33,498 nucleotides of DNA from a virus. Under the pieces are notes generated by a model, which ran no database searches, had not been told where the DNA came from, and was given only the letters and a program-made list of their open reading frames with translations. Positions 1-33,498 of the stretch are shown here, piece after piece. Position 1 is the stretch's first letter. Every line of letters begins with the position of its first letter. The stretch covers positions 1 through 33,498 of IMG/VR virus record IMGVR_UViG_3300025102_000131; one strand, given 5' to 3'. A program made the translations under genes and the position numbers.

Positions 1-526
1 TTTACAAACTCAAGTATCATCAACAGCAACTAAGACAGCTTTTCTAGTTGAGCTTAATTTATCATCTACTATCAGATTAACTGATTGGTATTCTAATGTA
101 ACTTATGATTCTAATAGCTATGAAGCTGGTGGTTCTTTTTTACAAGTTGATTCCACAACTGAGACTGGTCAATTACAAGTAAATGAAATTGGTATTAGAT
201 TATCTAATGTAACAAATCAAATAAGAAGTTTAGTAGAAGATGGTGAATTTACTGATAAAGAAGTAGAGATATATTTAGCTTACTTCAATAATGATGAAAC
301 TATAGTTGGTGCTATACCTTTTTTTAAAGGACAAATAAGAAATGTTGGTATAAATGAAACCATAAATGATTCAATAATAAATCTTACTGTTGCTTCTCAT
401 TGGGCAAACTGGAATCTGACAAAAGGTAGACATTTTTCTGATGAATCTCAACAATCATTTAGTTCAGGTGATAAAGGCATGGAATTTGCTACACAAACTA
501 AAGATGATGTTCGGTGGGGTAAATAA
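1..526 (+). CDS. Phage tail tip protein, lambda gpL-like / DUF2163 family, 5' truncated
   Basis: The reading frame is open from base 2 to the TAA at 524-526; the start lies outside the window. The 174 residues seen align end to end with the complete 182-aa protein at 32638-33186 (about 37 of 174 residues differ by my count). It carries the same C-terminal block, SHWANWNLTKGRH then SSGDKG and DVRWG, typical of the DUF2163/BR0599 tail proteins that play the role of lambda gpL at the tail tip. It is followed directly by the J-like gene with no spacer, as in a tail-tip operon. It is best read as a second allele of the gene at the other end of the window rather than a second gene copy. Identification is firm at family level; the exact function is inferred from position and family. 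Confidence 0.8.
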   Translation, partial: LQTQVSSTATKTAFLVELNLSSTIRLTDWYSNVTYDSNSYEAGGSFLQVDSTTETGQLQVNEIGIRLSNVTNQIRSLVEDGEFTDKEVEIYLAYFNNDETIVGAIPFFKGQIRNVGINETINDSIINLTVASHWANWNLTKGRHFSDESQQSFSSGDKGMEFATQTKDDVRWGK

Positions 527-824
527 ATGACTATTTTTGCAATATTAACATTTTTGGGAGTTGGAGCTACTGTAGCCACTGTTGTTTCTTGGACTATAGC
601 ACTTGCTACTTTGGCAGTTGGGGTCAAGGGTTATAAACAAGCTAGAGATATGCAAGCTCGAGCTCAAGTCATTATGGCTAATAAAACTTCTGCTGGCGGT
701 AAGATTCCTGTTATATATGGAACTAGAAGAGTTGGTGCTCAGATTATTTATATGGATGTATCAAGCAATAATTCAAGAGATTTATATGTAGTCTATGCTT
801 TATCAGTTGGCGAATGTGATGAAA
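1..824 (+). repeat. Left copy of imperfect terminal repeat
   Basis: Bases 1-99 are identical to 32661-32759, and bases 698-824 (127 bp) are identical to 33372-33498, the last base of the window. Between them the two copies are diverged and differ by a net 14 bp in length, mostly in the N-terminus of the tail-tip gene. This fits the overlapping ends of a circular or circularly permuted phage genome assembled with two strain variants. The exact lengths 99 and 127 equal k-mer sizes commonly used by metagenome assemblers, which supports an assembly origin (inference). Confidence 0.85.
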
Positions 825-3586
825 TACTAGGAAGGACTATTGAGCTTGATGGCAATCCTTTAACTGATTCAGCAAGATTTAGAGATGGCGGTTATATTGG
901 TTCAGATAAGATATCTTCAGGCTCAGGCTCATTAAATACAGTTTCACAAAATGGTGCTGGATTAGAGCTAACTGCTGGAAGTTTTGGCACAGACCCTGCT
1001 GCTAAATATAGATATGTTATGAATCTACATCATGGAGCTGCAACACAAACAGCAGACCCTATGCTTGTTGCATCTATGCCTAACTGGACTTCTGCACATA
1101 AACTAAATGGTGTTTGTTATATAGCTGCTCATTATAACTTTGACAACCACGGTATGTGGTCAGGGGTGCCACAATTAACAGTTCAAGTAAGAGGTAAAAA
1201 AGTTTATGACCCAAGAGATACAGGTCAAACATTCGGAACTGTATCTACTTATGAATATTCAGATAATCCAGCTCTAACTTTCTTAGATTACATAACCAAC
1301 AATGAGTATGGTAAAGGTTTAACAGCATCACAAATTAATATGACTACATTTAGCTCTGCTGCTAATGTTTGTGATACTCAGGTTGACCAGCCTTACTTCA
1401 ATGGTTCAGCACAATCACTTACTTGGTCTGCTAATAGTGGAGATGATTTTTTTACTATTGCAGGAGCAGATGCTAACGAAGATTGGTGGCAGAACAAAAT
1501 AGGTGAACTATTAGATTTATTTGATGCAAATGGTAATGGTGTTTTGGATGCACTAGAGATAAAAGAAATACAAAGAAGTCAATATTTTGGTTCAACAGCA
1601 GAATATATTGTTTTCATCAATGGTTATTTTGATAGTGATTATTCATCACAAACAGGCAGCTCATTATTAAAAGTTAAAAGATTTCACTGTAATGGTTATT
1701 TAGATACAAATAAAAATGTAATGGATAATGCAAAAGAATTACTTGCAAATATGCGTGGTATCTTTTTATATGTAGATGGTAAATATGAACTATCAATAGA
1801 AGATACAGGTTCTTCTACATTTAGTATTACTGATAATCATATTATTTCTGATGCTGGTATATCAGTTGATTATGGCAATAAAGACAAAAAAGCAAATAAA
1901 GTTATTGTTGAATTTTTTAATGCTAATAAAAAATACGAATTAGATACAGCTACAGTTTTACATGATGCAAATCCTGAATATTATTCAGATGATGGTGATG
2001 AGATATTGGAAATTAAAGCTGAATTTCCTTATGTAAGCGACCCTTATATAGCTTATAACATGGGTAAGGCAATCCTAACTAGAAGTAGAAATCAAACAAC
2101 TATGCAGTTCTTAGGAACTCCTGAGATGTATAAACTGAACGTAGGAGATATAGTTACTCTTACTTATGCAGGTTTAGGATTCTCAGGTAAAGTTTGTAGG
2201 GTTGAAGCATTAGAATTACAATCCAATGGATTAGTTGCAGTTAGTTTAATAGAATACTTTGATGTTTATACATGGGAAGTACCACCGCAAGAACCAGTAG
2301 AAGAATTAGCTAACTTACCTTCTGCTTATGCAGTAAAAGCTCCAACAGGATTAGCATTTACCGACACTGATTCTAGTTCTACAGGTAGACCTTTTTTATC
2401 TTGGAATACACCAACAGATTTTCCTGATTATCAATATAGAGTTAATGTTGTTGATAGTTCTGGAAATCAAGTTAAAAATACTATTGTTGATGTAGAAAAC
2501 TGTGATTTAAACTTTTTACCTGTTGATGCTAATTATGTTGCAAGTGTTAGCTCTTTAAATACATTAGGTTCAGAATCATCTCCAGCTACTTTAACTTTTA
2601 CTATTGGTGTTGCTCCAACAGGAAGTGCTGATATTAAAGATGATGCAGTAATAACAGATAAAATAATAAATGATGCTATAACTACCCCTAAAATATTAAA
2701 TGATGCTGTTACTAATGCAAAGATAAATTCATTATCTGCAAACAAAATTACAGCAGGAACTATAGATGCTTCAGTTATTACAGTTACTAATTTAGATGCA
2801 GATAATATAACTTCAGGCACTATAGGTGCAGATAAAATAGATGTAACTAGTTTATCTGCTATTTCTGCTAATTTAGGTTCTATTACAGCAGGTGATATTA
2901 ACATAGGTTCAGGAAATTTTACTGTATCTTCATCAGGAGTAATGACTGCAACTGGTGCAACAATATCAGGAAATTTAACAGCTTCATCTTTGAATGTTAC
3001 AGGTGCAACAGTAACAGGTAGCATAAGTGCTGGTAATGTTTCTTTAGATGGTGAGCCATTAGATAATGTTTTAAGTTATTCTGAAACTGAAGGTATTGGA
3101 TTACTAAGTCTTGCTGAAAATGCAAATATAGATGGTGATTTTGTTGTCAATGGTAATTTTGAAGCAACAGGTGCTCAACCTGATTTAATAATAGGTAAAA
3201 TTACTACTGATTCCTCTAACACCATACAAGCAAATGCAATTCTTAGAAGTGAATCAGGAAGTGGCAGCTTTGAAATACAAGCAGGAACTACTGCAAAAGT
3301 TAAGTTAGCTTACGATGCTCTTGGTGGTACAACTTTATCAGCAGATGGTGGTGCAAATGGCGAGTTTAAAATAAATGCAGATGGTTCATTAGCATTAACT
3401 TTTGACTCATCACAAAATGCAGATTTTACAGGTCAAGTTTATGCACCTACATTAAGAATAGGTGTTGGCGCACCATCTTCATCAACTGCTACAGGAACAG
3501 CAGGGCAAATTAAATACGATGCATTCTATATCTATGTTTGTATAGCAACTAATACATGGAAAAGAGCATCATTAAGTTCATGGTAA
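527..3586 (+). CDS. Tail tip / central tail protein, lambda gpJ-like (1019 aa)
   Basis: It likely forms the distal tail tip that contacts the host. The N-terminus (residues 1-35) is strongly hydrophobic. It is followed by a conserved block with IPVIYGTRRVGAQIIYMDV and VGECDEI, and around residues 240-290 by a segment with YSDNPALTFLDYITNNEYG, both typical of J-like tail proteins. Residues 333-344 are a textbook EF-hand calcium loop (DANGNGVLDALE) inside an acidic insert. Residues of roughly 600-700 look like a fibronectin type III fold. Residues 700-850 are repeats of the ITAGTI / DKI type seen in tail-tip stalks. The last 40 residues resemble the end of many tail fibres (YVCIATNTWKRASL). It starts with the ATG right after the gpL-like stop. 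Lambda K and I homologues are absent between L and J. A different N-terminal allele is present at 33186. Confidence 0.85.
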   Translation: MTIFAILTFLGVGATVATVVSWTIALATLAVGVKGYKQARDMQARAQVIMANKTSAGGKIPVIYGTRRVGAQIIYMDVSSNNSRDLYVVYALSVGECDEILGRTIELDGNPLTDSARFRDGGYIGSDKISSGSGSLNTVSQNGAGLELTAGSFGTDPAAKYRYVMNLHHGAATQTADPMLVASMPNWTSAHKLNGVCYIAAHYNFDNHGMWSGVPQLTVQVRGKKVYDPRDTGQTFGTVSTYEYSDNPALTFLDYITNNEYGKGLTASQINMTTFSSAANVCDTQVDQPYFNGSAQSLTWSANSGDDFFTIAGADANEDWWQNKIGELLDLFDANGNGVLDALEIKEIQRSQYFGSTAEYIVFINGYFDSDYSSQTGSSLLKVKRFHCNGYLDTNKNVMDNAKELLANMRGIFLYVDGKYELSIEDTGSSTFSITDNHIISDAGISVDYGNKDKKANKVIVEFFNANKKYELDTATVLHDANPEYYSDDGDEILEIKAEFPYVSDPYIAYNMGKAILTRSRNQTTMQFLGTPEMYKLNVGDIVTLTYAGLGFSGKVCRVEALELQSNGLVAVSLIEYFDVYTWEVPPQEPVEELANLPSAYAVKAPTGLAFTDTDSSSTGRPFLSWNTPTDFPDYQYRVNVVDSSGNQVKNTIVDVENCDLNFLPVDANYVASVSSLNTLGSESSPATLTFTIGVAPTGSADIKDDAVITDKIINDAITTPKILNDAVTNAKINSLSANKITAGTIDASVITVTNLDADNITSGTIGADKIDVTSLSAISANLGSITAGDINIGSGNFTVSSSGVMTATGATISGNLTASSLNVTGATVTGSISAGNVSLDGEPLDNVLSYSETEGIGLLSLAENANIDGDFVVNGNFEATGAQPDLIIGKITTDSSNTIQANAILRSESGSGSFEIQAGTTAKVKLAYDALGGTTLSADGGANGEFKINADGSLALTFDSSQNADFTGQVYAPTLRIGVGAPSSSTATGTAGQIKYDAFYIYVCIATNTWKRASLSSW

Positions 3587-3663
3587 ACAAATATGATTTT
3601 TATATGTTTTAAGATTTATAAATATCAAACATAGGTATAAAATTAATAAAATAGGATTTAATT

Positions 3664-6600
3664 ATGAGTACACACGACTATCACATCGCAAACCAATCAG
3701 GTGCGGATTTTAGAGCAGATTTAAATAATGCTCTTTTAGCTATTGTAACTGTAAATAGCTCTGCAACTGAACCATCAACTACATTTGCCCATCAATTATG
3801 GGTAGATACATCTAGCAGTGTATTAAAGATAAGAAACGCTGCTGATAATGCTTGGGTTACTACAGGTGTTAGCATTACTGCATCTAATACATTTACTGGC
3901 AATTTAACAGGAAATGTTACTGGTAACTTAACAGGTAATGTTACAGGTAATGTTACTGGAGACTTAACAGGTAATGCTGATTCTGCTGATACTCTAAGTA
4001 CAGCAAGAACTATATCTTTATCAGGTGATGTGGTTGGTACAGCTTCTTTTGATGGTAGTGCTAATATTGATATTGATACGGTTGTGCAAATCAATTCAAT
4101 AACATTAGGAACTGATACAACTGGTGATTATGTTGAATCTATGTCAGGTGGAACTGGTGTAACAGTAACAGGTGGAACTGGTGAAGGTTCTACTCCTAGT
4201 ATTGCTATAGGACAAGCTGTAGCAACTAGTGATAATGTTACTTTTAATATAATTACAGCTACTGAAGAATTTATTGGTGATATTGATGGTGCTGTTAGAT
4301 TTACAGCTAAAACTGATGAAGCATTATCTAAAGGTGATGTTGTTTACGTGTCAGGTGTTTCAGGAAATACAACAACAGTAGGTAAAGCAAAGGCTGATGA
4401 TGCTTCTAAGATGCCTGCATTTGGTATGGCAATAGAAGATGCTAATGCTAATAACAATCTACAAATAGTTACTTTTGGTAATTTAACATCTATAGATACT
4501 TCTAATGAATCAGTAGGTGAAATACTTTATGTATCTACAACAGCAGGTGAATATACAACTACAGCTCCAAGTGGAGAATCATCACAAATACAAAACATAG
4601 GTAAAGTATTAAGAAGCCATCAAAACAATGGCTCTATTAAAGTAGGTGGTGCTGGAAGAAGTAACGCCACTCCTAACTTAAATAATGGCAAGATATTTAT
4701 AGGTAATGGTTCTAATCAAGCAACTACTACAACTTTAGATACTTCTATAGTTGTTGAAAATACTAATCTTTACTATACAACTGCAAGAGTAAATTCTGCA
4801 TTTGATACTAGGTTGGCTACAAAAGATACAGGTGATTTAACTGAAGGTAGCAATTTATATTACACAACAGCTAGAGTTAATTCAGATTTTGATACTAGAC
4901 TTGCAACTAAGTCTACAACTAATTTAGCAGAAGGCTCTAATTTATATTACACAACAGCTAGATTTGATTCTGCTTTTACATCTAAAGATACAGATGATTT
5001 AAGTGAAGGGGACAATCTTTATTACACCCAAGCAAGATTTGATTCTGCATTTGGTAATAAAACAACTGCAAACCTAACTGAAAATACAAATTTATATTAC
5101 ACAGATACAAGAGCTAATTCAGCTATTGATGCTAGAGTTACTAAAGCATTTGTTGATGCTCTTGGAATACAGGCTGCTAGTGTTGCAGATAACTCAGTTG
5201 TTTTAGGTAATGACACTACAGGCAACTATATACAAACAGTAACAGGAACAGCTAATAAGATTTCAGTATCAGGAAGTGGTAGTGAGTCTGCAGACATAAC
5301 TCTATCACTACCTGATGATGTGCAAATTGCAGATAGCTTAACAGTAGCAGGTAATCTAACTGTTAATGGAACTCTTACATCACTAGATACTACTAACTTA
5401 GATATAGAAGATAACTTATTCCAACTTAATGCAGGATTAACAGGTAGTCCTGTAAATGATTCAGGTATGTTAATTAATAGAGGTACTGCTGATAATAGTA
5501 TCTTTATGTGGGATGAATCAGTTGATAAATTCACATTAGGATTAACAACAGCAGATGGTGGTGCTACAGGTAACATAACTCTTAATTCACTAGGTACTTT
5601 AGTTGCTAATTTAGAAGGTAATGTTACTGGACAAGTATCAGATATATCTAACTTTACAACTGCAAATTTAACTGAAAATACTAACCTTTATTACACTGAT
5701 GCAAGGTCAAGAGGTGCTATTTCTGCAACTGGTGATATTTCTTATAATAGCTCAACTGGTGTTATTAGCTTTACTCAATCTGCATCTCCAGTAACAAGTG
5801 TAAATGCACTAACTGGTGCTGTTGTATTAGATACTGATGATATTGGTGAGGGTTCAACTAATATTTACTTCACTAATGCAAGAGCAGATACTAGAATCAA
5901 TTTACAAACAGGTGCTAATTTAGATTTAAGTTCTAAATCTACTTCAAACCTCAGTGAAGGCAGCAATCTTTATTACACTGATGCAAGAGCTAATAGTGCA
6001 ATCGATGCAAGAGTAACCAAATCATTTGTTGATGCCTTAAATGTAGTTGCAGCTTCATCTACAGGTAATGCAGGAACAGCAACAGCTTTAGCAACAGCAA
6101 GAGATTTTAGTATTGCAGGAGACATTACAGCTTCAGCAGTTTCTTTTGATGGAACTGGTAATGTAGCTTTATCAGCTTCTATTGATGCAAATACAGTTGG
6201 CATATCAGAGATTAATGTTACAGATGGTACTAGTGGTCAAGTTCTTACAACTGATGGTGCTGGTAATTTATCATTCTCTTCAGTTTCAGGAACTACTATT
6301 AATAACAATGCTGATAATAGAGTTATTACAGGTAGTGGCACTGCAAATACATTAAATGGTGAAGCAAATCTTACTTTTGATGGTTCAACATTAAATCTAA
6401 GCGGTAACGTCTCAGTAGATGGTGGAACAATTAATGGCGTAGGTATATCTTCTAATATTACAAACTTTACTAGCAGTATATTAATAAGTAATGATGCAGG
6501 TACAGGTACTTTAAGTAGTGCTAATTATAATACAGGTTTAGGTTGGGAAGTTTTTGATGATTTAACAAGCGGTGATAATAATGTTGGTTTAGGTTATCAA

Positions 6601-7776
6601 GCACTTACAAAATTAACAACAGGTTCAGGGAATCACGGTATAGGCAGAACCGCACTAGAATCAAATACAACAGGTAGCGAGAATACTGCTGTTGGTAATA
6701 ATGCTTTAAACGCCAACACAACTGCATCAAATAACACAGCAGTAGGTTCAAATGCTTTATTAGCAAACACTACAGGTCATTCAAACGTAGCTGTAGGTGG
6801 TTTAGCTTTAGATGCAAATACAACTGGTGTTGCAAATACAGCTATGGGTTATGGTGCATTAAGCACTAACACAACTTCAAGTAATAATACTGCTGTTGGT
6901 TATAACTCTATGACTGATACTACTGGAGCGCATAATACTGCTATAGGGCAAAGTGCTGCAAAGGAAACTACATCAGGTACTCATAACACTGCTGTTGGTT
7001 CACAGGCTTTATTAAAAAACACTACAGGCGGATATAATGTTGCTGTTGGACAAAGTTCACTTGATGCAAATACAACTGGCGGTAGTAATGTAGCAGTGGG
7101 TTGGAATACTCTAAGTGCTAATACGACAGGAGAAAATAACACCGCAACTGGTCTTAATTCAGGAAGTGCAATAACTACAGGCAATAGAAATACAGTAATG
7201 GGCATAAACGCAGGTAATGGCATTACTACAGGTTCTAATAATATTATTATAGGAAATGGCAGTAATGTTTCTGCATCAGGTGGTGCTGCTCAAATTGTAT
7301 TAGGTGATTCAGTAACATGTGTAGGAAATGACAACTTTACATTTGGTATTGGTAGTAGTGATTCAAACATAGCAGCAGGTGCTACATCAATTACAGCACC
7401 TTCAGACATAAGACTAAAAGAAGATATACAAGATGAAGAAGTAGGCTTAGATTTTATAAATGATTTAAGACCAGTTACTTTCCAATGGAAGAAAGAAAAA
7501 GATATACCTACAGATATGAAAGCCTATAAAGAAGGTTCTGAAGAAAGAACTATGAATGGTAAATACAATCATGGTTTTATAGCACAAGAAGTTAAAGAGG
7601 TGATTGATAATCATAATTTAAAAGATGGCTTTGATATGTGGCAAGAAGATGAAGCAGATGGAAGGCAAAGAGTTGCACCATCAGCTATTATGTCTGTCAT
7701 GGTTAAAGCAGTTCAAGAACTATCTACAACAGTAGATGAATTAAAAGCAGAAATACAAACTTTAAAAGGAGAATAA
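3664..7776 (+). CDS. Tail fibre with repeats and C-terminal S74 chaperone (1370 aa)
   Basis: This is the likely receptor-binding fibre. The first 65 residues (with FRADLNNALLAI and LWVDTSS) form an N-terminal attachment domain common in phage fibres. The shaft is built of GNLTGNVTG-type repeats (residues 77-105), two groups of NLYYTTAR-type repeats (about 366-490 and 670-790) and a YadA-like head region (about 970-1205). Residues 1247-1370 are a peptidase S74 intramolecular chaperone: SDIRLKEDI starts at the expected autocleavage serine, S1247, followed by FIAQEVKEVI and a terminal coiled coil (VQELSTTVDELKAEIQTLK). The chaperone is expected to drive trimer folding and then cut itself off. 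A 77-bp AT-rich spacer upstream holds a TATAAA (3636-3641) and a ribosome site (AGGA at 3653-3656). I see no frameshift. Confidence 0.88.
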   Translation: MSTHDYHIANQSGADFRADLNNALLAIVTVNSSATEPSTTFAHQLWVDTSSSVLKIRNAADNAWVTTGVSITASNTFTGNLTGNVTGNLTGNVTGNVTGDLTGNADSADTLSTARTISLSGDVVGTASFDGSANIDIDTVVQINSITLGTDTTGDYVESMSGGTGVTVTGGTGEGSTPSIAIGQAVATSDNVTFNIITATEEFIGDIDGAVRFTAKTDEALSKGDVVYVSGVSGNTTTVGKAKADDASKMPAFGMAIEDANANNNLQIVTFGNLTSIDTSNESVGEILYVSTTAGEYTTTAPSGESSQIQNIGKVLRSHQNNGSIKVGGAGRSNATPNLNNGKIFIGNGSNQATTTTLDTSIVVENTNLYYTTARVNSAFDTRLATKDTGDLTEGSNLYYTTARVNSDFDTRLATKSTTNLAEGSNLYYTTARFDSAFTSKDTDDLSEGDNLYYTQARFDSAFGNKTTANLTENTNLYYTDTRANSAIDARVTKAFVDALGIQAASVADNSVVLGNDTTGNYIQTVTGTANKISVSGSGSESADITLSLPDDVQIADSLTVAGNLTVNGTLTSLDTTNLDIEDNLFQLNAGLTGSPVNDSGMLINRGTADNSIFMWDESVDKFTLGLTTADGGATGNITLNSLGTLVANLEGNVTGQVSDISNFTTANLTENTNLYYTDARSRGAISATGDISYNSSTGVISFTQSASPVTSVNALTGAVVLDTDDIGEGSTNIYFTNARADTRINLQTGANLDLSSKSTSNLSEGSNLYYTDARANSAIDARVTKSFVDALNVVAASSTGNAGTATALATARDFSIAGDITASAVSFDGTGNVALSASIDANTVGISEINVTDGTSGQVLTTDGAGNLSFSSVSGTTINNNADNRVITGSGTANTLNGEANLTFDGSTLNLSGNVSVDGGTINGVGISSNITNFTSSILISNDAGTGTLSSANYNTGLGWEVFDDLTSGDNNVGLGYQALTKLTTGSGNHGIGRTALESNTTGSENTAVGNNALNANTTASNNTAVGSNALLANTTGHSNVAVGGLALDANTTGVANTAMGYGALSTNTTSSNNTAVGYNSMTDTTGAHNTAIGQSAAKETTSGTHNTAVGSQALLKNTTGGYNVAVGQSSLDANTTGGSNVAVGWNTLSANTTGENNTATGLNSGSAITTGNRNTVMGINAGNGITTGSNNIIIGNGSNVSASGGAAQIVLGDSVTCVGNDNFTFGIGSSDSNIAAGATSITAPSDIRLKEDIQDEEVGLDFINDLRPVTFQWKKEKDIPTDMKAYKEGSEERTMNGKYNHGFIAQEVKEVIDNHNLKDGFDMWQEDEADGRQRVAPSAIMSVMVKAVQELSTTVDELKAEIQTLKGE
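4760..6010 (+). repeat. In-gene NLYYTTAR-type repeats of the tail fibre
   Basis: Two clusters (about 4760-5130 and 5670-6010) encode repeated units of about 27-30 residues with the pattern LTEGSNLYYTTARVNSAFD. The DNA copies are imperfect (for example aatttatattacacaacagc versus aatctttattacaccca). They are structural protein repeats of a fibre shaft, not a mobile or CRISPR element. Confidence 0.75.
6570..7280 (+). repeat. YadA-head-like repeats of the tail fibre
   Basis: About ten units of roughly 23 residues share the pattern ANTTGxNNTAVGxxAL. In trimeric adhesins such as YadA this type of repeat forms a left-handed beta-roll trimer. It precedes the S74 chaperone and therefore probably forms the distal tip of the fibre. 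Confidence 0.75.
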
Positions 7777-7777
7777 T

Positions 7778-8032
7778 ATGGCACAAACAGTAACAGAATG
7801 TCTAACAGCAGCAACAGATAGCGTAACACTTATCAACGGTGTAAACGGTGGAAGTTGGGACGTTGAAGGTATGGAGCAATCAGATATTAACGATATGGTA
7901 CAAAGAAACGTAGACCATTTAGAACTGGTCTTAGCGTACACAGACCCTGATGTAGCTGGTAGTTCAGAAGATAAAACATCTTATGAAGATGCAATTTCTA
8001 CTGGCAAAAGTTACATTGAAAATAATTCTTAG
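7778..8032 (+). CDS. Hypothetical small acidic protein (84 aa)
   Basis: I do not recognise a function. The gene begins one base after the fibre stop and has a clear ribosome-binding site (AAAGGAGAATAAT before the ATG), so it is probably translated together with the fibre. The protein is acidic and has no membrane segment or known motif: a Thr/Asn-rich N-terminal third is followed by DINDMVQRNVDHLELVLAY, which is probably helical, and a Ser/Asp-rich end. Small proteins at this place, between the fibre and lysis genes, are often fibre-associated, but that is only context. Confidence 0.7.
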   Translation: MAQTVTECLTAATDSVTLINGVNGGSWDVEGMEQSDINDMVQRNVDHLELVLAYTDPDVAGSSEDKTSYEDAISTGKSYIENNS

Positions 8033-8070
8033 TATATAATTTAATTTTAATAAACTTATAGGAGAGTTAA

Positions 8071-8331
8071 ATGAGTAAAGAAGAAAATAAGATGGAAAAC
8101 CAAGAACCAGTAATAATTACATTTAATGGCACTGAATACAGAGCTGCTGATTTAAATGAAGAGCAAATGGCACTAGCTGCCAAGCTAAACATTGCTGGTA
8201 AAAAACTAGCTAGACTGCAAGAAGCATATGATGATTATGTCATAACTGATGAATACAAGAATCTTTGTATTCAATCATTTGATAGAGCTATCAATGCTGA
8301 AGAAGTAGCTGAGGTAGTTGAGGAAGAATAA
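8071..8331 (+). CDS. Hypothetical small protein (86 aa)
   Basis: The function is unknown. A good ribosome-binding site (GGAGAG at 8061-8066) supports the ATG at 8071; a second ATG lies seven codons in. The middle, with IITFNGTEYRAADLNEEQM, resembles short phage proteins that begin with a small beta hairpin followed by a helix. The remainder is helical, and the last ten residues are almost all Glu, Val or Ala. No membrane segment is seen. The stop is directly followed by the ATG of the next gene, so it belongs to the late operon that leads into lysis. Confidence 0.72.
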   Translation: MSKEENKMENQEPVIITFNGTEYRAADLNEEQMALAAKLNIAGKKLARLQEAYDDYVITDEYKNLCIQSFDRAINAEEVAEVVEEE

Positions 8332-8535
8332 ATGCCTAACATTCGTAAAACTACAGCAGAAGTTCATACGCAGTTACAAATACATGAAGCACAATGTGCT
8401 GAAAGATGGAAAACTATTTATAAAAAAACTGATGATTTACAAACCTCAATAAATAGTATGAAATTGTGGCTTCTAGGTGGTCTTACAACAATAGTAGCTT
8501 CTTTAATTACTATTATAGTTAGAGGTTTAATTTAA
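8332..8535 (+). CDS. XhlA-like small membrane protein, probable lysis accessory (67 aa)
   Basis: The N-terminal 43 residues are charged and predicted helical (with IHEAQCAERWKTIYKKTDD). Residues 45-66 form one hydrophobic membrane segment (LWLLGGLTTIVASLITIIV) with two final residues. This layout, a cytoplasmic coiled coil plus a C-terminal anchor, matches the XhlA-type proteins found beside phage holins. It abuts the upstream gene and sits 13 bases before the holin gene. The family assignment rests on architecture and position, as no catalytic motif is expected. Confidence 0.65.
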   Translation: MPNIRKTTAEVHTQLQIHEAQCAERWKTIYKKTDDLQTSINSMKLWLLGGLTTIVASLITIIVRGLI

Positions 8536-8548
8536 TCTAAATTAATAT

Positions 8549-8920
8549 ATGATAGACAAACTTATCGAACCAGTTAGTAACATTTTAGATAAATTTGTTG
8601 CTGACAAAGATTTAAAAACAAAATTATCTCATGAACTTGAGAAGGAAATTATTTCTCTTAATAGAGCACAATTGGAAGTAAACAAAGTTGAAGCAGGACA
8701 CAATAATATATTCGTTGCAGGGTGGCGTCCTTTCATTGGTTGGATATGTGGTCTTTCAATCGCTTATCACTTTATCTTAGAACCAGTCATTCAATATATT
8801 CTTATAGTCAATGCAATTCAATTTGAAACGCCTGAGTTTGACTTTAGTCAATTATCTACAATTGTTATGGCTATGCTTGGTATGTCAACGCTTAGAACAT
8901 ACGAAAAAATCAAAAAATAA
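8549..8920 (+). CDS. Holin, three-TM gene-transfer-agent type (123 aa)
   Basis: The protein resembles the GTA_holin_3TM family: a charged N-terminal region (residues 1-50), then the signature NIFVAGWRPFIGWICG leading into membrane segments at about 55-90, and another at about 103-117 ending in RTYEKIKK. Holins of this family permeabilise the inner membrane so that the endolysin can reach peptidoglycan, or trigger its release. The gene is followed after one base by the endolysin start, forming a compact lysis cassette. The ribosome-binding site is weak, which may keep expression low. Confidence 0.82.
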   Translation: MIDKLIEPVSNILDKFVADKDLKTKLSHELEKEIISLNRAQLEVNKVEAGHNNIFVAGWRPFIGWICGLSIAYHFILEPVIQYILIVNAIQFETPEFDFSQLSTIVMAMLGMSTLRTYEKIKK

Positions 8921-8921
8921 T

Positions 8922-9365
8922 ATGTTAGACAATGTAAAACAGATGTTACTCAAGCATGAAGGCATGAGAACATTTCCTTACAAATGCAGTGAAGATAAAC
9001 TTACTATTGGTATTGGTAGAAACTTAGAAGCTAATGGTATATCAGAAGAAGAAGCACTATATCTTCTTGATAACGACATCAAAAGAGTTACAGATAACTT
9101 AGATAAGATGTGGAATGTATGGAGACAGTTTCCTGAGAAAGCACAACTTGTATGTGTAGATATGACCTATCAAATGGGTATAACAGGTTTTATGAATTTT
9201 AGACAAACAAGAGCATTAATGGAAATGGGTTGTTGGTTAGAAGCAAGTGAAGAGGTATTAAGAAGCAAGTACGCAACTCAAACACCCAATAGAGCAGCTT
9301 ATAACTCAAGGCAATTAGCCTTATGTCAAAATGCCAAGAAAGACATCAGACCAACATCAAGCTAA
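8922..9365 (+). CDS. Endolysin, GH24 lysozyme family (147 aa)
   Basis: It is a T4-lysozyme-type muramidase that cleaves peptidoglycan at the end of infection. The catalytic region is at the N-terminus: E13 in KHEGMR, C22, and T28 in LTIGIGRN, giving the spacing E-x8-C-x5-T. In T4 lysozyme the middle residue is Asp; Cys is a known variant in this family. The C-terminal half holds the helical body (CVDMTYQMGITGFMNF) and the usual W/R-rich finish. The ATG at 8922, just after the holin stop, is chosen because an upstream in-frame extension would run through the holin gene. No signal peptide is seen, so holin-dependent release is likely. Confidence 0.88.
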   Translation: MLDNVKQMLLKHEGMRTFPYKCSEDKLTIGIGRNLEANGISEEEALYLLDNDIKRVTDNLDKMWNVWRQFPEKAQLVCVDMTYQMGITGFMNFRQTRALMEMGCWLEASEEVLRSKYATQTPNRAAYNSRQLALCQNAKKDIRPTSS

Positions 9366-9777
9366 TTCAAGACTTGGTGCTTTAGGCGAATCCCTAGTAC
9401 AAACATTTCTGCTTGAATATGCAGACTTTTGTTTCCCCACCCAAGAAAAACATCCAGCAGATTTAATAGTTGAATTTGGCAACGCTAAATATACAGTGCA
9501 AGTTAAAAGCAGAAGAGCTACTAAAGAAAAGAAGTTTGTTTTTGCTGCTGAGAACTCAAGAACAATGTCTGATACTTACAAGAACTATACTTGCGATATC
9601 TTAGCTTTTGTATTTTTCTATGATGACCAAAAAAGAATCATGTTCAAATCTAATACATCATCACAAAACTATTTTACTTTTGATAAGAAGGTCATTACTG
9701 ATACTATGGAATTAGATTCACTTCAAGAATCTCTTGATACTCTAAGTGCAGTTCCTGTTCTAAATCCTATAATTTAG
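9331..9777 (+). CDS. PD-(D/E)XK nuclease-like protein (148 aa)
   Basis: The likely fold is a restriction-endonuclease-like nuclease core: E20 in ALGESLVQ, D44 in PADLIVEF and the Q57-V-K59 strand. The order and spacing match PD-(D/E)XK enzymes, with Gln replacing the usual Glu of ExK. Following strands (CDILAFVFFYDD) fit the rest of the core. Such phage proteins act as resolvases or DNA-end nucleases; the substrate here is unknown. The gene overlaps the endolysin end by 35 bases in another frame. The call of the fold is moderate and that of the function low. Confidence 0.6.
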   Translation: MPRKTSDQHQANSRLGALGESLVQTFLLEYADFCFPTQEKHPADLIVEFGNAKYTVQVKSRRATKEKKFVFAAENSRTMSDTYKNYTCDILAFVFFYDDQKRIMFKSNTSSQNYFTFDKKVITDTMELDSLQESLDTLSAVPVLNPII

Positions 9778-9801
9778 CACCTAAAAATAAATTAATATTT
9801 T

Positions 9802-9831
9802 TATACACATTTATATATATTTATGTATAAT
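9802..9831 (+). promoter_or_regulatory. Candidate early promoter with leader shared with 22316
   Basis: A perfect TATAAT lies at 9826-9831, and TATACA at 9802-9807 is the best -35 candidate, 18 bases upstream. Bases 9802-9817 differ at only one of 16 positions from 22316-22331. Both sites are followed by the same AAGGAGTTAAA ribosome site (9853-9863 and 22365-22375). It opens the early gene block after the lysis genes. Confidence 0.6.
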
Positions 9832-9867
9832 GGGTGTATGTTAAATAAAATTAAGGAGTTAAATAAC

Positions 9868-10113
9868 ATGAGAAACTTAGAAAACAACAACCAAATAGAT
9901 TTTGATAGTTTAGAGTGGGAAGTACACTCACTGAAGGTTCAAGATTTAGTTAACAATGGAATGAGAGGAAGAGTTGAGTTGAATGTAGAAAAAGCAAATC
10001 ACTTTTTTAATCTTGCTGATGAACTTTTAGAAAGAGAGTTTGGTCTTGCACACAAAGATGCAAACTCAATTATTAATGGATTTATAACTGAATGGGTAGA
10101 GGTAAATTTATAA
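9868..10113 (+). CDS. Hypothetical early protein (81 aa)
   Basis: The function is unknown. The start at 9868 is preferred over an in-frame ATG at 9823, because the promoter -10 box overlaps that upstream ATG and a strong AAGGAG (9853-9858) lies ten bases before 9868. The protein is acidic, Asn-rich at its N-terminus and mostly helical (KANHFFNLADELLEREFG). No known motif is seen. It is the first gene behind the 9802 promoter, so it is probably made early. Its start region resembles that of the gene at 22377 (MRNLENN versus MKNLKQQ). Confidence 0.7.
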   Translation: MRNLENNNQIDFDSLEWEVHSLKVQDLVNNGMRGRVELNVEKANHFFNLADELLEREFGLAHKDANSIINGFITEWVEVNL

Positions 10114-10259
10114 TGACTAGATACACATTACAAGTTCAACTACCTAGCTTAGGCTGGGTGGTTGCTATTAAGACTAGCGACTTATTTTACATGGCTAGTA
10201 AGAGAGCAAGATTAATTAAAGAGGGGCATAAGGTTAAATTAACTAAGGAGAGTAAGTAA
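10113..10259 (+). CDS. Hypothetical small basic protein (48 aa)
   Basis: The ATG overlaps the previous stop (ATAATG) and the stop overlaps the next ATG (TAATG), which is the strongest support that this short frame is real. The protein is basic (KRARLIKEGHKVKLTK) and probably has a small beta-alpha fold, with QVQLPSLGWVVAIKTSD at the start. It resembles no family I can name. A small nucleic-acid-binding or inhibitor role is possible but not shown. Confidence 0.62.
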   Translation: MTRYTLQVQLPSLGWVVAIKTSDLFYMASKRARLIKEGHKVKLTKESK

Positions 10260-10450
10260 TGGATAAAGCAGAATACAAGGACTATATAGATAATTTATAT
10301 CTTAGAACAGAATTTACTAAAACTGCAAAGAAATCATCACAAAAATATCTAATTGGTATGGCTAGAATCATAGTAGCAAACATGAGTTTAAATAGTGTTG
10401 TTGCAGTAGCAAAAGCACTTTCAGAGAGAGCAGAGGAGGTATCTAAATAA
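10259..10450 (+). CDS. Hypothetical small protein (63 aa)
   Basis: It is an all-helical small protein, basic in the middle (KTAKKSSQKYLIG) with a C-terminal helix (VVAVAKALSERAEEV). The start overlaps the upstream stop by one base and the stop overlaps the following ATG, so it is translationally coupled in the early gene string. No function is recognised. Confidence 0.62.
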   Translation: MDKAEYKDYIDNLYLRTEFTKTAKKSSQKYLIGMARIIVANMSLNSVVAVAKALSERAEEVSK

Positions 10451-10542
10451 TGGACTTTCAAATATTATTAATATTAGGTTTCATGGCAGTTTGCTTATAT
10501 GCAGTTGCATTAATGATTAACGACAGGAATAACAGGAAATGA
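10450..10542 (+). CDS. Very small single-TM protein (30 aa)
   Basis: The frame encodes one hydrophobic segment (residues 4-24, ILLILGFMAVCLYAVALMI) followed by a basic tail (NDRNNRK). Both ends overlap the neighbouring genes (ATAATG at the start, ATGA at the end), as throughout this operon, which supports a real gene. It could be a small membrane effector. Two other small membrane proteins are coded at 13515 and 17954. Confidence 0.5.
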   Translation: MDFQILLILGFMAVCLYAVALMINDRNNRK

Positions 10543-10715
10543 ATGTAAGATTTAATTTATTAGGTGGTGGTGAATTAAATATCCCACCAAGAGCAATCAG
10601 TGGTTTCTATAAAGACCAGTTCACCAGCGAGGTTATTGTTGAAGTTGGTGAGGATGAATACAAAGTCAGAGATTCACTAGATGAAGTTAAATACATATTG
10701 GGGTTAGCAAGATGA
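10539..10715 (+). CDS. Hypothetical small protein (58 aa)
   Basis: The start overlaps the previous stop and the stop overlaps the start of the exonuclease gene, both as ATGA. The predicted protein has beta strands (VRFNLLGGGELNIP, TSEVIVEVGEDEYKV) and a final helix. A small beta-rich fold is probable. No known family is recognised. The coupling to the exonuclease suggests it may act with it, but this is context only. Confidence 0.58.
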   Translation: MNVRFNLLGGGELNIPPRAISGFYKDQFTSEVIVEVGEDEYKVRDSLDEVKYILGLAR

Positions 10716-11542
10716 AAATAGAATCACTAAAGAACTTTGCATCTGAGCAAAGAGGACAAGCACTTATCTATAAAGATATACCTAATGAGGATTACCATGC
10801 TGGCGTAGGAATTAGCAGTAGTTACATTAGAAGGTTTGGTCAATCACAGCTTCATGCAATAGAACATAAGCAAGAAAGCACACCTAATCTTAAATTTGGA
10901 ACTGCTGCTCATGCACTAATAGTAGAAGGGCAAGAAGCATTTGATAAAGAAGTCAGAGTGCTTACAGGTTCTCCATATACAAAAGCATATAAAGAAGAAA
11001 AGGCTGAATATGAAGAGCAAGGATTCATAGTATTAAAAGAAGATGATGTGAATCTAATTCAGAGCATGAAAGATAATATGGTTTATGAAGGCAATGCTTA
11101 TCTAAATGCTAAAGGTAAAGTAGCTGAAGCAAGTATCTACTGGTATGAAGAAGATGTGCTATGTAAATGCAGACCTGATATGTTATGCCCACCATTAAAA
11201 GAACCTAACTCAGATAATAAGATTGTCATAGTAGATTATAAAACAACGATATCTTGCGAACCTTTTTCTTTTAATAAGTCAGTTAAGAAGTATGGCTATG
11301 ACATGCAAGCAGCTTGGTATAGAAGAGGAATACAAATGGCAGGATATGATGTAGAGGATTTTGTATTCATAGCTCAAGAGAAAGTACATCCTTATGCTTC
11401 TAAGGTGTTTAGGATTACAGAAGAACAAATGAACTTTGGCTGGACAATGATGGAGAACTATTTGGAAGAGTATAAGGAATACCAAAAGGGTAAACCTCTC
11501 ACGATTTACAATAGTCCTAATGTTGTTGATTTGGTTTTATAG
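10712..11542 (+). CDS. RecE/RecB-like exonuclease, PDDEXK (DUF3799-type, 276 aa)
   Basis: It resembles the exonuclease VIII type PD-(D/E)XK domain proteins of phages, which resect double-stranded DNA for recombination. Visible motifs in order: the N-terminal YKDIPNEDYHA and GISSSYIRRF; GTAAH with H67; CRPDML with D156; VDYKT with D175 and K177; and a Gln-x3-Tyr (MQAAWYRRG) typical of RecB-like nucleases. All key residues are present. No RecT/Beta-type annealase is seen in the window; the SSB-like protein at 14768 may handle the single strands. The start is fixed by the ATGA overlap with the upstream gene. Confidence 0.8.
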   Translation: MKIESLKNFASEQRGQALIYKDIPNEDYHAGVGISSSYIRRFGQSQLHAIEHKQESTPNLKFGTAAHALIVEGQEAFDKEVRVLTGSPYTKAYKEEKAEYEEQGFIVLKEDDVNLIQSMKDNMVYEGNAYLNAKGKVAEASIYWYEEDVLCKCRPDMLCPPLKEPNSDNKIVIVDYKTTISCEPFSFNKSVKKYGYDMQAAWYRRGIQMAGYDVEDFVFIAQEKVHPYASKVFRITEEQMNFGWTMMENYLEEYKEYQKGKPLTIYNSPNVVDLVL

Positions 11543-11551
11543 GAGAGAGAG

Positions 11552-12661
11552 ATGGATAAAGAATTAGAATGGATTGGTATGCCTGAATATAGAAATGAAA
11601 AAAGAAAAGACCCTGAAATTACTGCAACCTTTAAATTTAGAAATGCAGATGATTATCAGCTATTTAAAGATTTAGTTAAAGAATATGTTTATGCAGGTGA
11701 AAAGGTTTTTGATGGCAACCAAACAAAAACCAAGAAACATGCATGGTTTCCTAGATTACAAAAATCTAGTAATTATCTCTATGTTAATGATGAGCCAAAA
11801 AAACCACAATATCCAATATATATTGTGAGTAAGGGTAGATATAAAAGAAATCCTACAAGCAGAGCTTTAAAAGAAATGGGTGTTGATTTTTATATCATTG
11901 TGGAAGAGCAAGAATATAATAATTATTTAGACATAGCAGAAGCAAAACAATTATTAATATTACCTAAAAAGTATCAAGATGAATATGATACATTTTGGGA
12001 AATAGAAGATGGCAAAACAGGAGTAGGGGCAGCAAGAAATTTTGCATGGCAACATAGCATAGATACTGGATATGAATGGCATTGGGTCATGGATGATAAT
12101 ATTGAAGCATTTGAAAGATTAAATAATAATTTAAAAGTTAAATGTACTGATGGCTCAATTTTTCTTGCTTGTGAAGATTTTGTTAATAGATATGAAAATA
12201 TCGGACAAGCTGGTTTGCAATATTCATACTTTATGCCTTTATGTGATGCAAGACCACCATATAAATTAAATACTAGAATTTACTCATGTCTTTTACAAAA
12301 TAATAAAGTAAAACAAAGATGGAGAGGTAGATACAATGAAGATACTGATTTATCAATTAGAATAATGAGGGATGGATGGGTAACAGTGCAATTTAATGCT
12401 TTTCTGCAAGCTAAAAGAGCTACACAAACATTAAAAGGTGGCAATTCTGATGAATTTTATTCTGATGAAGGAACTTTGCCAAAATCACAAATGTTAGCAG
12501 ACATGCATCCTGATATAGCAAAAGTAGTAAAAAGATTTAATAGATGGCATCACTATGTAGATTATTCTGTTTTTAAAAATAAATTAATTAAAAAACATAA
12601 TTATGATATTTCAAGTCAAGTAAATAATTATGGGATGAAGTTAGCAAGGAAAGATAAATAA
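11552..12661 (+). CDS. Glycosyltransferase, TET-associated (TAGT) type (369 aa)
   Basis: Residues from about 88 onward resemble GT-A-fold glycosyltransferases linked to DNA base modification. PIYIVSKGRY forms the first strand and helix, YIIVEEQEY the next, then GVGAARNFAW and WVMDDNIEAF, where D181-D182-N183 sits at the place of the metal- and sugar-nucleotide-binding motif. GRYNEDTDLSIRIM near residue 260 looks like the acceptor-side motif. The first 85 residues form a separate small domain. A good ribosome site (AGGAGAGAG) precedes the ATG. The next gene is a nucleotidyltransferase. No TET/JBP dioxygenase or hydroxymethylase is present in the window, so the acceptor is unknown; DNA or another phage polymer are both possible. 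The gene looks AT-richer than its neighbours. Confidence 0.68.
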   Translation: MDKELEWIGMPEYRNEKRKDPEITATFKFRNADDYQLFKDLVKEYVYAGEKVFDGNQTKTKKHAWFPRLQKSSNYLYVNDEPKKPQYPIYIVSKGRYKRNPTSRALKEMGVDFYIIVEEQEYNNYLDIAEAKQLLILPKKYQDEYDTFWEIEDGKTGVGAARNFAWQHSIDTGYEWHWVMDDNIEAFERLNNNLKVKCTDGSIFLACEDFVNRYENIGQAGLQYSYFMPLCDARPPYKLNTRIYSCLLQNNKVKQRWRGRYNEDTDLSIRIMRDGWVTVQFNAFLQAKRATQTLKGGNSDEFYSDEGTLPKSQMLADMHPDIAKVVKRFNRWHHYVDYSVFKNKLIKKHNYDISSQVNNYGMKLARKDK

Positions 12662-12662
12662 A

Positions 12663-13073
12663 ATGAAAGTAGGAATTACATGTAGTGCTTTTGACCTGCT
12701 TCATGCTGGGCATATAATAATGTTACAAGAAGCAAAATCTGTATGTAACTATTTAATATGTGCTTTGCAACTTGACCCTAGTAAAACAAGATTCGATAAA
12801 TTAAAACCCTCACAATCAATAGTAGAGAGACAAATACAATTATCAGCAGTTAAGTATGTAGATGAAATTATTTTATATGAATCTGAAAATGATTTAGAAA
12901 ATATTTTTAAATCACTAAAAATTGATATAAGAATCATTGGTGAAGAATACAAAAATAAGAATTTTACTGGAAAAGAAATTTGTGAAGAAAGAAATATTGA
13001 AATTTACTATAACAGTAGAAAGCATGACTACAGTTCAACAAATTTAAAAAAAAGTATAAGTAAGGGCAAATAG
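12663..13073 (+). CDS. Cytidylyltransferase-like nucleotidyltransferase (TagD/RfaE type, 136 aa)
   Basis: The protein has the hallmarks of the small HxGH nucleotidyltransferases: GITCSAFDLLHAGH with the HxGH motif at residues 14-17, and near the C-terminus YSSTNLKKSI, the ISSTxxR-type motif with Lys in place of Arg. Relatives couple CTP or ATP to glycerol-3-phosphate, ethanolamine phosphate or heptose phosphate. It starts one base after the glycosyltransferase stop, so it may make the activated donor used by that enzyme (inference). The length is normal for the family. An inverted repeat and a terminator-like hairpin follow. Confidence 0.8.
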   Translation: MKVGITCSAFDLLHAGHIIMLQEAKSVCNYLICALQLDPSKTRFDKLKPSQSIVERQIQLSAVKYVDEIILYESENDLENIFKSLKIDIRIIGEEYKNKNFTGKEICEERNIEIYYNSRKHDYSSTNLKKSISKGK

Positions 13074-13140
13074 ATATATGAGAGTATTTAGATTTATGGA
13101 GAGTTTATCTTTTGCCCTTGAACCTAGTATAAGGGTTTTT
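13062..13140 (+). terminator. Terminator-like hairpin with alternative pairing
   Basis: CCCTT (13115-13119) can pair with AAGGG (13131-13135), followed by TTTTT, a small intrinsic-terminator shape. The same CCCTT is also part of TTTGCCCTT (13111-13119), which is perfectly complementary to AAGGGCAAA (13062-13070). The two pairings exclude each other, as in an attenuator. The stem is short, so termination may be partial. Confidence 0.4.
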
Positions 13141-13182
13141 GGAGAAGTAGGTAATAAAGTTCTAGCTTTATTATTAAATTAA
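13078..13182 (+). CDS. Possible small ORF over the terminator-like hairpin (34 aa)
   Basis: An ATG at 13078, five bases after the nucleotidyltransferase stop, opens a 34-codon frame ending at 13182. It encodes a moderately hydrophobic peptide (MRVFRFMESLSFALEP at the start). The ribosome-binding site is weak (AAGGG, about twelve bases upstream). Translation through it would cover the hairpin at 13115-13135, so it could act as a leader peptide. It may equally be chance. Confidence 0.25.
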   Translation: MRVFRFMESLSFALEPSIRVFGEVGNKVLALLLN

Positions 13183-13183
13183 A

Positions 13184-13189
13184 TATAAT
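13184..13189 (+). promoter_or_regulatory. Candidate -10 box before the RHH gene
   Basis: A perfect TATAAT lies 21 bases before the ATG at 13210, behind the terminator-like hairpin. No good -35 box is visible at the right distance, so if used it would be a weak or activated promoter. Confidence 0.35.
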
Positions 13190-13209
13190 ATAAAAAGTGG
13201 AGAGTCATT

Positions 13210-13371
13210 ATGGACGATAAAACAAAAAAGGCACTTTGGATTCCTGAAGAATTACATAAGGATATCAAAGTATTTGCAATAACAAATAACATGAATATTG
13301 AATCAGCTACTCAGCTATTGCTGAAGCTAGGCATGGTTTCTTATAAGGAGAATAATCATGGGTCAAAATAG
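13210..13371 (+). CDS. Ribbon-helix-helix DNA-binding protein (53 aa)
   Basis: The pattern ALWIPEELHKDIKVFAITNNM followed by a helix SATQLLLKLGM is typical of Arc/CopG-like ribbon-helix-helix proteins: a short strand, then two helices, with the usual ELHxxIK and LLxxG positions. Such dimers bind operators in DNA, so this is a likely transcriptional regulator of phage genes. It has a ribosome site (GGAGAG) and a TATAAT upstream, so it could be autoregulated. It overlaps the next gene by 14 bases. Confidence 0.68.
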   Translation: MDDKTKKALWIPEELHKDIKVFAITNNMNIESATQLLLKLGMVSYKENNHGSK

Positions 13372-13522
13372 CAAAGCAGTAGACAAACGCAGAGAAGAAC
13401 TAAAGGCTGAGAAGTTAGATAAGCAAATCAAGAATTATTATTTTCAAAAGGGTGCTGGCAGTCATTATAGAGAAATCACTTACATGAGTGGCAAAGTGGT
13501 AAGGACTGATTTTGATGGTTGA
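13358..13522 (+). CDS. Hypothetical small protein (54 aa)
   Basis: A strong ribosome site (AAGGAG at 13345-13350) supports the ATG at 13358. The protein starts with a highly charged helix (VDKRREELKAEKLDKQ) and ends with a short strand-rich part (YREITYMSGKVVRTDF). No function is recognised. It overlaps the genes on both sides by 14 and 8 bases. Confidence 0.6.
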   Translation: MGQNSKAVDKRREELKAEKLDKQIKNYYFQKGAGSHYREITYMSGKVVRTDFDG

Positions 13523-13622
13523 TTGGATTCTATATATTATTGCAGGCATATTTGGTTTGGTTGCAATAGGCGGTTTGATTAGCATATTAGCAGCAATATA
13601 TATTTTAAGAGAGTTAGATTAA
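13515..13622 (+). CDS. Small single-TM protein (35 aa)
   Basis: Nearly the entire peptide is one membrane helix (WILYIIAGIFGLVAIGG and on through LAAIYIL), ending in RELD. It overlaps the gene before it, and its stop overlaps the methylase ATG (TAATG), which supports a real coupled gene. The function is unknown. Confidence 0.5.
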   Translation: MVDWILYIIAGIFGLVAIGGLISILAAIYILRELD

Positions 13623-14152
13623 TGCAGATTCCATTTCCAAACAAAAAATACAACATAATTTATGCTGACCCAGCTTGGGATGTTATGAGAGGTTGTGATT
13701 GGGGTTCAGGTGGCAAAACGAAGCCTTTGTCATATCCAACTATGACAATAGATGAAATTAAAAATTTACCAGTTAATGATATTGCTGATAAAAATTGCAA
13801 ATTATATCTATGGACAATAAATAAATATTTAAAAGAATCATTTGACGTTATAGAAGCATGGGGTTTTAAATATTCTACTACCCTTGTATGGGTAAAAAAG
13901 CCTAGAGGCTTAGGCTTGGGTGGTACTTATACTCCTAATGTAGAATATTTACTACTTGCCAGTAAGGGCAAACAAGATGCAATAAAAAAATATGACACTT
14001 GTTGGTGGGAGTTAGCAAGAAGCTACCATAGCAAAAAGCCTGATTTTTTTAGAGACATGATAAGAAATACATACAACAAAGATGAAAAAGCTATTGAGTT
14101 ATTTGCTAGACAAACTTTTAATGGTTGGGATAGCTGGGGTAATGAGGTTTAA
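13622..14152 (+). CDS. MT-A70-family N6-adenine DNA methyltransferase (176 aa)
   Basis: The catalytic motif is D16-P17-A18-W19 in NIIYADPAWD, a DPPW variant. It is followed by the MT-A70 signature region with YPTMTIDEIKNLPV, LYLWTINKYL, FKYSTTLVWVKK and PNVEYLLLASKG. These enzymes transfer a methyl group from S-adenosylmethionine to adenine N6. In a phage this may protect against host restriction or mark phage DNA. No partner restriction enzyme is obvious, although a PD-(D/E)XK protein follows directly. The length is normal and the start is coupled to the upstream stop. Confidence 0.87.
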   Translation: MQIPFPNKKYNIIYADPAWDVMRGCDWGSGGKTKPLSYPTMTIDEIKNLPVNDIADKNCKLYLWTINKYLKESFDVIEAWGFKYSTTLVWVKKPRGLGLGGTYTPNVEYLLLASKGKQDAIKKYDTCWWELARSYHSKKPDFFRDMIRNTYNKDEKAIELFARQTFNGWDSWGNEV

Positions 14153-14153
14153 C

Positions 14154-14576
14154 ATGGTAAACAGTAGAAACAAAGGTGCAGCGTTTGAGAGAGTTATAGT
14201 CAATAAGATTAATACTGTTCTTGAATCTAAAGGTATAGATACAAGAGTTAAAAGAAATCTTGACCAATATCAAACAAAAGGCATGGCTGATGTCTACTGG
14301 GATAAGTTTGCTATTGAATGTAAAAGATATAAAGCTGGTGGCAAAAAAACAATGTATAAGAATGAGTGGTGGAAACAAGCAGTAGAGAGTGCTGGTGATA
14401 GCTTAATACCAATATTAATTTATAAATATGATAGAAGAGATATTATGTGCGTAGTACCCCTGTTCTTGGTTACATCAGTTGATGCACCAAACTGGGAATG
14501 TACATATCTATGTCCACTATCTGAAATATGTGAAAGGTTAGATGAAATCTTACGAAAAGCTGATGGATTTAAATAG
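14154..14576 (+). CDS. Holliday-junction-resolvase-like PD-(D/E)XK nuclease (140 aa)
   Basis: The core motif residues are visible: E12 in GAAFERVIV, D46 in KGMADVYW, and E55-C-K57 in FAIECKRYKAGG, with a basic N-terminus. This matches the archaeal-type Holliday junction resolvase / VRR-like nucleases used by phages to resolve branched DNA before packaging. The start at 14154 is chosen because GAGG (14145-14148) lies at the right distance. An in-frame ATG at 14142 would overlap the methylase. The fold call is good; the exact substrate is inferred. Confidence 0.72.
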   Translation: MVNSRNKGAAFERVIVNKINTVLESKGIDTRVKRNLDQYQTKGMADVYWDKFAIECKRYKAGGKKTMYKNEWWKQAVESAGDSLIPILIYKYDRRDIMCVVPLFLVTSVDAPNWECTYLCPLSEICERLDEILRKADGFK

Positions 14577-14751
14577 TTATCTGCTGCAGGAAGGTTTTGA
14601 AGAGTTTTGTAGGCGTGCCTATGAAAGAATATCATTAGCTTGCGAAATATTATCAATAGTTAATGATGAAACTTACGAGGATTTTAGAGAACGCAATTAT
14701 GCAACTTTAGAATCTGATTACTTAAATAGTATTGAGAAAACAATACATTAA
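14542..14751 (+). CDS. Hypothetical helical protein (69 aa)
   Basis: The frame overlaps the nuclease end by 35 bases. AAAGG at 14533-14537 precedes the ATG; a second possible start is at 14563. The protein is acidic and all-helical (EEFCRRAYERISLACEILS and EDFRERNYATLESDYL). No known domain is recognised. Confidence 0.55.
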   Translation: MKSYEKLMDLNSYLLQEGFEEFCRRAYERISLACEILSIVNDETYEDFRERNYATLESDYLNSIEKTIH

Positions 14752-14767
14752 ACTATAGGAGAGTATT

Positions 14768-15391
14768 ATGGATATATTAGGTGGAATGTCTAATTCCAGC
14801 AATGAGAGTCAGCAAGTTTATCTTGCTTTCAAAACATCACATCAGCAATTTTTTGCTAATGGTGAGACACCAGTAGAGTTTCAATATCTACAGCTTGACC
14901 CTTCAACATTCAAATCAGGATGGGGAAGATATACAAAAGCTGATGGGTTTGAATATCACTGGGATGATAAATTTGGTGTAGTAGCACCTAAACCAGCAGA
15001 TGACTATAAAAGAGCATTTAGTGCTTGGGTCTTTCCACAAGGAGCTCAACATGCTTTTTTATGGCAGAGATTTACATTTGCTGAATCAAGTGCATTTAAC
15101 ACAATACTAGGTAGCTTTTGGAATCAAATGGATTCAAGTTCAGCTAACTTACCTGTTGTTAAGTTTGAAGGCTCTAAACCTATTCAAGTAGGTATGGGTA
15201 ATTCATCAGAGCTATCATTTAGCTTTGCTAAGTTTGCACCTAGAACTGCTGAGTTTGTGATACCTAGTTGGTATACAGAACAAGAAGCACCAGTAGATGA
15301 CACATTCAAAGACCCCAATGCTGGTCTTGCTGACAAGGTTCAGGAGATGATTGATAAGAATGAATTATCTGATGATGATATCCCATTCTGA
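14768..15391 (+). CDS. SSB-like single-stranded DNA-binding protein (207 aa)
   Basis: The last residues, LSDDDIPF, reproduce the acidic tip that bacterial SSB proteins use to recruit partner enzymes. The tip follows a disordered acidic linker, as in SSB. The body (residues 15-165) is rich in aromatic residues and beta strands (SQQVYLAFKTSHQQFF, HAFLWQRFTFAESSAF) but is not an obvious classical SSB OB fold. It sits directly before the primase-helicase, with its stop overlapping that start, which fits a replication role. A strong ribosome site (TAGGAGAG) implies high expression. The function is inferred from tail and context. Confidence 0.68.
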   Translation: MDILGGMSNSSNESQQVYLAFKTSHQQFFANGETPVEFQYLQLDPSTFKSGWGRYTKADGFEYHWDDKFGVVAPKPADDYKRAFSAWVFPQGAQHAFLWQRFTFAESSAFNTILGSFWNQMDSSSANLPVVKFEGSKPIQVGMGNSSELSFSFAKFAPRTAEFVIPSWYTEQEAPVDDTFKDPNAGLADKVQEMIDKNELSDDDIPF

Positions 15392-17334
15392 TGCAGTCAG
15401 TTGATTGGCAAAGAATAGCACCTGAAGTTGCAAAGCAATTATTAGGTGAACCTACTAGTACCTCTTCTAAAGAATATAGATGGGGTACTCATGGGTCTTT
15501 GACTCTTAATTTAGAGTCAGCCACTTGGTATAACTTTGAAGATGATACTGGTGGTGGAATAATAGATTTAATAAAACATCTAAATCAAGATGTTAATACA
15601 GTTTTAAAACAGTTTGGTTATGACTTAGCATTACATTCAAATGACTCCTTAATCAGTGGCTTTGCTCCCCCTAAAAGCAAAGCTACAAGTAATGCTAGGT
15701 CATTCTCTAAAGTACAAATGAGGGAGCTTCATTCTCAAGCAATAGTTAAAGTGCAATATGCAAAAAACTTTTGGGTGATGAGGTTTCCTGATGGTCATTT
15801 TATTAAACAAAAATATGCACCTTTCAGCTTAAATGATGATGGTTCTTGGTCTATGAAGCGACCTGAAGGCTCTCTTCCTATCTATTACACTGATAGGGCT
15901 AAGGATAAACCTATTATTATAAATGAAGGTGAGAAGGCTCTAAGAGGTTGTGAAGAGATTTATGATGGTGATTCTTGTACTTGGCATGGTGGGGTTAATA
16001 GTTGGGAAAAGGCAGATTGGAGTCCTATATTTGGTAGAGATGTTTGGGTATTTCCTGATAACGATGAAGCAGGAATTAAATGTGCTAATGAAATAGGCAC
16101 TATGTTAAGAAAAAATGGTTGTAAGGTTAAGGTAGCTCAACCCCCTGAATCATTTAATGAAAAAGATGATTTGTATGATGCTTTTATAAGGGGTGATTTT
16201 AAGGAGTCTAAAGATTTAGAAGATTACATTATTGGTTGTGTAGAAAAGAAACCTAAAGGTATGGTTACTTTTACAAGAGCTGATGAGGTATTAAGACAGG
16301 TAGATAATCCTGATTGGCTGATAAAAGATGTTGTAGAGAAAGAATCACTGATGTGTATCTTTGGTAAACCTAAAAGTGGTAAGTCATTTATTGCTATAGC
16401 TATGGCTACTGCTATTGCTAAGGGTGAAAGATTTTATGGCAATGAGTCATTCAGCAAACCAGTTATGTATGTATGTGGTGAAGGTCAAAGAGGTGTTAAA
16501 AGAAGATTAGCAGCTTGGCAACAGGGTATGTTTGATTTAACTGGCGTACCTTTATATCTATCAGATAGAGCTGTTAGAGTTAATGACCCTGATGATTTTA
16601 AGATGCTAGAGCTAGAGATAGAAGCATTGACTCAACAAGTAGGTGAAATAGGAATGATAGTCATTGATACATTCCAGCGTAACTTTGTGGGTAACGAGAA
16701 CAGTGCAGAAGATGTGGGTAACTTTATTAATAAATTAGATGGACTTATATCACATTATAAGTGTTGTGTATGTTTGGTTCACCATACTGGTCATGGCAAT
16801 TCAGATAGAGGTAGAGGTTCAAGCGTAATGGGTGCTTCTTTAGATTATGAATTTAAGGTAGATAGAGAAGATAAGGCTGTTGGTGATAACCTTGAAGAAC
16901 AAATGTTTGTATCTTTTGAGCAGACATTAAATAAAGATGGTCAGGGAATGTCTGAGAAGTCTTTTGTGTTTAAAGAGGTTGAGATTATTGGTGAGGGATT
17001 AAATTTAACATCAGGATTCTTAGAAGAGACTAATATTGACTTTAAAACTAAGAAATCAGATAAATTACCGCAAATGCAAGATAGAACATTAACCGCATTA
17101 GAAACTGTAGCTTATATTAAAGATAATCAGAATCCTCAAGACCAATTCTTAATGCCAAATGATTTAGAGGGATTTGTTAAAAACAAAGCTGGAGATAATA
17201 TAGATGCTAATAATATTGGCAAACATTTAAATGCTTTAAAAGATAAAGGACAGGTATATAAGCATGAAAAGTTTGGATGGCAACATATTAAATTTAAGAA
17301 TGTGCAACCAAATTTGGAGGAAAAGTTTGATTAA
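15391..17334 (+). CDS. Primase-helicase with Toprim and RepA-like ATPase domains (647 aa)
   Basis: It is the main replication enzyme of the phage. The N-terminal 80 residues resemble a phage primase-associated domain without zinc cysteines. The Toprim region carries E179 in INEGEKA and D223-N-D225 in FPDNDEAG. The ATPase has Walker A GKPKSGKS (325-332), Walker B MIVIDTF with D426, and HHTGH (464-468), as in RepA/AAA_25 hexameric helicases. The last 80 residues look like a winged helix (NNIGKHLNALKDKGQVY) that may bind DNA. It starts within the SSB-like stop. An iteron-like repeat cluster, possibly the origin, follows immediately. No DNA polymerase is seen, so host polymerase is probably recruited. 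Confidence 0.85.
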   Translation: MQSVDWQRIAPEVAKQLLGEPTSTSSKEYRWGTHGSLTLNLESATWYNFEDDTGGGIIDLIKHLNQDVNTVLKQFGYDLALHSNDSLISGFAPPKSKATSNARSFSKVQMRELHSQAIVKVQYAKNFWVMRFPDGHFIKQKYAPFSLNDDGSWSMKRPEGSLPIYYTDRAKDKPIIINEGEKALRGCEEIYDGDSCTWHGGVNSWEKADWSPIFGRDVWVFPDNDEAGIKCANEIGTMLRKNGCKVKVAQPPESFNEKDDLYDAFIRGDFKESKDLEDYIIGCVEKKPKGMVTFTRADEVLRQVDNPDWLIKDVVEKESLMCIFGKPKSGKSFIAIAMATAIAKGERFYGNESFSKPVMYVCGEGQRGVKRRLAAWQQGMFDLTGVPLYLSDRAVRVNDPDDFKMLELEIEALTQQVGEIGMIVIDTFQRNFVGNENSAEDVGNFINKLDGLISHYKCCVCLVHHTGHGNSDRGRGSSVMGASLDYEFKVDREDKAVGDNLEEQMFVSFEQTLNKDGQGMSEKSFVFKEVEIIGEGLNLTSGFLEETNIDFKTKKSDKLPQMQDRTLTALETVAYIKDNQNPQDQFLMPNDLEGFVKNKAGDNIDANNIGKHLNALKDKGQVYKHEKFGWQHIKFKNVQPNLEEKFD

Positions 17335-17336
17335 GA

Positions 17337-17447
17337 AGGAAGTTGGTAGGAAGTTTGGTAGGAAGTTTTGAAGGAAGTTTTAGCTAAATATGAACAATTA
17401 GGTCGGAAGGAAGGGAAGGAAGTATGTAATACTTCCCTTACTTCCTA
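17337..17447 (+). repeat. AGGAAGTT iteron cluster with hairpin, candidate replication origin
   Basis: Four direct AGGAAGTT copies lie at 17337, 17348, 17360 and 17372, spaced by 11-12 bp (one helical turn). Further AGGAAG copies are at 17408 and 17417. Then GGAAGTAT (17418-17425) pairs with ATACTTCC (17429-17436) across the loop GTA, and an inverted TACTTCCT lies at 17439. No gene covers the stretch. Iterons next to a replicative helicase gene are a common origin design. Confidence 0.5.
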
Positions 17448-17466
17448 CTAAATCATCAGGAAGGAC

Positions 17467-17961
17467 ATGAAAACATACTTAAATGAATCTTTAAAAGATA
17501 AATTAAAAGAATTAAGACTTTATGAAGTCGATACTCGTATTAAGTGGGGTAATCGTAAACGAATCTTCAAGATGGTTGGTGTACAGTTTGAGATTAAGTT
17601 TTGTAGAGCAGAACAAATGTTAAAAGATTCTTTGCAAAAAGATGCACCTAGAAAACAAGTGCAAATGGTTGAAATGATGTTAAGAGCTTATGAGCAGTTA
17701 AATATTAAATGTGAATCTAGTGGTTATATACAAATACAACCAAATGCTAAGTGTTTTAATTTTGATAATAAAACAGCACTGGTTTGTGATACTGATTCAG
17801 AGAAACCTGTATTGGAGAAAATACACAAAGATGAGAAGGATATAATGATATTTAGCATAGAAGAATTATTTAGATGTATTCCTAAAGATTTTATAAGAGC
17901 AAAAGAACTGCTAAGTAAATTAGATAAATCAGTAAATATTAAGAGAGTTGATTATGTCTAA
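17467..17961 (+). CDS. Hypothetical protein (164 aa)
   Basis: A strong ribosome site (AGGAAGG, 17458-17464) precedes the ATG; that site also resembles the iterons upstream. The protein is mixed: a basic N-terminal half (DTRIKWGNRKRIFKMVG and helices around APRKQVQMVEMML), then a beta-rich middle (SGYIQIQPNAKCFNFDN) and a helical end (IEELFRCIPKDFIRAKELL). No family is recognised. Its position after the candidate origin suggests a role in replication, without direct evidence. Confidence 0.68.
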   Translation: MKTYLNESLKDKLKELRLYEVDTRIKWGNRKRIFKMVGVQFEIKFCRAEQMLKDSLQKDAPRKQVQMVEMMLRAYEQLNIKCESSGYIQIQPNAKCFNFDNKTALVCDTDSEKPVLEKIHKDEKDIMIFSIEELFRCIPKDFIRAKELLSKLDKSVNIKRVDYV

Positions 17962-18202
17962 GTATTTTAAGAATAAAAAACTTAACTATAAACTTATCCA
18001 CAAAGAAACATTAATTGCTGTTGGAACTGGTTTATCAATTAATTATCCAGTTAATTTATTACTGGTTTTTTTATTGCTAGATATATTTAATTGGACAAAT
18101 AGTTTTTTAATTGGGACAACAATAACAGCAATCATAACTTTTATATCTTATATTCGTGTTTACATTATTAGAAAGCATTTTGCAAAGAAGGAAGTGAGAT
18201 AA
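17954..18202 (+). CDS. Small two-TM membrane protein, DUF7220-like (82 aa)
   Basis: Two hydrophobic helices (about residues 20-45 and 50-72) are flanked by basic ends. The pattern, a polar start with KETLIAVGTGLSINYPVNLLL and an end with FISYIRVYIIRKHF, recalls the small DUF7220-type phage membrane proteins (from memory of that family). The ATG at 17954 with AAGAGAG just upstream is chosen over a TTG at 17948. It overlaps the previous gene by eight bases. The function is unknown. Confidence 0.6.
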   Translation: MSKYFKNKKLNYKLIHKETLIAVGTGLSINYPVNLLLVFLLLDIFNWTNSFLIGTTITAIITFISYIRVYIIRKHFAKKEVR

Positions 18203-18204
18203 TT

Positions 18205-18318
18205 ATGTCTAACTGGCATGGTGGTAAAGGGTCAAAGCGTAGACCTGAAGATAAGAAAAAGATTGATGATAATTGGGATAAGATATTTAAAAAGAAGAAG
18301 GATAAGAAAAAGAAATGA
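18205..18318 (+). CDS. Small lysine-rich protein (37 aa)
   Basis: The frame begins shortly after GGAAGTGAG and ends within an ATGA overlap with the next gene. The peptide has a defined front (SNWHGGKGSKRRPEDKKK), a short middle (DDNWDKIF) and a tail of ten almost pure lysines. I have the impression that small proteins beginning this way occur in other phages. It may bind nucleic acid through its charge; no function is established. Confidence 0.6.
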   Translation: MSNWHGGKGSKRRPEDKKKIDDNWDKIFKKKKDKKKK

Positions 18319-18776
18319 GTAAGTTTCATCAAGAAGATTTACCTTATGGAGAAGCTGGAGAAAAGTTTGTGCTGAATATTGTTAATAGAAAACATCCAAT
18401 GGCATACAAGATGGAAGGTTATTTTATTGAGTATGACATTATGATTCCTGAGATAGATAAAACAGTAGAGGTAAAAAGAGATAAGCATACTGATAGGACA
18501 GGTAATGCTTTTATAGAAACTCACTGTAACAAGATTGAATCAGGCATCAATGCAACTACAGCAGACTACTGGGCATATCTAACTAAGACTATGCTGTATT
18601 GGATTAAGTCAAACGAATTAAAGATATGTATATTAGAAAATAATATACCTGAAGGTAAGAACTATAAGATTGATGGAAAGATAATAGATGCTTACTTGAT
18701 ACCTATAGATATATTTAAAAACTATTGTATGCGAATAGATACATTAACTGAGGAGCAACTATGCCAATTAAACTAA
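18315..18776 (+). CDS. PD-(D/E)XK nuclease-like protein (153 aa)
   Basis: The core arrangement is E16 in GEAGEKFVL, D41 in FIEYDIMIPE and E52-V-K54 in KTVEVKRDK, which is the PD-(D/E)XK spacing. After it follows an aromatic helix (TADYWAYLTKTMLYWI), as in this fold. The catalytic residues appear intact, so it may be an active nuclease; the substrate is not known. It is at least the third small PD-(D/E)XK candidate in this genome besides the RecE-like exonuclease. It overlaps both neighbours slightly. Confidence 0.62.
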   Translation: MSKFHQEDLPYGEAGEKFVLNIVNRKHPMAYKMEGYFIEYDIMIPEIDKTVEVKRDKHTDRTGNAFIETHCNKIESGINATTADYWAYLTKTMLYWIKSNELKICILENNIPEGKNYKIDGKIIDAYLIPIDIFKNYCMRIDTLTEEQLCQLN

Positions 18777-18943
18777 AGCCAAGTGCCAAGATAAGAGATA
18801 GGGCTACAGGTAAAACAACTACCGAGCATTATTATCTAAAGTGTATGACACTTAAAGAGCTAAATGATTACATTGAATCATTTAGTGCAAAGAAAAAGGT
18901 CATACTAAAATGTAAGAATGAAATAATAAGGAGAGAGAAATGA
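18761..18943 (+). CDS. Hypothetical basic protein (60 aa)
   Basis: The ATG lies 16 bases inside the end of the nuclease-like gene, with GAGGAGC just upstream as a ribosome site. The sequence is lysine-rich, has a beta-like front (HYYLKCMTLKELNDYI) and a basic end. It is not recognised. The overlap with the following ATGA supports co-translation. Confidence 0.6.
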   Translation: MPIKLKPSAKIRDRATGKTTTEHYYLKCMTLKELNDYIESFSAKKKVILKCKNEIIRREK

Positions 18944-19164
18944 ATGACCCAGTAAACCATCCACTACATTACAACAATGCTGAAGGTGGACTAGAATGTA
19001 TTGACTACATTAAACAACAATTAGGCAAAGAGTTCCCTGCATATCTTGAGGGTAATGCAATTAAATACTTGCATCGCCATAAATACAAAGATGCCAATAT
19101 ACAAGACTTAAAGAAGTCTGTTTGGTATATTAATAAGTTAATAGAACATTACGAGAACTTATGA
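18940..19164 (+). CDS. DUF3310-family protein (T7 gp1.7-type, 74 aa)
   Basis: The protein matches the DUF3310 pattern: NHPLHYNNAEGGLECIDYI, then GNAIKYLHRHKYKDA and DLKKSVWYINKLIEH. T7 gp1.7 of this family has been linked to nucleotide kinase activity, and related proteins are often called nucleotide kinases, though most are untested. The size is typical for the domain alone. It lies at the end of the replication block, with a good ribosome site (AAGGAGAGAG). Confidence 0.83.
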   Translation: MNDPVNHPLHYNNAEGGLECIDYIKQQLGKEFPAYLEGNAIKYLHRHKYKDANIQDLKKSVWYINKLIEHYENL

Positions 19165-19319
19165 AGATAGATAAACAAAAATTAGAACAAAAGATTAAGG
19201 AAGGAAAATCATCACATGATATTGCTATGACTTATGATGTGCATCCATCTACTGTTAGAAGAAAAGCTAAACAGTTTGGATTAAAGTTTGAGACACAATC
19301 GCACTGGAGAAAGGGATGA
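19161..19319 (+). CDS. Small helix-turn-helix protein (52 aa)
   Basis: Residues 13-42 form a resolvase/Mor-like helix-turn-helix: KEGKSSHDIAMTYDVHPSTV, then RRKAKQFGLKF. The gene overlaps both neighbours by ATGA. Being last before the packaging and late genes, it could act as a late-gene regulator or bind the packaging region, which is inference. Confidence 0.65.
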   Translation: MKIDKQKLEQKIKEGKSSHDIAMTYDVHPSTVRRKAKQFGLKFETQSHWRKG

Positions 19320-19915
19320 CTGTAAGTATAAAGATTGAATCTAATGTTAAAGAGCTTAACAAGAAGTTAGGAATGTTTCAGAAGAAGCATATGCCTGAGA
19401 TAGTATCTGAATCTATAAATGAGGTAGGTGTTAAGAGTGTTAATGCTATGAGAGCTCAGTTACTTAAAAAGTTAGATAAGCCAACTAAGTTTACATATAC
19501 AGGTGTTAAGTTATTTAAAGCAAAAGCAAGAGACTTATCTGCTTTGGTATTTATACCTGACATACAAGCTAAGTATTTAAAGAGACAATTTGAAGGCGGA
19601 ATAAGAACGCCTGAAAGAAACAAGATACCAGTGCCTGTAGATAAGGGAAAGATAAATGCTTTTGGTAATATAAAAGGAAAGAGAACTGGTTTAGTTAAGC
19701 GAAGCACTGAGTTCATCGGTAATGTAAGAGGTGTTGATGGTGTATGGAGAAGGACTGGTGGCAAACGTAATCCTAAACTAAAACTAATCGTAGCTCTTGA
19801 GAGCTCAGTCTTTTATAGAAAGCGTATTGAGTTCTATAAAACTGTTACAGGTGTTGTGCAGAAGAACATGGACAAGATATTAAATAAGAACCTTAGAAGG
19901 ATAGTTGGCAGATGA
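19316..19915 (+). CDS. Tail completion protein, lambda gpZ-like (199 aa)
   Basis: The protein is strongly basic and shows the gpZ pattern: an N-terminal helical part with ESINEVGVKSVNAMRAQLLKKL resembling Z-type AINRV and ASxVA segments, then a beta-rich basic middle and a C-terminal helix (VTGVVQKNMDKIL). Lambda gpZ helps finish the tail for head joining. In lambda, Z lies after FII; here it precedes TerS instead. The assignment is moderate and based on overall pattern and length (192 aa in lambda). Confidence 0.6.
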   Translation: MTVSIKIESNVKELNKKLGMFQKKHMPEIVSESINEVGVKSVNAMRAQLLKKLDKPTKFTYTGVKLFKAKARDLSALVFIPDIQAKYLKRQFEGGIRTPERNKIPVPVDKGKINAFGNIKGKRTGLVKRSTEFIGNVRGVDGVWRRTGGKRNPKLKLIVALESSVFYRKRIEFYKTVTGVVQKNMDKILNKNLRRIVGR

Positions 19916-20007
19916 TAGGTTCTTCTAGGACATTCGACGTGGGTTATTCGCGACGACAGTTTTTTTTTAGCGACAGCCTAAATCTAATAGGGTAATAAAC
20001 GCACTGT
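19916..20007 (+). other. Candidate packaging (cos-like) site before TerS
   Basis: This 92-bp non-coding gap is locally richer in GC than its surroundings. It contains GCGACGACAG (19950-19959), nine Ts (19960-19968) and GCGACAG (19970-19976), so GCGAC recurs exactly 20 bp apart. In lambda-type phages, cos lies right before the small terminase gene. No other function is visible. The identification is by position and composition only. Confidence 0.4.
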
Positions 20008-20532
20008 ATGGCTACACAAAGAGAAGTTGCAGACCATTTGGATTTATCGGTCAAAAGAATCTCAGAATTGATTAGAGATGGTATCTTGCCATCAAAACAA
20101 GGTAGAAGTCCTTTAAATATAGATGTTTGCAGAGTTGCTTACATTTCGTACCTTAGAAAGCTAGGTGGTTATCATAAACGCAGTGGTTCAGGCGATATTG
20201 CAGAAGAAAAAACTAAACTAACAGCAGCTCAAGCTAGAAAAGCAGAACTAGAAGTAGAAGAACTAGAAGGAAACCTAATACCAGCACAACTTGTTGAAGA
20301 TACTTGGGTTGACTATGTATCTAATGCAAGAGCAAAGCTATTAGGATTACCTTCAAGAATTGCACATCAGGTTATTACTGTAGATAAATATGCAGAAGCA
20401 GAATTGATATTAAAAGAACAAGTGCATGAAGCACTAAACGAGTTAGCTCAAGATGGAATACCTCAAAAATATAGAAAAGGTGATACAGGAGACCAATCAG
20501 ACATGGACTCCACCACCCAATCTGAAGATTAG
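20008..20532 (+). CDS. Terminase small subunit, Nu1-like (174 aa)
   Basis: The N-terminus is a winged helix-turn-helix of Nu1 type (TQREVADHLDLSVKRISEL, then IRDGILPSKQG), which recognises the packaging site. A charged helix (EEKTKLTAAQARKAELEVEEL) and the C-terminal segment that contacts the large subunit follow. Its 3' end overlaps the large-subunit gene. The ribosome-binding site is poor. Length and order agree with the lambda system. Confidence 0.83.
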   Translation: MATQREVADHLDLSVKRISELIRDGILPSKQGRSPLNIDVCRVAYISYLRKLGGYHKRSGSGDIAEEKTKLTAAQARKAELEVEELEGNLIPAQLVEDTWVDYVSNARAKLLGLPSRIAHQVITVDKYAEAELILKEQVHEALNELAQDGIPQKYRKGDTGDQSDMDSTTQSED

Positions 20533-22273
20533 TAACTGGTCAGATAACTACAGGCGATTATCTCCTGAATCATCAGCAGAAGCTGGTGCATGGAAAACTG
20601 ATAGAGCTCCTTATCAGAGAGAGATAATGGATTCATTCAATGACCCTGATATTCAAAGAATAGTATTTATGAAGTCTGCTCAAGTTGGAGCTACTGAGAT
20701 TTTATTGAATGTCATTGGCTACTACATAGACCAAGACCCATCTCCAATGTTAATAATGCAACCTACATTACAAATGGCTCAAGCATTTAGTAAAGATAGA
20801 CTTGCTACTATGATTCGTGATTCTGAGAAGATAAGAGACTGTGTTAAAGACCCAAGAAGCAGAGATAGTGGTAATACAGTTTTATCTAAGAAGTTTGCAG
20901 GTGGTAATCTAAACATAGTTGGTTCTAATTCTGCATCAGGACTTGCATCAAGACCTATTAGAATTGTATTAGCTGATGAGGTTGATAGATATGAACAGTC
21001 AGCAGGAGCAGAGGGAGACCCAATATCACTTGCAACTAAAAGAACAACTACCTTTTGGAATAAAAAGATATATATGTGTTCTACTCCAACAATAAAAGGA
21101 CTATCAAGAATAGAAACTGCTTTTGAAGAATCAGATAAACGCTATTACCATGTACCATGTCCTGAATGTAATGAGAAGCAAGTATTAAAATGGAAGAATG
21201 TGGTTTGGGAAGATAATCAACCTGAAACAGCTACTTATGCTTGCGAACATTGTGGTTCAGTTATAGATGAAGCTAAAAAGCAATGGATGTTAAAACATGG
21301 TGAATGGATAGCATCAGAATCTAAATCAGATACAGCAGGATTTCATATATCAGAGCTATATTCTGTTTGGTCTACTTGGGCTGACATGGCTAAATCATTT
21401 TTAGAAGCTAAAAAGAATCCTGAGATGTTAAAGACTTGGATTAATACTGCTCTTGGTGAATCTTGGGAAGAACAGGGTGATGCTGTTGACCATGAAACAT
21501 TACTAAGTAGAAGATTAAATTATGATTACACAACTATACCTGAAGATGTTTTAGTTCTAACTGCTGGTGTTGATACTCAGAAGGATAGATTAGAACTGCA
21601 ATTAGTTGGATGGGGTAAAAACTATGAAGCATGGGTTTGTGATTACAAGATATTTTGGGGAGACCCAAATGCTATGAATGTTTGGTCAGACCTAGATGCT
21701 TATTTAAAGAAAAGATTTAAAACTGAATCTGAAAGATTGATACCTATATCTTGTTGCACTATTGACTCAGGTGGACATCATACCAATATGGTTTATCAGT
21801 TTACTAAACCAAGACAGTCAAGAAGAATATTTGCAATTAAAGGTTTATCAACAGCAGGTAAACCAATAGCTAATAGACCTACATTTGTTGGAAAAAATAA
21901 AGCTGTTCTTTATGGTGTTGGTTCTGATAGTGCAAAAGAAGCTATCTTTGCTAGATTATCTACTGAACCTGACACAACTACTTTGCATTTCTGCTCAGAC
22001 CTAGATGAAGAATACTTTAAGCAGCTTACAGCAGAGAAAAGAATCACTAAGTTTGTAAGAGGAAGAAAAACTCTTGCTTGGAAGCAGATAAGACCAAGAA
22101 ATGAAGCATTAGATACATTGGTGTATAACTTTGCTGCTATCTATATCCTGAATCCTAACTATGATTCTATTGAGAATAAAATACTTACCCAAGAGTCAAA
22201 ACCAAGAGAAAAAACACAAAATAGACCACAAAAAGGCATAAATAGGGGTAATTTCGCTACTTCTTGGAAATAA
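20453..22273 (+). CDS. Terminase large subunit, lambda gpA family (606 aa)
   Basis: It is the packaging motor and nuclease. Walker A-like KSAQVGAT spans residues 74-81; Walker B VLADE has D175 and E176. A zinc-ribbon-like pair, CPEC (236-239) and CEHC (264-267), follows, as in gpA. The nuclease part has TAGVDTQ with D374, TIDSGG and RNEALD. All match lambda gpA positions. The ATG at 20453 overlaps TerS by 80 bases. A longer overlap is unusual, but I see no better in-frame ATG before the conserved WSDNYRRLSPES block. gpA-type motors usually cut at cos, which fits the candidate site upstream. Confidence 0.9.
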   Translation: MEYLKNIEKVIQETNQTWTPPPNLKISNWSDNYRRLSPESSAEAGAWKTDRAPYQREIMDSFNDPDIQRIVFMKSAQVGATEILLNVIGYYIDQDPSPMLIMQPTLQMAQAFSKDRLATMIRDSEKIRDCVKDPRSRDSGNTVLSKKFAGGNLNIVGSNSASGLASRPIRIVLADEVDRYEQSAGAEGDPISLATKRTTTFWNKKIYMCSTPTIKGLSRIETAFEESDKRYYHVPCPECNEKQVLKWKNVVWEDNQPETATYACEHCGSVIDEAKKQWMLKHGEWIASESKSDTAGFHISELYSVWSTWADMAKSFLEAKKNPEMLKTWINTALGESWEEQGDAVDHETLLSRRLNYDYTTIPEDVLVLTAGVDTQKDRLELQLVGWGKNYEAWVCDYKIFWGDPNAMNVWSDLDAYLKKRFKTESERLIPISCCTIDSGGHHTNMVYQFTKPRQSRRIFAIKGLSTAGKPIANRPTFVGKNKAVLYGVGSDSAKEAIFARLSTEPDTTTLHFCSDLDEEYFKQLTAEKRITKFVRGRKTLAWKQIRPRNEALDTLVYNFAAIYILNPNYDSIENKILTQESKPREKTQNRPQKGINRGNFATSWK

Positions 22274-22315
22274 TTGCTGTTTTTTGCAAAAAAAAGGCAC
22301 TTTTTTTACTAAAAC

Positions 22316-22343
22316 TATATACATTTATATAAAAGTATATAAA
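22316..22343 (+). promoter_or_regulatory. Candidate promoter of the inserted cassette
   Basis: Bases 22316-22331 match 15 of 16 positions of the early promoter region at 9802-9817. TATAAA at 22338-22343 is the likely -10 box. A leader with AAGGAGTTAAA (22365-22375) follows, again as at 9853. This points to the same regulation for both sites. Confidence 0.5.
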
Positions 22344-22376
22344 ATAGATGGTATACATTTTAATAAGGAGTTAAAA

Positions 22377-22808
22377 ATGAAAAACTTAAAACAACAAATA
22401 GCAAACTACAAAACAATGACTTTTGATAGATACAGAAGAGTGAAAGCAGAGCTATTATCATTATCAGATAAAGAGCAAGCTGATTATTACTTTGAAACTA
22501 TTGAGCCACTAGTAGATATTGAGCATGAAAGAAGTATGGCTTATGAATCTAAGCAAGAGCAAAAAGCATACAAAGATTCAGTAAAATTTTTATATATGAT
22601 TGCAGACATTCTTTGGACTGGTACAGAAAGATGGTTAGATTCAAGAGTTGAGAAAACAATTGAGCAAGAGCTAGAAGGAATGAATAATGATGTTTTAGTT
22701 CAGTATGTAGAATTATTAAAGAATGGTTTTGGTAATAATTTATCAAAAACTGAAAAAAAATATCACATCGCTTATTGTGAAAATATTTTAGAAGCAAGGG
22801 GGGTGTAA
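22377..22808 (+). CDS. Hypothetical moron-like helical protein (143 aa)
   Basis: The ATG at 22377 is preferred over an in-frame one at 22284, because AAGGAG (22365-22370) lies at ideal distance and the upstream part covers the promoter. The protein is all-helical and highly charged (YRRVKAELLSLSDKEQADYY, RVEKTIEQELEGM). It matches nothing I know. It lies between TerL and the head genes, behind its own promoter, so it is probably an accessory gene with a role toward the host rather than in the virion. Confidence 0.68.
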   Translation: MKNLKQQIANYKTMTFDRYRRVKAELLSLSDKEQADYYFETIEPLVDIEHERSMAYESKQEQKAYKDSVKFLYMIADILWTGTERWLDSRVEKTIEQELEGMNNDVLVQYVELLKNGFGNNLSKTEKKYHIAYCENILEARGV

Positions 22809-22809
22809 T

Positions 22810-23199
22810 ATGAAATCATTAAAAAATCTTAAAAAATATTCTCAAGAATGGGATGAGGTTATGAATCTTGAACTAGAAATAGTTCAAGATGCATACAATT
22901 ATGATGAGCATGGCAAGAAGGATGATTATTTATCAAATCCTGTTTATAGCATTAAAATACCAAACTATTGCACTGGTTATAAAGCAGAAAAAACTATGGA
23001 TGGTTACCAGCCAAGTTATAATCAAAATATAAATAAATTGTTATATCCATTAAATTTGTTCCCTGATTCTAGTCTTGCAGACTATCCTAGACATGGAGAT
23101 ACAAAAAGAATTTTTTATCATAACTTGGAAAAAGCACAAGCTGCATTATTTTTTATTAAAAGTTATGCACAAGATTTTGAAGTAGTAGAATATATATAA
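22810..23199 (+). CDS. Hypothetical moron-like protein (129 aa)
   Basis: It is the second gene of the inserted cassette and starts one base after the first, behind the ribosome site GGGGGGTG. It has a helical N-terminus (NLKKYSQEWDEVMNLELEI), a Tyr/Asn-rich middle (PVYSIKIPNYCTGYKAEK) and a helical end (NLEKAQAALFFIKSYAQ). The family is not recognised. A strong terminator follows. Confidence 0.67.
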   Translation: MKSLKNLKKYSQEWDEVMNLELEIVQDAYNYDEHGKKDDYLSNPVYSIKIPNYCTGYKAEKTMDGYQPSYNQNINKLLYPLNLFPDSSLADYPRHGDTKRIFYHNLEKAQAALFFIKSYAQDFEVVEYI

Positions 23200-23214
23200 T
23201 CCCACCAAAATCAC

Positions 23215-23240
23215 AAAAGGCTCTTAATTGAGCCTTTTTT
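23215..23240 (+). terminator. Rho-independent terminator
   Basis: AAAAGGCTC (23215-23223) pairs with GAGCCTTTT (23230-23238) across the loop TTAATT, followed by more Ts. It is a classical strong terminator closing the cassette 22377-23199 and insulating the head genes. Confidence 0.9.
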
Positions 23241-23259
23241 ATTTTTTGCCTTTTTGATA

Positions 23260-23304
23260 TTGACAATAGCCTATTGCACATTAGTGTTAGATGTAGATAT
23301 ATCT
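23260..23304 (+). promoter_or_regulatory. Candidate head-gene promoter region
   Basis: A perfect TTGACA lies at 23260-23265 and TTGCAC at 23274-23279. Possible -10 boxes are TTAGAT (23287-23292) or TATATC (23298-23303). AGATATATCT (23295-23304) is a perfect 10-bp palindrome, a possible operator. It follows directly after the terminator, so a new transcript must start near here. Confidence 0.5.
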
Positions 23305-23326
23305 AAAACATTTATGAGGTTTTTGC

Positions 23327-23944
23327 TTGAGCAACAAATTTGATTCAACAAATTATCCATCCCAAGTTCCTACTGAACTTCAGTTGGGAGACTTTTGGGC
23401 ATGGAAAAGAGAAGATTTATCAGATGATTATCCAGTAGCATCTTATTCATTATCCTATGAATTTAACTTAATTGATGGTGCTACAGCTTCTAATTTTACA
23501 TTAACTGCAACTGAGTCAGGTAATACATATATTATTGAAGCTACTAATACATCTTCTTACGCAAAAGGTAATTACAACTGGGTTTCTTACATGACTAGAA
23601 GTTCTGATTCTGCAAGAGTCAAACTAGAAGAAGGTTTTGTAGAAGTTCAAGATAATTATGCAACTACATCTGCTTCAGTTAGAAGTCATGCAAAGATTGT
23701 TTTAGATAGCATAGAAGCAGTTATTGAGAACAGGGCAAATATTGACCAATCATCTATGTCTATAGCTGGTAGGTCATTATCAAGAATGTCTATAGACGAA
23801 CTATTAACTTTTAGAGATAGATACAAAGCTGAATATCTTAAAGAAGTTAAAATACAAAGAATTAAAAATAAACGTGGGTCAGGAAATACTATTAAAGTAA
23901 ACTTTGGTAGAACCACTGGCTCTAATCCTAAGAGCTACACATAA
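23327..23944 (+). CDS. Head-tail structural protein with gpW-like C-terminus, TTG start (205 aa)
   Basis: The start is a TTG at 23327 with GAGG seven bases upstream; no in-frame ATG fits. Residues 1-115 look like an Ig-like or beta-sandwich domain (SLSYEFNLIDGATASNFTLT, then GNYNWVSYMTR). Residues 120-205 (GRSLSRMSIDELLTFRDRY, then IKVNFG) resemble lambda gpW, which lies at the same place between terminase and portal and forms part of the connector. It would then be a longer form of W. The end overlaps the portal start by one base. Confidence 0.62.
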   Translation: MSNKFDSTNYPSQVPTELQLGDFWAWKREDLSDDYPVASYSLSYEFNLIDGATASNFTLTATESGNTYIIEATNTSSYAKGNYNWVSYMTRSSDSARVKLEEGFVEVQDNYATTSASVRSHAKIVLDSIEAVIENRANIDQSSMSIAGRSLSRMSIDELLTFRDRYKAEYLKEVKIQRIKNKRGSGNTIKVNFGRTTGSNPKSYT

Positions 23945-25440
23945 TGGCATGGTATAACAGAATATTAGGCGTTAATGAGCCTAAGAAAAAGAAAAGACAA
24001 GCATATAGAAGAAGCTATACAGGAGCTAATACTGGCAGGCTGTTTGCAGATTTTGTTACCACCTCTACAAGTGCTGATGCTGAAATAAAAGATAACATAA
24101 GAATACTTCGCGATAGAGCGAGAGAATTAGCAAGAAACGATAGCTATATTTCAAGATATCTAAACCTGATGATATCTAATGTTATCGGTAAGCATGGCAT
24201 AAGAGTTAGCTCTAAAGCTAGGAACGATAATGGTTCTTTAGACATTGGAGCTAACCTGCTAATTGAAAGAGCTTGGAAAGAATGGGGTCAAGTTGGCAAC
24301 TGCACAACTAATGGAAGATTATCATTCTTAGACTGCCAAAAAATATTTGTTGAATCGCTATGTAGAGATGGTGAAGTATTAATCAGGAAAATAAAAGATA
24401 GCAATTCTCCTTTTGGTTTCCAGTTACAGTTTTTAGAAGCAGACCATTTAGATGAAAATAAAAATGATGTTTATAAAGCTACTGGTAATAGAATCAAAAT
24501 GGGTGTTGAAGTAGATAAGTATGACAAACCAGTTGCTTATCATTTATACAAAGACCATCCTTACGATAGAGTTTATTTAGCTCAAGCTCAACACATTAGA
24601 GTGCCTGCTGATGAGATTATCCATGCTTACCTACCTTCTAGAGCAGAACAAACTAGAGGTGTTTCTTTGGTTGCTACAGCAATGGCTAATGTGAAAATGC
24701 TTAATGGTTATTTAGAAGCTGAAATTGTTGGTGCTAGAGTTGGTGCATCTAAAATGGGTTTCTTTACCTCACCTGATGGTGATGGATATGTTGGTGATGG
24801 TGAATATGAAGATACATTCAATCCAACAATGAACGCTCAAGCTGGTGTATTTGAACAATTACCTGCTGGAATGGACTTTAAGGCATTTGACCCTAATCAT
24901 CCGAATTCAGCATTTGAATCTTTTACAACTAGCGTATTAAGAAGTATCGCATCAGGTTTAAATATTTCTTATCATTCATTATCAAATGATTTAACTTCAG
25001 TTAATTATTCTTCAATAAGACAAGGTGCTTTAGAAGATAGAAGTATGTATCAGATATATCAGCAATTTGTAGTAGAACATTTTATTAATCCAGTGTTTCA
25101 ATCATGGTTAGAAATGTCTATATCAACAGGTTATATTAACTTGCCTATGGGTAAATATGAAAAGTTTGCTAGGTCAATTAATTTTATACCTAGAAGTTTT
25201 GCTTGGATTGACCCATTAAAAGAAATGCAGGCTAATGTAATTGGTTTGCAAAATGGTACTTTAAGTTATTCAGATATAAGTGCTTCTTATGGAAGAGATG
25301 TAGAAGAATTATTTGAACAGCACCAAAAAGAAATAGAACTAGCTAAACAATATGATATTGAAATAGCTTATCAACCATTTGGTCAGAAATTACCTGTAGA
25401 AGCTAAGATACAAGGTGGAGAAGAGGAAGAAGATGCCTAA
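23944..25440 (+). CDS. Portal protein, lambda gpB family (498 aa)
   Basis: The portal forms the dodecameric ring at the capsid vertex used for DNA packaging and tail attachment. Recognisable lambda-portal segments are NDSYISRYLNLMISNVIG, the CRDGEVLIRKI and QLQFLEADHLD strands, IIHAYLPSRAEQTRGVSLV, and the long helix region with SYHSLSNDLTSVNYSSIRQG. The length fits the family. It follows the W-like gene with a one-base overlap, and its last eight bases overlap the protease/capsid frame. Confidence 0.9.
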   Translation: MAWYNRILGVNEPKKKKRQAYRRSYTGANTGRLFADFVTTSTSADAEIKDNIRILRDRARELARNDSYISRYLNLMISNVIGKHGIRVSSKARNDNGSLDIGANLLIERAWKEWGQVGNCTTNGRLSFLDCQKIFVESLCRDGEVLIRKIKDSNSPFGFQLQFLEADHLDENKNDVYKATGNRIKMGVEVDKYDKPVAYHLYKDHPYDRVYLAQAQHIRVPADEIIHAYLPSRAEQTRGVSLVATAMANVKMLNGYLEAEIVGARVGASKMGFFTSPDGDGYVGDGEYEDTFNPTMNAQAGVFEQLPAGMDFKAFDPNHPNSAFESFTTSVLRSIASGLNISYHSLSNDLTSVNYSSIRQGALEDRSMYQIYQQFVVEHFINPVFQSWLEMSISTGYINLPMGKYEKFARSINFIPRSFAWIDPLKEMQANVIGLQNGTLSYSDISASYGRDVEELFEQHQKEIELAKQYDIEIAYQPFGQKLPVEAKIQGGEEEEDA

Positions 25441-28000
25441 TCCAAATGCAGGAATGAAGTCTGAAGCTCAAAAAGGTTTAGATTGGCGTGAAGAATTTGG
25501 TAGAGGTGGCACTAGAGTTGGAGCTGTAAGAGCAAGACAAATAGTAGCTGGTGAAAACTTATCTGATGATACTGTAAAAAGAATGTATAGCTTCTTCTCA
25601 AGACATGAAGTAGATAAAAAGGCAGAAGGTTTTAGTGCAGGTGAAGATGGCTATCCTTCTAATGGAAGAATTGCATGGGCACTATGGGGTGGAGATGCAG
25701 GATATACTTGGTCAAGGAGACTGGTGGAACAAATGAAAAAAGAAGAAGATAGAGCTTTACCTGATGCACTTAAACTAGGTGATTTTGTTAGTTGGAATAG
25801 TGCTGGTGGAAGAGCTAGAGGTAAAATAATTAAGATAGCAAGAGATGGGAAAATTAACATTCCTAATAGTGAATTAACTATTACTGGAACTGCAGATGAC
25901 CCTGCTGCATTAATACAAGTTTATAGAAGTGGTGAGCCTACAGATATTGAAGTAGGACATAAGTTCAGCACTTTAACAAAGATTAATCCCATTAGGGATT
26001 TTAACGATTTCAATTCTAATGAATTGGAAAAACATCCTTTATTAACAAATGAAGAGGAGATATCTATGAATAAAGAAGATAGACATATCCTTAATGTTAG
26101 TGAAACTGACGATAAAGTTATTGTTGAGTTCGCAAAGCATGAGGATGTAGAACATGAAGGTGAAGAATTAGAAACAACTGAAGAAGTATCTATGACTGAA
26201 TCAGATGAGGAAAGAAAAGTAATTGATATGCCTATGAAATATAGAACTATTGATTTATCTAAACATTCTTACTTTGATGAAGAAAAGAGAATAGTTCGCG
26301 TAGGTGTTTCTAGTGAAGAACCTGTAGAACGTAGTTTTGGCATGGAAGTGCTAGGACATTCTGCTGATGATATAAACATGGAGTTTATAAATTCAGGCAG
26401 AGCACCATTATTGCTTGACCATGATATGACTAAGCAAATTGGTGTAATTGAAGAATTCAAATTAGATGAGACAGCAAAAAGGACAACTGCTGTAGTTAGA
26501 TTTGGTAAATCTGCTTTAGCTCGTGAAGTATTTGAAGATGTGGCTGATGGTATACGCATGAACATTTCAGTTGGCTACAGAATTGATAAACTGGAACGAT
26601 ACCAAGACAATGATGAGACTTACTACAAAGCTCAATGGACTCCTATGGAAGTTTCTTCTGTATCAGTCCCTGCCGACCAGTCAAGACTTGTTGGTGTTGG
26701 TCGTTCTAAACAAAAACAAATAAATAACACAAAGGTGAGAATAATGGATAACGATAAAAAACAAGATATTAATCTTGATGAAGTTAGAACTCAGACTATT
26801 GATGAAGCTAAAGCTGAATTTAAAAGAAACTCAAAAGAGATTATAGATTTAGCAGCTAGACACAATAAAAGAGATTTAGCTGACAAAGCAATTGCTGATG
26901 GCGTATCTGTAGAAGAATTCAGAGGTGTATTATTAGAAAATATTTCTAACAACACTCCTTTAGAAACTCCTTCAGAAATTGGCATGAGTAAAGAAGAAGT
27001 CAGAGACTTTAGCTTGGTAAAAGCTATAAGAGCAATGGCAAACCCTTCAGACAGAAGAGCACAAGAAGAAGCAGCATTTGAATTTGAATGTTCTGCTGAA
27101 GCTGCAAGACAGTATGGCAAAGATGCACAAGGCATTATGCTTCCTGCTGAAGTGCTAAGAAGCTGGGGTAAAAGAGACTTAAACACATCTGATGATGCAA
27201 AACTTGTAGCAGAAGATTACAGAGGAAATGACTTTATTGATGTACTTAGAAATGAGTCTTCAGTAATGCAGGCTGGAGCTACTATGCTTAGAGGATTACA
27301 AGGTAATGTTGTAATACCTAAGAAAACTGCTGGTGCATCTGCTGGATGGATTGCAACAGAAGGTTCTGCTGCATCTGAAAGTGAATTTACTTCAGGTTCA
27401 GTAACTATGTCTCCTAAAGTCATTGGTGCTTTTACTGATGTAACAAGACTCTTATTACAACAATCTTCTTTAGATGTTGAGAACTTAATCAGAGATGACC
27501 TAACAAAATCAATCGCTACTGCAATTGACTTAGGTGCTTTAGCTGGTTCAGGTTCAAGTGGTCAACCAACAGGTATTGCTAATACTTCAGGTATTAACAC
27601 TACAACTTTTGCTGCTTCTAATCCAACATGGGCTGAAATAGTAGCTATGGAAAGTGCTGTTGCTAATGACAACGCATTAACTGGTTCTTTAGGTTACATC
27701 TGTAGACCTGCTGACTTTGGTACTTTAAAAACAACTGAAAAGGCTACTGGCACTGCTCAGTTTGTTGTTTCTCCTGACAATAGCATGAATGGCTATAACG
27801 TTGTCAGAAGTAACCAAGTAACAAGCGGTGATTTCTACTTTGGTAATTTTGCAGACCTATTAATTGGTATGTATGGTGGACTAGATATTACTGTTGACCC
27901 TTATGCATTATCAACTTCAGGTGGAGTAAGAATTGTTGCTCTACAAACTGTTGATGTTGCTGTAAGACATGCAGTATCTTTCTGTAAATCATCTGACTAA
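25433..28000 (+). CDS. Tudor-type domain / S78 prohead protease / HK97 major capsid fusion (855 aa)
   Basis: One open frame carries three parts. Residues 8-100 hold a phage domain with REEFGRGGTRVGAVRARQI and IAWALWGGDAGYTW, then a tudor-like Hva1 domain (KLGDFVSWNSAGGRARGKI, residues 114-180). Residues 266-425 are a prohead protease of the S78/HK97 type with H330 in LLLDHD, S379 in NISVGYR and EVSSVSVPADQ. From 438 comes the HK97-type capsid protein: a helical delta-like part, then GIMLPAEVLRSWGKR, GNVVIPKKTAG and GWIATEGS. Strong ribosome sites lie before in-frame ATGs at 26066 (M212) and 26744 (M438), so 644-aa and 418-aa products are also likely. Protease-capsid fusions are known; this arrangement with the third domain is longer. 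The ATG at 25433 is preferred over a GTG at 25415. Confidence 0.85.
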   Translation: MPNPNAGMKSEAQKGLDWREEFGRGGTRVGAVRARQIVAGENLSDDTVKRMYSFFSRHEVDKKAEGFSAGEDGYPSNGRIAWALWGGDAGYTWSRRLVEQMKKEEDRALPDALKLGDFVSWNSAGGRARGKIIKIARDGKINIPNSELTITGTADDPAALIQVYRSGEPTDIEVGHKFSTLTKINPIRDFNDFNSNELEKHPLLTNEEEISMNKEDRHILNVSETDDKVIVEFAKHEDVEHEGEELETTEEVSMTESDEERKVIDMPMKYRTIDLSKHSYFDEEKRIVRVGVSSEEPVERSFGMEVLGHSADDINMEFINSGRAPLLLDHDMTKQIGVIEEFKLDETAKRTTAVVRFGKSALAREVFEDVADGIRMNISVGYRIDKLERYQDNDETYYKAQWTPMEVSSVSVPADQSRLVGVGRSKQKQINNTKVRIMDNDKKQDINLDEVRTQTIDEAKAEFKRNSKEIIDLAARHNKRDLADKAIADGVSVEEFRGVLLENISNNTPLETPSEIGMSKEEVRDFSLVKAIRAMANPSDRRAQEEAAFEFECSAEAARQYGKDAQGIMLPAEVLRSWGKRDLNTSDDAKLVAEDYRGNDFIDVLRNESSVMQAGATMLRGLQGNVVIPKKTAGASAGWIATEGSAASESEFTSGSVTMSPKVIGAFTDVTRLLLQQSSLDVENLIRDDLTKSIATAIDLGALAGSGSSGQPTGIANTSGINTTTFAASNPTWAEIVAMESAVANDNALTGSLGYICRPADFGTLKTTEKATGTAQFVVSPDNSMNGYNVVRSNQVTSGDFYFGNFADLLIGMYGGLDITVDPYALSTSGGVRIVALQTVDVAVRHAVSFCKSSD
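26054..26068 (+). promoter_or_regulatory. Internal ribosome-binding site for protease-capsid product
   Basis: GAGGAGA is followed six bases later by ATG (26066-26068), in frame with the large fusion at its domain boundary. It would start a 644-aa protease-capsid product. Confidence 0.6.
26731..26746 (+). promoter_or_regulatory. Internal ribosome-binding site for separate major capsid protein
   Basis: AAAGGTGAG precedes ATG (26744-26746), in frame just after the protease domain. It would start a 418-aa capsid protein, the usual size for HK97-type capsid precursors, allowing many more capsid copies than protease copies. Confidence 0.6.
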
Positions 28001-28022
28001 TTAGCTGATGCTTAAATGGAAT

Positions 28023-28040
28023 GGGGGTAGTAATACCCCC
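28023..28040 (+). promoter_or_regulatory. GC-rich hairpin after the capsid gene
   Basis: GGGGGTA (28023-28029) pairs perfectly with TACCCCC (28034-28040) over the loop GTAA. It stands out in this AT-rich genome and lies 22 bases after the capsid stop, with no T-run following. It is more likely an mRNA-stabilising or partial-termination element than a full terminator. Confidence 0.55.
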
Positions 28041-28049
28041 AACTTAAAT

Positions 28050-28265
28050 ATGAAAAAATATAAAATCTTAATAGATACAATGGCTGGCGGTTCTAAAGTA
28101 CATGCTGGTGATATAGTTGAACTACCTGAGCATGAAGGTCATGCTTTATGTGGTTATGGCAAAGCTGAAGTTCATACAGCTAAACCTAAAGCAAAAAAAG
28201 AAGATAGAAGCGTAGGTTTAGAAACTTCAAAAGTAAAAGCTCCTAAGACTAGAGCTAAAAAATAA
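28050..28265 (+). CDS. Hypothetical small protein after capsid (71 aa)
   Basis: It starts with KYKILIDTMAGGSKVHAGDI, a small beta domain with a GDIVELPEHEG turn like short proteins next to capsid genes in other phages. It ends in a lysine- and alanine-rich tail (KPKAKKEDRS, KAPKTRAKK). The start at 28050 is preferred, since an upstream ATG at 28008 would read through the hairpin. Neither has a good ribosome site, so coupling with the capsid gene is possible. The function is unknown; a head-stabilising role is only suggested by position. Confidence 0.65.
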   Translation: MKKYKILIDTMAGGSKVHAGDIVELPEHEGHALCGYGKAEVHTAKPKAKKEDRSVGLETSKVKAPKTRAKK

Positions 28266-28268
28266 ATC

Positions 28269-28673
28269 ATGCCTTTAGAGAGTGCATTAGATTTTAACGC
28301 CTATGTTGATACAACAACAGGTCATGGTGTTACTGCTACTTTCTTTGAAGTCCAATCTTCATTATGGGATTTAAGACAGGGATTAATTGATACTTGGTTT
28401 GATATTGATTCAGGTGATGCCTATAGTGTTAATATCATAATAGACCAAGAATATTTCAATATAGAAGGTGGCACTGTTCCTGTTGCTGGTTATCAACCAA
28501 GAGCAATTTTGAAATCATCTGATGTTCCTTATATATCTCAAGAAGATAGATTAGTTGTTGATGCAATTACAACTGATAAAGGTAATGTACTAAAACCTAA
28601 AACTACATTTTTAGTAAAAACAGTAGAACCTGATAATACAGGTTTAGTTTCAGTGGTGTTAGAGGAGCAGTAA
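28269..28673 (+). CDS. Head-tail connector, FII-like, paralogue A (134 aa)
   Basis: It is placed and sized like the lambda FII head-tail joining protein. Segments such as NIIIDQEYFNIEG, DVPYISQEDRLVVDAI and TFLVKTVEPDNTGLVSVVL give a beta-rich fold. The next gene codes for a homologue; both share the pattern GHGV, then V-I-x-(D/N)-x-EY, then DVP and the end of the strand LEE. It differs by an insert near its N-terminus (VQSSLWDLRQGLIDTWFDI). Together the two could form layers of the connector. Confidence 0.62.
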   Translation: MPLESALDFNAYVDTTTGHGVTATFFEVQSSLWDLRQGLIDTWFDIDSGDAYSVNIIIDQEYFNIEGGTVPVAGYQPRAILKSSDVPYISQEDRLVVDAITTDKGNVLKPKTTFLVKTVEPDNTGLVSVVLEEQ

Positions 28674-29023
28674 TGTCTCAATTTAGATTAGAAACTGAAT
28701 TAGATATGGCTGGATATTTAGATATTAATTTTGGTCATGGTGTTTCTGCTGTTTATACAAATAGCGGAAATTCTACAACAATTAATGTAATCCTAAATAA
28801 TGAATATGTAGAACAAGAAGAGGGCATTGGTGTAGAAGCATTAAAACCAATAGCCTATTGCAGGACTATAGATGTTCCAAATATTGCATTTGGAAATACT
28901 TTAGATATATCTGCAATAAAAGATACAAATGGTAATATACTCAAAGCAGCACAAAATTATACTGTTGTTAATATACAATCAGATAGAACAGGTTTTAGTG
29001 CATTAATGTTAGAGGAAATATAA
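28673..29023 (+). CDS. Head-tail connector, FII-like, paralogue B (116 aa)
   Basis: It is the tandem homologue of the gene before it (start overlaps stop, TAATG). GHGVSAVY, NVILNNEYVEQEEG, DVPNIAFGNTLDISAI and the final SALMLEEI line up with the corresponding parts of the first copy. It lacks that copy's tryptophan-rich insert. The duplication is old, since the DNA sequences have diverged widely. Whether both copies are in the virion is unknown. Confidence 0.62.
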   Translation: MSQFRLETELDMAGYLDINFGHGVSAVYTNSGNSTTINVILNNEYVEQEEGIGVEALKPIAYCRTIDVPNIAFGNTLDISAIKDTNGNILKAAQNYTVVNIQSDRTGFSALMLEEI

Positions 29024-29463
29024 TGGCAAATCACATAAGACAACAAATAAGAGAAAAGTTTGGTACTACTTTAACTGGTTTAACTACAACTGGTTCAAGA
29101 GTCTATGAGTCTAGGGTTTATCCATTAGAAACAGTACCAGCATTAGTTATCTACACTAAGTCAGAAACATCTGAACCAATAGTAATAGGTACTGATAGAG
29201 TTATGAGTAGAGAATTATCAGTAGTAGTAGAAGGATATGCAAAAGCTACTAGCAACTTTGATGATACTATTGATACAATAAGCAAAGAAGTTGAAGAAGC
29301 AATAGCAGCAGACAGAACTTTAGATGGATTAGCTAAAGACTGTTATTTAGAATCAACTGAAATAGAGTTTAATGGTGAAGGTGAGAAACCACTAGGATAT
29401 GTGAGTTTGACCTTTTTAACTAATTACTATGTCAAGGAAACTAATCCTGACGTAGCAGTATAG
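29023..29463 (+). CDS. Tail terminator, lambda gpU-like (146 aa)
   Basis: The N-terminal helix and strand pattern (HIRQQIREKFGTTLTGLTTT, then RVYESRVYPLETVPALVIY) and SRELSVVVEGYAKATSNFDD fit the gpU/tail-completion family, which caps the tail tube and joins it to the head. Its position between the connector and tail tube genes agrees. It overlaps the preceding stop by one base. The family assignment is fairly safe. Confidence 0.75.
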   Translation: MANHIRQQIREKFGTTLTGLTTTGSRVYESRVYPLETVPALVIYTKSETSEPIVIGTDRVMSRELSVVVEGYAKATSNFDDTIDTISKEVEEAIAADRTLDGLAKDCYLESTEIEFNGEGEKPLGYVSLTFLTNYYVKETNPDVAV

Positions 29464-29472
29464 GAGACAATT

Positions 29473-29640
29473 ATGAAAATGATTAGTCCTGACGGGAAAG
29501 TTTCTATAAAAGCTCATCCTTCTAAGGTTGAGTCTTTATTGAATATGGGTTGGAAAGAGGAAGCAGTCCATTCGCAAGATAAAATTAAATCTTCTTCTAA
29601 GAAAAAGTCGAAAGACGAGGTAGAAAATGGCAACACATAA
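29473..29640 (+). CDS. Small lysine-rich protein (55 aa)
   Basis: The ribosome site TAGGAGAC supports the ATG at 29473. The protein begins with ISPDGKVSIKAHPSKVESL and LLNMGWKEE, a compact alpha-beta motif, and ends in a lysine/serine tail. It overlaps the tail tube gene by 14 bases. Its function is not known; it may help tail assembly. Confidence 0.6.
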   Translation: MKMISPDGKVSIKAHPSKVESLLNMGWKEEAVHSQDKIKSSSKKKSKDEVENGNT

Positions 29641-30016
29641 AGGAAGTGAAGGAACTGTAAAAGTCGGTTCTAATGCTGTAGCTGAAATTAGGTCTTATAA
29701 CATTGATGAATCTGCTGATACTTTAGAAGATACTTCAATGGGTGATTCTGCTAGAACATATAAATCATCATTGACTTCTTTCTCAGGAAGTTTAGATGTA
29801 TTTTGGGATGAGACTGATACTTCAGGTCAAGGTGCTTTAACCATTGGCTCAGAAGTAACACTAAATGTTTATCCTGAAGGAGATGCATCAGGTGATACTT
29901 ATTACACTGGTTCAGCTATTGTTACTGGAGTTTCAAGAAGTGCATCATTTGATGGATTGGTTGAAGCTAGTATTTCAGTACAAGGCAATGGTGCTTTAAC
30001 ATCAACAACAGTATAA
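29627..30016 (+). CDS. Major tail (tube) protein (129 aa)
   Basis: The sequence is typical of small phage tube proteins: KGSEGTVKVGSNAVAEIRSY, then SADTLEDTSMGD, SLTSFSGSLDVFWDE, and YTGSAIVTGVSRSASFDGL, all beta-rich. Its rings stack to form the tail tube. At 129 residues it is shorter than lambda gpV (246 aa), which has an extra C-terminal Ig-like domain. It lies before the chaperone and tape-measure genes, as expected. Confidence 0.85.
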   Translation: MATHKGSEGTVKVGSNAVAEIRSYNIDESADTLEDTSMGDSARTYKSSLTSFSGSLDVFWDETDTSGQGALTIGSEVTLNVYPEGDASGDTYYTGSAIVTGVSRSASFDGLVEASISVQGNGALTSTTV

Positions 30017-30020
30017 GAAT

Positions 30021-30356
30021 ATGAAACTTATAGATAAGGCTAAAGCTCATTTTGACTCATTAGATGTCAAAGAGATAGAGATACCTGAGTGGAGTGATGG
30101 AGATGAGGTTCTTAAAGTATATGCGAAGCCATTAACGCTGGCAGAAATGTCTAAATTGCAAAGATATGCAAAAGATGATGATGTAGCATTGATGGCTTAT
30201 TGCTTAATATACAAAGCCTTAGATTCTGATGGTGAAAAAGTATTTGACCTATCAGATAAACATACACTTATGAATGGTGTAGACAAAGATGTACTTGCAA
30301 GAGTTGCAACTGAAATCATGTCATCACCAAGTGTAGAAGAACAAGCAAAAAAGTAG
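30021..30356 (+). CDS. Tail assembly chaperone, gpG-like (111 aa)
   Basis: This is the short product of a frameshift pair that protects the tape measure during assembly. The sequence WSDGDEVLKVYAKPLTLAEM, then SKLQRYAKDD and LIYKALDSDGEKVFDL, is typical of tail assembly chaperones. It ends in CAA GCA AAA AAG TAG, which contains the slippery heptamer used for the longer product. The start follows four bases after the tail tube stop. Confidence 0.85.
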   Translation: MKLIDKAKAHFDSLDVKEIEIPEWSDGDEVLKVYAKPLTLAEMSKLQRYAKDDDVALMAYCLIYKALDSDGEKVFDLSDKHTLMNGVDKDVLARVATEIMSSPSVEEQAKK

Positions 30357-30508
30357 TAGAGGATAAGGACTTATTTGCTAAATATTATCTAGCTGAAATG
30401 TTGCATTGCACACTTCAGGAACTAGAAGAAAAGATGACCTTATCCGAGTTTACAGGATGGATGGCATACTTAGAGGAAAAAAATAGGCAAATAAAAAATG
30501 GCAACTGA
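30021..30508 (+). CDS. Frameshifted tail assembly chaperone, gpGT-like (162 aa)
   Basis: A -1 slip on A_AAA_AAG (30347-30353) changes the frame just before the stop, so that reading continues at base 30353 to the TGA at 30506-30508. This adds 51 residues: DKDLFAKYYLAEMLHCTLQE, then LEEKMTLSEFTGWMAYL. The tail has the conserved pattern of gpT domains, with the aromatic FAxYY and EFxxWxAY. It overlaps the tape measure start by eleven bases. Lambda G/GT uses the same mechanism with another slippery sequence. Confidence 0.82.
30347..30353 (+). other. Programmed -1 frameshift site A_AAA_AAG
   Basis: The heptamer AAAAAAG lies in the correct phase (codons AAA AAG) directly before the TAG stop of the gpG-like gene. 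This is one of the most efficient bacterial slippery sequences. Confidence 0.85.
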
Positions 30509-32033
30509 TTATAAATTAAGAATTAAAGCTCAAGACCAATCTAAAAAAGGTTTTAATTCAGTTAATAAAAACATTAACAGCACACAAAATGCTATGAAAA
30601 AATTAGCTGGTGCTTTTGCTGGTGTTTTTGCTGTAAGACAGATTGTTCAATTTGGCAATCAAGCATTACAAGTTGCTGATGATATTGGTAAACTTGCTGA
30701 TTCTGTAAATGTAAGCACAACATTCTTGCAGCAATATCAATTTGCTGCTGAACAATCAGGAATAAGTACAGAAGGTTTTACTAAAGCACTAAGATTTTTT
30801 GCTAAAGGTGTTGGTGAAGCTACTATGGGCACTGGTTTAGCTAAAAGAGCTTTTGAAGAAATGGGTATTTCTTTAGAAGACGTTGATGGTAAAACAAAAA
30901 ATACTGAAGATTTATTTAAAGAATTTTTCCATAGCTTAGAAGCTATAGAAGACCCATTAAAAAGAAGCGGTTTACTAGCACAAGTATTTGGCTCAAGAGT
31001 TGGTATACAAATGGCAAACCTTATTAAAGGTGGTGCTATGGCTATGGATGATTTAGCTGAGTCTGCTACTGGAATTTTTAGCCAAGAAACAATAGATAAT
31101 GCAGAAGATTTTAATGACACTATGAATAGATTAAAACGAGATGTTTTGGTGCCATTACAAAGTAAATTTATTAATGTAACAAAAGCCATTCTTGATTTTT
31201 CAGAAGCTATGGGTTTGATAAAACCTGACTTGTTCACTAAAGATATTGATGAATTGAATACTATATTATTAAAACAACAAGAAACAGTTGCTAAATTGGA
31301 GAAAATGTATAAGCAAGACCCATTTAGTGAATCTAACAAAGTAGCACTGCAAGTAGCTCGAGATAATGAAGCAATAACAAGAGATTTTATTATACAAAAA
31401 GGAAAACAAGCTGACATTGAAAAAAGACTTGGGACAATAACAGATGAAAATAATGATTCACAAAATAATTTTAATAACACAATAAAAGATAGTATTGTTA
31501 TTACTAAAAACTTTGCAGATACAGTAGAGGGTCAATTAACAAGTGCATTTACAAACTTTTTTGATGCAACAAATAAACAGTTTTTAGATTTTAAAGACTT
31601 GGCTACTTCAGTTGTTAGGGCAGTAATAAATGAATTGATACAAGTATTTATAGTGCAAAAATTGGTTGGCATGGCAAAAGGAAGTATTAGTGATATAGGT
31701 AATTTATTTAAAAGTGCTGGAGAAACTCCTGATTTAACAATGGGTAAATTAGGCGGAATGGGTGGCTTACCAGTTGGAGAGGGTGGTGGTTTTACTGGTA
31801 GAGGGGCAAGAGCAGGTGGTTTAGATGGTAAAGGTGGTTTTATGGCTATGCTTCATCCTAATGAAACTGTAATTGACCATACTAAAGGTCAGGGTATGGG
31901 AGCTACAGTCAACTTCAATATATCAACAGTAGATGCTGCTGGATTTGACCAGTTATTAGCATCAAGAAAAGGATTGATAACATCAATCATAAACAATGCC
32001 ATGAATAATCAAGGCAAGATGGGGGTAGTATAA
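30498..32033 (+). CDS. Tail tape measure protein (511 aa)
   Basis: It sets the tail length. The N-terminus has the usual pattern (DYKLRIKAQDQSKKGFNSVN), followed by a long helical region with a tape-measure signature around residues 65-190 (DDIGKLADSVNVSTTFLQQY, then FGSRVGIQMANLI). There are coiled-coil segments near 250-310 and a C-terminal glycine-rich part (GGLPVGEGGGFTGRGARAGG, then FMAMLHPNETVID), as in lambda gpH. With 511 residues the tail would be short, on the order of 75-80 nm by the usual 0.15 nm per residue rule (inference). Confidence 0.87.
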   Translation: MATDYKLRIKAQDQSKKGFNSVNKNINSTQNAMKKLAGAFAGVFAVRQIVQFGNQALQVADDIGKLADSVNVSTTFLQQYQFAAEQSGISTEGFTKALRFFAKGVGEATMGTGLAKRAFEEMGISLEDVDGKTKNTEDLFKEFFHSLEAIEDPLKRSGLLAQVFGSRVGIQMANLIKGGAMAMDDLAESATGIFSQETIDNAEDFNDTMNRLKRDVLVPLQSKFINVTKAILDFSEAMGLIKPDLFTKDIDELNTILLKQQETVAKLEKMYKQDPFSESNKVALQVARDNEAITRDFIIQKGKQADIEKRLGTITDENNDSQNNFNNTIKDSIVITKNFADTVEGQLTSAFTNFFDATNKQFLDFKDLATSVVRAVINELIQVFIVQKLVGMAKGSISDIGNLFKSAGETPDLTMGKLGGMGGLPVGEGGGFTGRGARAGGLDGKGGFMAMLHPNETVIDHTKGQGMGATVNFNISTVDAAGFDQLLASRKGLITSIINNAMNNQGKMGVV

Positions 32034-32638
32034 TGTCAGGACAATTTCCAACATCTCCTAATTTTAAAAGTTTAAATTTTAAAGACAATAGACCTACTTT
32101 ATTAAATCAAACACTATCAGGTAGAAAACAAGTAAGACAAATAGGTGCTCAGTATTTTTCTTTTACAGTGCAAATGCCACCCTTACAACAAGAAAAAGCT
32201 CAAGAAGTATTTGCATTTTTACAAAAACAAAAAGGTTCTTTTGAGGACTTTACTATAGTTGCACCACTAGATAACTTAGGTGCAGGCAAGTCAGAAACAG
32301 ATATCCAAGTAGTTGGAGCACATACATCAGGAGATGCTTCTATAGCCTTAGATGGCTTTACAGCTAGTCAGACAGGTGCTTTAAAGGCTGGAGATTTAAT
32401 TAAGTTTGCTAATCATAGTAAAGTTTATATGATTCAATCAGATATTGATTCTAATGGTAGTGGAGCATTAACTGTTCTAATATCACCAAACTTAGTAGCA
32501 TCTCTAGCAGATAATGAAGCTGTTACTGTAAACAAACCTAGCTTTACTGTTTATTTAGAAAACAATGAGATTATGTACTCAACAGATGCTAGTGGGTTTT
32601 ACAGTATTTCATTTGATGTTAGAGAGGTTATAACCTAA
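32033..32638 (+). CDS. Minor tail protein, lambda gpM-like (201 aa)
   Basis: It lies between the tape measure and the L-like gene, as M does in lambda. It starts with GQFPTSPNFKSLNFKDNRPT and SGRKQVRQIGAQYFSFTVQM, a distal-tail-type beta domain. A middle insertion of about 80 residues (SIALDGFTASQTGALKAGDL) may be an extra small domain. The end is VYLENNEIMYSTD, then FYSISFDVREV. The exact family is uncertain, but a tail-tip role is supported. It overlaps both neighbours by one base. Confidence 0.7.
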   Translation: MSGQFPTSPNFKSLNFKDNRPTLLNQTLSGRKQVRQIGAQYFSFTVQMPPLQQEKAQEVFAFLQKQKGSFEDFTIVAPLDNLGAGKSETDIQVVGAHTSGDASIALDGFTASQTGALKAGDLIKFANHSKVYMIQSDIDSNGSGALTVLISPNLVASLADNEAVTVNKPSFTVYLENNEIMYSTDASGFYSISFDVREVIT

Positions 32639-33186
32639 TGCCTAGAAGTCTATCTACTGATTTACAAACTCAAGTATCATCAACAGCAACTAAGACAGCT
32701 TTTCTAGTTGAGCTTAATTTATCATCTACTATCAGATTAACTGATTGGTATTCTAATGTTACCTATGATTCTAATAGCTATGAAGCTGGTGGTTCTTTTT
32801 TAACAGTTGATTCAACAACTGAAACAGGTCAATTACAAGTAGATGAAATAAATTTAGGATTTTCTAATATTACTGACCAAGTTAGGTCTTTAGTTCAAGA
32901 TGGTTCTTTTACTGATAAAACAGTAGAGGTATATATTGCTTATTTTGATACTAATGACAGCATTGTGGGTGCTATTAATTATTTTACAGGTCAAATTAGA
33001 AATGTAGCAATATCTGAGAATATAGACACATCTGCTTTAAGCATGACTGTTGCATCACATTGGGCAAATTGGAATTTAACAAAAGGCAGACATTATTCAG
33101 ATGAATCTCAACAATCATTTAGCTCAGGTGATAAGGGATTGGAATATGCTACTCAAGTTAAATCAGATGTTAGGTGGGGTGCATAA
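32638..33186 (+). CDS. Tail tip protein, lambda gpL-like / DUF2163 family (182 aa)
   Basis: It is the complete copy of the gene whose end opens the window. It begins PRSLSTDLQTQVSSTATKTA, with a beta-rich middle and the conserved ending SHWANWNLTKGRH, SSGDKGLEYATQ and DVRWG. Most differences from the other copy are in the middle (residues 48-160), and bases 32661-32759 are identical to the window start. It overlaps both adjacent genes by one base. Confidence 0.82.
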   Translation: MPRSLSTDLQTQVSSTATKTAFLVELNLSSTIRLTDWYSNVTYDSNSYEAGGSFLTVDSTTETGQLQVDEINLGFSNITDQVRSLVQDGSFTDKTVEVYIAYFDTNDSIVGAINYFTGQIRNVAISENIDTSALSMTVASHWANWNLTKGRHYSDESQQSFSSGDKGLEYATQVKSDVRWGA

Positions 33187-33498
33187 TGGCTAATCCATTT
33201 GTAACATTTTTTAATTGGATTGCTACAACTTGGAAAGCAGCAGATGCTATTGGAAAAATAAATATGATATTTAATGCTGTTACTGTAGCAGTAGGTGTTA
33301 AAGGATATTTACAAGCAAGACAAATGCAGCAACAAGGTCAATCTATATTGGCTAATAAAACTTCTGCTGGTGGTAAGATTCCTGTTATATATGGAACTAG
33401 AAGAGTTGGTGCTCAGATTATTTATATGGATGTATCAAGCAATAATTCAAGAGATTTATATGTAGTCTATGCTTTATCAGTTGGCGAATGTGATGAAA
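32661..33498 (+). repeat. Right copy of imperfect terminal repeat
   Basis: It corresponds to window bases 1-824: the first 99 bases and the last 127 bases are identical to that copy, and the middle is diverged. See the left copy for its interpretation. Confidence 0.85.
33186..33498 (+). CDS. Tail tip protein J-like, second N-terminal allele, 3' truncated
   Basis: The ATG at 33186 overlaps the preceding stop (ATAATG) and the frame is open to the end of the window (104 codons). The first 55 residues (FVTFFNWIATTWKAADAIGK, then AVTVAVGVKGYLQAR) differ from the copy at 527 (TIFAILTFLGVGATVATVVS), although both end in the same VAVGVKGY-like part. From ANKTSAGGKIP on, the two proteins are identical. 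It is probably the true continuation of the operon, with the allele at 527 coming from another strain. Confidence 0.8.
   Translation, partial: MANPFVTFFNWIATTWKAADAIGKINMIFNAVTVAVGVKGYLQARQMQQQGQSILANKTSAGGKIPVIYGTRRVGAQIIYMDVSSNNSRDLYVVYALSVGECDE

Follow-up and report, generated by a model that had tools for sequence, protein, structure and literature searches.

The oriV of RSF1010 combines iterons with an A+T-rich stretch and hairpin priming sites, and the Rep helicases of SaPI/PICI satellite islands are of the SF3/D5 type. In these islands, the C-terminal domain of the helicase recognizes an iteron origin located 3' of the initiator gene (Ubeda et al. 2007, as cited in PMC7581432; PMC6092414). 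In the PLE satellites of Vibrio cholerae, the DNA-binding domain of the initiator and the origin are exchanged as a module, and an origin-directed nuclease has been proposed to select for this (PMC8263062). Most marine phage replication origins are unmapped. Here, we analyzed a repeat array behind the primase-helicase gene of a viral contig of 33,498 bases, hereafter the window, meaning the whole stretch of DNA that was studied. The array and the adjacent gene are very probably a phage replication origin with its reader encoded next door. More specifically, we assign a probability of about 0.82 to the reading that positions 17337–17446 are the cis element where phage DNA replication starts and that the reader of its iterons is the winged helix of the helicase itself. 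A first-pass annotation had proposed a candidate origin at this place, which our results support; that the array is an origin, as opposed to another site of the same domain, is what we infer.

The source record is that of an uncultivated virus with a G+C content of 28–39% (1-kb windows) and almost every gene on the plus strand, and it looks like a tailed phage of ~33 kb. The terminases nearest to its own, at about 49% identity, belong to Roseobacter phages of the CRP-822 family, which has been described as probably strictly lytic (PMC12629253). The last 838 bases of the contig (32661–33498) share about 81% identity with the first 824 (1–824), and the contig seems either to overrun the full genome circle or to join two strains. 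Scanning genome contigs for a host returned a sole match, one flavobacterial MAG contig. GC skew rose monotonically along the whole contig with no turning point or signal at 17.3 kb, and is uninformative for the origin. Upstream of the helicase, the gene at 14768–15391 had no family match and occupies the position of the annotated ssDNA-binding protein in CRP phages. An MT-A70 methyltransferase gene lies at 13622–14152, upstream of the window's replication genes.

The first-pass annotation had described a 132-bp non-coding gap behind the primase-helicase holding four direct repeats at 11–12 bp, further AGGAAG copies, a perfect 8-bp inverted repeat with a 3-base loop, and an inverted copy of the repeat, all of which we recovered (Table 1). 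It had missed a spacer of 83% A+T that splits the copies of this ~110-bp element into a first set (17337–17379) and a second (17405–17446). The four copies of AGGAAGTT start 11, 12, and 12 bp apart, and only one further copy occurs elsewhere in the 33.5 kb; the extra AGGAAG copies are at 17408 and 17417. Periodicity at 12 bp over the first 52 nt of the gap was 0.70, a value reached by 0 of 500 shuffles. AGGAAGT occurs 14 times in the window versus 5.0 expected (sd 2.24; 14 reached by 0 of 100 shuffles), with 6 of the 14 copies falling inside the 110 bp. The perfect stem, GGAAGTAT-gta-ATACTTCC at 17418–17436, extends to 18-nt arms at 83% (17408–17425 / 17429–17446), and the inverted TACTTCCT lies at 17439–17446. 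Folded as single-stranded DNA, the array segment reached -12.4 kcal/mol (z = -4.4), and none of 200 shuffles was equally stable. An Rfam search of 17250–17500 returned nothing above the gathering score and only sub-threshold matches at chance level.

Table 1. Features of the array and its neighboring genes in the 33,498-base window.
Feature	Position	Strand	Description or basis
Primase-helicase, 647 aa	15391..17334	+	TOPRIM-like N-terminal half; RecA-like AAA_25 / RepA-type core (about 291-545); C-terminal winged helix
Winged-helix domain, residues 561-635, proposed iteron reader	17071..17295	+	AlphaFold domain model, structure matches, A/B fixed differences
Non-coding gap	17335-17466		Between stop TAA 17332-17334 (primase-helicase) and ATG 17467 (164-aa gene)
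Iteron 1, AGGAAGTT	17337..17344	+	Sequence
Iteron 2, AGGAAGTT	17348..17355	+	Sequence
Iteron 3, AGGAAGTT	17360..17367	+	Sequence
Iteron 4, AGGAAGTT	17372..17379	+	Sequence
A+T-rich spacer TTTAGCTAAATATGAACAATTAG, candidate melting region	about 17379-17401	+	Sequence; recurs at same place in other array types
Second iteron set, dense direct copies GGAAGGAAGGGAAGGAAGTAT, 5' hairpin arm	17405..17425	+	Sequence, fold
Hairpin loop GTA	17426..17428	+	Sequence
Inverted copies ATACTTCCCTTACTTCCT, 3' hairpin arm	17429..17446	-	Sequence, fold
164-aa gene	17467..17961	+	Always 3' of array in this phage group; no covariation with array type

The primase-helicase matched Pfam AAA_25 (E = 1.9e-34) and, weakly, Toprim_2, and its PHROG matches were DNA primase/helicase families. 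Neither an SF3/D5-type helicase family nor RepA_N was among its Pfam matches at E 0.001. The best alignment of the AlphaFold model of the helicase core was to the RSF1010 RepA helicase (1olo_A; Z 23.4, rmsd 3.0, 232 residues). Modeled alone, the C-terminal domain had a pLDDT of about 90 over model residues 20–100 and resembled the winged-helix DNA-binding proteins MntR, LexA, Fur/Nur, and Z-alpha in the PDB (Z about 8–9). Foldseek searches with this model returned no E below 0.001, and because these E-values are weak the assignment of a winged-helix fold rests on Z about 8–9 against many proteins.

Relatives were taken as loci with this helicase from protein scans of viral contigs plus a genome scan. 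An array stood in front of the 164-aa gene at all 100 viral loci with a complete gap, presence in relatives being the point on which the first-pass annotation had let its proposal depend; at locus L139 the array is visible in the sequence even though automatic gap-cutting misplaced it. Across 100 contigs the repeat unit has been replaced completely and in concert (AGGAAGTT, AGGGAATT, TTTGGTTTTGG, TTTGGGTGT, GTGGGGTAAA, TTAGGTGT, GAGTGTGTG) while the architecture was kept. The purine-rich unit of the window is one of at least ten found at this position among relatives, which we typed as A (AGGAAGTTT), A' (CGGAAGTGT), A'' (AGGGAAGTTT), B (CAGGGAATTT), C (TTTGGTTTTGG), C2 (TTGGTTTTTGG), C3 (GGATTGGTTTTGG), D (TTTGGGTGT), D2 (GTGGGGTAAA), D3 (TTAGGTGT), and E (GAGTGTGTG). 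Iteron spacing across types is usually 10–13 bp, being less clear in D3 and E, and the A+T-rich spacer and hairpin persist. At eight loci (L086, L090, L094, L097, L099, L103, L105, and L126), methyltransferase-type genes of 0.5–1.1 kb, labeled MT-A70 DNA methyltransferases from recurring sequence motifs and not from a family search, separate the helicase from the array. The array is therefore a discrete element, because it stays intact despite this separation. These insertions also rule out the array as a coding tail of the helicase.

Among more distant RepA-type helicases surveyed by eye, repeat arrays lie directly 3' of the helicase gene in CGphi29, 1N2-2, EBPR siphovirus 5, P8625, Wolbachia phage WO, and BcepGomr, with a different unit in each. 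No clear array was seen by eye at this position in GB2A, Mae-JY30, TPA2, Hashim76, ct76p945, SETP13, phi673, Vibrio phage 1247, or Tlacuache. Statistical scoring (6-mer permutation) in this survey was confined to CGphi29 and 1N2-2.

The iterons and the hairpin change together. Sharing of 6-mers between the iterons and the 3' hairpin arm was 0.21 within a locus versus 0.0145 between types, and the observed value was reached in 0 of 20,000 permutations over 13 types, which include three Roseobacter phages, Salicola phage CGphi29, and Idiomarinaceae phage 1N2-2. Apex stems of 6–9 bp and loops of 3–5 nt were kept while their sequences differed between types. All 11 distinct family apexes, which are not fully independent of one another, have TA at the loop, as compared to 41% of 257 control hairpins. 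The TA-containing loops are GTA, TTTA, TATA, TCT-A, and CCTATGG. It is possible that this TA is a priming trinucleotide or a cruciform nucleation point.

Protein regions differed in how closely they track the array. Across 88 loci, array distance correlated with the distance of the C-terminus (r = 0.87) and the ATPase (0.86), as opposed to 0.34 for the primase and 0.26 for the next gene, and partial permutation gave p = 0.002 both for the C-terminus and for the ATPase. Placing the four major types on trees required 3 changes, the minimum, for the C-terminus and the ATPase versus 14 for the next gene and 11 for the primase, which therefore points to repeated exchange of a cassette of helicase core, C-terminus, and array between conserved flanks. 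For example, loci L015 and L131 have next genes that are 98% identical, primases 77%, ATPases 36%, and C-termini 28%, and their arrays differ; L101 and L104 have similar arrays and next genes that are 37% identical.

Across the major types, the ATPase core and the winged helix follow the array equally closely, and only two comparisons single out the C-terminus. Fixed differences between types A and B numbered 0 of 290 positions in the primase, 1 of 255 in the ATPase, 14 of 75 in the winged helix, and 3 of 164 in the next gene. The A/B substitutions include I604K, G610K, H612M, and A615K in the presumed recognition helix and W630Y, H632S, and K634E in the wing. The other comparison involves CRP-821 and CRP-823, cultured Roseobacter phages both isolated on strain FZCC0197. 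Their helicases are 98% identical over the 617 residues before the C-terminus and 71% within it, their next genes are 90% identical, and their iterons are TTTATACA and TTTGTAGT, respectively. Conversely, CRP-811 and CRP-823 are 90% identical before the C-terminus and 98% within it, and share an iteron. The CRP comparison is an independent replicate and amounts to a naturally occurring domain swap that follows the repeat.

These results, along with the predicted fold, favor the winged helix as binder, as the first-pass annotation had suggested. The adjacency of the helicase 3' end to the array could by itself produce linkage, although this account is weakened because the equally close next gene is unlinked and because the link survives the methyltransferase-type insertions. 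The iterons and the winged helix are best explained as a putative modular specificity cassette.

The 164-aa protein had no Pfam or PHROG match, and in L064, L076, and L100 it is fused into a protein of 362–365 aa. A control search for homologues lacking the helicase found none; all those with enough upstream sequence have both helicase and array. In types C and C2 (e.g., L053, L086, and L062), the gene starts with ATGACCAAACC or ATGAACCAACC (MTKP.. or MNQP..), such that its first codons are an inverted copy of the iteron unit.

We considered whether the array might be bound by the helicase winged helix and yet mainly control expression, through autoregulation or as a roadblock or attenuator before the next gene. 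Its location between two co-directional genes, its hairpin, and the commonness of winged-helix domains in repressors would all fit. However, the array is downstream rather than upstream of the gene for its proposed binder, that binder is fused to a helicase and a primase, no T-run follows the hairpin in the window sequence, and the layout equals that of PICI origins, for which replication was shown experimentally (PMC6092414). We regard expression control as unlikely. The first-pass annotation had raised translation control as an alternative given the likeness of the repeat to a ribosome site, and AGGAAGG does sit just upstream of ATG 17467. Most types have units unlike a Shine-Dalgarno site, including C (TTTGGTTTTGG), D (TTTGGGTGT), and E (GAGTGTGTG), while number, spacing, and hairpin persist, and the next gene hardly differs between types (98% identity for L015/L131). 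Ribosome-site-like or translation-control repeats are thus refuted as a general explanation, and we find them barely credible here.

We consider it very improbable that the binder of the array is instead the 164-aa product or some host factor. A neighbor had been offered by the first-pass annotation as the other candidate binder, and the 164-aa gene is invariably 3' of the array and has no known function, but its sequence fails to follow the array (r = 0.26, with 14 state changes versus 3 on the C-terminus tree). A host factor would leave the covariation with a phage protein domain unexplained, and two iteron types occur in CRP-821 and CRP-823 on the one host strain. A partition or packaging site (centromere-like or cos/pac) seems similarly far-fetched. 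Such sites can also have iteron-plus-hairpin layouts, but the array covaries with a helicase, no partition gene was recognized near it, and the terminase genes are ~3 kb away, from 20.0 kb, beyond about eight small genes.

In the preferred reading of the array as an origin, several primase-helicase molecules would line up along one face of the DNA, bound to the iterons by their winged helices, and would thereby gather the hexameric RepA-type helicase. The A+T-rich spacer would open after this gathering, and the fused primase may land or prime on single-stranded DNA presented by the hairpin of the second set. Phages would then exchange the helicase core, winged helix, and array as one cassette that sets replication specificity, while retaining their own flanking genes.

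If so, origins could be predicted by a simple rule: a RepA-type primase-helicase followed by helical-phase iterons and a hairpin of the same unit, despite the hypervariability of that unit. With at least ten naturally matched domain/iteron pairs available, a recognition code for a winged helix can be tested, and the isolates CRP-821 and CRP-823, from one host strain, make the swap directly testable. Why phages should exchange origin specificity time and again is a further question that the results raise. We tentatively suggest, at somewhat less than even odds, that tailed phages with RepA-type primase-helicases hold many specificity groups, with the core/winged-helix/array cassette swapped repeatedly and phages of the same host using mutually non-recognized origins. 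The drivers would be competition during co-infection, satellites, or origin-directed nucleases, as with plasmid incompatibility groups or PLEs escaping Odn. Our literature search, with most subscription journals outside its reach, found no description of iterons with RepA-like phage helicases, and the words 'iteron' and 'repeat' do not occur in the main text of the paper on the CRP-822 family (PMC12629253).

The SaPI/PICI pri-rep-ori arrangement resembles this locus in having short iterons right behind the gene for the initiator helicase, two iteron sets that flank an A+T-rich stretch, and a primase that is sometimes fused to the initiator, as in the primase-helicase fusion here. The helicase C-terminal domain recognizes the origin in those islands; a winged-helix reader is proposed here from covariation and fold. 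By analogy, the iteron-gathering logic would be the one established for SaPI/PICI origins (PMC7581432, PMC6092414). The present locus differs from the SaPI/PICI one in its RSF1010 RepA / AAA_25 type of helicase, in the inverted copies with which the second set builds a hairpin, and in the concerted replacement of the unit between close relatives. Its carrier also looks like a tailed phage of some 33 kb and not like a satellite island. At the putative origin of SCCmec Cch2 (PMC7581432), direct repeats 3' of the operon are likewise bound by a helicase C-terminal domain, and inverted repeats are also present, but the helicase is of another type and the primase-polymerase proteins are separate.

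The PLE RepA-ori (PMC8263062, PMC7145576) is similar in that the DNA-binding domain of the initiator varies together with the origin, the two being swapped as a module between conserved flanks. Its RepA_N initiators are without helicase or primase and its iterons are about 30 bp, whereas the proposed reader here is the C-terminal winged helix of a primase-helicase. The plasmid pRN1 (PMC4234260) encodes a primase-helicase with a C-terminal winged helix, ORF904, with the origin just downstream and a stem-loop that is kept while its sequence is not; in contrast, it has no iterons and pairs an archaeo-eukaryotic primase with an SF3 helicase. RSF1010 shares the RepA-type hexameric helicase fold (Z 23.4), from which a hexamer is predicted here, and its oriV is like the array in its iterons, A+T-rich stretch, and hairpin. 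It uses three proteins, RepA, RepB', and RepC, with RepC reading 20-bp iterons, whereas here a single polypeptide would be primase, helicase, and reader, and the units recur every 10–12 bp and covary with a helicase-fused domain. Because it combines a RepA-type helicase, a hairpin made of the iteron unit, and concerted turnover of this extent, the origin proposed here differs from the known kind.
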